From: Aureimonas phyllosphaerae | GTDB lineage: Bacteria; Pseudomonadota; Alphaproteobacteria; Rhizobiales; Rhizobiaceae | NCBI RefSeq assembly: GCF_900113065.1 | Contig: NZ_FOOA01000010.1 | Location: 1-64,000 of the forward strand | Length of the DNA stretch: 64,000 nt | Direction of reading: 5' to 3' | Shown: positions 1 to 64,000 of the stretch, in pieces | Position numbering within the stretch: the first letter of the stretch is position 1 | How the letters are laid out: each line of letters opens with the position of its first letter | Translations under genes and position numbers: made by a program | The notes under the pieces: generated by a model | The model's database searches: none | The model's input: the letters and a program-made list of their open reading frames with translations, nothing else | Told to the model about the DNA's origin: nothing

Positions 1-776
1 GGCAGGGCGGAGCCGTGAAAGCGCTGGTAGATCTCGTTGAGCTTGCCGTTCTTGAGGTTGGCTGCGACCCATTCGTCGAGCTTGGCCTTCAGTTCGGGCT
101 CGTTCTTGCGAAGTCCGATGGCGAGATCGAAGGTGCGGATCACGAACTTCGGCTCGTAGGCGAGGTCCGGGTTGCGCTGGCCGATCTGGTTCACAAGCGT
201 CGCGGAGGTCGCCACCATCTTGGCTTGGCCGCTGACGGCCGCCGTCACCATCGTGGCGTCGTCGTCGTAGCGGGTGACGGTGAAACCCTTCTCCGAGGCG
301 AGGCCCGTCAGTTCGGTGTCCTGCGTCGTGCCGCGGGTCACCGTGATCGCCTGGCCGCGAACGTCGTCCCAGCCGGCGATGGTCGACGCCTTCGGCGCGC
401 CGACCACCGACTGGAGCGCGGCATAGGGTTTGGAGAAGTCGATCACCTCAGCGCGCTGAGGCGTGACCGACAGGGTCGAGATCACGATGTCGGCCTTGTT
501 GGTCTGAAGGTTCGGGATGCGCGTCGCGCCCGTGGTCTGGACGAACTCGAGTTCCAGGCCCCAGTCGGCGGCGAGGAGCTTTGCCGTCTCGACGTCGGAG
601 CCCGTCGGCTGGAGGTTGGCGTCCAGCATCCCTGACGGCGGGATCGCCATGTCGGTGGCAATACGGATCTTCTTGGCGGCCATGATGTCGGCAAGCGCAT
701 CGGCAGCGGCCGGCGCGACGCCGGCGGCAAGCGTTGCGAGAACCGCGGCAACGGCGGTGAGCGTCTTTAGCTTCAT
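1..776 (-). CDS. Polar amino acid-type ABC transporter substrate-binding protein (partial, C-terminus beyond window)
   Basis: This is the periplasmic binding component of the ABC importer encoded just upstream. The ATG lies at 774-776 with a purine-rich AGGGAGGAACTCC stretch before it. Residues 1 to about 25 form a signal peptide (positively charged start, Ala/Leu/Val-rich core, APAAA cleavage region). The mature part reads as a family 3 (SBP_bac_3) protein, with the KIRIATDMAIPPSG opening, a VETAKLLAADWGL stretch, and the GSDVE and RGTT ligand-site segments. About 258 codons are present and the end is cut by the window edge. It is the last gene seen of a GntR-led operon. The ligand cannot be read from sequence; the family binds polar amino acids, opines or related small polar compounds. 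Confidence 0.9.
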   Translation of the reverse strand, partial: MKLKTLTAVAAVLATLAAGVAPAAADALADIMAAKKIRIATDMAIPPSGMLDANLQPTGSDVETAKLLAADWGLELEFVQTTGATRIPNLQTNKADIVISTLSVTPQRAEVIDFSKPYAALQSVVGAPKASTIAGWDDVRGQAITVTRGTTQDTELTGLASEKGFTVTRYDDDATMVTAAVSGQAKMVATSATLVNQIGQRNPDLAYEPKFVIRTFDLAIGLRKNEPELKAKLDEWVAANLKNGKLNEIYQRFHGSAL

Positions 777-819
777 GGAGTTCCTCCCTTGATGCGGCGG
801 GTTCTGGGTCGCCCCGCCG

Positions 820-1575
820 TCACAGTTCTTCGGCGACGAAGTCGCGCAGCTCTGGCGTTGTCGGCCGGTCGAGAATCCCGGCCGGCCCGTGCTCGTGGAT
901 GCGACCCTGGTGCATGAACACGACCTGGTCGGCGATGCGCCGGGCGAAGTTCATCTCGTGCGTCACCATGATCATCGTCATGCCGCCGGCGGCCAGACTC
1001 TCAATGACGCGCAGGACCTCGCCGGTGAGCTTGGGGTCGAGCGCCGAGGTCACCTCGTCGAAGAGCATGACCTTTGGCTCCATCGCCAGCGAGCGGGCGA
1101 TCGCGGCGCGCTGCTGCTGGCCGCCCGACAGCTGCTCGGGATACTGGTCCGCCTTCTCGGCAAGGCCCACCTTGGCGAGCACGCCCTCGGCCACTGCCCG
1201 CGCCTCTGCCTTCGACATCTTCTTCACCGAGCGGGGCGCCAGCATGATGTTCTCGGCGATCGTCAGGTGCGGGAAGAGGTTGTAACTCTGGAAGACGATG
1301 CCGACGTCCTGCCGCAGCCGCCTGAGGTCGAGCTTGGGGTCGTCGACCCGGTGGCCGCAGACCTCGATCTCGCCGCTGTCGATCACCTCCAGCCGGTCGA
1401 TGCAGCGCAGCGCCGTGGACTTGCCCGAGCCGCTCGCCCCGATCAGCGCGACAACCTCGCCCTTCTCGACAAAGAACGAGACGCCGTGCAGCACCTGGAC
1501 GGACCCGAAGCTCTTCCTGACGTCCTTGAGGGCGACGATGGGCATGGCTGTATCCTGGGTGGGAGCCGCGGTCAT
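820..1575 (-). CDS. Polar amino acid-type ABC transporter ATP-binding protein
   Basis: This is the cytoplasmic ATPase that powers the adjacent importer. The 251-residue protein has a Walker A motif GASGSGKST at residues 46-54, the Q-loop in GIVFQSYNLFPHLT, the signature LSGGQQQR at 149-156, Walker B VMLFDE at 169-174 and the switch His in VTHEM near 207. Length and motifs match GlnQ/HisP-type ATPases. Its start overlaps the stop of the upstream permease by four bases (ATGA at 1572-1575), so the two are translationally coupled. An internal ATG at residue 11 (MPIVALKDV) is an alternative start. The family call is secure; the substrate is unknown. Confidence 0.95.
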   Translation of the reverse strand: MTAAPTQDTAMPIVALKDVRKSFGSVQVLHGVSFFVEKGEVVALIGASGSGKSTALRCIDRLEVIDSGEIEVCGHRVDDPKLDLRRLRQDVGIVFQSYNLFPHLTIAENIMLAPRSVKKMSKAEARAVAEGVLAKVGLAEKADQYPEQLSGGQQQRAAIARSLAMEPKVMLFDEVTSALDPKLTGEVLRVIESLAAGGMTMIMVTHEMNFARRIADQVVFMHQGRIHEHGPAGILDRPTTPELRDFVAEEL

Positions 1576-2246
1576 GCCGACAGCGCCTTGAGGGTGCGAA
1601 GACGCGCCGCGCCGCGCTGCTCCAGGCGGCGGCTGAGAAGCGACACCGGGTAGCAGAGGCAGAAGTAGAGAGCGGCGACGATCACGTAGATCAGGAAGGG
1701 CTCGAAGATCGAGTTGTTGATCAGCTGCCCCGCGCGCGCGAGTTCCACGAAGCCGACCACGGAGGCGAGCGAGGTGTTCTTAATGATCTGAACGCAGAAG
1801 CCGACGGTCGGCGGCGTCGCGATGCGGATCGCCTGCGGCAGGATCACCTGGAACATCCGGCTGGTCTTCGAAAGCGCCAGACATTCGGCCGCTTCCCACT
1901 GGGCTTTCGGCACCGACTGGAGGCAGCCGCGCCAGATCTCGCCGAGATAGGCGCCGACATAGATCGTCAGCGACAGACCGGCCGCCAAGAGCGGTGAGAT
2001 CGAATAGCCAAGCGTCGGCAGACCGAAATAGGTGATGAAGAGGATGATGAGGAGCGGCGTGCCCTGCACCACCGTGACGTAGGCGCCGGTGACGACCCGC
2101 AGGGCACGCCAGGGCGCAGTGCGGCCGAGCGCGACGAGGAAGCCGACGACGGCTCCGCCGACGAAGGCCATCAGCGACAGGACGAGCGTCCACAGGGCGC
2201 CGGTGAGGAGGAACTGGAGGTGGCCGAGATTGACGGCGGTGTTCAT
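1572..2246 (-). CDS. Polar amino acid ABC transporter permease (HisM/GlnP family)
   Basis: This is one of two inner-membrane permease subunits of the importer. The 224 residues contain several hydrophobic segments and the BPD_transp_1 loop, seen as GAYLGEIWRGCLQSVPKAQWEAA, which is the EAA motif contacting the ATPase. An early VQGTPLLIIL segment is typical of HEQRO/PAAT permeases. It lies 12 bases after its paralogue (2259-2936) and overlaps the ATPase gene by ATGA. Two different permeases imply a heterodimeric channel, as usual in this family. Confidence 0.93.
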   Translation of the reverse strand: MNTAVNLGHLQFLLTGALWTLVLSLMAFVGGAVVGFLVALGRTAPWRALRVVTGAYVTVVQGTPLLIILFITYFGLPTLGYSISPLLAAGLSLTIYVGAYLGEIWRGCLQSVPKAQWEAAECLALSKTSRMFQVILPQAIRIATPPTVGFCVQIIKNTSLASVVGFVELARAGQLINNSIFEPFLIYVIVAALYFCLCYPVSLLSRRLEQRGAARLRTLKALSA

Positions 2247-2258
2247 GGCCGCGTCCCC

Positions 2259-2936
2259 CTACAGTGCCGTTCCGAGGCGTCGCAGCCGCGGAAAGATGAG
2301 GAGGCCGAAAAGCCAGAAGACGAGGCGCATCACGAGCGACAGCGCGAGGTAGAGGACGGCGGCGACAAGGAAGGTCTCGAAGGGGCGGTAGGTCTCGGAC
2401 TGGATGAAGTTGGCGGCGGCCGTCAACTCCTCGACGGAGATCTGCGAGGTGACGGAAGAGGCCAGCATTAGGAGGATGAACTGGCTGGTGAGCGAGGGGT
2501 AGACGCGCTCCATCGCCGGGCGCAGTGCGACGTGCCAGTAGGCCTTGGTCTTCGACAGGCCAAGGCACTCGGCCGCCTCCCACTGTCCTCGATGCACGGA
2601 ATCGAAGCCGGCGCGCATAATCTCGGCCGTGTAGGCGCCGACATTGATGGTCAGCGCGATGATCGCGACGGTAACGGCGGAGAACGAGAAGCCGAGGCTT
2701 GATAGCCCGAAATAGACGACGAAGATCTGCACGAGGAACGGCGTATTGCGGATGCTCTCGATGTAGATGCCCGCTGCCCTGGATGCCCAACTCAGGCTTG
2801 ACCGGCGGGCGATCGCGCAGATTGTGCCGATCAGAAATCCGGTCAGCGTCGTCACGGCCGCAAGCTGGATGGTGAGGAGCAGACCGTCCTGCAGCATCTG
2901 CCAGCGGGCAAAGATGGCGGTGAAATCGAGGCTCAT
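2259..2936 (-). CDS. Polar amino acid ABC transporter permease (HisQ/GlnP family)
   Basis: This is the second inner-membrane permease subunit, 225 residues. It has the hydrophobic segments of the PAAT permease fold, the SIRNTPFLVQIF segment and an EAA loop (AEIMRAGFDSVHRGQWEAA). Its ATG overlaps the TGA of the upstream dehydrogenase gene by four bases (2933-2936), tying import to the catabolic enzyme. It is similar in layout to the permease downstream, consistent with an old duplication that yields a heterodimer. Confidence 0.93.
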   Translation of the reverse strand: MSLDFTAIFARWQMLQDGLLLTIQLAAVTTLTGFLIGTICAIARRSSLSWASRAAGIYIESIRNTPFLVQIFVVYFGLSSLGFSFSAVTVAIIALTINVGAYTAEIMRAGFDSVHRGQWEAAECLGLSKTKAYWHVALRPAMERVYPSLTSQFILLMLASSVTSQISVEELTAAANFIQSETYRPFETFLVAAVLYLALSLVMRLVFWLFGLLIFPRLRRLGTAL

Positions 2937-3853
2937 GGCCGCCCGTCCGGCGCGCCGGCGGCGCGCTGCCCGGTCATTCGGTCGTAGACGCGGAACAGGG
3001 CCTGGTTGCCGTTGGCGCCCTCGCCATGCGCCTTGGCCTCGAGATACTGCGTGGTGACGAGCGAGGTCGCAGGCAGCGGCACCGAGCGCGCCTGCGCCAT
3101 CTCGAGCGTCAGGCGCAGGTCCTTCAGCATCAGGTCGATGCGAAAGCCCGCTCCGGCGTCTCCCGCGATCATCGCGGGGCCGAGCTTGTCGAGCATCCAG
3201 GACGAGGCCGAGCCGCCTAGGAGCACGTCGCGCATCTGGTCGAGATCGACCCCGCAGGCGCGGCCGAGCGCCAGCGCCTCGCAGATGGCCTGAAGGTTCA
3301 CGCCGCAGACGAGCTGGTTGCAGAGCTTCACCGTCTGGCCGGCGCCGCTGGCGCCCACGTGCGAAATCGTCGTGCCCATGGCGGACAGGACCGGCCGGAC
3401 ACGCTCGAAGGCCTCCGCGTCGCCCCCCACCATGATCGAGAGCGTCGCGTTCTTCGCACCGATCGGGCCGCCCGATACGGGCGCGTCGAGCATGGAGATG
3501 CCGGAGGCGGCCAGACGTTCCGCCATGGTGCGGGTCGCGGCCGGCGAGATCGTGCTCATGTCGACGAGGACGGTGCCCGGACGCATCGTCTCGACGAGAC
3601 CGCCCACGCCGAGGGCCACCTCCTCGACATGCGGGGTATCGGGCAGCATGGTGACGACGACGTCCGCGCTCGCGCCGACATCCGCCACGCTCAACGCGGG
3701 CCGGGCCCCGATCGTCGCTAGGGCTTCGACGGCCGCCGGATCGATGTCGTGGGCGGTGACTGCATACCCCGCCTCGACCAGGATGCGCGCCATCTCGCGG
3801 CCCATCGTGCCGAGGCCGACGAAGCCGACCCGCATCGCGTCTGTGTCGTTCAT
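2933..3853 (-). CDS. NAD(P)-dependent 3-hydroxyisobutyrate dehydrogenase-family oxidoreductase
   Basis: This is a beta-hydroxyacid dehydrogenase of about 306 residues. The Rossmann motif GLGTMG is at residues 13-18, the substrate loop DAPVSGG at 123-129 and the catalytic Lys in TVKLCNQ at 176. The start was placed at the ATG at 3851-3853 because AGGAGG sits just upstream; the frame stays open further upstream but that part overlaps rpiB and looks like shadow coding. The family includes 3-hydroxyisobutyrate, tartronate semialdehyde and L-threonate dehydrogenases. The neighbours (RpiB-like isomerase, importer, GntR) suggest catabolism of a small hydroxy acid or sugar acid, which is inference. 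Confidence 0.9.
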   Translation of the reverse strand: MNDTDAMRVGFVGLGTMGREMARILVEAGYAVTAHDIDPAAVEALATIGARPALSVADVGASADVVVTMLPDTPHVEEVALGVGGLVETMRPGTVLVDMSTISPAATRTMAERLAASGISMLDAPVSGGPIGAKNATLSIMVGGDAEAFERVRPVLSAMGTTISHVGASGAGQTVKLCNQLVCGVNLQAICEALALGRACGVDLDQMRDVLLGGSASSWMLDKLGPAMIAGDAGAGFRIDLMLKDLRLTLEMAQARSVPLPATSLVTTQYLEAKAHGEGANGNQALFRVYDRMTGQRAAGAPDGRP

Positions 3854-3887
3854 CCCTGACCTCCTCCCGAAGCCGTCGTCCGATGGG

Positions 3888-4334
3888 TCAGTCCGCGGTT
3901 TCGAGCTGGGCGAGCTTGTCGACGCGGCGCACGAAGTCCTCGTTGCGGTCGAACTCGGCGGCGAAGAAGGCGTCGACGAGGTCGTTGGCGAGCCAAGGGC
4001 CGACGATTTGGGCCCCGATGCACATGACATTGACGTCGTCGTGCTCCACCGACTGGTGGGCCGAATGGACGTCGTGGCAGACGGCGGCGCGGATGCCGCG
4101 GATCTTGTTGGCCGCGATCGCGGCGCCGACGCCGGTGCCGCAGACGAGAAGGCCGCGCTCGGCCTCCTTGCCGCGCACCTTGTCGCAGACGAGGCGGGCG
4201 ATGTCGGGGAAGTCGACGGGGTTCGGATCGAAGCTTCCCACGTCCTCGATCTCGTGCCCCCCGGCCCTCAGATGGTCGATCACCTGAGCCTTCAGCGGAA
4301 AGCCGGCGTGGTCGCTGCCGATGACGATCTTCAT
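3888..4334 (-). CDS. RpiB/LacA/LacB-family sugar-phosphate isomerase
   Basis: This 148-residue cytoplasmic isomerase interconverts aldose and ketose phosphates. It shows GSDHAGF at residues 6-12 (Asp8/His9), the catalytic Cys65 in VCGTGVG, and the phosphate-binding stretch around AANKIRG. The usual HN-x-ANV segment reads HDDVNV (His98), with Asp where Asn is normal. Its ATG overlaps the GntR stop by ATGA (4331-4334). RpiB proper is one option, but catabolic paralogues acting on erythrulose or other C4/C5 phosphates occur in similar operons, so I leave the symbol empty. It is probably induced together with the transporter. Confidence 0.88.
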   Translation of the reverse strand: MKIVIGSDHAGFPLKAQVIDHLRAGGHEIEDVGSFDPNPVDFPDIARLVCDKVRGKEAERGLLVCGTGVGAAIAANKIRGIRAAVCHDVHSAHQSVEHDDVNVMCIGAQIVGPWLANDLVDAFFAAEFDRNEDFVRRVDKLAQLETAD

Positions 4335-5143
4335 GGATGGGTCCTTGCGTTCGGGTCGTTCGATGGGACGGCAGGCGAGGCTGCGCCTCGGCGCTCCCCC
4401 ATCCGGTGTGCGGTCTCGAGCATGGTCGCCCGGCGCCGGAACTCGGCACCGATCTCGAAATGGCGGGTGAGGAGGTCGTCGGCCTTCGGTACGTCGCGAT
4501 CGACGATCGCGGAGAAGATGAGCCGGTGGTGGTCGATCAGGAACTCGTCGATCCCCTCGATCCGCATGATCTGCTCACGGCGGTCGAGATGCGAGCGCAT
4601 CATCAGAGCCGAGAGGGAGCCGTAGATGCTGACGAGCGTCGGCGAATGGGCGGCACGTACGATCGCCTCGTGGAAGCAGAAGTCGGCGGCGCCGCCCGCC
4701 TCGACGTGATGAATGGTCTCGGCGATCAGCTTCAAGGCGTCGGCGATCCGGTCGAGATCGGGCTGCGTCGCCCGGCGGCAGGCGAGACGCACGGCATGGT
4801 GCTCGATCGCGATGCGCGCTTCCATGATGTCGTCGATGACATCGGCCTGCTGCGCCAGCACGAAGGAGAAGAACTCGCCGAGGGTCGAGACGTCCGGCCG
4901 CTTCACGATCGTGCCGACGCCATGGCGGATCTCGACGGCGCCGATCATCGCGAGGGCGCGAAGCGCTTCGCGCAGCATGGGGCGGCTGACGTTGAGCCGG
5001 GCCGACAGCTCACGCTCGGGCAGGAGGCAGTCGCCGGTCTTCAACTGGCCCGACAGAAGCTGCTCGCGCAGGAACGAGACGACGCGCTCGTAGCCGCTTA
5101 GGGTGTCGGTGTCGCCGCGCGTGATGGAAACGTCACTGCTCAT
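4331..5143 (-). CDS. FadR-subfamily GntR transcriptional regulator
   Basis: This is a ligand-responsive DNA-binding protein of 270 residues. A winged helix-turn-helix spans roughly residues 17-83, with LLPERELSARLNVSRPMLRE as the recognition unit. It is followed by an all-helical FCD ligand domain with conserved Asp/His metal-binding positions (IVRAAHSP, DHHRLIF, LLTRHFE). It heads the catabolic/transport operon, overlapping rpiB by four bases. A perfect GTGGTC-A-GACCAC palindrome and a second inverted repeat lie just upstream beside a consensus TTGACA, so it probably represses its own operon and releases on binding a pathway metabolite. Confidence 0.92.
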   Translation of the reverse strand: MSSDVSITRGDTDTLSGYERVVSFLREQLLSGQLKTGDCLLPERELSARLNVSRPMLREALRALAMIGAVEIRHGVGTIVKRPDVSTLGEFFSFVLAQQADVIDDIMEARIAIEHHAVRLACRRATQPDLDRIADALKLIAETIHHVEAGGAADFCFHEAIVRAAHSPTLVSIYGSLSALMMRSHLDRREQIMRIEGIDEFLIDHHRLIFSAIVDRDVPKADDLLTRHFEIGAEFRRRATMLETAHRMGERRGAASPAVPSNDPNARTHP

Positions 5144-5157
5144 CAGGTGATCCGTCC

Positions 5158-5197
5158 GTGGTCAGACCACTTAGTGATAAGTGTTCTCTCTTGTCAA
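5158..5197 (-). promoter_or_regulatory. Probable GntR operator and promoter for the catabolic operon
   Basis: The perfect palindrome GTGGTC-A-GACCAC lies at 5158-5170 and fits the TNGTNNNACNA operator pattern known for FadR-type regulators. A second perfect inverted repeat, CACTTA-gtga-TAAGTG, lies at 5168-5183 and shares bases with the first. On the minus strand a TTGACA hexamer (5192-5197) precedes both, so a bound repressor would sit across the -10/+1 region. No strong -10 box was found at the right spacing. The assignment of the regulator to these sites is inferred from proximity. Confidence 0.7.
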
Positions 5198-5474
5198 TGT
5201 GGGAGCGGGCGAGCGATTACTGGGAAGGGTGCGAAACTCGATAGCCATTTGGGCAGGCTACGCAGCCTATGGATATCTGAGCAAAATGAGCTTCGGGATA
5301 GCGATTGGCAAATCTTTGCCGCACATTTCCATGTCTGCTTGTAGTCGGTAGCAGCATGCTTGCTGGTAGATATGCGGGCTATGCTGCCGAACGTATCGTC
5401 GCGACGGCTGGCCGCGATGTGGTCCTCCTTCGCCTCTCATTCGCTCCCCACCAATCGGCAGATCCCTTTGCTGC
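5198..5474. other. Intergenic region between the GntR operon promoter and the island
   Basis: No convincing gene is visible in this stretch. Base composition drops below that of the flanking genes, consistent with a boundary or old insertion scar. Short open frames on the plus strand lack a ribosome binding site and family features. No copy of the GCGGGATTTATGGG repeat found at the other end of the island was seen here. Confidence 0.5.
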
Positions 5475-6383
5475 TCAGACCCACCGGGCGCTCAAGCGCA
5501 CCCACTTGCGCTCCGGCGTGCAGATCTCGACGCTCGTGATGTCCGTCGGGTCGCTGCGAACCTCATAGGTCCGCGTTTCACCCCAACTCTCAACCAGCTC
5601 CGGGACCGCCTCGCTCCAATAGGTACGCCCACCCCAGGACACGCCGCGTGGGCCGATCGCGCGAAACCTGTCAGCACGAAAGAGGCCACCCGGCGCATCG
5701 GCAGGCACGAACCGCGGAACGAAGCCGACTGCGGCCTCATGCCAAAGGTCGAGGGGTGAGCGCTCGATCCCGGGAATGGGGACGGCGTTGTAACGGTCGA
5801 CGATCCAGCGGCGCAGCCGTCTTTCGACGTCCCCCAGCGGAACCTCTTCCCCATCGGGCAGACGGCCCGCGAGCATGTGCGTGATCGCGGATCGACCCTC
5901 TTGCACAGGGTCGACACCGATCCCCGTCTCCTGCGACCAGCGGTCTGCGAGGTCACCGACCATGGGCTCGTAATCCTCGTGCCGCACGATCTCGATGCCG
6001 AGCGCCTGTCGAAAGAGACGGACAGGCGCCGGTACTAGGTCATGCCTTGCATGGACGAAGACACGGTCCGCCACGCCTTCGCAGGGCCAGTACCCAGCCG
6101 CGCCGAACTCCGCTGCGTCCCGGGGCAGGAAGGCGTCGGCGAGGCATCGCAGCACGTCGCCGTAGCTGACGCCGTCCTGTGCGAGGTGGACGCCGGCGAC
6201 CATGAGTGTGCGGCGGCAGATCACCAGGACCGCGACAGGCCGCCCGACCCAGCCGTCGGAGGCTTGGCCTACCGCAGGGGCGGTGGCGCGCAGCTCCATG
6301 GCGAAGGCGCCGACCGTCAGCTCCGCCATCGGCGCCGGACGCGTGGCCTGGGCATCGTCGGCGATGCCGTGGAACATCGTCAT
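5475..6383 (-). CDS. TniA/TnsB-like transposase relative lacking the catalytic triad
   Basis: This is a 302-residue protein resembling the integrase core plus Mu-transposase C-terminal domain of TniA/TnsB transposases, without their N-terminal DNA-binding region. Family-like landmarks in order are GRP (47-49), a VICRRTLMVAG strand, LCxA-like FLPRD (86-89), YWPCEG (98-103), ALGIEI (127-132), RYNAVPIPGIERSP (197-210) followed by LDLW, and a C-terminal beta domain (about 235-300) with WGGRTYW and DPTDITSVEI. The expected acidic triad is missing: no Asp in AFAMEL (26-31), His111 in VFVHARHDL, and DLADRW (144-149) where HIER-like sequence is usual. The start was set at 6381-6383 because AGGAGGG lies just upstream. 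It may be domesticated or decaying; no TniB or TniQ partner is nearby. Confidence 0.65.
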   Translation of the reverse strand: MTMFHGIADDAQATRPAPMAELTVGAFAMELRATAPAVGQASDGWVGRPVAVLVICRRTLMVAGVHLAQDGVSYGDVLRCLADAFLPRDAAEFGAAGYWPCEGVADRVFVHARHDLVPAPVRLFRQALGIEIVRHEDYEPMVGDLADRWSQETGIGVDPVQEGRSAITHMLAGRLPDGEEVPLGDVERRLRRWIVDRYNAVPIPGIERSPLDLWHEAAVGFVPRFVPADAPGGLFRADRFRAIGPRGVSWGGRTYWSEAVPELVESWGETRTYEVRSDPTDITSVEICTPERKWVRLSARWV

Positions 6384-6473
6384 GATCCCTCCTAATGGAT
6401 TGCGAGGCGTCTTGGTTTGCCCGGCCATGGAGGTGATCCTGTTCGCGTCCGGTTTCGTCGATCGGCGAGAGCG

Positions 6474-6800
6474 CTAGCCGTTCGCCCGGGCTTCGGCCGC
6501 GTTCGTCATCCGGACCGCAGCCTCGATCATGCCCATGTGCTCCGCGTACGTCGTGAGCAGGATCGACTCGAGCAGCGCGAGCGTGCCCTTAGCCGCGGTC
6601 TCCCGGTTCAGCCCCTCGTCCTCGATGGCGGCGATGGCGGCGTCGACACGGGCCTTGATGCGTTCGTATGTGGATCCTTCGCCGAGGAACGTGTCCTCGC
6701 CATCGCCCTCGTCCAGCTCGAACGCGACCATGTCGCGGTCGGCCTGCTGGAGCGCCTCTATAGCGAACCAGACCTCATCCTCGTGCTCGATCTCAGTCAT
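6474..6800 (-). CDS. Small acidic hypothetical protein
   Basis: I do not recognise this 108-residue protein. It begins MTEIEHEDEVWF, has an acidic patch (ELDEGDGEDTF) and then looks helical (YERIKARVDAAIAAIEDE, GTLALLESILLTTYAEHMGMIEAAVRM). No signal peptide, membrane segment or cysteine is present. The start at 6798-6800 was chosen because GGAGAGAAGG lies directly upstream; the longer frame to 6920 has no such support. It lies 90 bases upstream of the transposase-like gene on the same strand, within the orphan-gene island. Function unknown. Confidence 0.6.
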   Translation of the reverse strand: MTEIEHEDEVWFAIEALQQADRDMVAFELDEGDGEDTFLGEGSTYERIKARVDAAIAAIEDEGLNRETAAKGTLALLESILLTTYAEHMGMIEAAVRMTNAAEARANG

Positions 6801-7001
6801 GCCTTCTCTCCGTCCTGTGCCGCACAACGCGTCGACAAAGGGCTCCCCGGTCTCGCCGCTTCCGCAAGCCGCCAGAAAACTTTTCCGGCCTGGGGGCCTC
6901 AGTCCGTCACATGCAGTCAATCACGTCGCAGCCGATGCCTCGCGGATCAGGCCGAGCCTACGCCCCGCAGCCGCGAGCGGGGAACGCTTAGAGCCAGCCC
7001 C

Positions 7002-7412
7002 CTATGCCGCAAGCGCCTTCCGCTCCTGCTCGGCATCGAACAGCGAGAACATGAGGTTGCCGATCGAGCCTATCAGCATCCCGTATCGGTACTGGACCTC
7101 GTCGCTCAGCTCGTCGAAGCCCGCCAGCTTGTTCTCGTAAATCGTCAGCAGCGACGAGATGGTCGTGTACGTCCCGCTCGCGGGATGGGGCGCGAGGTAG
7201 CTGAAGTCCTCGTTGTTGATCCGGATGCGGAGGTCGGCGTTCGCCGGATCGGTCAGGTCGACGTCGAGCCGATCCTCCAGGATCCTTGCCACGCCGACCC
7301 AGGGGTCCGCTCCCTCGTCGGCCGAGTAGACGCCCTTGACCTCGAACATCTCCTTCATGGTCTCGTCGCCGATCAGGAGGATGTGGCTGCGGCTGCGGTG
7401 TGCGTTCGTCAT
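7002..7412 (-). CDS. Island protein A1 (hypothetical, paralogue of 8483-8890)
   Basis: This 136-residue protein of unknown function is clearly related to the one at 8483-8890. Shared segments are DPWVGVARILE, RL-x-x-DL-x-DPANAD, NxEDFxxLAP and GTxTTISSLLxxYEN, followed by a hydrophobic GNLM region near the C-terminus. It is cytoplasmic by appearance, with no signal peptide and only a short hydrophobic helix (LIGSIGNLMFSLF). The start at 7410-7412 has GAGGAA upstream. A leader with a conserved sequence, also found ahead of A2, lies 28-58 bases upstream. It alternates with family B genes in the order B2-A2-B1-A1. Confidence 0.7.
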   Translation of the reverse strand: MTNAHRSRSHILLIGDETMKEMFEVKGVYSADEGADPWVGVARILEDRLDVDLTDPANADLRIRINNEDFSYLAPHPASGTYTTISSLLTIYENKLAGFDELSDEVQYRYGMLIGSIGNLMFSLFDAEQERKALAA

Positions 7413-7439
7413 TTGGTGTTCCTCACGCTGGTAACGGGT

Positions 7440-7470
7440 CAAAATGTTCCGAGGTCGGGGGTGGGCGCAC
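7440..7470 (-). repeat. Duplicated leader upstream of A1
   Basis: This stretch is closely similar to 8919-8952 and sits at the same distance (28-29 bases) from the start codon of its A-family gene. Shared blocks, read on the plus strand, are CAAAA-ATG-TTCC, GGTCGG and GGGCGCA. Conservation outside the coding part suggests a promoter or regulator site that was copied with the module. No classic -35/-10 pair is obvious. Confidence 0.55.
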
Positions 7471-7635
7471 GGCGGTCAGCGGGCGCGGTTGGTCAGCGTC
7501 CGAATGAATTTGGGACCCTGCGTGACCGGCCGCCGCCACCTGTTCTCGGTCAGGATACCGCTCGAATGTTCGGCGCGGCTGCCAAGACATCGGATCGATG
7601 GATCGTCACGGCAGGTTCGCTTGTCGCTTAGCGTG

Positions 7636-8127
7636 TCAGGCGGCCATCGCTCCGCAGGACTGCCGATACCTTCCGCATTCGACGCCGAACCGCTGGACGA
7701 GCGGCCCGTCCCCTGGAAGGTAGACGAACGAAGGCATCCTGTACGCCGTGAGAATGCCATAGCCGGACGCCGCCGCAGGCGCGGGTTCGACATCGACGCT
7801 ACCGCCGTAGACCTTCGACAGGTTCTTGGCGACACGCCACAGTTCGTCGTCGAGCCCGAAAGGGGCATTCATCGGTACGAAGACCTGTGTCAGGACCAGA
7901 CCGCCGGCCAACGTGAAGACGACTTCCGGGTTGCGGTCGGACCGCAGCGTCTCGTCGACGACCTGCCTGATCGCAAAGTACGGCATCGAGTCGCTGATGC
8001 GCATCTCGTCTGACAGCGAACGCTTCTCTTCGAGGTTGGCGAGTCCGCGTATGTCCAAGGGACGGTTCCTCACCATCTTGCAAAGCGCCCGGCGTAGCTC
8101 CGCCGCCGTGTCGATCGTGCCCGTCAC
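7636..8127 (-). CDS. Island protein B1 (hypothetical, paralogue of 9418-9894)
   Basis: This 163-residue protein of unknown function is related to the one at 9418-9894. The two share PEVVFxLxGGxVLxQ, a DELWxVA segment, GGxVxxxPAP, GYGIL/GFGIL-xAxRMP, and a C-terminal RFGVECGxxxQS. A GTG start at 8125-8127 is preferred because GGAGAA lies upstream and the paralogue starts at the equivalent place; an in-frame start at 8271 would add 48 basic residues with no counterpart in B2. No membrane segment or signal peptide is evident. Its stop lies about 220 bases before A1 on the same strand. Confidence 0.65.
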   Translation of the reverse strand: MTGTIDTAAELRRALCKMVRNRPLDIRGLANLEEKRSLSDEMRISDSMPYFAIRQVVDETLRSDRNPEVVFTLAGGLVLTQVFVPMNAPFGLDDELWRVAKNLSKVYGGSVDVEPAPAAASGYGILTAYRMPSFVYLPGDGPLVQRFGVECGRYRQSCGAMAA

Positions 8128-8482
8128 GCGGTTCTCCGGTTTCTTCCGTGCGAGTTCCTGTCGCGCCTGCCTTGGCAAGCCGTCATCGACGACAGCGCGG
8201 CGCCGAACGGCAACCCTCCTCGTCGGAATGCGGACCCGATCCTCTGCCAACTTCCCCTCCCCTGCGTTCATGGTTCACTTCACGCCTTTCCCGCCTCGAA
8301 CCGATGACGGTTCGAGAACATTTGATCCGAAGCGGACGGTCCGCTCTTCGTCGCGGAAGGCCAATTGGGTTTCGAATGGCCGCGCGCGGCCGAGCGATTG
8401 GACTGCGATGCCGTTTTGGTCGGACGCTCACTGACCGGGCGGTCCGATGCGGCGGTCCCGCCAAGACGGGACGCCTTGACGG
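8128..8482. other. Intergenic region between A2 and B1
   Basis: No convincing gene is seen here. The frame of B1 continues upstream to 8271 but without a good start. A perfect inverted repeat lies at 8295-8316 and is listed separately. The remainder shows no recognisable promoter box. Confidence 0.45.
8295..8316. promoter_or_regulatory. Perfect 8-bp inverted repeat upstream of B1
   Basis: CTCGAACC and GGTTCGAG flank a six-base spacer (gatgac). It lies about 170 bases before the preferred B1 start. It could be an operator or a terminator for A2; it is followed by AACATTT rather than a true T-run on the plus strand. Role unknown. Confidence 0.4.
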
Positions 8483-8890
8483 CTAAGCCGCCATGGGTCT
8501 CGGGAAGCGCTCTTTCCAGCCGATGGATCTCATCAGGTTCCCGATCATCCACATGAGCATGGCCAAGCGGGACGGGATCTCGCCGGTCCACGTGGCCCAG
8601 TCACGCGGCACGTTTTCGTAGACTGCGAGCAGGGACGAAATCGTCGTGAAGGTTCCGGTTTCCGGATCCGGCGCGAGGAAGGTGAAGTCCTCGTCGTTGA
8701 CGATGATGGCGACGTCCGCGTTCGCGGGATCGGCGAGGTCGAGGCCCAGCCGTTCCTCCAGGATCCTCGCCACCCCGACCCAGGGGTCCTCGCGCCCTGC
8801 CGCCAAGTAGGCGCCCCTGGCCGCGAACATGGCTTCCCTCGTCTCCTCATCCAACGTCAGCTGGTGCAGGCGCGTTCGTCTGTTCGGCAC
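8483..8890 (-). CDS. Island protein A2 (hypothetical, paralogue of 7002-7412)
   Basis: This 135-residue protein of unknown function is the second member of family A. It shares with A1 the segments DPWVGVARILEERL, DLADPANAD, NDEDFTFLAP and TTISSLLAVYEN, and ends with a Met/Trp-rich hydrophobic stretch (LAMLMWMIGNLMRSI) that could pack or touch a membrane. It uses a GTG start (8888-8890) with AAGGAG seven bases upstream. The N-terminus is basic (PNRRTRLHQL). Similarity to A1 is high and even across the protein, which indicates duplication and maintained selection rather than a decaying copy. Confidence 0.7.
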   Translation of the reverse strand: MPNRRTRLHQLTLDEETREAMFAARGAYLAAGREDPWVGVARILEERLGLDLADPANADVAIIVNDEDFTFLAPDPETGTFTTISSLLAVYENVPRDWATWTGEIPSRLAMLMWMIGNLMRSIGWKERFPRPMAA

Positions 8891-8918
8891 GTGAGGCTCC
8901 TTGCGACTTCGATCACTG

Positions 8919-8952
8919 CAAAAATGGTTCCCCGGGTCGGAGGCGGGCGCAA
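8919..8952 (-). repeat. Duplicated leader upstream of A2
   Basis: This is the counterpart of the leader at 7440-7470, placed 29 bases upstream of the A2 start. Both carry an A-run next to ATG-TTCC, then GGTCGG and GGGCGCA. A weaker resemblance is seen near 9951-9975 upstream of B2. Shared non-coding sequence at fixed spacing suggests co-regulation of the modules. Confidence 0.5.
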
Positions 8953-9229
8953 GTATGTGGACAGGAATTTTTTCCGGGCTGATCGATGGAGGCGGTCGTT
9001 TGCCCCCGTCGGGAGCTTGTTGCCTCGACCGCCGGTTGGGAGATTGCCCTCCATACAGGGATGGCGCGCATGCCAGGCAGGCTGAGCGTCATCTTCCCGT
9101 GATCAGCCGTGGCCAAAGGATTCAGCCGTCCGGCGAAGGGTGCCGTCGATCGGAAATGTTTTCCGAGCCAGGCAACGCCTACGAGTTCCGCGCTGTCGAT
9201 CGAGAGCGGCAACGCTAGGCGTTCAGTCC

Positions 9230-9421
9230 TTATACCTTGCGGACCGAACGGGATGCCGTCGGCATGCGGTCGGCCAGCATCCGCGCGAGTTCGCAAACCT
9301 GCGCTTCGGATGGCCGCCATCCCCTCTCGCGCAGCATGTCGCCCAGCCGTTGGAGGGCGTCGATCTCTTCATCCGACCGATCGCTCCTGCCGACCGGCTC
9401 GCATGCCGTCTCGCGCGTCAA
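9230..9421 (-). CDS. Possible small protein overlapping the end of B2
   Basis: This is a 63-codon frame beginning with TTG whose first bases overlap the B2 stop (TTGA, 9418-9421), an arrangement that allows translational coupling. The product has a charged helical look (SDEEIDALQRLGDMLRERG, SEAQVCELARMLADRM). No family is recognised and no equivalent was found after B1. It could be real or chance; the remaining 8891-9229 stretch contains only the A2 leader and no other gene that I can support. Confidence 0.35.
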   Translation of the reverse strand: MTRETACEPVGRSDRSDEEIDALQRLGDMLRERGWRPSEAQVCELARMLADRMPTASRSVRKV

Positions 9422-9894
9422 GCCGCCACCCGTTCACGGGACTGCTGGAACTTGCCGCACTCGACGCCGAAGCGTTCGATCAGCGGCCAGTCGTTCGGTC
9501 CGTAATACCCCGGAGGCATTCGGAACGCCTCGAGGATGCCGAAGCCGTAGGCGCTGGACGGCGCCGGCGTCAGCCAGACCTTCCCGCCATGGAGGACGGA
9601 CGCGTCGCCTGCCACCTTCCAGAGCTCGTCTTCGATGGCAAGGTCGCCATCCGCCGGCACGTGGATCTGCCCCAACACCTGCCCGCCGCCCAGGATGAAG
9701 ACGACCTCCGGCTTGTCGCCCGAACGCAGCACGGCGCCGATCGCATTGTGGATATCGAGATTTGAGATCGACGCCGCGAGATCGAACTTTTTGTGCACGT
9801 GCCGGACCTCGTAGTGCACGTTGAAATTCCCCGCTTTCAGTGCGGCGGCGAGCGCGTCGCGGAGTTCGTCGATCGTTTCGATCTTGTCTGCCAT
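9418..9894 (-). CDS. Island protein B2 (hypothetical, paralogue of 7636-8127)
   Basis: This 158-residue protein of unknown function is the better-defined member of family B. It starts at the ATG at 9892-9894 with GAGGAA upstream. It has an N-terminal helical section (IDELRDALAAALKAGNF), then PEVVFILGGGQVLGQIHVP, DELWKVAGD, GGKVWLTPAP, FGILEAFRMPPGYYGPNDWP and RFGVECGKFQQS. The shared block with B1 covers the last 95 or so residues and the two diverge at the N-terminus. It is the first gene of the minus-strand island set and is divergent from the 10250 pair. Confidence 0.68.
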   Translation of the reverse strand: MADKIETIDELRDALAAALKAGNFNVHYEVRHVHKKFDLAASISNLDIHNAIGAVLRSGDKPEVVFILGGGQVLGQIHVPADGDLAIEDELWKVAGDASVLHGGKVWLTPAPSSAYGFGILEAFRMPPGYYGPNDWPLIERFGVECGKFQQSRERVAA

Positions 9895-10249
9895 GGGGCG
9901 TTCCTCGGTCCGTTTCCGACGGTCGATCGGGACCGCCGAAAAATGCTGATGGCAAAAAATCGGGAGCGCAAGCGGGTGGACGAAACGTGAACGGTCCTGA
10001 AGAAACGGAGCGCCGCCCACTCGTCGTGTTCCGGGGCATGGAGGCGTTGGCTGCGGGATACGCATCGCCTCTTCGTCCGGTCGAGCGCTCGCATCGGAAG
10101 GTTTAAGCAGAGGCGGCCGATCCGGACGCGAGCGCGGTCGGAGGAACGGTTTCGAAGTCCGATCGCGTCAGCTGGGGCTTGCGGGCTCATCCGATCCGGG
10201 GGACCGTTTTGATGTCGCACTGAGAAGCGCTCAGGAGGAGGTACAAGGA
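9895..10249. other. Divergent intergenic region in the island
   Basis: No gene is supported here. The stretch separates the minus-strand B2 gene from the plus-strand pair at 10250 and must hold promoters for both. An A-rich segment (CGAAAAATG and GCAAAAAATCGGG, about 9935-9965) resembles the A1/A2 leaders weakly. Just before 10250 there is a strong AGGAGGAGG ribosome binding site. Confidence 0.45.
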
Positions 10250-10627
10250 ATGGCCGAAAGGACTCGCAACGGCGCTGAAGGATCCAGCCGCCATGCCGAT
10301 GACGGTGGCCAACGCGCTTGGTTCGCCTTCGGCAATGACTGGAGGTGCGATCTCGTTGGCATCGGCCCGGATACCCCCGTCAGGTGGGTGCTGGACCGCG
10401 ACAAGAAGGCGATCATCTGGCTCAATCTGCACGAGGTCGAAGACGGCCCCTGGGTTCTGGGCACGGTGGCCGAAGGGAAGGATTTCGAGCGGAAGCTGCT
10501 ACGGGATCACCCCGGGCTGCTCGACCGCGACGAGTGCCCTGGCGTTACGATGAGCGACACGTTTCCCGCTTGGGCGCACGCGGTCCACGACTTGCGTGAC
10601 GACGGCCGTTGGGAGTTCGTACGCTGA
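10250..10627 (+). CDS. Island protein D1 (hypothetical, diverged paralogue of the next gene)
   Basis: This 125-residue protein is of unknown function. AGGAGGAGG precedes the ATG. The core VRWVLDRDKKAIIWLNLHEV, GPWVLGTV, DHPGLLDRDE and SDTFPAWA aligns with IRWVFDRED, LGWVRGT, NDPRFLSDLDE and SDEMPDWP in the downstream gene, so the two are diverged duplicates. The protein is acidic and Trp-rich, with no signal peptide or membrane segment. Its TGA overlaps the next ATG by one base (TGATG at 10625-10629), which implies coupled translation and perhaps a heterodimer (inference). Confidence 0.65.
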   Translation: MAERTRNGAEGSSRHADDGGQRAWFAFGNDWRCDLVGIGPDTPVRWVLDRDKKAIIWLNLHEVEDGPWVLGTVAEGKDFERKLLRDHPGLLDRDECPGVTMSDTFPAWAHAVHDLRDDGRWEFVR

Positions 10628-11115
10628 TGGTCGTCATCCCGTTCATTGGGTCCTCGAAAGTTCCGCCCGAGGTAGAGTTGCCCCTCGAGGTGGAAGAGAG
10701 CGACGTTGAGGGTCGCTACGTTTCCGTCGGCAAGTGGCAGCACTTCTTCGACGACCGGCCGACCTGGTCCGAAATCCGATGGGTGTTCGATCGGGAGGAC
10801 TGGTCCGTCGCGTTCCTGGAGATCCTGAACCCGGTCACCCTAGGATGGGTCCGCGGCACCAAGGAGGAGGCATCGAGCGTCGAGATCGACCTGACCGAGA
10901 ACGACCCGCGCTTCCTGAGCGACCTCGACGAATGGGGGCTGTCCCAATCCGACGAGATGCCAGATTGGCCATGCATGGGGGCGGAACTGAAGGCGCGCGC
11001 CGAACTCGTGGAGATCGAGCGGCTGGAAGAAAGAAGGCGGTGCAACGCGGTCCGGCTTCGGCTCCCGGAGGGCCCGGAGGTGCGGACGGTGAGCATTCGG
11101 TTCGTCGGCCCCTGA
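10627..11115 (+). CDS. Island protein D2 (hypothetical, diverged paralogue of the previous gene)
   Basis: This 162-residue protein is of unknown function and starts at the ATG within TGATG shared with D1. A core related to D1 (IRWVFDRED to SDEMPDWP, roughly residues 45-115) is followed by an extra C-terminal part with a charged helix (ELVEIERLEERRR) and a beta-like end (VRLRLPEGPEVRTVSIRFV). No export signal is seen. A TTG start at 10609 is possible but would overlap D1 more and has no better ribosome site. It is the last plausible gene before the repeat array. Confidence 0.63.
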   Translation: MVVIPFIGSSKVPPEVELPLEVEESDVEGRYVSVGKWQHFFDDRPTWSEIRWVFDREDWSVAFLEILNPVTLGWVRGTKEEASSVEIDLTENDPRFLSDLDEWGLSQSDEMPDWPCMGAELKARAELVEIERLEERRRCNAVRLRLPEGPEVRTVSIRFVGP

Positions 11116-11390
11116 CGAGGTCTGGACGGAACGCAGGCTGTCGGCGCTGGCCATTAGGATCGTGAATGCGGACGCGGCTGAGTGCTTGGCGGCAGCCTCC
11201 AGCTTGCGTCGGCCGATCACCGTAGCTGTCCCCCACCGCACCGCCACTGTTCGTATAAGGGGCCGCCGACCGCGAACGGTTGAGGTGTCCCCACCCGCAT
11301 CCGCAGACGGCTTTTGGCTGGTTCCTCGTCGAAAAATCCCGGGAGTTCGGCTCTCGGTCGATCCATTCCAAGCGCTCTTGCGTGCCTTTT
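11116..11390. other. Intergenic region before the repeat array
   Basis: No convincing gene is present. Short frames occur on both strands but lack ribosome sites and recognisable motifs. The stretch could hold remains of a mobile element or replicon, given the repeats directly after it, but nothing in it proves this. Confidence 0.4.
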
Positions 11391-11513
11391 ACCCATAAAT
11401 CCCGCAGAGCAAAATGCGGGATTTATGGGTGTTTGGCGGTCGAAAACGCGCAAATGCGGGATTTATGGGGGTGCTCTGCGGGCTTTATGGGGGTGAATGC
11501 GGGATTTATGGGG
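11391..11513. repeat. Iteron-like array of TGCGGGATTTATGGG[GT] repeats
   Basis: Five copies of a 16-base unit are present. One is inverted (ACCCATAAATCCCGCA, 11391-11406), and four are direct at 11415-11430, 11455-11470, 11477-11492 (one change, GGGCTTT) and 11498-11513. The inverted copy and the first direct copy form a perfect 16-bp hairpin with an eight-base spacer. The last three direct copies are spaced 22 and 21 bases apart, that is two helical turns, as expected for protein-binding iterons. Reading frames differ between copies, so this is not a coding repeat. It could be a plasmid-type origin, a transposon end or a regulator array. Confidence 0.75.
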
Positions 11514-11696
11514 TAGGCGACACCTGTCAAGGAAAAGCCAGGACGCAGATCCCCGCCATCGCTGGCGGATGGTTGCCGTCCGATCCGCCGAGCCATTCGC
11601 AAAACCGCTCGCGAATGCCCTGGAGCGTCTTCTCCCGGCGTCCGACGGAGTTAAAGGACGTCCCACTCCGCCGAACTTCACGGCACCGACCGCCCG
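11514..11696. other. Intergenic region downstream of gyrB
   Basis: This is the 3' flank of gyrB. No gene is supported and no clear T-rich stem-loop terminator was found. Composition returns to that of the core chromosome towards gyrB. Confidence 0.4.
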
Positions 11697-14258
<2,562 letters not shown>

Positions 14259-14345
14259 TCAGCGCTTTCGCTGATCCCGGCGGCCTTACATCGACACCGC
14301 AGGGTTCCCATCTCAGCCCTTCCGATCCACCGAAGCATCGTCCTG

Positions 14346-15725
14346 ATGTCCGCGCTTTCCGACCCCTTCCTCGCGCCCGCCCCGCGCCCCCAGCCGCGAC
14401 CGCTCTCGACGCCCGCCTTCATCTGGACGGCGATGCGCAACCCGATCGAGATCTGGGGCGAGCGGGCCTATCGCGAGAGGGTCCTGCGCAACGACTGGCT
14501 GCGCGTGCCCACCGTCATCGTCAACGACCCGGCCACGATCCGGCACTGCCTCGTCGACAACGCGGCGAACTATGCCATGCAGCCGCTGCGCCAGCGCGTG
14601 CTGCGGCCGATGCTGCGCGACGGGCTTCTTACCGCCGAGGGCGAGCTCTGGCGCCGCACGCGCCGGGCGATGGCGCCGGTCTTCACGCCGCGCAATGTCG
14701 GCGGGCTCGCCGCCATCATGGCCACGCGCTCGCAGGCCTTCGCCGAAGCGCTCGAGCAAAGCGAAGCGGATGCGCCGCGCGACGTCGCGAACGAGATGAC
14801 GCTTCTCACCTACGACATCCTGCAGGCGACCCTCTTCACCGACGCGATCGCCGGCGAGCCGGCCGAGTTCGCGCGCGCGATGGACGACTTCCTCCACCGG
14901 ATGGGACGGATCGACCCGCTCGACCTTCTCGACGCGCCGGCCTTCCTGCCGCGGGTCGGCCGCCTCCTCGGCCACCGCTCGACGACCTATTTCCGGCGCC
15001 TGATCACCGAGACGGCCGAGCGCCGCCGCGCCCTGATCGCCGCCGATCCGACATCCGCGCCGCGCGATCTCCTGACGCTTCTGCTTCAGACCGAAGGCCT
15101 GTCGGCCTCCGAGGTCGAGGACAACATCATCACATTCATCGGGGCGGGCCACGAGACCACGGCGCGCGCGCTCGGCTGGACGCTCTACCTCCTCGCCAGC
15201 GCGCCCATCGAGCGCGACAAGGTCGAGCGGGAGCTCGACGAGCAGTTGCCGGGCCTGCCCGATCCGCGCGAATGGGCCGACGCCCTGCCCCGGACGCGCG
15301 CCGCGCTGGAGGAGGCCATGCGCCTCTATCCGCCCGCGCCCTCGCTCAATCGCATGGCGATCGAGGCCGACACGGTGGCGGGCATGGAGGTGCCGGCCGG
15401 CGCCTCCCTCCTCGTGATGCCCTGGCTCGTCCACCGGCACGAGGCGCTGTGGGAGCGGCCCGGCCATTTCCTCCCCGACCGCTTCGCGCCGGAGAATCGC
15501 GGGCGGATCGACCGCTACCAGTACATTCCCTTCGGCGTCGGCCCGCGCGTGTGCATCGGCGCCTCGTTCGCCCTTCAGGAAGGCGTGATCGCGCTCGCCT
15601 GCCTGATGCGGACGTTGCGCTTCGAATACGTCGGCGCCCGGCCGCCCCACCCCGTGCAGAAGATCACCGTGCAGCCGCGCGGCGGACTACCGATGCGGGT
15701 GACGCGGCGTCGAAAGTCGCTTTGA
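14346..15725 (+). CDS. Cytochrome P450
   Basis: This is a heme monooxygenase of 459 residues, soluble as usual for bacterial P450s. The I-helix oxygen-activation motif AGHETT is at 267-272, the ExxR motif at E323/R326, and the heme-binding loop FGVGPRVCIG with Cys403. An N-terminal Pro-rich start without a membrane anchor fits a class I enzyme needing ferredoxin and ferredoxin reductase, neither of which is encoded nearby. Divergent from gyrB with about 200 bases between them. The substrate cannot be predicted; overall layout resembles CYP1xx-type fatty acid or terpene hydroxylases, which is a guess. Confidence 0.95.
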   Translation: MSALSDPFLAPAPRPQPRPLSTPAFIWTAMRNPIEIWGERAYRERVLRNDWLRVPTVIVNDPATIRHCLVDNAANYAMQPLRQRVLRPMLRDGLLTAEGELWRRTRRAMAPVFTPRNVGGLAAIMATRSQAFAEALEQSEADAPRDVANEMTLLTYDILQATLFTDAIAGEPAEFARAMDDFLHRMGRIDPLDLLDAPAFLPRVGRLLGHRSTTYFRRLITETAERRRALIAADPTSAPRDLLTLLLQTEGLSASEVEDNIITFIGAGHETTARALGWTLYLLASAPIERDKVERELDEQLPGLPDPREWADALPRTRAALEEAMRLYPPAPSLNRMAIEADTVAGMEVPAGASLLVMPWLVHRHEALWERPGHFLPDRFAPENRGRIDRYQYIPFGVGPRVCIGASFALQEGVIALACLMRTLRFEYVGARPPHPVQKITVQPRGGLPMRVTRRRKSL

Positions 15726-15958
15726 CGCGGCGCAATCGATGATCGCCGTGCGGGTGGACCTTGATTTTGGCGGCGAAAGGGGCCATTGACACGCGATCGT
15801 TTGCCTGCCGACCGCGACGGACGTGGCTTCTCCTTTCGGGGAAGAGCCCCGAGCCTTTCGGCTCCGCCGCCGACGGACGAATGAATGTAGAACCGCCGGG
15901 CCAGCCCGGACATCAACCCACGGGGTCTCGCACCCCGGCCCGTATCGAAAGGATGCCC

Positions 15959-16213
15959 ATGAAGGTCGACGTTCGCGACAACAATGTGGAACAGGCGCTG
16001 CGCGCTCTGAAGAAGAAGCTCCAGCGTGAGGGCGTCTTCCGCGAAATGAAGGAGCGCCGGGCTTACGAGAAGCCGTCCGAGCGTCGCGTTCGCGAGAAGC
16101 AGGATGCCATCCGCCGCACCCGCAAGGCCGCTCGCAAGCAGGCCCAGCGCGAGGGTCTGCTGCCGGCGCCGAAGAAGGCCGTCCGTCCGGGCGCTCCGTC
16201 CCGCGGGGCCTGA
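15959..16213 (+). CDS. rpsU: 30S ribosomal protein S21
   Basis: This small-subunit protein acts in base pairing of mRNA leaders during initiation. The product is 84 residues: [21 protein letters not shown], a basic helical middle and an Ala/Pro/Lys-rich tail. The second ATG (15959-15961) is preferred over the one at 15953, because AAAGGA is well spaced for it and S21 proteins begin M-x-V-x-VRDNN. It is slightly longer than the common 67-72 residues owing to the tail. It is monocistronic and followed directly by a strong terminator. Confidence 0.95.
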
Positions 16214-16233
16214 AGCCTGATCGATCGAATGGA

Positions 16234-16270
16234 AAAAGGGGCGGCGGATCGCAGGATCCGCCGCCCTTTT
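16234..16270 (+). terminator. Rho-independent terminator of rpsU
   Basis: A perfect 12-bp stem, GGGCGGCGGATC / GATCCGCCGCCC (16239-16250 and 16255-16266), has loop GCAG and is followed by TTTT. It lies 20 bases after the rpsU stop. Confidence 0.9.
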
Positions 16271-16287
16271 CGTTTGATCCTCCGCCT

Positions 16288-17238
16288 TCACCCCTTCGCG
16301 GTGGTGACGACGCCTTGGCTCGGCGCTTCCGGCCGGTCGTTGACGAGCGTGGAATTGGCGGCCGGCGCCTCGTCCTGCCCGAGATAGCGCGAGGGATCGT
16401 TGTCGGCCGGCACGATGCGCTGGATCGCCCTCGGCTCCTGCCCTTCGCCGAACCGCTCGAGAAACCGGGTGCGGATCGCCTCGGCGATGCGCCGCTGGGC
16501 GGTGGCCGTCTCGCCTTCCGTAACGCGCCCGCGCAGCACCAGGATCTGCGCATCCACCGTCAGCTGGTCGAGAAAGGCGACGGGCTCGCTCAGCCGTCCG
16601 TCCGCGCCCTCCTGTTGCCACGCCTCGATCAGCACCTGGCGCGCCGCCTCGAACGGCATGTCGCGCGGCACGGTCACCGCCCAGGCGAGGAGCCGCGAGG
16701 CGGCGCGCGAATGGTTGCGCATCCAGACGTTCCAGAGCGTCGAATTCGGGGCGAACACGAAGAGGCCGTCGAAGGTCTCGAGATGCGAGACGAACAGGCC
16801 GATCTCGTGGACGCGCCCCGCGAAGGTCTGCGTCTCGATATAGTCGCCGACACGGAACGGGCGCAGCCACAGGAGCATGATGCCGGCCGCGATGTTGGTG
16901 AGCGTTCCCTGGAGGGCTAGGCCGACGGCAAGGCCCGCGGCGCCCAGCACCGCGAGCAGCGAGGTCATCTGCACCCCGACCTGCCCCAGCGCGATGATCA
17001 GCGTCAGGATGATGACGACATAGCGCACGATCGCCACGAGCGGCTCGCGCACGGTCTGGTCGATCTTGGCCGACACGCCGAAGGCGCGGGTGACGAGATT
17101 GGCGAGCCGCCCGGCGAGAAAGAAGCCGACCGCAAGGATCAGGATCGCGGCGATGAGATTGGGCAGGAAGGCGGCGGCCTCGGAGGCGAGGCGCGCCAGG
17201 AAGGTGTGCGAGGTCTCGAGCGTTTCCTGGATGGGCAT
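16288..17238 (-). CDS. MscS-family small-conductance mechanosensitive channel
   Basis: This is an inner-membrane channel that relieves osmotic downshock. About 316 residues from the ATG at 17236-17238 (an upstream frame to 17292 is possible). Two or three hydrophobic helices fill residues 20-120, ending in the Gly/Ala-rich pore helix (LLAVLGAAGLAVGLALQGTL). The beta domain follows (FRVGDYIETQTFAGRVHEIGLF), then the alpha/beta C-terminal domain. The tail beyond about 270 is Asp/Pro/Asn-rich and variable. Stand-alone gene between rpsU and cysK. Confidence 0.93.
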   Translation of the reverse strand: MPIQETLETSHTFLARLASEAAAFLPNLIAAILILAVGFFLAGRLANLVTRAFGVSAKIDQTVREPLVAIVRYVVIILTLIIALGQVGVQMTSLLAVLGAAGLAVGLALQGTLTNIAAGIMLLWLRPFRVGDYIETQTFAGRVHEIGLFVSHLETFDGLFVFAPNSTLWNVWMRNHSRAASRLLAWAVTVPRDMPFEAARQVLIEAWQQEGADGRLSEPVAFLDQLTVDAQILVLRGRVTEGETATAQRRIAEAIRTRFLERFGEGQEPRAIQRIVPADNDPSRYLGQDEAPAANSTLVNDRPEAPSQGVVTTAKG

Positions 17239-17315
17239 TCCGGTCGGTCCATTTCGGCTGGGTCGCAGCGGGCGCGCTCCCTCCCGAAGCACCCATCCCT
17301 AGAAAGGACGCACGG

Positions 17316-17352
17316 CCAAAAAGGAAAGGGCCGCCCGACGGCAGCCCTTTCC
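17316..17352 (-). terminator. Rho-independent terminator of cysK
   Basis: GGAAAGGGC (17323-17331) pairs with GCCCTTTCC (17344-17352). On the minus strand the stem is followed by CTTTTTGG, giving a U-rich tail. It lies about 20 bases after the cysK stop and separates it from the MscS gene. Confidence 0.85.
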
Positions 17353-17373
17353 GTCAATTCGTTGCATCGGACA

Positions 17374-18402
17374 TCAGATCGACGGCGTGCCGCGCGGCGG
17401 CTCCTTCGGCTCGGCCTCGTCGACGAGCCCTTCGAACAGCGCGGTCGAGAGGTATCGCTCGGCGAAGGACGGGATGATCACGACGATCGTCTTGCCGGCG
17501 TTCTCCTCTCGCTGGCCGACCCGGATCGCGGCGGCGAGCGCCGCCCCCGACGAAATGCCGACCGGCACGCCTTCCAGACGCGCCACGAGCCGCGCGGTCT
17601 CGAACGAGTCCTCGTTGGAGATGGTCACGACCTCGTCGTAGATCTCGCGGTCGAGGATCGGCGGCGCGAAGCCCGCGCCGATGCCCTGGATCTTGTGCGG
17701 CCCCGGCGAGCCGCCCGACAGGACGGGCGACGCCTCGGGCTCGACGGCCACCACCTGCAGGCCGGGCTTGCGGCTCTTCAGGACCTGCCCCGTGCCGGTG
17801 ATCGTGCCGCCCGTGCCGATGCCGGAGACGAAGATGTCGACGTTGCCCGCCGTGTCGTTCCAGATCTCCTCGGCGGTCGTGACGCGATGGATCTGCGGGT
17901 TGGCGGGGTTCTCGAACTGCTGCGGGATCACCGCGTTCGGAATCTCGGCCTTCAGTTCCTCGGCCTTGGCGATCGCGCCCTTCATGCCGCGCGCGCCCTC
18001 GGTGAGGACGAGCTCGGCACCGAGCAGGCGCAGCATCTTGCGGCGCTCGATCGACATCGTGTCGGGCATGGTCAGGATCAGCTGGTAGCCCTTGGCGGCG
18101 GCCGCGAAGGCCAGCGCGATGCCCGTGTTGCCCGAGGTCGGCTCGATCAGGGTGTTGCGGCCGGGCTGGATGGTGCCGGCCGCCTCCAGCGCCTCCAGCA
18201 TGGCGACGCCGATGCGGTCCTTCACGGACGCGATCGGATTGAAGAACTCGAGCTTGGCGACGAGATGCGCCTTCACGCCCTTCTCGCGCGCCAGCTTGTC
18301 GAGACGCACCAGCGGCGTGTCGCCGATCGTGTCGAGGATGGAATCGTAGACCCGGCCCCGGCCATGGGTGCGCGCGGTGCTCTCGCTCGTCGGATTGTCC
18401 AT
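17374..18402 (-). CDS. cysK: Cysteine synthase A (O-acetylserine sulfhydrylase)
   Basis: This PLP enzyme makes cysteine from O-acetylserine and sulfide. The 342 residues contain the PLP lysine in [11 protein letters not shown], the Asn loop [10 protein letters not shown], the phosphate-binding glycines GTGGTITG, and the C-terminal GISSGAA segment. A slightly longer acidic C-terminal tail ([10 protein letters not shown]) and a polar N-terminus extend the usual 310-320 residue fold. Single gene with its own terminator. A cystathionine beta-synthase-like function is less likely because no extra domains are present. Confidence 0.96.
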
Positions 18403-18674
18403 GGGATGCGCGTCCTTTTCTCAAGTCGCCCTGCGCCCTGTGCGCATTCGGGGGCAGTGTAGGACGATCCGCGCGCGCGACACAGCCTGCCCCACCCGCG
18501 CATCCGGCCCTCGCGGGCAATATTGTGCCCCGGCCGCCGCACGTCGAGGAATGATCTTCGCCCACGGGATAACAACGGCTTGAAATCGCTTCGATTCAAT
18601 TCGACGCGCCGGCTTCACGCCCCTGCAAGGCGAAGGCGTTAGGCTAGGGGCCAAGACCGCTGCTAGGGCATGCC

Positions 18675-19514
18675 ATGCGACAGACCTCGATCGACGATCT
18701 CGTCCGCTTCTCGATGGAGCTTCTCGGCCTCACGCTGACCATGGGCGCGATCATGGTGATCGCCGCCTTCTACGCCTTCGACGGGTTCGGCCTGCCGGCC
18801 ACGCGCTCGACGCTCCTGTTCTGCCTGCTTGCGCTCTTCGGCTGCGCCCTGCCGCTGCAGATCTATGCCGCCGCGCGCATCGCGGGCCTGCGCCGACAGA
18901 ACGAGCGGCTGCACCTTGCCGCGACGCGCGACGGGCTGACGCAGGTCCTCAACCGCACGGCCTTCAAGCGCGCGGCCGAGGCCGAGATCGGCGCGACCGG
19001 CCGGCGGCGTGCGCGCGACGCCGTCCACCATACGCTGCTGATCATCGATGCCGACCACTTCAAGAAGATCAACGACCGGCTCGGGCACCATGTCGGCGAC
19101 GAAGCGCTGACGGCGATCGCCGCCACGCTGCGCCGCTCGGTGCGCCAGGACGATCTCGTCGGGCGGCTCGGCGGGGAGGAGTTCGCGATCCTCCTGCGGG
19201 ACGCGGGGCTGGAGGAGGCGCGGATCGTCGCCGAGCGCCTGCGCCGTGCGATCGAACGGCTGGAGGTCGGCCCGGCCGACCGGCGCACGCGCCTGTCAGT
19301 CTCGGCCGGGGGTGTTGCGTTTCGCGGCCCTGTCGCCTTCCAGGCGCTCTACAAGATGGCGGACGCCAACCTCTACCAGGCGAAGCGGACCGGCCGGAAC
19401 CGCGTGGAGCTCACGCGTCTCGGCGCGCTGGCGCGTGGGGCCACGATCGAGGGCAAGCCGGTGGAGCGGCATCTGCGCGAGGCGAAGGACGCACGCCGCA
19501 TCGCGGCACGCTGA
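18675..19514 (+). CDS. Membrane diguanylate cyclase (GGDEF domain)
   Basis: This protein is predicted to make cyclic di-GMP. Residues 15-37 and 45-70 are hydrophobic helices that anchor it in the inner membrane. The GGDEF domain runs from about residue 80 to 250. The active-site motif is GGEEF at 166-170, and the metal/substrate segment is DADHFKKINDRLGHHVGD. A product-inhibition site RxxD (R157-D160) lies five residues before GGEEF. All key residues are intact, so it is probably active and feedback-inhibited. No EAL or sensor domain is fused. Confidence 0.94.
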   Translation: MRQTSIDDLVRFSMELLGLTLTMGAIMVIAAFYAFDGFGLPATRSTLLFCLLALFGCALPLQIYAAARIAGLRRQNERLHLAATRDGLTQVLNRTAFKRAAEAEIGATGRRRARDAVHHTLLIIDADHFKKINDRLGHHVGDEALTAIAATLRRSVRQDDLVGRLGGEEFAILLRDAGLEEARIVAERLRRAIERLEVGPADRRTRLSVSAGGVAFRGPVAFQALYKMADANLYQAKRTGRNRVELTRLGALARGATIEGKPVERHLREAKDARRIAAR

Positions 19515-19525
19515 TCGCCGGCCGG

Positions 19526-20143
19526 TCAGGCCCGGCGCGCGAGCGTCCAGACCGCGGCCCCGGCCAGAAACAGGGCGGCGCTGCGGTTCAGCCGCGCCAG
19601 CATGGCGGGCCGGCGCAGGAAGCCGCGCGCCCGCGCGGCGAGCGCCGCATAGGGCGTCATCACCATGACGAGCACCGCGGTCGTCATGAGCGCCAGCACG
19701 AGATAGTCGGACACGGTGACGTGCCGGAGGTCCACCAGCGTCGGCACGAGGGCGAGGTAGAAGACGATCGTCTTCGGGTTTCCGAGCGTCACCACGAGAC
19801 CGGCCAGAAAGCTTCGAGAGGCGCGCTCGTCGGTCAGCGCGGACACCTGCGTCCCATCGCCGGCCGAGCGCCACAGGCGCCAGGCGAGCCACAGGAGATA
19901 GGCCGCGCCCCCGTAGCGCACGAGGACGAAGAGGCTTCCCAGCATGTCGGCCACGAGCGCCAGTCCGAACACCGCCGCCGACAAGTAGACGAGATCGCCG
20001 ATCACAAGACCGGCGGCAAAGGCCATGCCATGGCGAAAGCCGGCGCCGAGCGCCCTCGCCACCAGCGCGACGACGCCGGGACCGGGCACTGCTGCCGCGA
20101 TGCCGAGCGCCAGGGCATAGGCGAGAAATCCGGCCAGCGTCAT
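19526..20143 (-). CDS. LysE/RhtB-family amino acid exporter
   Basis: This inner-membrane exporter has 205 residues and about six hydrophobic segments. The family N-terminal pattern is visible as AVPGPGVVALVARALGAGFRHG, followed by VIGDLVYL and the charged TLGNPKTIVFYLALVP motif. It lies six bases after dut on the same strand and is convergent with the diguanylate cyclase gene. The substrate may be an amino acid such as threonine, homoserine or lysine, but this cannot be read from sequence. Confidence 0.92.
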   Translation of the reverse strand: MTLAGFLAYALALGIAAAVPGPGVVALVARALGAGFRHGMAFAAGLVIGDLVYLSAAVFGLALVADMLGSLFVLVRYGGAAYLLWLAWRLWRSAGDGTQVSALTDERASRSFLAGLVVTLGNPKTIVFYLALVPTLVDLRHVTVSDYLVLALMTTAVLVMVMTPYAALAARARGFLRRPAMLARLNRSAALFLAGAAVWTLARRA

Positions 20144-20149
20144 CGCACC

Positions 20150-20605
20150 CTACCTCCCTGTCGATCCGAAGCCGCCGGCCCCGCGCGCCGAAGCCGACAC
20201 CGTTTCCACCACGTCGAACCCGGCCTGCACCACCGGGGCGACCACGATCTGCGCGATGCGCTCGCCGCGCGTGATGGTGAAGGGCTCGGCCCCGAGATTG
20301 ACAAGGATCGCCATCACCTCGCCCCGGTAATCGCAGTCGACCGTGCCGGGGCTGTTGAGGACGGTGACGCCGTGGCGCGCGGCGAGCCCGGAGCGTGGGC
20401 GCACCTGCACCTCCCAGCCGTCCGGAATGTCCATTACGAGGCCCGTCGGCACCAGGGCGCGACCCTGCGGCTCCAGCACCAGGGGCTCGGCCAGCGCGGC
20501 GCGGATGTCGGCGCCGGCCGCGCCCGCCGACTGGTAGGCGGGCAGGTCGAGGCCTTCGGCGTGGGGCAGGCGGCGGATGCCGATCCGGGGTCGCGTGGTG
20601 CTCAT
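20150..20605 (-). CDS. dut: Deoxyuridine 5'-triphosphate nucleotidohydrolase (dUTPase)
   Basis: This trimeric enzyme hydrolyses dUTP to dUMP, keeping uracil out of DNA. The 151 residues show all five motifs: [31 protein letters not shown] with the catalytic Asp; [12 protein letters not shown]; and the Gly-rich tail [12 protein letters not shown]. The start was placed at 20603-20605, where ATGA overlaps the coaBC stop; the longer upstream frame is coaBC shadow. Pairing with coaBC is common in bacteria. Confidence 0.97.
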
Positions 20606-21813
20606 GGTCTGCCGGTTTCCGCCAATCGCCGCGCGATGTCCAGCGCCAGCCGGTCGGCGACCGCCCCCTTCGGCATCCTCGGCCATTCCTCGACGCCGTC
20701 GCGCGAGACGAGCCGCACCGTGTTCGCCTCGCCACCCATGACGTCGCCGGACACGTCGTTGGCGACGATGAGGTCGGCGCCCTTGCGCTCGAGCTTGGCA
20801 GCGGCGTTTTCGAGGAGATCGCGCGTTTCGGCGGCAAACCCGACGACCAGCGCCGGACGACGCGGCCCGATGCCGACCGTGCGCAGGATGTCGGGGTTCT
20901 CGACGAGATGCAGCGACGGTGGCCCTTCAGGGCCCTTCTTGATCTTGTGGGCGGCGTCGCCCTCCATGCGCCAGTCGGCGACGGCCGCCACGAACACCGC
21001 GGCATCGGCCGGGAGCGCCGCCTCGACCGCCGCCAGCATCTCGCGCGCCGTCTCGACATGGACGGTCGACACATCCGGCGGATCGGCGAGCGCCACGGGC
21101 CCCGACACCAGCGTCACGCGCGCGCCGAGCCGCGCAAGGCTCGCCGCGATCGCATGTCCCTGCCGCCCGGACGAGCGGTTGGCGATGTAGCGGACGGGAT
21201 CGATCGGCTCGTGGGTGGGGCCGGAGGTCACGAGGATGTGCCGGCCGGCGAGCGGTCCAGCACCGGTCCCGAGGATCGCCTCGGCGGCGGCCACGATCTC
21301 CAGCGGCTCGGCTATTCGCCCCTCACCGCTCTCGCCGCTCTCGGCCATCTCGCCGCGGTTCGGCCCAACGAAATGGAGGCCGTCGCCTTTCAGCGTCTCA
21401 AGGCTCCGCCGGGTCGCAGGATGGGTCCACATGGCCGGGTTCATGGCGGGTGCCAGCAGCACCGGCGCGCGGGTCGCGAGCAGGATCGCGCCGGCGAGAT
21501 CGTCCCCGATCCCGGCCGCCATCTTGCCCATGCGCGTCGCGCTCGCCGGTGCGAGGATCACGAGGTCGGCACCGCGCGCGAGGCGGATATGGCCGACGTC
21601 CTGCTCGTCGTCGCGATCGAACAGCTCGCCGTAGACCTTGGTGCCGGCCAGCACGCCGACCGACAGGGGCGTCACGAACTCGGCCGCCGCCCGCGTCATC
21701 ACCGGTGTCACCTTCGCCCCCCGCTCGCGCAGGCGCCGGATGAGGTCGAGCCCCTTGTAGGCCGCGATGCCGCCGCCGATGATGAGAAGGATGCGCTTGT
21801 CGGCAAGGGTCAT
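20602..21813 (-). CDS. coaBC: Bifunctional phosphopantothenoylcysteine decarboxylase/synthase
   Basis: This enzyme carries out two steps of coenzyme A synthesis. The 403 residues comprise an N-terminal flavin-binding decarboxylase (CoaC, about 1-185; [45 protein letters not shown]) and a C-terminal CTP-dependent synthase (Coa[29 protein letters not shown] and [16 protein letters not shown]). The ATG overlaps the stop of the upstream PIN-domain gene (21810-21813) and its own stop overlaps dut. An essential gene is therefore coupled to a toxin-antitoxin pair. Confidence 0.97.
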
Positions 21814-22217
21814 GGCGGGCTCGCGAGGGCGGAGCGGACATCGGTATGGATGAAGTCGTCGCCCTTGAAGAGCAGCGGCGCGTCGAGCGCGCGCGCGAGC
21901 GCATACGAGAAGCAGTCGCCGAAGTTCAGGCGGGCGGGATGGCCGGAGCCGCGGCCGTAGCGGGAGTAGGCTTCGGCCGCCACTCGCCTCTGTCCTTCAT
22001 CGAAAGGTTCGATCCGGACCGCCGCCTTCTCGAGAAGCGCGCTCATTCGGACGCTGCCGGCCTGTCCCCATCTGCCGCGAGCGACGATGTCCACTTCGAA
22101 CGCCGTCCCGGCAGACAAGGACACTTCTCTCTGTTCGCTCAGAAGGGCGCTGAATGCGTCGGCCTCCGGCTCGTCCGCCAGGATTGCGATGAGAGCGGAG
22201 GTGTCGAGGACGATCAC
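21810..22217 (-). CDS. vapC: PIN-domain ribonuclease toxin (VapC/FitB type)
   Basis: This is a predicted Mg-dependent RNase toxin of a type II toxin-antitoxin pair. The 135 residues begin with MIVLDTSALIAIL (Asp5), followed by an acidic position near 16-18, the FGDCFSYALA segment with the third Asp near 100, and GDDF near the end, giving the four-acid PIN active site. ATGA overlaps occur at both ends: with the antitoxin upstream (22214-22217) and with coaBC downstream. The active-site residues appear intact, so the toxin is probably functional. Confidence 0.92.
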   Translation of the reverse strand: MIVLDTSALIAILADEPEADAFSALLSEQREVSLSAGTAFEVDIVARGRWGQAGSVRMSALLEKAAVRIEPFDEGQRRVAAEAYSRYGRGSGHPARLNFGDCFSYALARALDAPLLFKGDDFIHTDVRSALASPP

Positions 22218-22474
22218 GGAAGGTAGTCGTAGAGTTCGTCCGAAACTGCCTTCTGGTCGATGGGCTCGAGCGGCGGCTGCCGCAGTGCACGGAGTTGCTC
22301 GTAGATGACCCTGGCCTCGGCCTCGCTCCGCAGTCGTGGCTTTCGCTCCTCCGCCACGAGGTTCTGCAGTGCCAGCCGCAGGTCCTGCTCCATCGATCGT
22401 CCGTTGCGCGCCGCGCGGATCTGAAGCTTGCGCTTCAGGTCGTCGTCGATGTTTCGGATCGTCAGGCTCGCCAT
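22214..22474 (-). CDS. vapB: FitA/VapB-like ribbon-helix-helix antitoxin
   Basis: This antitoxin binds and neutralises the adjacent PIN toxin and autoregulates the operon. It has 86 residues from the ATG at 22472-22474; residues 1-40 form a ribbon-helix-helix (ASLTIRNIDDDLKRKLQIRA, RSMEQDLRLAL), and the C-terminal part is the toxin-binding tail (VIYEQLRAL, DELYDYLP). An in-frame ATG at 22526-22528 is less likely because it would include the operator. A perfect 7-bp inverted repeat lies 36-58 bases upstream. Confidence 0.88.
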   Translation of the reverse strand: MASLTIRNIDDDLKRKLQIRAARNGRSMEQDLRLALQNLVAEERKPRLRSEAEARVIYEQLRALRQPPLEPIDQKAVSDELYDYLP

Positions 22475-22509
22475 CGCCCTGTCTCCCGTTGAGAGCTGCA
22501 GGCTAGATA

Positions 22510-22532
22510 GTGATTGATGGCAATGCAATCAC
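22510..22532 (-). promoter_or_regulatory. Probable VapB operator
   Basis: GTGATTG (22510-22516) and CAATCAC (22526-22532) form a perfect inverted repeat with a nine-base spacer, directly upstream of the antitoxin gene. Ribbon-helix-helix antitoxins bind such repeats, so autoregulation here is a reasonable inference. Confidence 0.6.
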
Positions 22533-22547
22533 CCGCCTCGCTACCCC

Positions 22548-24134
22548 CTACCCGAACGTCAGCTGCCAAGCGATCACCACCAGTGCGATGGCGGAGGCCA
22601 CCTGCGCAATGTGGCTGATGATGAGGCCGGTGCGCGATTCCTTGGCGAGTTCCATCAGGTCGTCGTCGTTGATGTGGATGCCGTTCTCGATGAGGTCGGG
22701 CATGTTGTTGGCGAAGACCTCGAGGCCGGCCGCAAAGTCCGGGAAGCGGTGGATCACCCGGCCGATCGCCTCCAGACCCTTCTTGGCGTCGCGCAGCTTG
22801 GCCGCGGGGCCGAGTTCGGAGACGATGTAGTCGGTCACCACCGGCTCGGCCGCTTCCCACATGTTGAAGCGCGGGTCGTAGGAGCGCGCGACGCCCTCCA
22901 CCACCACCATCGTCTTCTGCAGGAGCACGAGTTCGGGCCGCGTCTGCATGTCGAAGAGTTCCGTCACCTCGAAGAGGAGGGTGAGGAGATGGGCCATGGA
23001 GATGGTCTCGGCCGGCTGGCCGTGGATCGGCTCGCCGATGGCGCGCAGCGCCTGCGCGAAGGACAGGACATCCTGCGTGCGCGGCACGTAGCCCGCCTCG
23101 AAATGCACCTCGGCGACGCGCTGGTAGTCGCGGCGGATGAAGCCGTAGAGGATCTCGGCGAGGAACCGGCGGGAATCTGCGGTCAGGCGGCCGACGATGC
23201 CAAGATCCACCGCTACGATCGTCCCGTCCGGCACCACGAAGAGGTTTCCGGGATGCATGTCGGCGTGGAAGAAGCCGTCGCGCATCGAATGACGCAGGAA
23301 CGACTGGACGAGGTCGACGCCGAGGCGCGGCAGGTCGTGCCCCGCCGCGCGTACCGCCGCCACGTCGTTCATCTTGATGCCGTCGATCCACTCCATCGTC
23401 AGCACGTCGCGGCCCGTGCGCTCCCAGTCGATGCCGGGCACGCGGAAATGCGGATCGTTCGCGACGTTGTCGGCCATTTCCGACGAGGCCGCCGCCTCGA
23501 GACGAAGGTCCATTTCGATGCGGGTCGACTGGGCGAGCGTTTCCACCACCGCGATGGGACGCAGGCGGCGCGAGGAGCGAACGAAGGTCTCGAGAACGCG
23601 GGCGATGAAGGCGAAGGCCTCCAACTCGCGCCGGAAGCGCACGCGCACGCCCGGCCGGATGACCTTGACCGCGACGTCGCGATACGCGCCGTCCCGCGTC
23701 AGGACGCGCGCCTTGTGGACCTGCGCGATCGAGGCGGCGCCCACCACGTCGCCGAACTCGACGAAGAGGTCGTCGATGCGCCGGCCGAGCGTCACCTCGA
23801 TGTCGCGGATCGCCTGCTCGCGCGGGAACGGCGGCACCTTGTCCTGCAGCTGGCTGAGCTCAACCGCGATCTCGGTGCCGACGATGTCGGGGCGCGTCGC
23901 CAGGAACTGGCCGAGCTTGACGTAGGAGGGGCCCAGCCGGTTCAGCGCCTGACTGAGGCGCTCCGAGCGCGCCGCGCGCCGGGCCGAACGCCGCGCCATC
24001 AGGCCGGCCAGACGATGGGCGAGCGCGGCCATTGGCGGCAGGCCCTCGGCGGGCAGGGCCGAGAACACGCCCTCGCGCACCAGAATGTAGACCGCCCGCA
24101 GGAGGGCGAAGGTGCCGGTGATGGGGTTGCTCAA
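22548..24134 (-). CDS. ubiB: UbiB-type ABC1/ADCK kinase-like ubiquinone biosynthesis protein
   Basis: This membrane-associated atypical kinase/ATPase is required for ubiquinone synthesis. The 528 residues have the UbiB KxGQ motif (VKLGQFLATRPD), an Ala-rich nucleotide loop (GAASIAQVHKARV), the kinase-like DGFFHADMHPGNLFV and a DLG metal motif (VAVDLGIVG), and a C-terminal hydrophobic pair of helices (SHIAQVASAIALVVIAWQL). It lies three bases after ubiE on the same strand, a common pairing. Length and motifs are normal. Confidence 0.96.
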   Translation of the reverse strand: MSNPITGTFALLRAVYILVREGVFSALPAEGLPPMAALAHRLAGLMARRSARRAARSERLSQALNRLGPSYVKLGQFLATRPDIVGTEIAVELSQLQDKVPPFPREQAIRDIEVTLGRRIDDLFVEFGDVVGAASIAQVHKARVLTRDGAYRDVAVKVIRPGVRVRFRRELEAFAFIARVLETFVRSSRRLRPIAVVETLAQSTRIEMDLRLEAAASSEMADNVANDPHFRVPGIDWERTGRDVLTMEWIDGIKMNDVAAVRAAGHDLPRLGVDLVQSFLRHSMRDGFFHADMHPGNLFVVPDGTIVAVDLGIVGRLTADSRRFLAEILYGFIRRDYQRVAEVHFEAGYVPRTQDVLSFAQALRAIGEPIHGQPAETISMAHLLTLLFEVTELFDMQTRPELVLLQKTMVVVEGVARSYDPRFNMWEAAEPVVTDYIVSELGPAAKLRDAKKGLEAIGRVIHRFPDFAAGLEVFANNMPDLIENGIHINDDDLMELAKESRTGLIISHIAQVASAIALVVIAWQLTFG

Positions 24135-24137
24135 AGC

Positions 24138-24917
24138 CTAGAGCTTCCAGCCCGAATGGATCGCCGCGATGCCGCCCGTCAGATTGCGGTGCGTCACGCG
24201 CTCGAAGCCGGCGCGCCGGATCGCGGCCTCGAAGTTCATCTGGTTGGGGAAGCGGCGGATCGATTCCACGAGATACTCGTAGGACGCCCGGTCCTTTGCG
24301 ACGGCGCCGCCGATCGCGGGGATCGCCTTGAAGCTCCACAGGTCGTAGACCTTGTCGAGGACTGGCAGGTCGACCTCGGAGAATTCGAGGCACAGGAAGC
24401 GCCCGCCCGGCTTCAGCACGCGATAGGCCTCCGCGAGCGCCAGATCGATGCGCGGCACGTTCCGGATGCCGAAAGCGATCGTGTAGGCGTCGAAGCTGTC
24501 GTCCGGGAGCTTGAGGTCCTCGGCGTTGCCCTCGACGAAGGCGAGGTTGCCGGCGAGGCCGCGCTTCTCCGCGCGTTCGGCGCCGACCTGAAGCATCGAG
24601 GCGTTGATGTCGAGGACGGCGCCCTCGGCCGCGCCGCGCGAGGCTTCCACGATGCGGAAGGCGATGTCGCCGGTGCCGCCCGCAACATCGAGGAAGCGCC
24701 AGCCGGGCCGGCGCGAGGGCGCGAGCCACTGCACCATGGCGTCCTTCCAGACGCGGTGCAGGCCGGCCGACATGAGATCGTTCATCAGGTCGTAGTTCGA
24801 GGCGACGCGGTGGAACACCTCGTTCACGCGAGCCTGCTTCTCCTCGCGGCCCGAGACCGTCTCGAAACCGTAGGAGGTTTCCATGCCCTCCGTTGCGCCG
24901 ACGCGGGTTCGCGACAT
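24138..24917 (-). CDS. ubiE: Demethylmenaquinone/2-polyprenyl benzoquinol C-methyltransferase
   Basis: This SAM-dependent C-methyltransferase acts in ubiquinone synthesis. The 259-residue product from the ATG at 24915-24917 has a GAGG ribosome site. The SAM motif is [15 protein letters not shown]; family signatures are [17 protein letters not shown] and the [21 protein letters not shown] region. An in-frame upstream extension to 25037 overlaps the divergent mutM promoter and is unlikely. It forms a two-gene unit with ubiB. Confidence 0.96.
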
Positions 24918-25057
24918 GCTGATCGACCTCTCGAGTATTTGGGCACCCTGGCGGCGTCGCCCACGGGCGGACCCATAGCGGAACGGGCGCAGGCACGCCA
25001 TGTCTTGTGGCGCGCCTGCATCCGGGGCGCGTCCCATGCCGGAGATGATAAGCAGCG

Positions 25058-25957
25058 ATGCCCGAATTGCCAGAGGTCGAGACCGTCCGCCGCGGGCTGG
25101 CGCCGGTGATGGAGGGGGCGCGGATCGCCCGCGTCGAGACGCGGCGCGAGGCCCTGCGCTTTCCCCTCCCCGATCGTTTCGCCGCCCGCCTCGAGGGCCG
25201 GCGCATCCTCTCGCTCGGGCGGCGGGCGAAATATCTCCTCGCCGAGATCGAGGGGGACCTCCTTCTGGCCATGCATCTCGGCATGTCCGGGTCGTTTCGG
25301 ATCGAAGGCATCGACGGGACGGACGCGGCCGAGCCGGTGGCGGGCGCGGCCTTCCATCTCGCGCGCTCCGAGGACCGGCTGCACGACCACGTCCTCTTCC
25401 ATCTCGACACGCCCGCCGCGCGCATCGTCTTCAACGACCCGCGGCGCTTCGGCTACATGAGCCTGATCGAGGCGGCAGCACGCGACACGCATCCGCATTT
25501 CCGGGCGCTCGGCATCGAGCCGACCGGCAACGCTTTGTCCGGCGAGGCACTGGCGCCGCGCCTCAAGGGCAAGGCGGCGCCATTGAAGGCCGCACTTCTC
25601 GACCAGACGATCATCGCGGGCCTCGGCAATATCTATGTCTGCGAAGCCCTGTGGCGCGCCCGCCTGTCGCCGCGCCGCCTCGCCGGCACGCTGGTGAAGG
25701 TCGACGGCCGGCCGACCCGCCGCCTCGACGAGCTGGCGCTCCATATTCGCGAGACGATCCGCGACGCGATCGAGGCCGGCGGCTCGACCTTGCGCGACTA
25801 TCGCCAGGCGGACGGTGCGCTCGGTTATTTCCAGCATCGCTTCTCGGTCTACGACCGCGAGGGCGAGCCCTGCCGGCGCGAGGGCTGCCGAGGCATCGTC
25901 CAGCGGATCGTGCAGTCCGGTCGCTCGACCTTCTTCTGTCCGGTCTGCCAGCGGTGA
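25058..25957 (+). CDS. mutM: Formamidopyrimidine-DNA glycosylase
   Basis: This base-excision repair enzyme removes 8-oxoguanine and formamidopyrimidines. The 299 residues begin [13 protein letters not shown], with Pro2/Glu3 as catalytic residues after Met removal. The H2TH region includes [18 protein letters not shown], and the C-terminal zinc finger has four cysteines (CRREGC ... FFCPVC) with the conserved RSTFFC stretch. Divergent from ubiE. The stop overlaps the GTG of the next gene (GTGA). Confidence 0.97.
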
Positions 25958-26292
25958 CGGACCGCTATCCGCGCACGCCGGACGGGCGCTACTTCGTCGC
26001 CCGCGGCCGGCTCTGGCGTTCGTCCGACCCCCGCCTTCCCGAAGCCGAACGGGAGGCGGCCGTCCACGACCTGATGGATGCCCGTCGCGCCGTGCGCGAT
26101 GCGGCAGACGACGAAGCGCGGCGGGCCGCACGCCGCCGCGTCGATGCCGCCAAGCGCGCGCTCGGCGAGCGCGGCCCCGTCTGGTGGGCGGACGGCGCGC
26201 GCGACTGGACGCGCTTTTCGCCGAAGAACACGCCCTATGCCGAATGGTTTTCAGGGCTCGCCGCTGCCGAGCGTGAGGCGGCCGGCGGCTGA
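25954..26292 (+). CDS. Conserved hypothetical protein coupled to mutM
   Basis: This is a 112-residue protein starting at the GTG at 25954-25956, which overlaps the mutM stop (GTGA). It opens with [21 protein letters not shown], has a charged Arg/Ala-rich helix ([34 protein letters not shown]), and ends with RGPVWWADG and a KNTPYAEWF-like segment. No catalytic motif is recognised. Such small proteins beside mutM occur in related genomes (family recollection only). Coupling suggests a shared transcript. Confidence 0.72.
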
Positions 26293-26350
26293 GACGCTTG
26301 GCGGCAACGCCGCCCGCCCCTATCCTTGGCCGGACAACGGGAGGTCGAGC

Positions 26351-27124
26351 ATGGACTACACGAGCATCAAGGTGGAGCGCCGCGGCCGGGTCGGCTGGAT
26401 GACGATCGATCGCCCCAAGGCGCTGAACGCCCTCAATACCCAGGTCCTGACCGAGCTTCTCCAAGCCTCCGACGCCTTCGCGGCCGATGCCGAGGTCGGC
26501 GCCGTGGTGCTGACCGGCTCCGAGCGGGCCTTCGCCGCCGGGGCCGACATCAAGGAGATGCAGCCCTTCGGCTTCGCGGAGGCCTACCTTTCCGACTTCG
26601 CCAGCGGCTGGGACCGCTTCGCCAACGCCCGCAAGCCGATGATCGCGGCGGTCGCGGGCTATGCGCTCGGCGGCGGCTGCGAGGTCGCCATGATGTGCGA
26701 TTTCATCATCGCGGCCGAATCGGCAAAGTTCGGCCAGCCGGAGATCACGCTCGGCGTCCTGCCCGGCATGGGCGGCACGCAGCGCATGGCGCGCGCCATC
26801 GGCAAGGCGAAGACCATGGATCTCTGCCTCACCGGCCGGATGATGGACGCCGGGGAAGCCGAGCGGTCCGGCCTCGTCGCGCGCGTCGTGCCCGATGCCG
26901 AACTCCTCGCGGAAGCCCAGAAGGCGGCCGAGATCATCGCCGGCTTCTCGTTGCCTGCCGCGATGATGGCCAAGGAGGCGATCAATCGGGCTTTCGACAC
27001 GACGCTGACGGAGGGGCTTCGCGCCGAGCGCCGCCTCTTCGCCGCCGCCTTCTCGCTGGAGGACCAGAAAGAGGGCATGGGGGCGTTCGTCGAGAAGCGG
27101 AAGCCGAACTTCCGGCATCGCTGA
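26351..27124 (+). CDS. Enoyl-CoA hydratase/isomerase family protein
   Basis: This crotonase-fold enzyme probably hydrates 2-trans-enoyl-CoA. The 257 residues start at the ATG at 26351, after GGGAGGT. The oxyanion-hole segment [11 protein letters not shown] and the second loop [19 protein letters not shown] are present. Catalytic glutamates occur in GGGCEVAM and [16 protein letters not shown], as in EchA/ECHS1-type enzymes. Length is standard. It stands between the mutM unit and rpsT. Confidence 0.95.
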
Positions 27125-27328
27125 CGGGTCTCGCCCGCCGACCGTTGACGAGGCGGGCGCTTGGTCCTATAAGCGCGCCAGATTTCAGGCGGCACCCACG
27201 GTGCGGCCTTTCGCGCCTTGCCGCTCGGGTTCTCGTTCGGCTCGGCGGCTTCACGCTGAAACCATTCGCGCGGAGACAGGCGGCCCGGTTGGCCGTTCGG
27301 TTCCGCGTCAAGCCGAGAGAGACTGAAC

Positions 27329-27598
27329 ATGGCCAATACGCCGTCGGCCAAGAAGGCCGCCCGCAAGATCGCCCGCCGCACCGCGATCAACCGCGACCGC
27401 CGTTCGCGCGTCCGCACCTTCCTGCGCAAGGTCGAGGAAGCGATCCTGTCGGGCGACAAGGCTGCTGCCCAGGCCGCCTTCAAACTGGCCGAGCCGGAGC
27501 TGGCGCGTGCGGCCTCCAAGGGCGTGATGCATCGCAACACGGTCTCCCGCAAGATCTCGCGCCTGTCGAGCCGCGTGAAGGCCGTCGGCGCGGCCTGA
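27329..27598 (+). CDS. rpsT: 30S ribosomal protein S20
   Basis: This is a primary 16S rRNA-binding small-subunit protein. The 89 residues start [23 protein letters not shown], highly basic and helical, and end with [15 protein letters not shown]. The length is usual. Located upstream of dnaA as in many Hyphomicrobiales, with its own terminator. Confidence 0.97.
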
Positions 27599-27626
27599 TC
27601 GGCTCCACGATATCGCTGACAGGAGG

Positions 27627-27657
27627 AAAGGCCCGGAGCACCCGCTCCGGGCCTTTT
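27627..27657 (+). terminator. Rho-independent terminator of rpsT
   Basis: AAAGGCCCGGAGC (27627-27639) pairs with GCTCCGGGCCTTT (27644-27656) across loop ACCC, followed by T residues. It lies 29 bases after the rpsT stop. Confidence 0.92.
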
Positions 27658-28274
27658 CCGATTCTTCAATCCTTCCCGATCGATGGTTGGGAACCGACAA
27701 TTTCACCCGTCACCCACTTGTCATGGAAGCGGAACGCGATACTCCCGATCGACTTTGCGAGAGTCAGCTTTCCATCAATCATTTCAATGCCTTGGACGAG
27801 GGTCCGCGACGTGGGCAACTGGCCTGGTCGCGGCTTGGCCGAGTCGCATGAGTCAAGCCGGCGTCTGAAAAAGAATCCCGGCTTCAGACCTGCGACCAAA
27901 TCGCGGCCGAACCGTGCCGTGAATCTCCCTGTGAATCAGGCGATTGCCGTTTGACGCCTGAAAACGGGCATGTCCGACTCGCCACAGTTCGGCCTTGGTC
28001 AGGTCGCGAGCGCCGATTCAAAGCTTGCCCGAAGCTGGGCTGTTCCGTAGCTTTTGCCTCACGACAAGAGCGCCGGACGACGAAGGCTGGGGACAAGGGG
28101 CGTTTTCCAGAACTTAACGGGGGACCCGCCACAGGCCGGGTCGTCCAGGCGCTTTCCGTTAATCGATGAGTATCACCCGGTCGCTCGTGCATGGCATGGG
28201 CGCGGCAGGGTGAATTTCGTTCCGCGTTTCGCTGCGTCCGGCTGTTTCCGGCGCGGCGTGTTGGGAGTTCGTAG
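27658..28274. other. Long intergenic region upstream of the rhodanese-dnaA unit
   Basis: No recognisable gene is present. Composition is lower in GC than the flanks. A minus-strand frame at 27666-27899 (77 codons, TTG start) has no ribosome site or known family. A TTAACGG / CCGTTAA pair lies around 28116-28165, with a wide spacer. No convincing DnaA box cluster (TTATNCACA) was found, so I do not call an origin. It presumably holds the promoter of the rhodanese-dnaA unit. Confidence 0.5.
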
Positions 28275-28709
28275 ATGAGCCGTTCCTACAAGGGCGACGT
28301 GTCGGCCGAGGCGTGCTGGTCGGCGCTTCAGTCCGATCCCCAGAGCTTCCTGATCGATGTCCGCACGTCGGCCGAGTGGAATTTCGTGGGCTTTCCGATG
28401 GTGCCCGAAAACGGCCAGGACGCGCTGTTCGCGGAATGGCAGACCTATCCGACGATGGCCGTCGATCCGCGCTTTGCCGAGCGCGTCGGCGCGGCCGTTC
28501 GCGCCGCCGGCGGGTCGGAGGGCTCCAAGCTCTATTTCCTCTGCCGCTCGGGCGCCCGCTCCATGTCGAGCGCCGCGGCGATGACGGCGGCGGGCTTCAC
28601 CGACTGCTTCAACGTTCTCGACGGTTTCGAGGGACCGCCCGATGCCGACGGCCACCGCGGCCAGGTCGCGGGATGGAAGGCGGCCGGCCTGCCCTGGAGG
28701 CAGAAATGA
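28275..28709 (+). CDS. Rhodanese-like domain protein
   Basis: This is a single-domain sulfurtransferase-like protein of 144 residues. The active-site loop is CRSGARS with the persulfide Cys near 94, and the fold entry [15 protein letters not shown] is clear. Its TGA overlaps the predicted dnaA ATG (ATGA at 28706-28709), and GGAGG for dnaA lies inside its last codons. It could be involved in sulfur relay or cyanide detoxification; the physical link to dnaA is the only context clue. Confidence 0.93.
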
Positions 28710-30274
28710 CCGCCCTTCACACTGGCGGCCACCCCGTCCCTCCCGTTGCCGGCGCCCGCACGCGCACCTTTCCTTCCACCCCCAGCCGTGCGGCTTCCGC
28801 CGCACCCGCGAATGGCGAGACTTCCATGGCAGCACCGGCACGCGACGAGACGGCGATCCTCGATCGCGTGAACGCCCGTCTCAAGGCGCAGCTCGGCCCC
28901 GACGTCTTCGCCTCCTGGTTCGCCCGCCTGAAGCTCGAGCATGTCGGCAAGGGCGTCGTTCAGCTGTCGGTGCCGACGGCGTTTCTCAAATCGTGGATCA
29001 ACGGGCATTACCGCGATCTTCTGCTGCAGATCTTCGCCGAGGAGGTACCGGGCACGCTGAAGGTGGACGTCGCCGTCCGCTCGGCCGTGCGCGGCGCCAG
29101 CGTTCCGCCCCCGGCCGCCAATGCCGACCAGCCGACGCCGGCGGCGGGCGACGCGCGCACGGTGGGAAGCGTCGCCCCGCGCGTCGCCGCCCCGACCGAG
29201 CGCACGGCGCCCACCGAGGGCGCTCGCGCCGAGTTCGGCTCGCCGCTTGACCCGCGCTACGTCTTCTCGACCTTCGTCGAGGGCGCGTCGAACCGCGTGG
29301 CGCTTGCCGCCGCCCGCTCGATCGCCGAGAACGGGCCGCAGTCCGTGCGCTTCAACCCCCTGTTCCTCCACGCCTCGGTGGGCCTCGGCAAGACGCACCT
29401 TCTCCAGGCGATCGCCAACGCGGCCGTCGCCCGCGAGGACAAGCCCCGCGTCGTGTACCTTACGGCAGAATACTTCATGTGGCGCTTCGCCACCGCGATC
29501 CGCGACAACCAGGCGCTCGATTTCAAGGAGAACCTACGCGGCATCGACATCCTGATCATCGACGACATGCAGTTCCTGCAGGGGAAGTCGATCCAGCAGG
29601 AGTTCTGCCACCTCCTCAACGCTCTGATCGATTCGGCGCGTCAGGTGATCGTGGCCGCCGACCGCCCGGCCTTCGAGCTCGAATCGCTTGACAGCCGCGT
29701 GCGCTCGCGCCTGTCGGGGGGCGTCGCGATCGAGATGGTGTCGCCGGACTACGAGATGCGCCGCGGCATCCTCGCCTCGCGCGTCTCGGCGATGAAGGCA
29801 GGCGATCCGAGCTTCGCGATCCCCGAGACGGTGGTGGACACGATCGCGCGCCGCGTCGTCGGCTCGGGCCGCGACCTCGAGGGCGCCTTCAACCAGATCG
29901 CCTTCCGTCATGCCGTCGGCCAGCCGCTGTCGGCCGAGCATCTCGACGACCTCCTCAATCAGCTGACGCGGGCCGGCGGCGAGAAGCGGGTGCGCATCGA
30001 GGACATCCTGAAGTTCGTCTCGCGCCACTACAACGTGTCGCGCACCGACATCCTGTCGGCCCGGCGCACACGCACGATCGTGCGCCCGCGCCAGATCGCC
30101 ATGTATCTCGCCAAGACCATGACGCCGCGCTCGCTGCCCGAGATCGGCCGCCGCTTCGGCGGGCGCGACCACACGACGGTGCTCCATGCCGTGCGCAAGA
30201 TCGAGGCTGAGCGTGCGGGCGACGAGAAGCTGTCGGAGGAGCTCGACGTCATCCGCCGTATGATCGAGGAGTGA
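28706..30274 (+). CDS. dnaA: Chromosomal replication initiator protein DnaA
   Basis: DnaA binds oriC and opens it to start replication. The 522 residues comprise a poorly conserved N-terminal extension, domain I ([18 protein letters not shown]), a Pro/Ala-rich linker, the AAA+ ATPase ([13 protein letters not shown] Walker [15 protein letters not shown] Walker B) and the C-terminal DNA-binding domain with [15 protein letters not shown]. The 28706 start is chosen because of GGAGG and ATGA coupling; the ATG at 28826 would give a 482-residue protein with the more typical N-terminus. Confidence 0.95.
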
Positions 30275-30294
30275 AGCTGCCGGCCTGACCCGTG

Positions 30295-30326
30295 CCGCCG
30301 GAAACGCGACGTTTCCGGCGGTTTTC
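30295..30326 (+). terminator. Rho-independent terminator after dnaA
   Basis: CCGCCGGAAAC (30295-30305) pairs perfectly with GTTTCCGGCGG (30311-30321) across loop GCGAC, followed by TTTTCC. It lies about 20 bases after the dnaA stop and separates it from dnaN. Confidence 0.9.
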
Positions 30327-30425
30327 CTTTGCGCCCGCCGGCCTTTGCTCTAAAACGTCGGGACCTTTTCTCGGAGGGGTCCGATGGGCTCGGCGCCCTT
30401 TCGACCCTGCGAACGGTTGTCGTCC

Positions 30426-31544
30426 ATGCGTATCATCATCGAGCGGTCGAACCTTCTGAAGTCGCTGAGCCACATCCAGCGTGTGGTGGAGCGGCGCAAC
30501 ACGATCCCAATCCTCTCCAACGTCCTCCTGAAGACCGAGGACGGGGCGATGCGCCTGAAGGCGACCGACCTCGACATCGAGATCACCGAAAGCGTGCCGG
30601 CGAGCGGCGACGTGCCGGGCGCGACGACGGTTCCGGCCCACCTCCTCTACGACATCGTGCGCAAGCTGCCGGATGGCTCCGAGGTCAAGCTCGAGACGAC
30701 AGGCGACGGCGCGCAGATGACCGTCTCGGCCGGGCGCTCGACCTTCCGCCTCCAGTGCCTCCCCGAGGCCGACTTTCCGGACATCACCGCCGGCGCCTTC
30801 ACCCACGCCTTCACGCTGAAGGCGTCCGATCTCGCGCGGCTCGTCGAGCGCACGCAGTTCGCGATTTCCACCGAGGAGACGCGCTACTACCTCAACGGCA
30901 TCTTCCTCCACACGATCGAGACCGGCGGCGCCCTGACACTGCGCGCGGTGGCGACCGACGGCCATCGCCTGGCGCGCGCCGAGATGCCCGCGCCCGCAGG
31001 CTCGGAAGGCATGCCGGGCATCATCGTGCCGCGCAAGACCGTGGCCGAGATCCAGAAGCTTCTCGGCGAAGGCGCCGAGACGGTGGCGATCGAATTGTCG
31101 GACTCCAAGATCCGCTTCTCGCTCGGCGCCGTGGTGATGACCTCGAAGCTCATCGACGGCACCTTCCCCGACTACCAGCGCGTCATCCCGACCGGAAACG
31201 ACAAGGCGCTGACGCTCGACCGCCAGAGCTTCTCGGCCGCGGTCGACCGCGTGTCCACGATCTCGTCCGAGCGCGGGCGTGCGGTGAAGCTCGCGCTCTC
31301 GGGCGGCCAGCTCGTCCTCACCGTCAACTCGCCGGACGCGGGCACCGCGACGGAGGAGCTGCCCGTCGGCTATGAGGCGGAAGAGATCGAGATCGGCTTC
31401 AACGCCCGGTACCTTCTCGACATCACCGGCCAGCTATCCGGCGACAGCGCGGTCTTCATGATGGCCGATCCCGGCTCGCCGACCCTGATCCGCGACGGCG
31501 GCGACGAGGGCACGCTCTACGTCCTGATGCCGATGCGCGTCTGA
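30426..31544 (+). CDS. dnaN: DNA polymerase III beta sliding clamp
   Basis: This ring-shaped processivity clamp has 372 residues from the ATG at 30426 (MRIIIERSNLLKSL). Clamp hallmarks include ERRNTIPILSNVLL, the DGHRLARAE loop and the C-terminal MPMRV that helps form the peptide-binding cleft. A short upstream in-frame extension to 30384 is not expected in the family. Between the dnaA terminator and recF. Confidence 0.97.
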   Translation: MRIIIERSNLLKSLSHIQRVVERRNTIPILSNVLLKTEDGAMRLKATDLDIEITESVPASGDVPGATTVPAHLLYDIVRKLPDGSEVKLETTGDGAQMTVSAGRSTFRLQCLPEADFPDITAGAFTHAFTLKASDLARLVERTQFAISTEETRYYLNGIFLHTIETGGALTLRAVATDGHRLARAEMPAPAGSEGMPGIIVPRKTVAEIQKLLGEGAETVAIELSDSKIRFSLGAVVMTSKLIDGTFPDYQRVIPTGNDKALTLDRQSFSAAVDRVSTISSERGRAVKLALSGGQLVLTVNSPDAGTATEELPVGYEAEEIEIGFNARYLLDITGQLSGDSAVFMMADPGSPTLIRDGGDEGTLYVLMPMRV

Positions 31545-31564
31545 CGAGGCGCATCGCCGCGCCG

Positions 31565-32716
31565 ATGGACCTCGCCCGCGATGCCCGGATCCGCGTGACC
31601 GGGCTCGGCCTCGTGGACTTTCGCAACTACGAGACGCTGAACCTTTCCATCCGCTCGCGCTTCGTCGTGCTCCACGGCGACAACGGCTCAGGCAAGACCA
31701 ATCTCTTGGAGGCGCTGTCGCTCCTGTCGCCGGGCAAGGGCCTGCGGCGCGCCGCCTACGGCGAGATCGCACGCAGCACGGGCGGCGCTGCGACGGGCGG
31801 CTTCTCCGTGCGCGCGCGCCTCGCCGCGCCGACGCCCGAGGACGAGCCGACCGACGTCCTGACCCTTGTGCGCCCCGACGAGGGCACGCCCGCGCGTGTC
31901 CTGCGCATCGACGGCACCACCGCCCGATCGATCGACGAGCTTCTCGACGTCCTGCGCGTCGTCTGGCTGACGCCCGCGATGGACGGGCTGTTCACCGGCC
32001 CCGCCACCGAGCGCCGCCGCTTCCTCGACCGCATGGTGCTGACGGTCGATCCCGAGCACGGGCGGCGCACGCTCGACTACGAGAAGGCGATGCGCGGGCG
32101 CAACCGTCTCCTCTCGGAGGATCGCCTCGACGACCGCTGGCTGGCCGGGATCGAGCGGCAGATGGCCGAACTCGGGCTGGCGATCGCGCTGGCGCGCGCC
32201 GATCTCGTCGCCCGCCTCGCCGGGCTCCTCGATGCCGCCTCCGCCTCGCCCTTCCCGGTGGCCGAACTCGATCTCCAGTCCGGCTACGACGACCTCCCGC
32301 TCGAAGGCGCGGCGGTGGACCTCGAGGACCGCGTCACCGAGCGCCTGGCGCGCCGACGCATGGTCGACCGCGCCGCCGGCCGCACGCTGGAAGGCCCCCA
32401 TCGCGGCGACCTCGCCGTCACGCACCGTGCCAAGGCGATGCCGGCCGCCCTCTCCTCGACCGGCGAGCAGAAGGCACTCCTGATCGGCCTGGTCCTCGCC
32501 CATGCCCGCCTCGTGGAGGCGGCGTCCGGCATGGCGCCGGTCCTTCTTCTCGACGAGATCGCCGCCCATCTCGATCCCGGCCGCCGGGCCGCCCTTTTCG
32601 ACATTCTCGACGATCTCGGCGTCCAGTCCTTCCTGACCGGCACCGACGCCGCGCTGTTCGAGGCGCTCGACGGGCGCGCGCAGATGCTCCTCGTCGCCAA
32701 CGGAGCCGTGACATGA
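31565..32716 (+). CDS. recF: DNA replication and repair protein RecF
   Basis: RecF is an SMC-like ATPase that helps load RecA at single-strand gaps. The 383 residues contain Walker A GDNGSGKTNLLEALSLLSPG, the signature region STGEQKALLIGLVLAHA and Walker B VLLLDEIAAHLD. Length is typical. It follows dnaN by 20 bases, and its stop overlaps the next gene start by four bases (32713-32716). Confidence 0.96.
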   Translation: MDLARDARIRVTGLGLVDFRNYETLNLSIRSRFVVLHGDNGSGKTNLLEALSLLSPGKGLRRAAYGEIARSTGGAATGGFSVRARLAAPTPEDEPTDVLTLVRPDEGTPARVLRIDGTTARSIDELLDVLRVVWLTPAMDGLFTGPATERRRFLDRMVLTVDPEHGRRTLDYEKAMRGRNRLLSEDRLDDRWLAGIERQMAELGLAIALARADLVARLAGLLDAASASPFPVAELDLQSGYDDLPLEGAAVDLEDRVTERLARRRMVDRAAGRTLEGPHRGDLAVTHRAKAMPAALSSTGEQKALLIGLVLAHARLVEAASGMAPVLLLDEIAAHLDPGRRAALFDILDDLGVQSFLTGTDAALFEALDGRAQMLLVANGAVT

Positions 32717-33495
32717 CGCTCTCGCCCTCCCCTCCCCCGCTCTCCGCCGACGAGCTCGGCCGCTACGCCCGCCACATCGTGCTGCCCGAGATCGGGGGGC
32801 CAGGGCAGCAGCGGTTGAAGGGAAGCCGCGTGCTCCTCGTCGGCGCCGGCGGCATCGGCTCGCCGGCCGCTCTCTATCTCGCGGCGGCCGGCGTCGGCAC
32901 GATCGGGCTCGTCGACGACGACCACGTGTCCCTGTCGAACCTCCAGCGGCAGGTACTGTTCGAGACCACGGATCTCGCCCGGCCGAAGGTGGAAGCCGCG
33001 GCCGAAGCACTGGGGCGGCTTAACCCGCATGTCGCGATCGAGGCCCATCCCGTCCGCCTCGATGCGTCGAACGGGCCGGCCCTCGTGTCGCGCTACGACG
33101 TCGTCGTCGACGGCTCCGACAACTTCGCGACGCGCTTCCTCGTCGCCGATCTCTGCGAGGCTGCGAGGGTCCCCCTCGTCACGGTCGCGGTCCAGCGCTT
33201 CTCCGGATCGCTGACGACGCTCATGCCTCACAGGCCAGGCCCGGACGGGCGGCTCTCGCCCCGCTACCGCGACCTCTTCCCCGAGCCGCCCCCCGAGGGC
33301 ACCGTGCCGACCTGCGCGGAGGCCGGAATTCTCGGCGTCGTCACCGGCATCATGGGCACGATGGGCGCGGCGGAGGCCATCAAGCTCGTCGCCGACGTCG
33401 GTGATCCGATGGTCGGGCGCCTGCTTCTCGTCGACATCCTGCGAATGCGCTTCGAGGAAATCCGCTACCGCCGCCCGGCCGATCCATCGCCCTGA
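32713..33495 (+). CDS. HesA/MoeB/ThiF-family adenylyltransferase
   Basis: This E1-like enzyme activates the C-terminus of a small sulfur-carrier protein (ThiS or MoaD) by adenylation. The 260 residues show the nucleotide loop GAGGIGSPAALYLAAAGVG, the Arg finger in SNLQRQ, and the catalytic Cys in VPTCAEAG. The two CxxC pairs that bind zinc in E. coli MoeB are not seen: the place of the first reads SPRYRDLF. It lacks a rhodanese domain. ATGA overlap with recF. MoeB or ThiF cannot be told apart from context. Confidence 0.88.
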   Translation: MTLSPSPPPLSADELGRYARHIVLPEIGGPGQQRLKGSRVLLVGAGGIGSPAALYLAAAGVGTIGLVDDDHVSLSNLQRQVLFETTDLARPKVEAAAEALGRLNPHVAIEAHPVRLDASNGPALVSRYDVVVDGSDNFATRFLVADLCEAARVPLVTVAVQRFSGSLTTLMPHRPGPDGRLSPRYRDLFPEPPPEGTVPTCAEAGILGVVTGIMGTMGAAEAIKLVADVGDPMVGRLLLVDILRMRFEEIRYRRPADPSP

Positions 33496-33566
33496 GCCCA
33501 TGCCGGTGCGGAAGTCGTCAGCGATCCTGCCGGACGATCTTCGTTAGCCTTAAGTCGAGATACCGA

Positions 33567-33582
33567 TCACGGGCCCGTGATT
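33567..33582. promoter_or_regulatory. Perfect 16-bp palindrome upstream of the FAD oxidoreductase
   Basis: ATCACGGGCCCGTGAT is a perfect palindrome about 80 bases before the oxidoreductase start. It may be an operator for a dimeric regulator. No T-run follows, so it does not look like a terminator of the preceding gene. Confidence 0.4.
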
Positions 33583-33663
33583 CCATCGAATTGCGACTGT
33601 ATCCTTCCCCCATTGTTCACCGACGTTCTGCTTTAGTCCGCGGAACGAGATGGGGAGAAGACG

Positions 33664-35070
33664 ATGAAGCCGATCGCGGTACTGGGAGCGGGTCTCGCCG
33701 GATTGACGGCCGCGGCCGAACTCAAGCGACGCGGCCTGCCGGCGGTGGTGTTCGAGGCGGGCAAGGCGGTCGGCGGCATGGCGGCCTCCTTCAAGGACGC
33801 CGAGGGCTTCTCCTACGACTACGGCGCGCACTTCATCTCCAACCGGCTCGCCAAGGCGCTCGGCGCGGAGGACATTTGCCGTACGGTTCGCCACTACGGC
33901 GAGGCGGTGCGTATCGACGGTCGCGACCGCAGCCATCCCTTCGGCCTGATGGCCGAGCCGCGCTTTCTGGCAAGCGCCCTGAAGAGCCGTTTTGCCAGCC
34001 GTCCGAAGACGCCCGCCGCCAACGCCGAGGACTGGATGCGCCGCTCCTACGGCGACGCCATGGCCGAGGAGGTGGCGATGCCGCTGGTCGAGGCCTGGTC
34101 GGGGGCGCCGGCGCGCGAGCTCTCGTCCTCGGTCGGCGAGAAGTTCGGCAACAGCATCGTCAAGTCGCTCTATCTCAGCGCCGCCGCCAAGGTGACGCGG
34201 CGGGCCGTGTGCAACGGCTACACCCGCACGATGCCGGAAGGGGCGGGCGTCTATCACGTCTATCCCGAGGGCGGCCTCGCCCGGATGCTCGAGCCGACGC
34301 TGCGCAAGCTCGACGGCGCGGTGCGCCTCCAGTCGCCGGTGGAGCGTATCCTCGTCGACAAGGGCCGGGTGGTCGCGATCCGCAGCGCGGGCGTCGAGAT
34401 TCCCGTCTCGGCGGTCATCTCCACCGCGCCGGTCAACGTCCTGCCGCGGCTCGTCGAAGGCACCGACGCGCTGAAGCCCCTTGCGGCGTTCCGCTACCGG
34501 CCGATGATGTTCGTCAATCTGCGCTTCTCCGGTCGCGCCATCCTGCCGAACACGATGGTCTGGGTGCCCGACCGCAGCCAGCTGTCGTTCCGCCTCACCG
34601 AGGCGCCGATCTCGATGCCGTGGCTGGCGCCCGAGGGCAAGACGCTGATCACCTTCGACATCGGCTGCGAGGTCGGCGACGCGAGGTGGACGATGAGCGA
34701 CGAGGACCTCGCCCGCACCTGCCTCGACCAGATCTGCGCGCTCTACGGCGAAGAGCTTCGCGGGCGGTATCTGGGCGCCGGCGGCACGATCCGCACCCCG
34801 ATCTCCTATCCCGTCTATCTCGGCGCCTATGAGACCGAGCGCCGTCTCTTCTCCATGTCGACCGGCGTCGACGGCCTCTACAGCGTGGGGCGCAACGGCG
34901 AGTTCGCCCATATCCTGATGGAGGACGTGTTCTGGCGCACGATCCGGCGGATGGAGGACGTCGCGCGCTACGTCGCGTCCCCGTCCGAAGGCAGCCAGCC
35001 CGCCGTATCCCTGGAGGAGCGTCTGGCGGGGCTCGGCCTTTCGGCTCCCGGACTGTCGCAGCCGGCCTGA
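33664..35070 (+). CDS. FAD-dependent amine oxidase/protoporphyrinogen oxidase-like oxidoreductase
   Basis: This is a flavoprotein of 468 residues. The N-terminal dinucleotide motif GAGLAGLTAAAELKRRG, the second Gly-rich segment VGGMAASF and a C-terminal FAD-contacting region (YSVGRNGEFAHILMED) place it in the NAD(P)/FAD amine-oxidase superfamily, near HemG/HemY and UDP-galactopyranose mutase-like groups. The start has GGGGAGAAG upstream. No membrane helix is obvious. The natural substrate is unknown; a link to surface polysaccharide or carotenoid chemistry is possible but unsupported. Confidence 0.82.
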   Translation: MKPIAVLGAGLAGLTAAAELKRRGLPAVVFEAGKAVGGMAASFKDAEGFSYDYGAHFISNRLAKALGAEDICRTVRHYGEAVRIDGRDRSHPFGLMAEPRFLASALKSRFASRPKTPAANAEDWMRRSYGDAMAEEVAMPLVEAWSGAPARELSSSVGEKFGNSIVKSLYLSAAAKVTRRAVCNGYTRTMPEGAGVYHVYPEGGLARMLEPTLRKLDGAVRLQSPVERILVDKGRVVAIRSAGVEIPVSAVISTAPVNVLPRLVEGTDALKPLAAFRYRPMMFVNLRFSGRAILPNTMVWVPDRSQLSFRLTEAPISMPWLAPEGKTLITFDIGCEVGDARWTMSDEDLARTCLDQICALYGEELRGRYLGAGGTIRTPISYPVYLGAYETERRLFSMSTGVDGLYSVGRNGEFAHILMEDVFWRTIRRMEDVARYVASPSEGSQPAVSLEERLAGLGLSAPGLSQPA

Positions 35071-35124
35071 GAGGCGCGCTCCGATCAGCTTCGGGCAAGG
35101 GGTTGTTAACCCCGATGCGCGATC

Positions 35125-35820
35125 ATGGCGATGCGTCGGGCATACGGGTCATCTTTTGAAAAGATCCTTGTGCGCCCGGCCACCCGGCTCCGCCGGGCCG
35201 AAGCCGTCCCGCATGTCCGGAGCCCTCCCCCCGTGTCCCGCTCGTCCCTTCTCGCCTCGATCGCCCTTGCCCTTCTCGCCGCCCTGCCGTCGGTCGGCGC
35301 GGTGCATGCCCAGTCTCCGGCCGCCGCCGCGACGCCGCCGGTGGCCGCACCGGCCGCCGCCGAGGAAGGCGAGGACGCCGAGATGCAGCGCAAGCTGCCG
35401 CTGCCGCGCTTCGTCTCGCTGAAGTCCGCCCGCGTGAACCTTCGCGTCGGCCCCGGCAAGGACTACGCGGTGTCCTGGCTCTACCTGAAGCCCGGCCTGC
35501 CGGTGGAGGTGATCCAGGAATACGACCTCTGGCGCCGCATCCGCGACTCCGAAGGCACCGAGGGCTGGGTCTACCATTCGCTCCTGTCGGGTGAGCGCAC
35601 GGCGCTCGCGGCTCCCTGGCTGAAGGGCAAGACGCAGGCGACGATCACCATGCATCGCTCCGCCGCGACCGACGGACCGATCGTCGCCGAGATGGAGCCG
35701 GGCGTCCTGACCAAGGTCCGCGAGTGCTCGTTCGGCTGGTGCGAGGTCGAGGCCGCCGGCCGGCGCGGCTTCGTCACCCAGAAGGAAATCTGGGGTGTCT
35801 ACCCCGACGAACGGTTCTGA
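35125..35820 (+). CDS. Exported protein with SH3-like domains
   Basis: This is a probable periplasmic protein with two bacterial SH3-like repeats. After a basic start, residues 40-62 are a hydrophobic signal segment (LLASIALALLAALPSVGAVHA), then a Pro/Ala linker, then SH3 units around ARVNLRVGPGKDYAVSW and the TITMHRSAATDGPIVAEM region, with WVYHSLL and FGWCEVEAAGRRGFV as typical turns. The true start is uncertain: a GTG at 35233 would place the signal peptide at the N-terminus. Members are thought to act at the cell wall; nothing more specific can be said. Confidence 0.82.
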   Translation: MAMRRAYGSSFEKILVRPATRLRRAEAVPHVRSPPPVSRSSLLASIALALLAALPSVGAVHAQSPAAAATPPVAAPAAAEEGEDAEMQRKLPLPRFVSLKSARVNLRVGPGKDYAVSWLYLKPGLPVEVIQEYDLWRRIRDSEGTEGWVYHSLLSGERTALAAPWLKGKTQATITMHRSAATDGPIVAEMEPGVLTKVRECSFGWCEVEAAGRRGFVTQKEIWGVYPDERF

Positions 35821-35850
35821 GGCGCCTCGTCCCCCCGCCTCGAAAGCAGG

Positions 35851-35882
35851 AAGGCCGGTCACCCGCTGGGGCGACCGGCCTT
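35851..35882. terminator. Stem-loop between the SH3 gene and irr (bidirectional)
   Basis: AAGGCCGGTC (35851-35860) pairs with GACCGGCCTT (35873-35882) around a 12-base loop. It is followed by TTCGTTT on the plus strand. It lies between two convergent genes and can serve both. Confidence 0.8.
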
Positions 35883-35910
35883 CTTCGTTTCTGCTGCTTA
35901 GATCGTGACG

Positions 35911-36390
35911 TCAGGCGTGCGGCTTCGCACCCGTCTTGCGGCGCAGGCGTACCACGACGTCGACATTGACGATCTCCATGCCCTCGGGCGGCTCGGGCAG
36001 GTTGTCGATCGTGATCGTTCCGTCGGGAATGTCGATCATCGTGTTGTCGGCCTCCACGAAGAAGTGGTGGTGGTCCGACGTGTTGGTGTCGAAATAGGTC
36101 CGCTGCCCCTCGCCCGAGAGCGGGCGTACGAGGCCGGCGTCCGTGAACTGGTGCAGCGTATTGTAGACGGTGGCCAGCGACACCGGCTCGCCCGCCTTGT
36201 GCGCTTCCTCGTGCAGCTCTTCCGCCGACAGGTGGCGGTCGCCGGCACCGAAGATCAGGTTGCACAGCGCCACGCGCTGGCGGGTCGGCCGGAGGCCCGA
36301 GGCGCGCAGGCGCTCGAAGACGCAGAAGCTCTGAGGCCGACCGGCCGTGCGCGCGTCCGCTGCCGCGAGGGGCTTGGCCCGATTGTCCAT
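35911..36390 (-). CDS. irr: Fur-family iron response regulator Irr
   Basis: This heme-responsive iron regulator is characteristic of Hyphomicrobiales and relatives. The 159 residues start at the ATG at 36388-36390. The winged helix is RLRASGLRPTRQRVALCNLIF...SLATVYNTLHQFTDAGLV; the His-rich dimer domain is SDHHHFFVEADNTMIDIP, where Irr proteins bind heme. The adjacent fab genes are divergent but not clearly linked in function. Fur or Mur are alternatives, but the HHHFF block and lack of CxxC zinc pairs favour Irr. Confidence 0.9.
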   Translation of the reverse strand: MDNRAKPLAAADARTAGRPQSFCVFERLRASGLRPTRQRVALCNLIFGAGDRHLSAEELHEEAHKAGEPVSLATVYNTLHQFTDAGLVRPLSGEGQRTYFDTNTSDHHHFFVEADNTMIDIPDGTITIDNLPEPPEGMEIVNVDVVVRLRRKTGAKPHA

Positions 36391-36509
36391 GACGTCGACC
36401 ACCGAAAACTTGACTCTTCTATTCACCTTTAGACGAGCGTCATACGCCGCCGCAAGGCCTTGCCGCGATTCAATATAGTCGGATTTCGCACCGCGAACAA
36501 CGGACGGCC

Positions 36510-36965
36510 TCACGGCGCGGCGCAGGCCGGTGCGAGCGCTGCGATCGCGCGGCCCGACCCGACGAGCGGCAGGCGGACATGGCCGGCCGGGCTCGACACT
36601 TCGAGGCTCCGCCCCCGCTTGAGGGCGGCGAGCAGCGACGCCGCGTCCTTGCCTTCGACGGTGCGCACGAAGCGCGAGCCGCCGCCCGCCCCCTCCGGCT
36701 CGACGCGGGCCTCGCCGGCATAGGCCATGCCGTCGACCGAGAGGACGAGCGTCACCGGCCGGTCCGCCGGAAAACGCGCCCCGTTGCCGGCCGCCGTGAC
36801 GCCGAGCCGGCCGCCGGGAAGGCACGCGATCTCGGCACCGGCCGGACGCCCCTTCAGGGTGAAGTAGGCGCGCGCGCCCTCGCCCCGGCCGCTCGCGCGC
36901 CACTCCTGCGACAGGGCGGGGCCGATCGAGACAGCGAGGGTGAGCAGCACGAAAAAGACACGCAT
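36510..36965 (-). CDS. Secreted hypothetical protein
   Basis: This is a 151-residue protein with a clear signal peptide (MRVFFVLLTLAVSIGPALSQ). The mature part looks beta-rich (ARAYFTLKGRPAGAEIACLPGGRLGVTA, VTLVLSVDGMAYAG) and ends with a Gly/Ala-rich tail containing a second Cys (PACAAP). It resembles small periplasmic proteins of the order, but I do not recognise a family. The long frame to 37169 is not used because the signal start at 36963-36965 is clear. Confidence 0.72.
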   Translation of the reverse strand: MRVFFVLLTLAVSIGPALSQEWRASGRGEGARAYFTLKGRPAGAEIACLPGGRLGVTAAGNGARFPADRPVTLVLSVDGMAYAGEARVEPEGAGGGSRFVRTVEGKDAASLLAALKRGRSLEVSSPAGHVRLPLVGSGRAIAALAPACAAP

Positions 36966-37123
36966 GTCGGCTCCATGACGGCGGCGCCCGGCGCGAAACC
37001 GTGACACCTCTCTAGACGTTAACGGATTTGCCCTCGGGCGCTCGCGTGGTAAGGGCCGTCCCGCGAACGATTTGAGACAAGTTGGAACGGCGGCGGCATA
37101 CCGTTCCCCAACCGGACGGATCA

Positions 37124-37657
37124 ATGGACACGGTGAAGACCTATTTCGGCAAGGACGAGATTCTGGCATGCGGCCGGGGCGAGCTCTTCGGCGCGGGCAA
37201 CGCGCAGCTCCCCCTGCCGCCGATGCTGATGTTCGACCGGATCACCGAGGTCACCACCGACGGCGGCGAGTTCGGCAAGGGCTCGATCCGCGCCGAGTTC
37301 GACGTCTCGCCCGACCTCTGGTTCTTCGACTGCCACTTCAAGGGCGATCCGGTGATGCCGGGCTGCCTCGGCCTCGACGCGCTCTGGCAGCTGACGGGCT
37401 TCTATCTCGGCTGGCTCGGCGAGCCCGGCCGCGGCCGCGCGCTCGGCGTCGGCGAGGTCAAGTTCACCGGCCAGGTGACGCCCAAGGTCAAGCTCGTGGA
37501 ATACGGCGTCGACTTTCGCCGCGTGATGCGCTCCAAGCTCAAGCTCGGCATCGCCGAGGGCTGGATGAAGGCGGACGGCGTCGTCATCTATCAGGCGAGC
37601 AACCTGCGCGTCGGCCTGTTCCAGGACGAGCAGGCGGACGAGACGGCCGGCGGCTGA
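37124..37657 (+). CDS. fabA: 3-hydroxydecanoyl-ACP dehydratase/isomerase
   Basis: This enzyme introduces the double bond in anaerobic unsaturated fatty acid synthesis. The 177 residues start at the ATG at 37124. The active His lies in [13 protein letters not shown], with the catalytic Asp in [15 protein letters not shown] on the neighbouring helix. Length fits FabA rather than FabZ. First gene of fabA-fabB-fabI. Confidence 0.97.
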
Positions 37658-37714
37658 TATCCGCCCGCCCATCGAAGAATCCGGGTCCTTGAGACCCTTG
37701 CAAGGGAGTTTGCC

Positions 37715-38938
37715 ATGCGGCGCGTCGTCGTGACCGGAATGGGCATCGTGTCCTCGATCGGCAACGATCTGAACGAGGTCACCGCCTCGCTGCGCGAGGC
37801 GAAGTCGGGCATCAGCTTCGCCCAGGACTTTGCCGACAACGGCTTCCGCTGCCGCGTCTGGGGCAAGCCCGAGATCGACGTCTCGGACATGGTGGACCGG
37901 CGCGCCATGCGCTTCCTCAGCCAGGGCGGCGCGTGGAACCACGTCGCCATGCGCCAAGCCATCGCCGACTCAGGGCTGCCCGAGAGCGACGTATCCGGCA
38001 ACGAGCGCACCGGCATCATCATGGGTTCGGGCGGTCCCTCGACGCGCACCCTGATCGAGGCCGCCGACATCACCCGCAAGAACAACTCGCCGAAGCGCAT
38101 CGGGCCCTTCGCCGTGCCGAAGGCGATGTCGTCGACGGCCTCCGCGACGCTTGCGACCTGGTTCAAGATCCACGGCGTCAACTACTCGATCTCGTCGGCC
38201 TGCTCGACCTCGGCGCACTGCATCGGCAACGCCGCCGAGATGATCCAGTGGGGCAAGCAGGACGTGATGTTCGCGGGCGGCCACGAGGACCTCGACTGGA
38301 CGATGTCGAACCTCTTCGACGCCATGGGCGCCATGTCCTCGGACTTCAACGGCCGTCCGTCGGTCGCCTCGCGCGCCTACGACAAGAACCGCGACGGCTT
38401 CGTCATCGCCGGCGGCGCGGGCGTCGTGGTGCTCGAGGAGTACGAGCGGGCGGTGGCGCGCGGCGCCAAGATCTACGCCGAACTCGTCGGCTACGGCGCG
38501 ACCTCGGACGGCTACGACATGGTGGCCCCGTCCGGCGAGGGCGCGATCCGTTGCATGCGCCAGGCGCTGTCCACCGTGAAAGGCCGGGTCGACTATGTGA
38601 ACACGCACGGCACCTCGACGCCGGTCGGCGACTCGAAGGAGATCGGCGCGATCCGCGAGGTGTTCGGCGACGACATGCCGTTCGTCCAATCGACCAAGTC
38701 GCTGACCGGCCATTCGCTGGGCGCGGCGGGCGCGCAGGAGGCGATCTACTCGCTCCTGATGATGCAGGCCGGCTTCATCGGCGAGAGCGCCCATATCGAG
38801 GAGCTCGACCCCGAATTCGAGGGCGTTCCGATCGTGCGCAAGCGCATCGACGACGCGAAGATCGACATTGCCCTGTCCAATTCGTTCGGCTTCGGCGGCA
38901 CCAACGCCACGCTTGTGTTCCAGCGCGTCGGCGCCTGA
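37715..38938 (+). CDS. fabB: 3-oxoacyl-ACP synthase I
   Basis: This condensing enzyme elongates unsaturated acyl chains. The 407 residues show the Cys-His-His triad: [19 protein letters not shown] (Cys), [11 protein letters not shown] and [15 protein letters not shown]. Located 57 bases after fabA, which matches the FabA-FabB unsaturated fatty acid route. Ends with the [13 protein letters not shown] loop. Confidence 0.97.
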
Positions 38939-38951
38939 GGAAGCTTCCCTG

Positions 38952-39794
38952 ATGACCGGACTGATGACGGGCAAGCGCGGCCTCGTGATGGGCGTCGCCA
39001 ACCACAATTCGATCGCCTGGGGCGCGGCGCGCTCGCTCGCGGCCCAGGGCGCAGAGATCGCCTTCAGCTACCAGGGCGAGGCGTTCGGCAAGCGGCTGCG
39101 CCCGCTCGCCGCCGAGATCGGCTCGACCCTTCTCGTCGATTGCGACGTCGAGGACATCGCCTCGGTCGACGCCCTGTTCGAGACGCTGAAGGCCGAGTGG
39201 GGGTCGATCGACTTCGTGGTCCACGCCATCGGCTTCTCCGACAAGAACGAGTTGAAGGGCCTCTACGCCGACACGACGCGCGAGAACTTCACGCGCACCA
39301 TGGTGATCTCCTGCTTCTCGTTCACCGAGGTCGCCAAGCGCGCGGCCGCGATCATGAACGAGGGCGGCTCGATGGTGACGCTGACCTATGGCGGCTCGAT
39401 GCGCGTCATGCCGAACTACAACGTGATGGGCGTCGCGAAGGCCGCGCTGGAAGCCTCGGTGCGCTATCTCGCGGCCGATTTCGGCCCCCGCGACATCCGC
39501 GTCAACGCCGTCTCGGCCGGTCCCTTGCGCACGCTGGCGGGTGCGGGCGTCTCCGACGCGCGCCTGATGTTGAACTATCAGCGCCGCAACTCGCCGATGC
39601 GCCGCAACGTCACGCACGAGGAGGTCGGCAACTCGACGCTCTACCTCCTGTCCGACCTGTCGCGCGGCGTGACCGGGGAGATCCACTATGTCGATGCCGG
39701 CTACAACATCATGTCGATGCCCGCGCTGGACGAATTGAAGGCGCAGGAGCGCCGGGCCGAGATCGCTGGCGAGGTGGACCCGGCCACCGCCTGA
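38952..39794 (+). CDS. fabI: Enoyl-ACP reductase (NADH)
   Basis: This is the final reducing step of each fatty acid elongation cycle. The 280 residues begin MTGLMTGKRGLVMGVANHNSIAWG. The short-chain dehydrogenase-like Tyr-x6-Lys pair is in YNVMGVAKAALEA, the AGPLRTLAGAGVSD segment is FabI-specific. Start at 38952, 13 bases after fabB. FabI is the known target of diazaborine and triclosan in this family. Confidence 0.96.
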   Translation: MTGLMTGKRGLVMGVANHNSIAWGAARSLAAQGAEIAFSYQGEAFGKRLRPLAAEIGSTLLVDCDVEDIASVDALFETLKAEWGSIDFVVHAIGFSDKNELKGLYADTTRENFTRTMVISCFSFTEVAKRAAAIMNEGGSMVTLTYGGSMRVMPNYNVMGVAKAALEASVRYLAADFGPRDIRVNAVSAGPLRTLAGAGVSDARLMLNYQRRNSPMRRNVTHEEVGNSTLYLLSDLSRGVTGEIHYVDAGYNIMSMPALDELKAQERRAEIAGEVDPATA

Positions 39795-39800
39795 CGCAAG

Positions 39801-40457
39801 TCAGATCTGGCGGAGACGCTCGGCGATCTCCGCCATCGACCCGAAGACATGGTCGGCCCCGGCGGCCCGAAGCGCATCCGCCGCCGCAGGCCCCATGTGG
39901 CTCGCGCCGGTATAGCCGATGGCCGTCATCCCGGCGGTCTTGGCGGCCGTGATCCCGAAGCGCGAATCCTCGATGACGACGCAGCGGCCGGGATCGACGC
40001 CCATGCGCGCGCTCGCATGAAGGAAGAGGTCCGGCGCCGGCTTGCCGCGCCGGACTTCGGACGCCGAGAACACCGCATCCTCCGGAAAGTAGGCGTCGAG
40101 CCCGCTGACGCGGAGGCTGAGGCGCAGGCGGTCGGGGTGCGAGGAGGAGGCGACGCAGCGGCGAAGGTCCGAGGCGGCGAGAAGCTCGACGACACCCTCG
40201 CAGGGCTTGAGCCGCTCGCGGAACACCGCCGCCGTCGCCGGCCAGAGATCGGCCTCCGCGCCCGGCGGCAGCGCCCGGCCCGTGCTGGCTGCGAGCGCCG
40301 CCAGCCCGTCCACCGTCTTCATGCCGATGATGGAGGCAAAGAGCGCCCGCGACACCTCGATCCCATGCGCCTCGTGCAGCGCGATCAGCGCCTCGCCTGC
40401 GAGATGCTCGCTATCGACCAGCACGCCGTCGCAGTCGAAGATGACGAGATCGGGCAC
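39801..40457 (-). CDS. HAD-superfamily phosphatase (subfamily IA)
   Basis: This is a small phosphatase of 218 residues starting with a GTG (40455-40457), nine bases after the upstream hydrolase stop. Motif I is FDCDGVLVDSE, motif II is VASSSHP, motif III Lys in RRGKPAPDLFLHAS and motif IV is VIEDSRFGITAAKTAGM. A helical cap between motifs I and II is of the beta-phosphoglucomutase/phosphoglycolate phosphatase type. Substrate unknown. A weak ribosome site makes the start the least certain part. Confidence 0.88.
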   Translation of the reverse strand: MPDLVIFDCDGVLVDSEHLAGEALIALHEAHGIEVSRALFASIIGMKTVDGLAALAASTGRALPPGAEADLWPATAAVFRERLKPCEGVVELLAASDLRRCVASSSHPDRLRLSLRVSGLDAYFPEDAVFSASEVRRGKPAPDLFLHASARMGVDPGRCVVIEDSRFGITAAKTAGMTAIGYTGASHMGPAAADALRAAGADHVFGSMAEIAERLRQI

Positions 40458-40465
40458 GCCCGGTC

Positions 40466-41146
40466 TCAAGCGAAGCGCGCGCGGATCGCGGCGGCGACCC
40501 GCATCGGTGCCTCGAGGCTCGGCAGGTGCCCGCACTCCTCCAGAAGCATGAACTCCGCGTCGGGCATCGCCTCCGCCATCGCGCGCCCGGCGTCCGGCGC
40601 GGAGAAGCTGTCCGCCTCCCCCCAGACGAGAAGCGAGCGGCAGGCGAGGCGCTGGAGGTCCGCCGTGCGGTCGGGCCGCGTCATCAGCGCCTCGTTCTGG
40701 GCAAGAAGCCGGTCGATGCCGGCGCGTGCGGCCATCGCGCGGAAGATGTCGGCCGCCTCCTGGCCGCGCCCGTCCGGCTCGTAGACGATCGCACGCGCCA
40801 TGTCCTCCAGCATCTCCGCCCCGCCGTCCGCCTCGATCGCCGCGCGGCGGCGGTCGAACGGCTCGCGGCTCGCCGGCCCCTGCGGCGCAGCTCCCATGAC
40901 CACGAGGCCCCGGACCAGCGAAGGCGCGGCCAGCGCCGCCTCGCGCGCCACATGCCCGCCGAACGACGTGCCGGCGACGATAAACGGCTTGCCCTCTGCC
41001 GCGTCCACGACCTCGCGGGCGCAGGCCGCCATGTCGGGCGCGGCCGGCACCACCGTGCGGCAGTCGAAGTCGGGCCGCAGGAGCGCGATCAACGGCTCGT
41101 AGAGATCGCCGTCGCAGGCGAAGGCGGGCACGAGGATCAGGCGCAT
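40466..41146 (-). CDS. Alpha/beta-hydrolase fold protein
   Basis: This is a 226-residue serine hydrolase. The nucleophile elbow GTSFGGH, the acid in LVWGEADSFSAPDAG and the C-terminal catalytic His in EECGHLPSLEAP form the triad. The ATG at 41144-41146 is favoured by GGAG five bases upstream; GTG at 41152 is an alternative. It lies before the HAD gene on the same strand. No specific substrate can be assigned. Confidence 0.9.
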   Translation of the reverse strand: MRLILVPAFACDGDLYEPLIALLRPDFDCRTVVPAAPDMAACAREVVDAAEGKPFIVAGTSFGGHVAREAALAAPSLVRGLVVMGAAPQGPASREPFDRRRAAIEADGGAEMLEDMARAIVYEPDGRGQEAADIFRAMAARAGIDRLLAQNEALMTRPDRTADLQRLACRSLLVWGEADSFSAPDAGRAMAEAMPDAEFMLLEECGHLPSLEAPMRVAAAIRARFA

Positions 41147-41294
41147 GGACACTCCAGCGGTCGGGATGGAGGCTCTGATCTAGGGCACGGGCTTGAGGAT
41201 GCGATGACAGCCCCGCCGTTGCCGCCGAGGCGGCGCGGGTCTAAAGCGAAGGCGAAACGCCCCTCCCCCCCACCCTACGCTCTCGGAACCCATC

Positions 41295-42347
41295 ATGCAG
41301 CAACGACCGCTCGGGCGCACGGATCTGCGCGTCAGCCGGATCTGCCTCGGCACCATGACCTTCGGCGAACAGAACACCGAAGGCGAAGCGCACGAGCAGC
41401 TCGACCGCGCCGTGGAGCGCGGCGTCAACTTCCTCGACGCGGCCGAGCTCTATCCGATCCCGCCCAAGGCCGAGACGCAGGGGCGCACGGAGGCCTATAT
41501 CGCCTCGTGGCTGCGGGCGCGCGGCAACCGCGACCGCATGGTGATCGCGACCAAGGTCGTCGGCCGCTCCACCTCGACCTGGTTCCGCGCCGACGGTTCG
41601 GAGCCGCGCCTCGACCGTCGCAATGTCGTCGAAGCCGTCGAGGGGTCGCTGAGGCGCCTCGGCATCGACTGCATCGATCTCTACCAGATCCACTGGCCGG
41701 ACCGCCCAACCACGGGCTTCGGCTCGGTGCCGACGCGCTGGACGACGCCCGAAGCCGCCCTGGACGAGGTGGCGATCGAAGAGACGGCTGCAGTCTTCCA
41801 GGACCTCGTGCGGGACGGCAAGATCCGCCACGCCGGCCTGTCGAACGAGAGCGCCTGGGGCACGATGCGCTGGCTGACGCTTGCCGACGCCGGACGAGCG
41901 CCACGCATGGCGAGCATCCAGAACGCCTACAATCTCCTGAACCGCACGTTCGAGACGGCGCAGGCCGAGATCGCCGTGCGCGAAGGTGTCGGCCTCCTCG
42001 CCTACTCGCCGCTGGCGCAGGGCTATCTCACCGGCAAGTATGCCGGCGGCGCGCTTCCTGTGGGCTCGCGCAAGGCGCTGTTCGACCGGTTGCAGCGCTA
42101 CGAGAAGCACGGCACCGCGGAGGCCGTCGACGCCTATGTGGCGCTCGCCCGCGAGTTCGGTCTTGCCCCCGCCACCTTCGCGAACGCCTTCGTGCTGGCG
42201 CAGGACTTCGTCACGGCCTCGATCATCGGCGCGACGACGATGGCGCAGCTCGACGAGTGCCTCGCCGCCGAGGACGTTGAATGGACGGCGGAGATGCAGG
42301 ACGCGGTGGACGGCGTGCACCAGCGCGTCGGCAACCCGGCCCCTTAG
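41295..42347 (+). CDS. Aldo/keto reductase (Tas-like)
   Basis: This is an NADPH-dependent TIM-barrel reductase of 350 residues. Catalytic residues fit Asp-Tyr-Lys-His: NFLDAAELYP (Asp/Tyr), MVIATKVVG (Lys), YQIHWPDRPT (His). The long insert around FGSVPTRWTTPEA is typical of Tas/YeaE-like proteins. It ends five bases before the convergent ohrR stop. Substrate unknown. Confidence 0.94.
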   Translation: MQQRPLGRTDLRVSRICLGTMTFGEQNTEGEAHEQLDRAVERGVNFLDAAELYPIPPKAETQGRTEAYIASWLRARGNRDRMVIATKVVGRSTSTWFRADGSEPRLDRRNVVEAVEGSLRRLGIDCIDLYQIHWPDRPTTGFGSVPTRWTTPEAALDEVAIEETAAVFQDLVRDGKIRHAGLSNESAWGTMRWLTLADAGRAPRMASIQNAYNLLNRTFETAQAEIAVREGVGLLAYSPLAQGYLTGKYAGGALPVGSRKALFDRLQRYEKHGTAEAVDAYVALAREFGLAPATFANAFVLAQDFVTASIIGATTMAQLDECLAAEDVEWTAEMQDAVDGVHQRVGNPAP

Positions 42348-42351
42348 GCCT

Positions 42352-42822
42352 TCAGCCGTCGTTCGGGGCGGCGGCATCGCCGCCCCGCCCCGACACCGCG
42401 TCGCGCAGCCGGCGCGCATCCGCGGTCATCTCCCGCAGTCGGTCGAGGGGCAGTCCGGCCGACGCCACCAGCGCCTCTCCCAGGCAACGGCTGCGGTCGG
42501 CGAGGGCGCGGCCGGCCTCCGTCAGCCGCACGATGACCTGACGCGCGTCGACCGTATCGCGCTCGCGCGTCACGAACCCCGCCGACGCCAGACGCGTGAC
42601 CAGCGGGGTCATCGTGCTCGGCTCGAGATCCAGCCGGGCGGCTAGGTCGCCGACGCGCTGGCCGTCTTCCTCCCACAGGACCGACAGCGTCAGGTACTGC
42701 GGATAGGTGATGCCCCATTCGTCGAGGATCGGCTTGTAGAGCCGGCCGATCGCCATCGACGCGCCGTAGAGCGCAAAGCACAGATGGTCGTCGAGCGGCA
42801 GCGGCGGTTTCGCGCGCGTCAT
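42352..42822 (-). CDS. ohrR: MarR-family organic peroxide sensor OhrR
   Basis: This is a redox-sensing repressor of 156 residues. The peroxide-sensing Cys15 sits in DDHLCFALYGAS, as in OhrR. The winged helix-turn-helix includes LTLSVLWEEDGQRVGDLAARLDLEPSTMTPLV and a wing with ERDTVDARQV. A single reactive Cys suggests the one-Cys type. Divergent from ohr with a 125-base region holding two near-identical palindromic sites. Confidence 0.93.
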   Translation of the reverse strand: MTRAKPPLPLDDHLCFALYGASMAIGRLYKPILDEWGITYPQYLTLSVLWEEDGQRVGDLAARLDLEPSTMTPLVTRLASAGFVTRERDTVDARQVIVRLTEAGRALADRSRCLGEALVASAGLPLDRLREMTADARRLRDAVSGRGGDAAAPNDG

Positions 42823-42853
42823 GGCTTCAGCCTCGGTTCGGTCGGCATTTTGC

Positions 42854-42919
42854 TTATCACAATAATTTTCCGCTGGACAGGCGATAGCTTCCCCTCTACA
42901 TCTGCGTTTATCGCAATAA
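42854..42919. promoter_or_regulatory. Two OhrR operator candidates between ohrR and ohr
   Basis: TTATCACAATAA (42854-42865) and TTATCGCAATAA (42908-42919) are near-identical, AT-rich, imperfect palindromes in an otherwise GC-rich region. They are placed one near each divergent gene. MarR-type repressors bind such sites; direct evidence is lacking. Confidence 0.65.
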
Positions 42920-42947
42920 TCAATTGCGCCGAGAAGGAGAAGGTTCC

Positions 42948-43376
42948 ATGCCTGTCGACACGATCTACAAGACCCGCGCCACCGCGTCCGGTGGCGGCCG
43001 CGACGGCCATGTCCGCTCCGAGGACGGCAATCTCGACCTGAACCTCGTCGTCCCCAAGGAAATGGGCGGACCGGGCGGTGACGGCGCCAACCCGGAGAAG
43101 CTGTTCGCCGCCGGCTACTCCGCCTGCTTCCTCGGCGCCATGCGCGCCGTCTCCTCGAAGGTCGGCGTGAAGGTGCCGAACGATGCGACGGTGACCGCCG
43201 AGATCGGCTTCGGCCCGCGCTCGGAAGGCGGCTACGGCATCACCGCCGATCTGACGATCTCGCTGCCGGGCCTCGACCGCGCCGATGCGCAGAAGCTCGT
43301 CGACACCGCCCATCAGGTCTGCCCCTATTCCAATGCGACCCGCAACAACCTCGACGTCGGCCTGACGATCGTCTGA
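42948..43376 (+). CDS. ohr: Organic hydroperoxide resistance protein (OsmC/Ohr family)
   Basis: This is a thiol peroxidase that reduces organic hydroperoxides. The 142 residues begin MPVDTIYKTRATASGGG, with the two active cysteines Cys60 (FAAGYSACFLGAM) and Cys125 (AHQVCPYSNATR) at the expected spacing. The ATG at 42948 has GAGAAGGAG upstream. A terminator follows. Controlled presumably by the divergent ohrR. Confidence 0.96.
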   Translation: MPVDTIYKTRATASGGGRDGHVRSEDGNLDLNLVVPKEMGGPGGDGANPEKLFAAGYSACFLGAMRAVSSKVGVKVPNDATVTAEIGFGPRSEGGYGITADLTISLPGLDRADAQKLVDTAHQVCPYSNATRNNLDVGLTIV

Positions 43377-43398
43377 TCGCATCCGCGGCACTCGAGAC

Positions 43399-43432
43399 AA
43401 GGCCCCGGCGGACACCCCGCCGGGGCCTTTTC
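43399..43432 (+). terminator. Rho-independent terminator of ohr
   Basis: AAGGCCCCGGCGG (43399-43411) pairs with CCGCCGGGGCCTT (43417-43429) around ACACC and ends in TTTT. Confidence 0.93.
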
Positions 43433-43458
43433 GTTTCGCGGCGTTCCTTCGCCCAACG

Positions 43459-43486
43459 AAAAGGGGCGGCCCGTCGGCCGCCCCTT
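43459..43486 (-). terminator. Rho-independent terminator of pnp
   Basis: AAGGGGCGGCC (43461-43471) pairs with GGCCGCCCCTT (43476-43486). On the minus strand the stem is followed by TTTTCG. It lies about 25 bases after the pnp stop. Confidence 0.88.
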
Positions 43487-43509
43487 CGATCGTCACTAGC
43501 GAGACGGGA

Positions 43510-45645
43510 TTACTCCGCGTCGTCTTCCTTGGCGGGCTTCTTGATCTCCTCGCCGGTCGCCTGGTCGACGACCTTCATGGAGAGGCGGACCTTGCCGCGC
43601 TCGTCGAAGCCCATGAGCTTGACCCAGACCTTCTGGCCTTCCTTGACGACGTCCTGCGTCTTCTGGACGCGATCGGCGGCCAGTTGGCTGATGTGGACGA
43701 GACCGTCGCGCGAGCCGAAGAAGTTCACGAAGGCGCCGAACTCGACGCACTTCACCACCGTGCCCTCGTAAATCTCGCCGACTTCCGGCTCGGCCACGAT
43801 CGAGTGGATCCACTTCTTGGCCGCCTCGATCTCCTTGCCGGAGGACGAGGCGATCTTCACGGTGCCGTCGTCCTCGATGTTGATCTTGGCACCGGTCTTC
43901 TCGACGATCTCGCGGATCACCTTGCCGCCCGAGCCGATCACGTCGCGGATCTTGTCGGTCGGGATCTGCATGACCTCGATGCGCGGGGCGAACTCGCCGA
44001 GCTCGGCGCGGGCCGAACCCAGCGCCTTGTTCATCTCGGCGAGGATGTGCTCGCGACCGCCCTTGGCCTGCTCGAGGGCGATCTTCATGATCTCCTCGGT
44101 GATGCCCTGGATCTTGATGTCCATCTGCAGCGAGGTGATGCCCCGGTCGGTGCCGGCCACCTTGAAGTCCATGTCGCCGAGGTGGTCCTCGTCGCCGAGG
44201 ATGTCGGACAGGACCGCGAAGCGCTCACCCTCGAGGATGAGGCCCATGGCAATACCGGCCACCGGTCGCGCCAGCGGCACGCCGGCGTCCATCAGTGCGA
44301 GGGAGGTGCCGCAGACGGTCGCCATCGAGGACGAGCCGTTCGACTCGGTCACTTCCGAGACGGCGCGGATCGTGTAGGGGAAGGCTTCCTTGGCCGGCAG
44401 CATCGGGCGGATGGCGCGCCAGGCGAGCTTGCCATGGCCGATCTCGCGGCGGCCGGGCGAGCCCATGCGGCCCGTCTCGCCGACCGAGTACGGGGGGAAG
44501 TTGTAGTGAAGGAGGAAGGTCTCCTTGTAGGTGCCGGTCAAGCTGTCGACGTACTGCTCGTCCTCGCCGGTGCCGAGCGTGGCCACGACCAGCGCCTGCG
44601 TCTCGCCGCGCGTGAAGAGCGCCGAACCGTGGGTGCGCGGCAGGATGCCGGCCTCGGAAACGATCTGGCGGACGGTTGACAGGTCGCGGCCGTCGATGCG
44701 GCTCTTGGTGTCGAGGATGTTCCAACGCACGATCTTGGCCTGGAGCTCCTTGAAGACGGTGCCGACGTCTTCCTTCGGAGCCTTCGGGTCCTGACCCTCG
44801 GGCAGGAAGTGCGCCATGACCTTCGCCTTCACCGCGTCGACGGCGGCGTAGCGGGCCTGCTTGTCGGTGTTCTTGTAGGCGTCGCGCAGTTCCGCCTCGG
44901 CAAGGCCCAGCATCTCGCTCTCGAGCGCCGAGTGATCGGGCACCGTGTGGTTGCGCGGCTCCTTGGCGGCGTGCTCGGCGAGCTTGATGATCGCCTCGAT
45001 CACCGGCTGGAAGCCCTTGTGACCGAACATGACGGCGCCGAGCATCGTCTCTTCGTCGAGCTCGTGCGCCTCGGATTCCACCATCAGCACCGCGTCCTGC
45101 GTGCCGGCGACCACGAGGTCGAGCTTGGACTCGCCCATCTCGTCGACATGCGGGTTCAGCTTGAATTCGCCGTTGATGTAGCCGACGCGCGCGCCGCCGA
45201 TCGGGCCCATGAAGGGCACGCCGGACAGCGTCAGCGCCGCGGAGGCCGCGACCATCGCCAGGACGTCCGGGTCGTTCTCGAGGTCATGCTGCAGGACGGT
45301 GACGACGACCTGCGTGTCGTTCTTGTAGCCTTCCGCAAAGAGCGGGCGGATCGGACGGTCGATCAGGCGCGAGACCAGCGTTTCCTTCTCGGAGGGACGG
45401 CCCTCGCGCTTGAAGTAGCCGCCCGGGATCTTGCCGGCGGCGAACGCCTTTTCCTGGTAGTTGACGGTCAGCGGGAAGAAATCGAAGCCGGGTTTGGGGG
45501 CCTTGGCCGAGACGACGGTCGCGAGCACGGCGGTCTCGCCGTAGGTGGCGAGCACCGCGCCGTCGGCCTGACGGGCGATCTTGCCGGTTTCGAGGGTCAG
45601 CGTGCGGCCGCCCCATTCGATCTCGACCTTATGGGTATTGAACAT
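43510..45645 (-). CDS. pnp: Polyribonucleotide nucleotidyltransferase
   Basis: PNPase is a phosphorolytic 3'-5' exoribonuclease and degradosome component. The 711 residues comprise two RNase PH domains (first with [22 protein letters not shown], second with [22 protein letters not shown]), a KH domain ([16 protein letters not shown]) and an S1 domain ([20 protein letters not shown]). The start at 45643-45645 ([14 protein letters not shown]) was chosen as the upstream extension is unconserved. Downstream of rpsO as usual. Confidence 0.97.
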
Positions 45646-45923
45646 GCGATAGGCCTCGTGTCTGCGCCGCGATGGATCGCGGCCGGGCAAAGGGAAACGC
45701 GCATGGGCAAGACGGCGGGAGGCTTCCGGTCGCGGCGCGGCTAGAGGTCAGCGGCGCCCGGGCACGATGGGTTCCGTCCGGCGCGCGGCCGTCGGGATCA
45801 TGCCGGGAAGCATCCGGCAATCCTGCCCCATGAGCGTTGGGCTCTCTGGCGCGGCGCTCGTCTGAGCCGCCGGCCGGGACAGGCTTTCCCCGCCGGGGCG
45901 GGAGAAGCTGGTTCGAAATGCGG
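45646..45923. other. rpsO-pnp intergenic region
   Basis: No gene is supported. It follows a strong hairpin after rpsO and must contain the pnp leader and possibly a promoter. In enterobacteria this interval is cut by RNase III and used for pnp autocontrol; the same is possible here but not shown. Confidence 0.5.
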
Positions 45924-45955
45924 GCGCGGCGCTCAAGGACCCTTGAGCGCCGCGC
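45924..45955 (-). terminator. Perfect 15-bp hairpin downstream of rpsO
   Basis: GCGCGGCGCTCAAGG (45924-45938) and CCTTGAGCGCCGCGC (45941-45955) are perfect complements with almost no spacer. It lies just after the rpsO stop. On the minus strand no long T-run follows, so it may be an intrinsic terminator of modest strength or an RNA processing site. Confidence 0.75.
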
Positions 45956-45967
45956 CGAATGACGGAT

Positions 45968-46237
45968 TTAGCGACGCAGGCCGAGACGGCCGATCAGCGC
46001 GGTGTAGCGCTCTTCCTCGCGCTCCTTCAGGTAGTCGAGGAGGCGGCGACGCTGGGACACCATCTTGAGAAGGCCACGACGCGAGTGGTTGTCCTTCTTG
46101 TGGCCCTTGAAGTGTTCGGTCAGGTTGGCGATGCGCTCCGACAGAAGGGCGACCTGCACCTCGGGCGAACCGGTGTCGCCTTCCTTGGTGCCGTATTCCT
46201 TCATGAGTTCGGCTTTGCGCTCGAGCGTGATCGACAT
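45968..46237 (-). CDS. rpsO: 30S ribosomal protein S15
   Basis: S15 is a primary 16S rRNA-binding protein, 89 residues. It contains [53 protein letters not shown] and ends RLGLRR. The ATG at 46235-46237 has AAGGGAT upstream. Located between truB and pnp as in most bacteria. Confidence 0.98.
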
Positions 46238-46399
46238 CGGATATCCCTTTCTTGGAGCATTTGGAGGGTTGGGACGCCCGAGCCGGGATGTCGTCCAGCC
46301 AGGGCCATGAAGCGACGCCCGGACTGAACGGCCGGGCACGCGAGGCGGGTATAGGCGCATTCCGCGGGGAATGCCAGCCCGGAACGGAAGGGGCTCGTT

Positions 46400-47386
46400 C
46401 TAGCCGCGCCCGCCGAAGACGCGTTTGGGATGGAACGAGCCCTGGTCGATCGAGCCGATCGCGACGAGGCGCCCCTGTCCGGTGGCATAGGCTTCGTCGC
46501 AGAAGGCCGGCGCATCGCGCCCGCGCAGGAGCACGGGATTGCCCGACAGCACCCGCCCGGCCTGATCGTCGGTCAGCGCCACCTCGTAGAGGTCCGAGAG
46601 CGCGGTTGCCGCGTCGAGCACGATCTCGTCGAGCGCGGTGAAGTCGGTGATGCGGGCGCGCGCACCGGCTTCCGCCGCCTCCGGCGTCAGCTCCTCAAGC
46701 CCCTCTTCGGCGGCATCCATCAGCTCGTCGAGCGTGACCATGTCGTCCTCGTCGAACGAGCCGACGCGCACGCGGCGAAGCTCGGTGATGTGGCCGAAGC
46801 AGCCGAGGTCGCGCCCGAGGTCGCGCGCGATGGCTCTGACATAGGTGCCCTTGCCGCACTCGGCCTCGAAGGTCGTGATCGAGGCGTCGGGCATTTCGAC
46901 GATCGCCAGCCGGTGCACCGTCACGGTGCGCGCGGCGATCTCGACGGTCTCGCCGGCGCGCGCCAGATCATAGGCGCGCTCGCCCTCGATCTTGATCGCC
47001 GAGAAGGCGGGCGGCACCTGGGAGATCTCGCCGGTATAGTTCGGCAGGAGGGCCTCGATATCGGCGCGGGACGGGCGGCGGTCGGAGGCGTTGACCACCG
47101 GGCCTTCCGTGTCGTCGGTGGTCGTCTCCGCGCCCCAGGACACGGTGAAGCGATAGGTCTTCTGCCCGTCCATCACGAAGGGGACGGTCTTCGTCGCATC
47201 GCCGAGCGCGATCGGCAGCATGCCGGACGCCAGCGGATCGAGCGTGCCGGCATGGCCCGCCTTCTGCGCGAAATAGAGCCACTTGATCTTCGAGACGGCT
47301 TCCGTGGAGCCCATGCCTTTCGGCTTGTCGAAGATCACCCAGCCGGAAATCGGGCGGCCCTTCGGCTTCTTCCCGCGACGTGCCAT
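46400..47386 (-). CDS. truB: tRNA pseudouridine(55) synthase
   Basis: This enzyme modifies U55 in the T-loop of tRNAs. The 328 residues include [17 protein letters not shown], the catalytic Asp segment [38 protein letters not shown] and the C-terminal PUA-like part. The ATG shares a base with the rbfA stop (TGATG at 47384-47388), indicating coupling. Basic N-terminal tail ([12 protein letters not shown]) is common in the order. Confidence 0.96.
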
Positions 47387-47805
47387 CAGTTGTCGTCCTC
47401 GTCGTCTGCCGTCCCTTGCGTGTCGCGCAGGACCTCCGGCGAGCGCAGGAGCGCGTCGATCCGGGCATAGTTGTCGAAACTGTCGTCCTGCCGGAAGCGG
47501 ACCTCCGGCATGTACTTCATCTGCCTGAGCGCCGGCGTAAGCCGACCGCGCAGGAACCGCGCATGGCCGTTGAGGGCCTGCACGTAGGGGTCCACGTTCT
47601 CCTGCCCGAACACCGTGACATAGGCGGTGGCGAGCTTCAGGTCGGGACTCATGCGCACTTCCGTCACGCTGATCACGGCGTTTTCGAGGAGCGGGTCCAG
47701 GATCTCGCGACGCTGCAGGGTTTCGGTCAGGGCGTGGCGAACCTTCTCGCCGACCGACAGCTGACGCTGCGACGGCCCTTTCGGGGCTTTGGTATGCTTG
47801 GCCAT
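47386..47805 (-). CDS. rbfA: Ribosome-binding factor A
   Basis: This is a KH-like protein for 30S maturation at the 5' end of 16S rRNA. The 139 residues include [71 protein letters not shown], and an acidic tail (DDEDDN). Between infB and truB. Confidence 0.96.
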
Positions 47806-47857
47806 GGCTGGTTGCTCCTAGGCGTGAGGCCGCATCGTCCCTCGTGCGAACGCAACT

Positions 47858-47887
47858 GCAAAGCCCGGCGTTGCCGCCGGGCTTTGC
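47858..47887 (-). terminator. Perfect 13-bp hairpin between infB and rbfA
   Basis: GCAAAGCCCGGCG (47858-47870) and CGCCGGGCTTTGC (47875-47887) pair around TTGC. It lies about 50 bases after the infB stop. No long U-run follows on the minus strand, so partial termination or RNA processing is likely rather than a full stop. Confidence 0.7.
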
Positions 47888-47934
47888 GCATTGGGTCCGG
47901 TCGGGCGGTCCCCTCGAGGACCGCCGTCTTGGGA

Positions 47935-50900
47935 TCAGAGCGTGCGGGCGATGTGCTCCACGCGGAAGTTCTCGATGATATCGCCGACGCGGATATCCTC
48001 GTAGTTCTGGAAGGCCATGCCGCATTCTTGGCCGCCCGGCACCTCGGCGACTTCGTCCTTGAAGCGCTTGAGCGTCTTGAGCGTGCCCTCGTGGATGACC
48101 ACGCCGTCGCGGATGAGGCGTACGCCCGCACCGCGCTCGACCTTGCCTTCCGTGACGCGGCAGCCCGCGACCTTGCCGATCTTGGTGATGTGGAACACCT
48201 CCAGGATCTCGGCATTGCCGAGGAACGTCTCGCGCCGCTCGGGCGACAGGAGGCCCGACATCGCCTGCTTCACGTCATCCACGAGGTCGTAGATGATGTT
48301 GTAGTAGCGGATCTCGATCCCCTCGCGCTCGGCGAGCTGACGGGCCTGCGCGTTGGCACGCACGTTGAAGCCGATGATCGCGGCGTTCGAGGTGGCGGCC
48401 AGCTGGACGTCCGACTCGGTGATCGCACCGGCGCCCGAATGGACGATGCGCGCCTGCACTTCGTCCGTGCCGAGCTTCTCCAGAGCCGTTCCGATCGCCT
48501 CGACCGAGCCCTGCACGTCGCCCTTGACGAGCAGCGGGAAGGTCTTGAGGCCGCTCGACTGCAGCTGGTTCATCATCTGCTCGAGCGAGCCGCGCTGACC
48601 GGCCGACTTGGCGACCGCCTTCTCGCGCGTCAGGCGCTGACGGTACTCGGTGATCTCGCGGGCCTGCGCCTCGTCCTTGACCACCGCGAAGCGGTCGCCG
48701 GCGAGCGGCGTGCCCTGCATGCCGAGGACCTCGACGGGGGTCGACGGACCGGCCTCCTTCATCTGCTTGCCCTGGTCGTTGACGAGGGCGCGCACGCGGC
48801 CCCACTGGTCGCCGGCGACCACGATGTCGCCGACGCGCAGCGTGCCGGCCTGGACGAGCGTCGTCGCCACCGGGCCGCGGCCACGGTCGAGCTGGGCCTC
48901 GATCACCACGCCTTCGGCAGTGCGGTCGGGGTCGGCCTTCAGGTCGAGGATTTCGGCCTGCAGCAGGATCGCCTCGAGGAGCTTGTCGAGGTTCGCGCCG
49001 GTCTTGGCCGACACCTCGACGTCGAGCACCTCACCACCCATCGATTCCACGAACACCTCGTGCTGGAGGAGCTGCGTGCGGACCTTCTGGGCATCGGCGG
49101 CCGGCTTGTCGATCTTGTTGATCGCCACGATGATCGGCACGCCGGCCGCCTTCGCGTGGCTGATCGACTCGATCGTCTGCGGCATGACGCTGTCGTCGGC
49201 CGCCACCACGAGGATCGCGATGTCGGTCGCCTGCGCGCCGCGAGCGCGCATCGCCGTGAACGCGGCGTGGCCCGGCGTGTCGATGAACGAGATTTTCTGA
49301 CCGTTCTGCTCGACCTGGTAGGCGCCGATGTGCTGCGTGATGCCGCCGGCCTCGCCCGACACGACGCTGGTCTTGCGGATCGCGTCGAGGAGCGAGGTCT
49401 TGCCGTGGTCGACGTGGCCCATGATCGTGACAACCGGTGGCCGCGTGACCAGCTTCTCCGGATCGCTCGCCACGTCGAACATGCCGGTCTCGACGTCCGA
49501 TTCCGCGACGCGGCGAACCGTATGGCCGAACTCGGACGCGATGATCTCGGCGAGATCGGCGTCGATCACGTCGCCCGGCTTCATCATCTGACCCTGCGCC
49601 ATCAGGAACTTGATGACGTCCACGGCCCGCTCCGACATGCGGTTGGCGAGTTCCTGGATGGTGATGGTCTCGGGGATAATCACTTCGCGGGCAATCTTCT
49701 CGCGGGTCTGGTTCTGCTGCGAGCGCTTGAACTTCTCCTGGCGACGACGCATCGACGACAGCGAGCGGCCGCGCGCGTCCTCGTCGGACAGCGCACGCTC
49801 GACATTGACGCGGCCGGCGCCACGGCGGTCGTCGCCGGTGCGGGCGCGCGTCGGCTTGGCGGCGTCGGCGGCTGGCGCGCGTGCCGGACCACGAGCGGCG
49901 CCCGGACGGCGACGATCGTCCTCGTCGTCGGCCCGCGTCTTCTTGGTGAGGTCGGTACGACCGGCCGGGCGCAGGCCCAGGCCATCGTCCACCGGCGGCG
50001 GGCCGGGGATGACGTTGACATTGGCCTTGCCGCCACTGGTGCGGGCGACGGGCTTGTTGGCGGCGCGGCGGGCCGCGTCCTCCTCGGCCTTCTTGCGGGC
50101 AGCGGCCTCGAGCTCGAGACGCGCGTTCTCCTCGGCCTGACGGCGCTCGGATTCCTCGCGCTCGGCGCGGCGACGCTCGTCCTCGGCGACGCGGCGCGCC
50201 TCCTCGATCTGGAACAGGCGACGGTCCTCGGCCTCGCGCTGCTGCGCGAGGATCAGGGCGCGACGACGCGCATCCATTTCCTTGGACGACAAATCCGACA
50301 GGACGGCGCCGCGCGGCTGGCGGGCACCGGGCGCGGCAGCGGCCGGCGCGGGACCGCGACGGTCGTCACGCCCGCCCGGCTGGCCCGGACGACCGACCTG
50401 AGCCGGCTGACCGGGGCGCTGCTGGCCCGGCGCGCCGGGGCGGCCGGCCTGCGAGCCGGCATAGCCGGGACGCGCCGGCTGTCCCGGACGCTGCGCGCCG
50501 GCCGGGCCGCCGGCGGCGGGGCGGGCGGGCGCAGGCGCGCCCGGACGCGGTGCCGTGCCCTGCGGGGCGCGGGGCGCGGCGGACGCGGCAGCCGGAGTGG
50601 CGGTCGGGGTGGCCGCGGGCGCGGCGGTTTTGGCGGTATCGTTCAAGGAAGGCTTCGGTGACTCGGGTTCGGAAGGGGGCGTGGAGACGCTCGGCGTCGC
50701 GGCAGGAGCCTCGGCGACGGGCGCAGCAGGAGCGGGAGCCGGAGCAGCGGCGGCCGGTGCGGGCACGGCAGGCGCCGCCTCGGCCGCGGGCGCCGTCTCG
50801 GCGGCCTTGGCGACCGGTTCCGCCTGGGCGACCGGCGCCACGGGGCGATCGGGGGTGACCGGCGCCTGCGGGTTCTTAGCCGCATGCTCCAGCGCCGCCA

Positions 50901-51186
50901 TCTGCGCGGGCGTCAGGGTCGGGCGTGCGGGCGCCGCCGCAGCCGGTGCGGGCGCGGGTGCTGCAGGCGCCGCTGCGGCCTCGGACGCCGCAGGCGCTTC
51001 CTTTGCCGTTTCGCCGGGGACCGAGAACTTGCGCTTCTTGGTCTCCACGACGACGCTCTTCGTCCGCCCGTGCGAGAAGTTCTGCCGCACCGTGGACTGC
51101 GAAACGCTGCCGCTCGGCTTCAGGGACAGGGTCTTCTTCGGGGTGACGCTCAGCGTCTTGTCATCGCCCGATTTCGTATCGCTCAT
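47935..51186 (-). CDS. infB: Translation initiation factor IF-2
   Basis: This GTPase places initiator tRNA on the 30S subunit. The 1083 residues start at 51184-51186 ([12 protein letters not shown]). A long Ala/Pro/Gly-rich, low-complexity N-terminal region (about 90-330) and a charged Arg/Glu coiled stretch precede the IF2 N-domain. The G domain has [23 protein letters not shown] and NKIDKP, and the C-terminal domains end in [12 protein letters not shown]. It is rather long because of the N-terminal repeats. It follows the ylxR/L7Ae gene. Confidence 0.97.
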
Positions 51187-51283
51187 TACCGCTTCCGCTT
51201 CCTGCGCGGGTTTGTTCCCCGCGCCACTATCCGTGCCTAGAGCATTTTTCAACCGTGCTCAGCCGTTGATCTTAATGGTGGCT

Positions 51284-51952
51284 TCACGAAGCCGGCTGGT
51301 GACCGGCATCCGCTTCGTTGGTTTCCCGGGCGCTTGCGCCCCGGTAGGTCTCCAGCGCATCGAGGCGCTCGATCAGGGCCGCTCCAGCTCCACCGGGCAG
51401 GATGGCCGCGTGTATCACATTCAGGTCGCCCATGGCCAAACCGATTTCGTCGGCGGTCAGCGACTGGTAGGCCGGCACCGGCCGCCCTCCCGTCTCGGCG
51501 GCCCGCGCATGGCGCGCTCCGTCGAGCTTTCGAATTCCGTCCGCCGCGCCATCCGAGGCGTGGAGGACCGCGAGAGCCTTGCCCGCGCGCAGCGCGGCAT
51601 CGACCTTGGTCGACCCGGTCGTCAGCTGGCCGGCCTTGCGGGCGAGCGCCAGAGCGCCCGTCGCCGCGCGAACCAGAAGCGCTTCCAAATCGTCGGCCAG
51701 CGTTTCGGTTCCAGTCAGCTCGCGCTTCAGGGCCCGCGACAGAAGCTTGCGCTTCATCGCCGTCTCGACCACCGAACGCCGCGCCTCGATATGGGCGCCG
51801 CGTCCGGGCAACCGTCGCCTGAGGTCCGGCACGACCTGCCCGTCCGGGGCGACGACGAAGCGGATCAGGGCGTCGGCCGGCAGCGAGCGGCGCGACACGA
51901 TGCACATGCGCCCATTCATCACCGCCGCCTCCAGATCCGCGTCCTCGTCCAT
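51284..51952 (-). CDS. YlxR/L7Ae fusion RNA-binding protein
   Basis: This 222-residue protein has an N-terminal YlxR (DUF448) domain (RMCIVSRRSLPADALIRFV, GRGAHIEARRS) followed by an L7Ae-like fold (LVRAATGALALARKAGQLTTGSTKV, KALAVLHASDGAADG), and a variable tail. It lies between nusA and infB, the standard place in alphaproteobacteria. It is predicted to bind RNA in ribosome or transcription complexes. Confidence 0.93.
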   Translation of the reverse strand: MDEDADLEAAVMNGRMCIVSRRSLPADALIRFVVAPDGQVVPDLRRRLPGRGAHIEARRSVVETAMKRKLLSRALKRELTGTETLADDLEALLVRAATGALALARKAGQLTTGSTKVDAALRAGKALAVLHASDGAADGIRKLDGARHARAAETGGRPVPAYQSLTADEIGLAMGDLNVIHAAILPGGAGAALIERLDALETYRGASARETNEADAGHQPAS

Positions 51953-51960
51953 TCCCTCGC

Positions 51961-53550
51961 TCAGACCTCCTCGGCCTCCTCGTCGCTCTCGACCGCCGGC
52001 TCCTCGGCCTCGACCCAGCCGGCCATCACGCGGGCCTGCATGATCATCGCCTCGGCGTCCTGACGGCTCACGTCGAACGCCGAGAGCGCGCCGGTGAACT
52101 TCTTCGTCTCGCCGTCCTTGCGCTCGGTCCAGCCGACGAGATCGTCGGCCGCGCAGCCCGCGAAGTCCTCGACGCTCTTCACGCCGTCCTCGCCGAGCGC
52201 GACCAGCATGGCCGTCGTCAGGCCCTCGATCTGGCGCAGGTCGTCCTCGACGCCGAGCGCGCGGCGCTTGTCGTCGAGCTCCTTCTCGCGCTGGTCCAGG
52301 AACTCCTTGGCGCGGTTCTGGATCTCGGCCGCCGTATCCTCGTCGAAGCCCTCGATCGAGGCGACCTCGGAATTGTCGACGTAGGCGACTTCCTCGACGC
52401 TCGCGAAGCCCTCGGACGCCAGAAGCTGGCCGACCATCTCGTCGACGTTCAGGGCGTCCATGAACAGGGCGGAGCGCTCGGTGAACTCCTTCTGGCGACG
52501 CTGCGACTCCTCCTCCTCGGTGAGGATGTCGATGTCCCAGCCGGTGAGCTGCGAGGCGAGGCGCACGTTCTGGCCGCGACGACCGATCGCAAGGCTTAGC
52601 TGGTCATCCGGGACCACGACTTCAATGCGCTCGGCGTCCTCGTCGAGCACGACCTTGGCGACTTCCGCCGGCTGCAGCGCGTTGACGAGGAAGGACGCCG
52701 CATCCGGCGACCAGGGAATGATGTCGATCTTCTCGCCCTGCAGCTCGCCGACGACGGCCTGGACGCGCGAGCCGCGCATGCCGACGCAGGCGCCGACCGG
52801 ATCGACGGACGAATCGCGGCTGACCACCGCGATCTTGGCGCGCGAGCCGGGATCGCGGGCGACCGCCTTGATCTCGATGATGCCGTCGTAGATTTCCGGC
52901 ACTTCCATGGTGAAAAGCTTCGCCATGAACTGCGGGTGGGTGCGCGACAGGAAGATCTGCGGGCCCCGCTGCTCGCGGCGCACGTCGTAGACGAAGGCGC
53001 GCACGCGGTCGCCGTAGCGAAAGAGCTCGCGCGGAATCTGCTCGTCGCGACGAATGATGCCCTCGCCCTTGCCGAGATCGACGATCACGTTGCCGTACTC
53101 GACGCGCTTGACCGTGCCGTTGACGATCTCGTTCACGCGACCGATGAACTCGTCGTACTGCTTGTCGCGCTCGGCCTCGCGTACCTTCTGCACGATGACC
53201 TGCTTGGCAGACTGGGCGGCGATGCGGCCGAACTCCATCGGCGGCAGCTGCTCGGCGATGAAGTCGCCGGGCTCGGCGTCGGGGTTCTTGTCGCGGGCGA
53301 GATCAAGATAGATCTGCGTCGCGGGATCCTCGACCTCCTCGACGACCTCCAGAAGCCGCTGCAGCTTCATCTCGCCGGTCTTGGTGTTGATGTCGACGCG
53401 GATGTTGGTTTCCTGGCCGTAGCGCGAGCGGGCGGCCTTCTGGATCGCGTCCGCCATGGCGGCGATCACGATCTCCCGATCGATCGACTTCTCGCGCGCC
53501 ACGGCATCCGCGATCTGCAGAAGCTCGAGTCGGTTCGCACTGACTGCCAT
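51961..53550 (-). CDS. nusA: Transcription termination/antitermination protein NusA
   Basis: NusA binds RNA polymerase and nascent RNA. The 529 residues start at 53548-53550 ([21 protein letters not shown]). Domains are an N-terminal polymerase-binding domain, S1 ([26 protein letters not shown]), two KH domains ([16 protein letters not shown] and [15 protein letters not shown]), and acidic AR-like C-terminal repeats ([31 protein letters not shown]). Nine bases separate its stop from the ylxR gene. Confidence 0.97.
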
Positions 53551-53647
53551 GTTCACGTCTCCTGTCGAAAGCCGCCGGGCATCCAAGGCTCCGGCCCTTC
53601 GGAAAGGATGGCCCACGCCCTCCGGCGCGACGCCTCCCATCGTCTCA

Positions 53648-54256
53648 TCAATGCGCGCCGGGCTCTCCGGCTGCGTCCAAGGTCTCGTCTTCGTCGTCGA
53701 TCGGCAGGCCCTTCGCCTTGCGGGCGGCCTTGTCGGCCTTCAGGGAGGCCGCGATTAGGTCGTCGGTCAGGATCAGCCGGGCCTCGGCCAGGGCATCGAA
53801 CGGCACCTCGACGACCTTGTCCTCGCCATCCGACACGGCGTCGCGCTCCAGCCGGAAGCCCTCGTCCGACACGGACAGGATGCGACCGCGGAAGCGCTTG
53901 CGGTTGGCGACGAGGCGCGTCGTCTCCAGCTTCATCAGCTGGCCGGCCCAGGCCTCGAAGTCGCCGACACGCACCAGGGGACGGTCAATGCCGGGCGACG
54001 AAATCTCGAGGTGGTAGGCGCGGTCCATCGGGTCCTCGACGTCGAGGACCGGGGAGATGCCGCGCGACACCGCCTCGCAGTCCTCGACGCTCATAGAACC
54101 ATCCGGCCGCTCGGCCATGATCTGCAGCGTCGTGCCGTTCATCGCCGACACGCGAATGCGCACAAGGCGGTAGCCGAGCTGTTCGATCACGGGCTCGAGC
54201 AGAGCGGCGATGCGGCCCTCGAGGCCCTCTTCGGTAATGATGCGCTTGTCCGTCAC
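53648..54256 (-). CDS. rimP: Ribosome maturation factor RimP
   Basis: RimP assists 30S assembly. The 202 residues include an N-terminal alpha/beta domain (LEPVIEQLGYRLVRIRVSAMNGTTLQIMAERPDGSMSVEDCEAVSR-like region) with YHLEISSPGIDRPL, followed by an SH3-like C-terminal domain (VEVPFDALAEARLILTDDLI). An Asp/Glu-rich tail ends the protein. First gene of rimP-nusA-ylxR-infB, with its own promoter expected in the gap after the trmB terminator. Confidence 0.95.
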   Translation of the reverse strand: MTDKRIITEEGLEGRIAALLEPVIEQLGYRLVRIRVSAMNGTTLQIMAERPDGSMSVEDCEAVSRGISPVLDVEDPMDRAYHLEISSPGIDRPLVRVGDFEAWAGQLMKLETTRLVANRKRFRGRILSVSDEGFRLERDAVSDGEDKVVEVPFDALAEARLILTDDLIAASLKADKAARKAKGLPIDDEDETLDAAGEPGAH

Positions 54257-54343
54257 GAAGTCTCCGGTCGTGCCTCGGGACGCTTATTGAAGCTATCCCG
54301 CCTGCGGCGACCGCCGGATCTCCTGCCGAGGCTATGCCCCTAA

Positions 54344-54374
54344 CAAAAAAGAGCGGGACCGGGAGGACCCACTC
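54344..54374 (-). terminator. Rho-independent terminator of the metK-trmB unit
   Basis: GAGTGGGTCC and GGTCCCGCTC (minus strand, 54365-54374 and 54351-54360) pair with one wobble and one mismatch, and TTTTTTG follows. It lies about 80 bases after the trmB stop and separates it from rimP. Confidence 0.85.
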
Positions 54375-54452
54375 TCACGATCGCATCGCAGAGAATTTGA
54401 ACCCCATATACAGCCGAAGCGCCGCCATGGCAAGGCGAACGCCCCGCCCTCG

Positions 54453-55166
54453 TCAGAGGCGGCGGAAGGTGAGGTAGGCGCCCTTGCGGCCCTCGCGATG
54501 GGCCTTCGCCTCGTAGCGCGTGCCCGGCCAGCCCTCGTAGGGCGTGTGCCAGTCGGCCGGGCCGTCCGCCTCCCACGCGAACGCGGGGTGGTCGCGCAGG
54601 TGCTGCAGCGTCCAGTCCACGTAGGTCTCGATGTCGGAGGCGAAGCGGAACCGCCCACCGGGCTTCAGGACGCGCGCCATGCGCTGGAGCGTGCGCGGGT
54701 TCACGAAGCGTCGCTTCCAGTGTTTCCGCTTCGGCCAGGGGTCCGGGTAGAACAGGTCGATTCCGTCGAGCGAGGCGTCCGGCAGCCAGTCGAGGAGCAG
54801 CGTCGCATCGTCGCCGAAGAGACGAAGGTTCGCGCGGGGGCCCTCCTCCAGCGCCACCAGCATCTTCGCCATCGAGTTGACGAAGGGCTCGACGCCGATG
54901 AAGCCGGCGGTCGGATGGCGGCCGGATTCCAGATGCAGATGCTCGCCGCCGCCGAACCCGATCTCGAGCCGCACCGTCTCGACGGGCGCCAAAAACAGGG
55001 TGCGAAGGTCGGCAGGCGCTGCTCGAGAGAGGTCGAGCGCCAGCGGGGGCAGCGCCTCCCGCAGGAGCCCGGCCTGCAGCGGTCGCAGCGTCTTGCCGCG
55101 CGAGCGTCCGAAGAAGTTCTCCCGGACGCGCGTGCGTTCGCCGTTCGTCCGTCGTTCAGCGGCCAA
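54453..55166 (-). CDS. trmB: tRNA (guanine-N7-)-methyltransferase
   Basis: This SAM enzyme methylates G46 of tRNAs. The 237 residues show the SAM motif [12 protein letters not shown], ADLxxLFY-like [20 protein letters not shown] and the C-terminal [16 protein letters not shown]. The start overlaps the metK stop region by 11 bases. The length is usual for alphaproteobacteria. Confidence 0.95.
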
Positions 55167-56364
55167 GTTTCGCCTTCAGCTTGGCGACGAGGTCGGTCCG
55201 CTCCCAGGAGAACGAGCCGTCGCGACCGGGCTTGCGGCCGAAATGGCCATAGGCCGAGGTCTTGGCGTAGATCGGGCGTGCGAGGTCGAGATGCTCGCGG
55301 ATGCCGCGGGGCGTCAGGTCCATCAGCTCGCGCAGCGCCTTCTCGAGCGCCGCCTCGTCGACCTTGCCGGTGCCATGCAGGTCGACGTAGACCGACACAG
55401 GCTCGGCGACGCCAATGGCGTAGGAGAGCTGGATGGTGCAGCGGTCGGCGAGGTTGGCCGCGACCACGTTTTTCGCAAGATAGCGCGCGGCATAGGCGGC
55501 CGAGCGATCGACCTTGGTCGGGTCCTTGCCGGAGAAGGCGCCCCCGCCGTGCGGGGCCGCGCCGCCATAGGTGTCGACGATAATCTTGCGGCCGGTGAGC
55601 CCGGCGTCGCCGTCCGGCCCGCCGATCACGAACTTGCCGGTCGGGTTGACGTGCCAGACACACGTCTCCTCGATCGGCAAACCGCTCGTCGCCTCGCGCA
55701 CGAAGGGCTCGACCAGCCGGCGCACGTCGGCCGAGGTCAGGCTCTCGTCGACATGCTGCGTCGACAGGACGATCGAGGAGATCGAGACGGGCTTGCCGTC
55801 CTGGTAGCGCACGGTCACCTGGCTCTTGGCGTCGGGGCCGAGCACACCGGCGCCCCCCTCGCCCGAGCGGCGCGCCTCCGACAGGCGCTCCAGGATCTTG
55901 TGCGCGTAGAAGATCGGAGCGGGCATCAGCTCGGCCGTCTCGCGGCAGGCGTAGCCGAACATGATGCCCTGGTCACCCGCGCCCTCGGTCGCCTTCGAGC
56001 CGGCGTCGACGCCTTGCGCGATGTCAGCCGACTGCTCGTGCAGGAGAACGTCGATCTTGGCGGTCTTCCAGTGGAAGCCGTCCTGCTCGTAGCCGATCGC
56101 CTTCACGGCGCGGCGGGCGGCGGAGCGCACCTTGGAGCGGAGCTTGGGCGAATCGAGCGTCGAGCGCACCTCGCCAGCGATGACGATCCGGTTCGTGGTG
56201 GCCAGCGTCTCGCAGGCGACGCGAAGCTGCCAGGCGTCCATCTTGGCCTTGCGGGCCTCGCGGTAGAGGAGATCGAGCACCTCGTCCGAGATGCGATCGC
56301 AGACCTTGTCCGGATGCCCCTCCGAAACACTCTCGGAGGTGAAGAAGTACTCGCCGCTGCGCAT
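55156..56364 (-). CDS. metK: S-adenosylmethionine synthetase
   Basis: This enzyme makes SAM from ATP and methionine. The 402 residues start at 56362-56364 ([27 protein letters not shown]). Conserved sequences include [37 protein letters not shown] and the lysine-rich catalytic loops. The 106-base leader after the xre gene shows no SAM riboswitch fold that I can recognise. Confidence 0.97.
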
Positions 56365-56470
56365 CCGCCTGTGGTCTCTCAGCTGTTGGGACTTCGATCG
56401 GGGTCGCCGTCCCTTATCAGGGGTTCCCCGCGGCGCAAGGCTTTTCTCGCGCCGGCGCGTCGAGGTGCCG

Positions 56471-56896
56471 CTACTTGGCCTCGCCGATCTCGGCCTCGGC
56501 CTCGGCCAGCGAGCGCACGAGCTCGAGGATGCGGCGCCGGACCTTCGGGTCCTGGATCTTGCCGAAGGCGCGGTTGAGTTGGATGCTTTCGGCCGACACC
56601 GGATAGTCGGTGACAAATTCGGCATCGGGCTCGCGCATCCCGACGGGCGGCGCATCCCCGCCCTTGTAGCCCTCGAAGAAGAACGACACGGGTACCTGCA
56701 GCACCTCGGCGATCTTCTGCAGGCGGCTGGCGCCGACGCGGTTGGTCCCCTTCTCGTACTTCTGGACCTGCTGGAACGTGACGCCGAGCGCTTCGCCGAG
56801 CTTTTCCTGGCTGGTGCCCATCATCGTGCGCCGAAACCGCACCCGCGCGCCCACATGCACGTCCACGGGATTTGGTTTCTTGCTCTCGATCGCCAT
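56471..56896 (-). CDS. XRE-family helix-turn-helix regulator
   Basis: This is a 141-residue DNA-binding protein. The Cro/C1-type helix-turn-helix lies at about 15-70 ([48 protein letters not shown]), then FFFEG and a C-terminal helical part ([29 protein letters not shown]). It resembles the widespread alphaproteobacterial regulator located between lnt and metK, related to SinR/Clr-type proteins. Targets not visible. Confidence 0.92.
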
Positions 56897-57021
56897 CGAT
56901 GACCCCTCGGGCGCCGCGGCTCGTGACCGCGACCCCAGCTGGATCGGCCCCCGCCATCCAGCACCTAACCCTATACGCGGTTATTTAGATGATACGACTT
57001 AGACGAGCAATCGCGCCATCA

Positions 57022-58590
57022 TCACGCACGACCGGACCGTACGGATGTCACGATCGCCAGAAGCGCGAAAAGACTGACAATTGCGGCGAACGCAAGATTG
57101 CCGATGCGCGAGTAGAGGGTCGGCGGGCCGGCGACGGGCAGCGCAGCGTCGACCGTGCCGCCCTCCCCGAGCGAGAGGCCTGCGACCGGTCGCCCGACGC
57201 TGTCGGTGACGACGGAGATGCCGGTGTTGGCGGCGCGCACCAGGGGCAGGCCGAAGGCGGCGGCCGTCAGCTGCGCCTGCTTCAGGTGCTGGTAGGGGCC
57301 GGGCGTGTGGCCATACCAGGCGTCGTTGGTGACGTTGAGGAGGAAATCCGGGCGCGATTCGCCCGAGCCCAGGATCTCGTCTGGGAAGATCGCCTCGTAG
57401 CAGATCAGCGGCAGGAAGCTCGGACCGCCCTCGCCCGCCTGCATGATGCGGCGCGACGAACCGGCGGAAAAACCGCCCGGCAGCATCGTCAGCTGTGTGA
57501 TCCCGAGACTTTCGAGCGTCTCCTGGAACGGCAAGTACTCGCCGAACGGCACGAGATGAAGCTTGTCACCGGCATCGCGCACCGCGCCGCTCGAATCGAT
57601 CACGTAGAGCGAGTTGTAGAAGCGGGCGCCGGGATCGGAGGTTTCGCCCTCGACGCGCGTCGCGCCCGCCATCAGCGTATCGGTCGGCGCCAAGGCATCG
57701 GCAAGGCGCGTCACCGCGTCCGGGCGGTCGGTGAGGATGAAGGGAAAGGACGATTCGGGCCAGATCACGAGGCGCCGCGTGTCTTCGGCCGCCGGCTCAC
57801 CGTCGCTGGTCAGCGACAGGAGCTTCTCGAAGTTCGCATCCGCCTCGGCGGGGTCCCACTTCTCCGACTGGAGGATCGCCGGCTGCACGATGCGCAACGC
57901 GACGTCCGGCACGGTGCCGACGGGCGCCCGCGACAGGTGCCAGGCGCCATAGCCTGCATGCCCGGCGAGAATCGCAAGGCCGAAGGCGACGGTGAGCGCA
58001 CGGCCTCTCGGCGCGCCGGCGAGGAGCGCCGGCAGGGAGAACACGAAGACGGCGAGGATCGTCAGGCCGTGCAGCCCGATCAGCGACAGGCTGCCCATCA
58101 GCAGTGGGACGGGCGCGGCGAGGACGCCGAGTTCGTTCCAGGTGAAGCCGGTGAGAAGCGTGCCGCGCAGCCATTCGAAGCCGGCGAACGAGGCGGCCAG
58201 CGCGAAGAGGCGGCCGACGCCGTCGCTCCAAGCGAGGCGCGCCACGGCCGCGGCGAGGCCGTGATAGACGCCGAGCACCATGGGCAGGCCGAGTACGGCG
58301 AGCGGCAGGGCCCACAGGAAGGCGGTGCCGCCCTGGAGGACCGCGGCGCCGAGCCACCAGAGACCGCCGAGAAAATAGCCGAAGCCGAAGCACCAGCCGA
58401 TCCGGAAAGCCGGCGCGACGCGCCTGAAGAGCCCCGCGCCTGGACGCCCGCTGGCCCCGTCGAGCAGCCAGACGAGCACCGGGAACGAGAGGAAGCCGAC
58501 AGCCGGAATGTTCACCGGCGCAAGGCCCAGCGTCGCCAGAAGGCCGGCGGCGAAGGCCAGAAGCGCCCGCCGCCAGCCGTGGAGAAGCAT
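57022..58590 (-). CDS. lnt: Apolipoprotein N-acyltransferase
   Basis: This inner-membrane enzyme N-acylates lipoproteins. The 522 residues have six or more hydrophobic segments in the first 200 residues, followed by the nitrilase-like domain with the catalytic Glu in VIWPESSFPF, the Lys in DAGDKLHLVPFGEYLP and the Cys in LPLICYEAIFPD. A final membrane helix (FAAIVSLFALLAIV) ends it. The ATG at 58588-58590 is preferred; a TTG at 58614 is possible. Confidence 0.95.
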   Translation of the reverse strand: MLLHGWRRALLAFAAGLLATLGLAPVNIPAVGFLSFPVLVWLLDGASGRPGAGLFRRVAPAFRIGWCFGFGYFLGGLWWLGAAVLQGGTAFLWALPLAVLGLPMVLGVYHGLAAAVARLAWSDGVGRLFALAASFAGFEWLRGTLLTGFTWNELGVLAAPVPLLMGSLSLIGLHGLTILAVFVFSLPALLAGAPRGRALTVAFGLAILAGHAGYGAWHLSRAPVGTVPDVALRIVQPAILQSEKWDPAEADANFEKLLSLTSDGEPAAEDTRRLVIWPESSFPFILTDRPDAVTRLADALAPTDTLMAGATRVEGETSDPGARFYNSLYVIDSSGAVRDAGDKLHLVPFGEYLPFQETLESLGITQLTMLPGGFSAGSSRRIMQAGEGGPSFLPLICYEAIFPDEILGSGESRPDFLLNVTNDAWYGHTPGPYQHLKQAQLTAAAFGLPLVRAANTGISVVTDSVGRPVAGLSLGEGGTVDAALPVAGPPTLYSRIGNLAFAAIVSLFALLAIVTSVRSGRA

Positions 58591-58733
58591 GATCCGTCCG
58601 GCCAGTCTGTCCAACGTCGATGTCCCCGCTCGCTCCAGCCCTGCCGGAACCCGTCATGCGCCGAACGGACGCACCCTCCAACGGTGGTAGAGGACGGGAC
58701 TGTCGCGAAGCCTGCCGGAAGGGCGTCCGCGGG

Positions 58734-59786
58734 TCAGCTGTCGAGAACCGTCGCCGCGCCTTCCGGGAAGCGCACGATACGCAGCCGCTTCACGCGCCGC
58801 GGATCGGCGTCCATCACCTCGATCTCGAAACCGTCCACGGCTTCCACCACTTCGCCCTGTGCCGGCATGCGGCCGAGCGCGTTGACCACGAGACCCCCGA
58901 TCGTGTCGGCGTCCTCCTCGTGTTCGCTGGTGTCGAAGTCGGCGCCGACGATCTCGCGCACCTCGTCGAGATCGGCGCGCCCGTCGGCATAGAAGACGCC
59001 GTCGCCGGCATGGGTCACCAGCGCTTCCTCGTCGTCGTGCTCGTCCTCGATGTCGCCGACCACCATCTCGAGAATGTCCTCAAGCGAGACGAGACCGTCG
59101 GTGCCGCCGTACTCGTCGATCACCAGCGCCATCTGGATATGGCTCGCCTGCATCCGCTGCATCAGCTCGGCGGCGTGCATGGAGGGTGGCACGAAGAGGA
59201 TCTGGCGGAGAAGGCCGAGGTCGGAGATCGTGTGGGCGAGGTCGACGCGCCCAAGGTCGAGGGCCGAGCGCACCGGCGCGTCGGCCGCGCCCTCCTCGTG
59301 GCGGAAGCACAGGGCGGCGCGGGTGACGTGGCCGATCACATCGCGGATGTGGACCATGCCCAGCGGGTCGTCGAGCCCATCGCCATAGACCGGCATGCGG
59401 GAATGGCCCGTCTCCTCGAAGCGCGCCATCAGTTCGCCGAGCGTCGCGGAGGACGCGATGCCCTCGATCTCGGTGCGCGGGATCATGACGTCCTCGACGC
59501 GCACGTCATGCAGTTGAAGGATGTTGTTGAGGAGGAGGCGCTCGTTCGGCGTGAAGCCGGACGCCTCGGTCTCGGGCCGCGTCAGGGCCTCGGCGATCTC
59601 CTCGCGAAGCGAATGCGAGACGCGCGGGCGCAGGAACGCGACGAGCGAATCCAGAAATCCCGGCTCGGCGGGCACCTGTGCCGCGCGCCGGGGACGGCGA
59701 CTTCGCGTCTCTGCGGGGGGTTCCGACGCGGCCGGCTCCTGGCCGGTCTCGTCGCCGTAGGGAGGCATACTCATGTGATTCACCAA
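58734..59786 (-). CDS. CorC/HlyC-family CBS-domain protein
   Basis: This cytoplasmic or membrane-linked protein has 350 residues. Two CBS domains lie centrally (DVMIPRTEIEGIASSATLGELMARFEETGH-like sequence and LLRQILFVPPSMHAAELMQRM), followed by the CorC/HlyC transporter-associated domain (YADGRADLDEVREIVG). No DUF21 membrane part is fused. A Pro/Ala/Arg-rich start is variable. Member of the ybeY-corC-lnt cluster; proposed roles are magnesium/cobalt efflux support. Confidence 0.92.
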   Translation of the reverse strand: MVNHMSMPPYGDETGQEPAASEPPAETRSRRPRRAAQVPAEPGFLDSLVAFLRPRVSHSLREEIAEALTRPETEASGFTPNERLLLNNILQLHDVRVEDVMIPRTEIEGIASSATLGELMARFEETGHSRMPVYGDGLDDPLGMVHIRDVIGHVTRAALCFRHEEGAADAPVRSALDLGRVDLAHTISDLGLLRQILFVPPSMHAAELMQRMQASHIQMALVIDEYGGTDGLVSLEDILEMVVGDIEDEHDDEEALVTHAGDGVFYADGRADLDEVREIVGADFDTSEHEEDADTIGGLVVNALGRMPAQGEVVEAVDGFEIEVMDADPRRVKRLRIVRFPEGAATVLDS

Positions 59787-59795
59787 GGGTCCCTT

Positions 59796-60334
59796 CTAGG
59801 TGAGCGCGTCGGCGGAATGATCGGCGTCGGCGTAGGGGTCGGCGATGCCGAGCCCGGCCAGGATCGCGATTTCGAGAGCTTCCATCTCGTCGGCCTCCGG
59901 CTCGCTCTCGTGGTCGTAGCCCAGAAGATGCAGCACGCCGTGAACGAGGAGATGACGGAAATGGTCGTCGGGTGATTTCGCTTCGTCCCGCGCCTCGCGC
60001 TCCAGCGTCTGCCGGGCGAGGATGAGATCACCGAGCATCGGGCCGGGCGCGTCGCCGGGCCGGAGCGGCATCATCGGGAAGGAGAGGATGTTGGTCGACT
60101 TGTCCTTGCCGCGCCATTCGGCGTTGAGGGCGCGCACGTCCTCGTCGTCCGACAGGGTGACGGAGACCTCGGTCTCGACGTCCGAGCCAAGCCCGACCCC
60201 GGCCGCGGCGGCGAACACGGCTTCGCGCACCATCTCGTCGGCGGGGCGCGACAGGAGCGTCCCCCAGGCGTCGTCCTCCACCGACAGGAGGATCCGCGGC
60301 CCGGTCCGGACCGCGGCGGAAGATCGGCCGTCGT

Positions 60335-60338
<4 letters not shown>
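59796..60338 (-). CDS. ybeY: Endoribonuclease YbeY
   Basis: This is a metal-dependent RNase needed for 16S rRNA maturation and quality control. The 180 residues include the zinc site HLLVHGVLHLLGYDHE (three His) and KSTNILSFP. The length is slightly over the typical 155-170. It overlaps the end of phoH by four bases (60335-60338). Confidence 0.95.
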
Positions 60339-61365
<1,027 letters not shown>

Positions 61366-61369
<4 letters not shown>

Positions 61370-62814
61370 GCGATCTTCCTCAACTGGGGCTCGGACGCTG
61401 CCGGAGCCGAAACGACCGGCTCGGCGCCGGCGGCCATCACAGCCGGCTCGGCGCCGGCAGCCATCAATGAATTGGGGCGCGTTTCGGAAATGCGAACCGT
61501 GACGATATCACCCACCTCGCCCGCCGAGGACGGGACCACGACCGGCAGGAGGAAGGGCGAGCGGCCGATCATCTGGCCGGGGTGACGTCCCGGCTTCTCG
61601 ATCAGGACCTCGGTGTCGCGGCCGACGAAGGACTCCTGGAAGGCGACCTGCTGCTCGCGGATCAGCGCCTGCAGGCGCTCCAGCCGCTCGGTCTTCACGT
61701 CCTCCGGCACATGGCCGTCCATCGTGGCGCCGGGCGTTCCCGGCCGGGGCGAATACTTGAACGTGTAGGCGGCGGCGTAGCGCACGGTGCGCACGAGATC
61801 GAGCGTCGCCTCGAAATCGGCGTCGGTCTCGCCGGGGAAGCCGACGATGAAATCGCCGGACAGGGCGATGTCGGGCCGCGCGGCGCGGATGCGGTCGAGG
61901 AGCGCGAGATAGTCCGCCGCCTTGTGGCGCCGGTTCATCGCCTTCAGGATCGGGTCCGAGCCCGACTGCACCGGCAGATGGAGATAGGGCATCAGCGCGC
62001 GGAGGTCGCCGTGGGCAGCGATCAGGTCGTCGTCCATGTCGCGCGGGTGCGAGGTCGTGTAGCGAAGGCGCGCAAGGCCCGGAACGGCGGCAAGCTCGCG
62101 CAGGAGGCCGGCCAGCCCGATCGGTCGGCCGGACGCGTCCGTGCCGGCCCAGGCGTTGACGTTCTGGCCGAGCAGCGTCACCTCGCGCACGCCTGCCTCC
62201 GCCAGCCGGCGCGCCTCGTCCATCACGGCGGAGTAAGGCCGCGAGACCTCGGAGCCGCGCGTGTAGGGCACGACGCAGAAGGTGCAGAACTTGTCGCAGC
62301 CTTCCTGCACGGTCAGGAACGCGGTGACGCCGCGCCGGGCGATCGCCGACCTCGCCGAAGCCGGCAGATGGTCGAACTTGTCCTCGACGGCGTAGTCGGT
62401 CTCGACCACGCGCTCGCCGCGGGCGACGCGCTTCAAAGCGTCCGGCAGGCGATGGTAGGTCTGCGGGCCGATCACCAGATCGACCACGGGCGCGCGCTCG
62501 ATGATCTCGGCGCCCTCGGCCTGCGCGACGCATCCGGTCACGCCGACGCGAAGCTCGCGGCCAACCGCTGCCCGCTCGCTCTTCAGCACGCGGATGCGCC
62601 CGAGCTCGGAATAGATCTTCTCGGCGGCCTTCTCGCGAATGTGGCAGGTGTTGAGGAGCACGAGATCGGCGTCCTCGATCACCTCGGTCTGCCGGTAGCC
62701 ATCCCGCTCCAGCGCGTCGCCCATGCGCTGCGAATCGTAGACGTTCATCTGGCAGCCATAGGTCTTGATGAAGACCTTGCGTTCGCCGCGTGCGCTCTCG
62801 TCGGTTGTGTCCAT
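61366..62814 (-). CDS. miaB: tRNA-2-methylthio-N6-dimethylallyladenosine synthase
   Basis: This radical-SAM enzyme adds the 2-methylthio group to A37 of tRNAs. The 482 residues have three N-terminal cluster cysteines ([20 protein letters not shown]), the radical [11 protein letters not shown] motif and a C-terminal TRAM domain. The last 30 residues contain a 9-residue tandem repeat (MAAGAEPAV / MAAGAEPVV) not part of the fold. Start at 62812-62814 ([20 protein letters not shown]). Confidence 0.96.
61416..61466. repeat. Two-copy 27-base tandem repeat at the 3' end of miaB
   Basis: CCGGCTCGGCGCCGGC appears twice, with the 24-base blocks 61416-61439 and 61443-61466 differing at one base, a period of 27. 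It encodes the repeated A-V/V-P-E-A-G-A-A-M stretch at the MiaB C-terminus. Looks like recent slippage. Confidence 0.8.
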
Positions 62815-62974
62815 GCGTCCTTTGCGGGCTCCGTCCCGTCCTGCCGAGCGGCGGGACGCTGGAACCCATCGGGAAGTCCTCGACGTCGCCGCACCGCCGC
62901 GCAACGCCCGCCGGCCCGGCCTTCTCCCTTCTATATCGACCCCCAGCCCCTCCGACGCAAGCGACGTTTTCGCG

Positions 62975-63850
62975 TCAGGGGTTGCGTGCGGTTTCGTCAG
63001 CCGAAGGGAAGCCGAGGCTCGCGAGCAGCATCCGGCGCACCTCGGCCTCGCAGCGGCGGGCCACCGCCTTGCGATCGCTGCCGGGCGTGACGCGGATCGG
63101 CTCGCCGAAGGAAATCTCGACGTCGATCGCGCCCTCGCGCAAGAAGGCCGACAGATGGGGCATCAGCTCGACCTCGCCGGGCCAGGCCGCGAGCGGACGG
63201 CCGAAGCGCCCGAGCGCCATGCCGTTGGCGCCGACATAGGCGATCGCGACCGGCTGGACGAGCACCGCGTCGGCGCCGGACGCCTTCAGAGCCGCCTGCG
63301 CCGCCCCGAAGAGGGCCGTCTTGAACGGCAGCACCGTGTTGCCGTCCGAGGTCGTGCCCTCGGCAAACAGCACCATCGCGTCGCCCGCTCCCAGCCGTTC
63401 GGCGATGGAATCGGCCTGCGCACCGGTCCGCCCGCGCGCGCCCCGCTCGACGAAGACCGTGCGCTGGAGCCGTGCCAGAAGCCCGAAGATCGGCCAGCCC
63501 TCGACGTCGGACTTGGCGATGAAGGACAAGGGCATCACCGAGCCGAGCGCCATGATGTCGGCCCAGGACTGGTGGTTGGAGACGAGAAGAAGCGGGCGGC
63601 CGGCGGCCGGCGCGCCGCGACGGTGAACCCGCAGGCCCGCGACGCGCGCCGCGATGCGCTGCCACAGGAAGGGAAGATGCCCCGCAAGCTTCCACCGGAA
63701 GCGGATTGCGAGAAGCTGGAGGGGCGTCAGAACCAGCGTCGTCAGCGCCAGAACGAGGGCGATCGCGGCGAGGCGCGCCTGTGCTACGGGATCGCGCGAC
63801 GGTGAGCCCGTCTCCGCGACGCGTGCGCCCGCGTGGTCAGTAAGGGCCAA
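62975..63850 (-). CDS. plsC: 1-acyl-sn-glycerol-3-phosphate acyltransferase
   Basis: This is a membrane-bound lysophospholipid acyltransferase of 291 residues. An N-terminal hydrophobic helix ([23 protein letters not shown]) precedes the catalytic HxxxxD block NHQSWADI, the FAEGTTSDG motif (motif III) and the late VQPVAIAY motif. The TTG start at 63848-63850 overlaps the rimI stop region; no ATG lies nearby in frame. A distant alternative is an ornithine/hemolysin acyltransferase, less likely. Confidence 0.9.
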
Positions 63851-64000
63851 GGGTCCGCTTCAGGATCAGGGCGTTCTGCCGCTGCCCGTCGGCGCCGACG
63901 TAGTAGGCCGGCCGCCGTCCGACCTCCTCGAAGCGCAGGTGCCGGTAGAGCTTGAGCGCCGGCGTGTTGGTCTCCTCGACCTCGAGGAAGAGGCTCGCGG
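63837..64000 (-). CDS. rimI: Ribosomal protein alanine N-acetyltransferase RimI (partial)
   Basis: This is the C-terminal end of a GNAT acetyltransferase, with its beginning outside the window. Residues read LFLEVEETNTPALKLYRHL, then EVGRRPAYYV and [11 protein letters not shown] before TGA at 63837-63839. The EV-x-x-x-N-x-x-A-x-x-LY motif is characteristic of RimI. Location upstream of plsC-miaB fits the order's usual gene cluster. Confidence 0.85.
   Translation of the reverse strand, partial: ASLFLEVEETNTPALKLYRHLRFEEVGRRPAYYVGADGQRQNALILKRTLGPY

Follow-up and report, generated by a model that had tools for sequence, protein, structure and literature searches.

A gene within the window, by which we mean the whole 64,000-nucleotide stretch of Aureimonas phyllosphaerae DNA that was analyzed, encodes the RNase H domain and the Mu-type beta-barrel of a TniA/TnsB-type transposase, trimmed at both ends and altered in its active site (Table 1). 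The protein, here called P1, is real, conserved, and unusual, and its role is proposed only. That P1 is a conserved, non-catalytic, exapted core we regard as very probable. The best explanation as a whole, namely that an exapted, non-catalytic TniA core is kept as an accessory gene and acts as a binding module, is held at about even confidence, and that it does so together with partners from the same island is a tentative suggestion.

Table 1. Features of the region around P1 (window coordinates; strand as given)
Feature	Coordinates	Strand	Remarks
P1, catalytically altered, trimmed TniA/TnsB core	5475..6383	-	302 aa counted from first ATG; Met3 (6377) is the start common to the orthologues
AGGAGGG ribosome-binding site	6387..6393	-	sequence, 5' of P1 ATG
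P1 RNase H-like domain	5925..6329	-	residues 19-153; predicted fold, VIA-align/Foldseek to TnsB
P1 Mu-transposase C-terminal beta-barrel	5478..5687	-	residues 233-302; PF09299 21.4 bits, predicted strands 240-299, hhalign
Gly25 codon, opposite catalytic D1	6309..6311	-	MAFFT alignments; gap there in one further MAFFT alignment
His111 codon, opposite catalytic D2 (ShTnsB D287)	6051..6053	-	MAFFT, hhalign, hmmsearch
Asp147 codon, opposite catalytic E3 (ShTnsB E321)	5943..5945	-	MAFFT, hhalign, hmmsearch; Glu in ME7
Run of 38 bases identical among the three orthologues, possible DNA site (weak)	5496..5533	-	shortly before P1 stop
Block common to ME7 and (in part) A. ureilytica	5471..11104	.	from P1 stop codon in the direction of gyrB; both relatives cease to match at about 5471
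w6474, acidic 108-aa orphan	6474..6800	-	90 bases upstream of P1, co-oriented
Orphan type B (B2), 136 aa	7002..7412	-	
Orphan type A (A2), 211 aa	7636..8271	-	77% identical copy adjoining TniABQQ set in G002
Orphan type B (B1), 135 aa	8483..8890	-	80% identical copy adjoining same G002 TniABQQ set
Orphan type A (A1), 158 aa	9418..9894	-	
Orphan, 125 aa, paralogue of 10609..11115 orphan	10250..10627	+	
Orphan, up to 168 aa	10609..11115	+	
gyrB, fixed flank of variable region	11697..14147	-	

Profile-profile comparison by hhalign matched P1 to TniA/TnsB with 99.7% probability (E = 7e-26), and the alignment covered the Mu-transposase C-terminal beta-barrel. An hmmsearch with the three P1 orthologues matched PseTnsB in the PDB (E = 3.5e-6) and reached ShTnsB itself only at E = 1.6, PHROG 310 ("transposase") matched P1 at 1.4e-6, and Pfam Mu-transpos_C (PF09299) scored 21.4 bits, just below its cutoff of 21.7. 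No match to P1 was found in NCBIfam or PADLOC. Foldseek aligned the predicted fold of P1 to TnsB with a best E value of 9.1e-12, the model being of low confidence (pLDDT 53, pTM 0.50) and its rmsd to TnsB large. The alignment behind that model had six rows, three orthologues and three distant transposase cores from viral contigs; with the three orthologues alone, pLDDT was 37. The initial annotation had listed TniA/TnsB landmarks in order and had proposed profile and structure comparisons; the landmarks are found in the P1 frame, and both comparisons returned TnsB. We conclude that P1 consists of an RNase H-like core homologous to that of TnsB, followed by the beta-barrel of a TniA/TnsB-type transposase.

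Only about 20 residues of P1 precede the first strand of the core, the upstream gene (6474-6800) ends 90 bases away, and in each of the three orthologues the barrel is followed at once by the stop codon. P1 thus lacks the N-terminal domains that bind transposon ends, as was first proposed, and nothing follows its barrel either, where its two closest full-length relatives within the genus (832 and 788 aa) continue for roughly 245 and 150 residues. The frame described in the initial annotation is indeed open for 302 aa, on the minus strand, which had gone unstated, and the in-register plus-strand frame is interrupted by stops. The ribosome-binding site noted there, AGGAGGG, is present ahead of the ATG, is kept in Aureimonas sp. 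ME7, and reads AGGAAG in A. ureilytica. The first ATG of the window copy is found in neither orthologue, and Met3 is therefore the start common to all three.

The catalytic residues of ShTnsB are D205, D287, and E321, as given in PMC9527255. P1 carries Gly25, His111, and Asp147 at the positions at which active relatives carry Asp, Asp, and Glu (D1, D2, and E3), and no alignment placed an intact triad in the protein. Residues of ShTnsB and P1 were paired by hand counting along the hmmsearch alignment. Gly25 was placed by MAFFT only, the hhalign and hmmsearch alignments beginning downstream of it, and the exact partner of D1 is less sure because MAFFT with distant viral relatives puts a gap there; no Asp that could fill the D1 place lies between residues 10 and 43. 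In the model, the first strand (residues 23 to 31) holds Gly25, His111 follows a strand at residues 107 to 110, and Asp147 sits inside a helix (residues 139 to 153), which we take to be the usual places of the DDE triad. The third position is Asp in the window copy and in A. ureilytica and Glu in ME7, and His111, His114, and Asp115 are invariant across the three orthologues. The initial claim that all three catalytic positions had been replaced was therefore overstated: the first two are lost, with His111 at the second position agreed by all three methods, but the third is still acidic, such that the reported absence of Glu is literally true of the window copy and does not extend to ME7. The first strand likewise lacks Asp as described, although it is modelled at residues 23 to 31 rather than 26 to 31. 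Judged from these residues, the active site of P1 should no longer be fit for cutting DNA, and without D1, D2, and the end-binding domains, P1 should not be a transposase of a known kind.

P1 orthologues are 91% (Aureimonas sp. ME7) and 76% (A. ureilytica) identical to the window copy. Pairwise dN/dS values were 0.13 (window-ME7), 0.30 (window-A. ureilytica), and 0.25 (ME7-A. ureilytica) by NG86 and 0.09, 0.17, and 0.13 by YN00; gene pairs for which the Biopython calculation returned nothing were left out, and all three P1 pairs are included. A codon model with omega free reached a log likelihood of -2023.8, against -2112.9 for the best of eight kappa values with omega fixed at 1, such that omega = 1 was rejected by about 89 lnL units in a comparison of likelihoods only. 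Differences fell predominantly at third codon positions, with counts at positions 1/2/3 of 17/11/78, 47/30/91, and 42/25/93 in the three pairs. Moreover, neutral simulation of P1 at 0.1 to 0.3 changes per site left each lineage with 2.4 to 6.3 stops on average, and none of the three copies contains an internal stop codon. The dN/dS comparison proposed in the initial annotation thus indicates purifying selection, at 0.09 to 0.30 across three intact orthologues rather than a single decayed copy. Four neighboring genes of the block and gyrB also fit better with omega free (NG86 ratios, where given, 0.08 to 0.63), and P1 is therefore not singled out by selection. Identity between the window copy and A. 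ureilytica was 14/15 in the first strand, 22/24 in strands 2 and 3, 19/20 in the His111 loop, 58/70 in the barrel, and 11/17 in the helix of the third acidic residue. Within three sequences only, the altered pocket is among the best-kept parts of P1.

As a yardstick for the family, a Mu-transpos_C search matched 136 of 394 genomes, and seven of the best 150 matches listed were shorter than 400 aa; P1 itself lies outside those 150. All seven short frames among the matches listed were pieces of ordinary TniA (two identical in sequence), of which four kept at least one catalytic motif in frame and three consisted only of the part downstream of the motifs; none of the seven was a P1-like protein.

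An orthologue of P1 was found in 3 of 21 genomes of the genus, in the same region downstream of gyrB in each. On a gyrB tree of 19 of the 21 genomes the three carriers were scattered, forcing at least three changes, and P1 is not fixed in its host lineage. Of the initial reading, that P1 was domesticated or repurposed and not recent debris, the word "repurposed" holds, given the same lost residues, trimming, and stop position in the orthologues and the dN/dS values, but "domesticated" does not fit a gene so scattered, in an accessory block that has genes in common with the surroundings of a TniABQQ set. We conclude that P1 is unlikely to be recent debris, because the orthologues share site, lost residues, and purifying selection.

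The stretch of P1 plus w6474 is 86.6% identical to ME7, compared with 85.1% for the gyrB side, and 82.8% identical to A. ureilytica, compared with 79.6 to 87.3% for four core blocks. P1 is no less diverged than its neighbors, and old presence with repeated loss therefore fits at least as well as recent transfer. The block downstream of gyrB was absent in the 16 other genus genomes compared; the stretches of G002 and G011 are cut off by a contig end less than 500 bases from gyrB and are hardly informative, and G015 and G017 fell outside the comparison. G002 shares only about 110 bases with the window, in the repeat region adjoining gyrB. REP-like palindromic repeats (ACCCATAAATCCCGCA) occur at 11391-11515 just downstream of gyrB, and part of this stretch is common to G002.

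A pattern search of genome contigs with P1 matched 19 stretches, two of which encode a relative, these being the ME7 and A. ureilytica orthologues. The order search matched 8 of 397 genomes and the class search 5 of 385 (best five or six candidates per genome); the window's own genome aside, they returned only distant matches in frames of 457 to 845 aa and no P1-like protein. Twelve plasmid records matched P1, all at less than 60% identity; eight carry a Mu-transposase C-terminal or DDE annotation, and one named only "hypothetical protein" is a 705-aa relative adjoining TniB and TniQ. No relative of P1 was found in phages or in viral contigs scanned with the P1 orthologues, and full-length TniA queries found three distant transposases in the viral contigs. 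The titles and abstract openings returned by searches of one open-access library held no report of a P1-like protein.

Seven orphan genes lie between P1 and gyrB. They gave no Pfam match over the cutoff and no clear PHROG or PADLOC match, and three that were searched in plasmids matched nothing there. GC content was 64 to 65.5% in the four bins of 2 kb that cover the block, compared with 66 to 73.5% in the remaining bins. The four orphans from 7002 to 9894 are arranged as A1-B1-A2-B2, two A-B pairs such as a tandem duplication would leave. In G002, a TniA-TniB-TniQ-TniQ set, the TniA of which keeps the triad, is followed by copies of A2 and B1, and therefore the A/B orphan genes probably travel with TniABQ-type elements; the ends of the G002 element were not found. 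Judged by eye, a second TniA fragment, with an ERFFRT motif, lies beyond that set and the orphan pair in G002 (L035:9680-9865). Further genomes of the genus also hold A-type relatives, two of which lie in stretches with a relaxase-like gene (by eye).

Neither TniB nor TniQ is linked to P1 in the window's genome, both being on other contigs (C11 and C15). Contig C11 carries a TniA-TniB-TniQ-TniQ set in which the second TniQ frame also matches DUF4096 (IS4/5-type transposase). Among the three carriers, TniQ is linked to P1 only in A. ureilytica, in which the island (L043:9364-11265) holds a TniQ gene between gyrB and the orphans; a search of that genome found no other TniQ and no TniB. Genes around the relatives were called by a crude script that put some on the wrong strand, including GntR and gyrB. 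Of the 39 inverted pairs within 5100-11800, the 25 longest included no convincing terminal inverted repeats. In ME7, a PDC-S06 candidate (AAA_13; PADLOC 8e-266) and a QatA homologue (1e-195) lie within 13 kb beyond the P1 stop codon, at L113:3433-5679 and 10984-12759. The gene w6474 accompanies P1 in the same direction in all three species. A. ureilytica has a 59% identical copy of w6474 elsewhere with no P1 match nearby, and thus the pair is not obligatory on the side of w6474.

That three species keep P1 intact suggests that it has been put to some new, non-cutting use. We propose that P1 derives from a TniABQ-type element after loss of mobility; the A. ureilytica island keeps TniQ in a genome in which TniB was not found. 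The core would have been cut free of the end-binding domains and of the part beyond the barrel, would have lost D1 and D2, and would have been retained under purifying selection in a small island downstream of gyrB. P1 has a pI of 5.35 and a charge of -9, the corresponding cores of two full-length relatives having pIs of 9.5 and 7.0, and its acidity argues against plain DNA binding or coating. As neither a transposase of a known kind nor a simple DNA coat, P1 may now be a non-catalytic binding module, the likely binding faces being the altered pocket (first strand and His111 loop), strands 2 and 3, and the barrel, because these are its best-kept parts. It would probably act with the acidic upstream-encoded protein w6474, the first candidate partner because of its shared direction and joint presence in all three species; the orphans have no known function, and so it is neighborhood alone that suggests their cooperation with P1. 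The small number of orthologues, only three, and the third catalytic position, which is still acidic, are points against this best explanation. A more specific version, in which P1 and w6474 form a two-gene module whose disarmed TniA core, with its rebuilt Gly25/His111 pocket, binds a transposition or defense factor and controls mobile elements downstream of gyrB, is decidedly unlikely as stated.

The best rival explanation, itself unlikely, casts P1 as an immunity or dominant-negative factor: as a dead core, it would join the transpososome of an incoming TniABQ element or block it. P1 has the same fold as TnsB, and the window's own genome encodes TniA, TniB, and TniQ elsewhere. In the ShTnsB structure, moreover, two of four protomers are structural and their DDE sites are not set for catalysis, according to PMC9527255, and a dead core could therefore take such a structural place. 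An inhibitor of this kind would have to work without everything beyond the barrel, however, and no full-length TniA matched in the genus exceeds 28% identity to P1. A. ureilytica retains P1 although TniB was not found there, and TniB occurs in two of three genomes with P1 and in 8 of 18 without it, showing no exclusion. The TniB distribution neither supports nor excludes an inhibitor.

The 3' end of glmS is the landing site of Tn7. By analogy, the 3' end of P1 might be kept partly as a DNA target, which we consider quite improbable. Similarity ends about 4 bases past the stop codon in all three pairwise comparisons, the flanks beyond it differ in all three species and hold defense-like genes in ME7, and the longest run of bases identical in all three orthologues (38 bases) lies near that end. 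The statistics are weak and post hoc, however (0.018 for the last 20 codons at identical residues and 0.067 for the best interval), the stretches searched yielded no second copy of the site, no clear terminal repeats appeared among the longest listed, and selection covers the whole P1 protein. Because the statistics are weak and post hoc, we keep the idea as a rival only.

Slow decay, by which P1 would be a transposase fragment left open by chance, would account for the patchy distribution, the trimming at both ends, and the position of the E3 helix among the less conserved parts. The stops expected under neutrality and missing from all three copies, the rejection of omega = 1, and the contrast with all seven short family relatives opened among the matches listed, which are plain TniA pieces, make it very improbable. 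A metal-dependent nuclease or transposase still working through other residues is a faint prospect: the acidic Asp147/Glu and the invariant His111, His114, and Asp115 would suit one, but the D1 position has no carboxylate, the E3 helix is less conserved, and there is no end-binding domain. The ardD gene, described in PMC3533173 as lying antisense within tniA of Tn5053 and relieving EcoKI restriction, resembles P1 in being a second function at a tniA-type sequence. A similar antisense gene as the selected unit is the faintest prospect and mostly disfavored. Stretches of 73, 67, and 114 antisense codons are open in all three orthologues, and most P1 neighbors are acidic. The 67-codon frame agrees about as well as P1, the other two being clearly less conserved, so a short overlapping gene is a slim possibility, but every full-length antisense frame is broken by stops in every orthologue, residues of the longest shared stretch agree at 65/114 between the window and A. 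ureilytica compared with 87/113 for the better-kept sense protein, and differences concentrate at P1 third codon positions.

Among known systems, P1 is like TniA of Tn5053-like transposons and TnsB of Tn7/CAST (PDB 7pik, 7svw, 8aa5) in having an RNase H core followed by a Mu-type beta-barrel with the same landmarks. P1 differs from them in lacking D1, D2, the N-terminal end-binding domains, the part after the barrel, and an adjoining TniB. That DNA transposases can be exapted is well established for eukaryotes. To our knowledge, bacteria offer few examples of recombination enzymes that have lost catalysis and kept a role, TnsF being one. The nearest precedent in kind for P1 is, by analogy, TnsF of Tn6022, a catalytically inactive and co-opted recombinase derivative and thus, like P1 as proposed, a recombination enzyme without catalysis that was given a non-catalytic job; according to PMC10293859, TnsF is of tyrosine-recombinase origin and was shown to be needed in a working transposon, whereas the role of P1 is a proposal. 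As a conserved, non-catalytic binding module, P1 would be a compact example of an exapted core on the TniA/TnsB scaffold. The case illustrates what separates a repurposed transposase from debris: frame, rewritten residues, and selection agree for P1, whereas the seven short relatives opened are plain broken TniA. If the two-gene module were true, P1 would be a prokaryotic case of an RNase H transposase fold exapted for binding or regulation alone.
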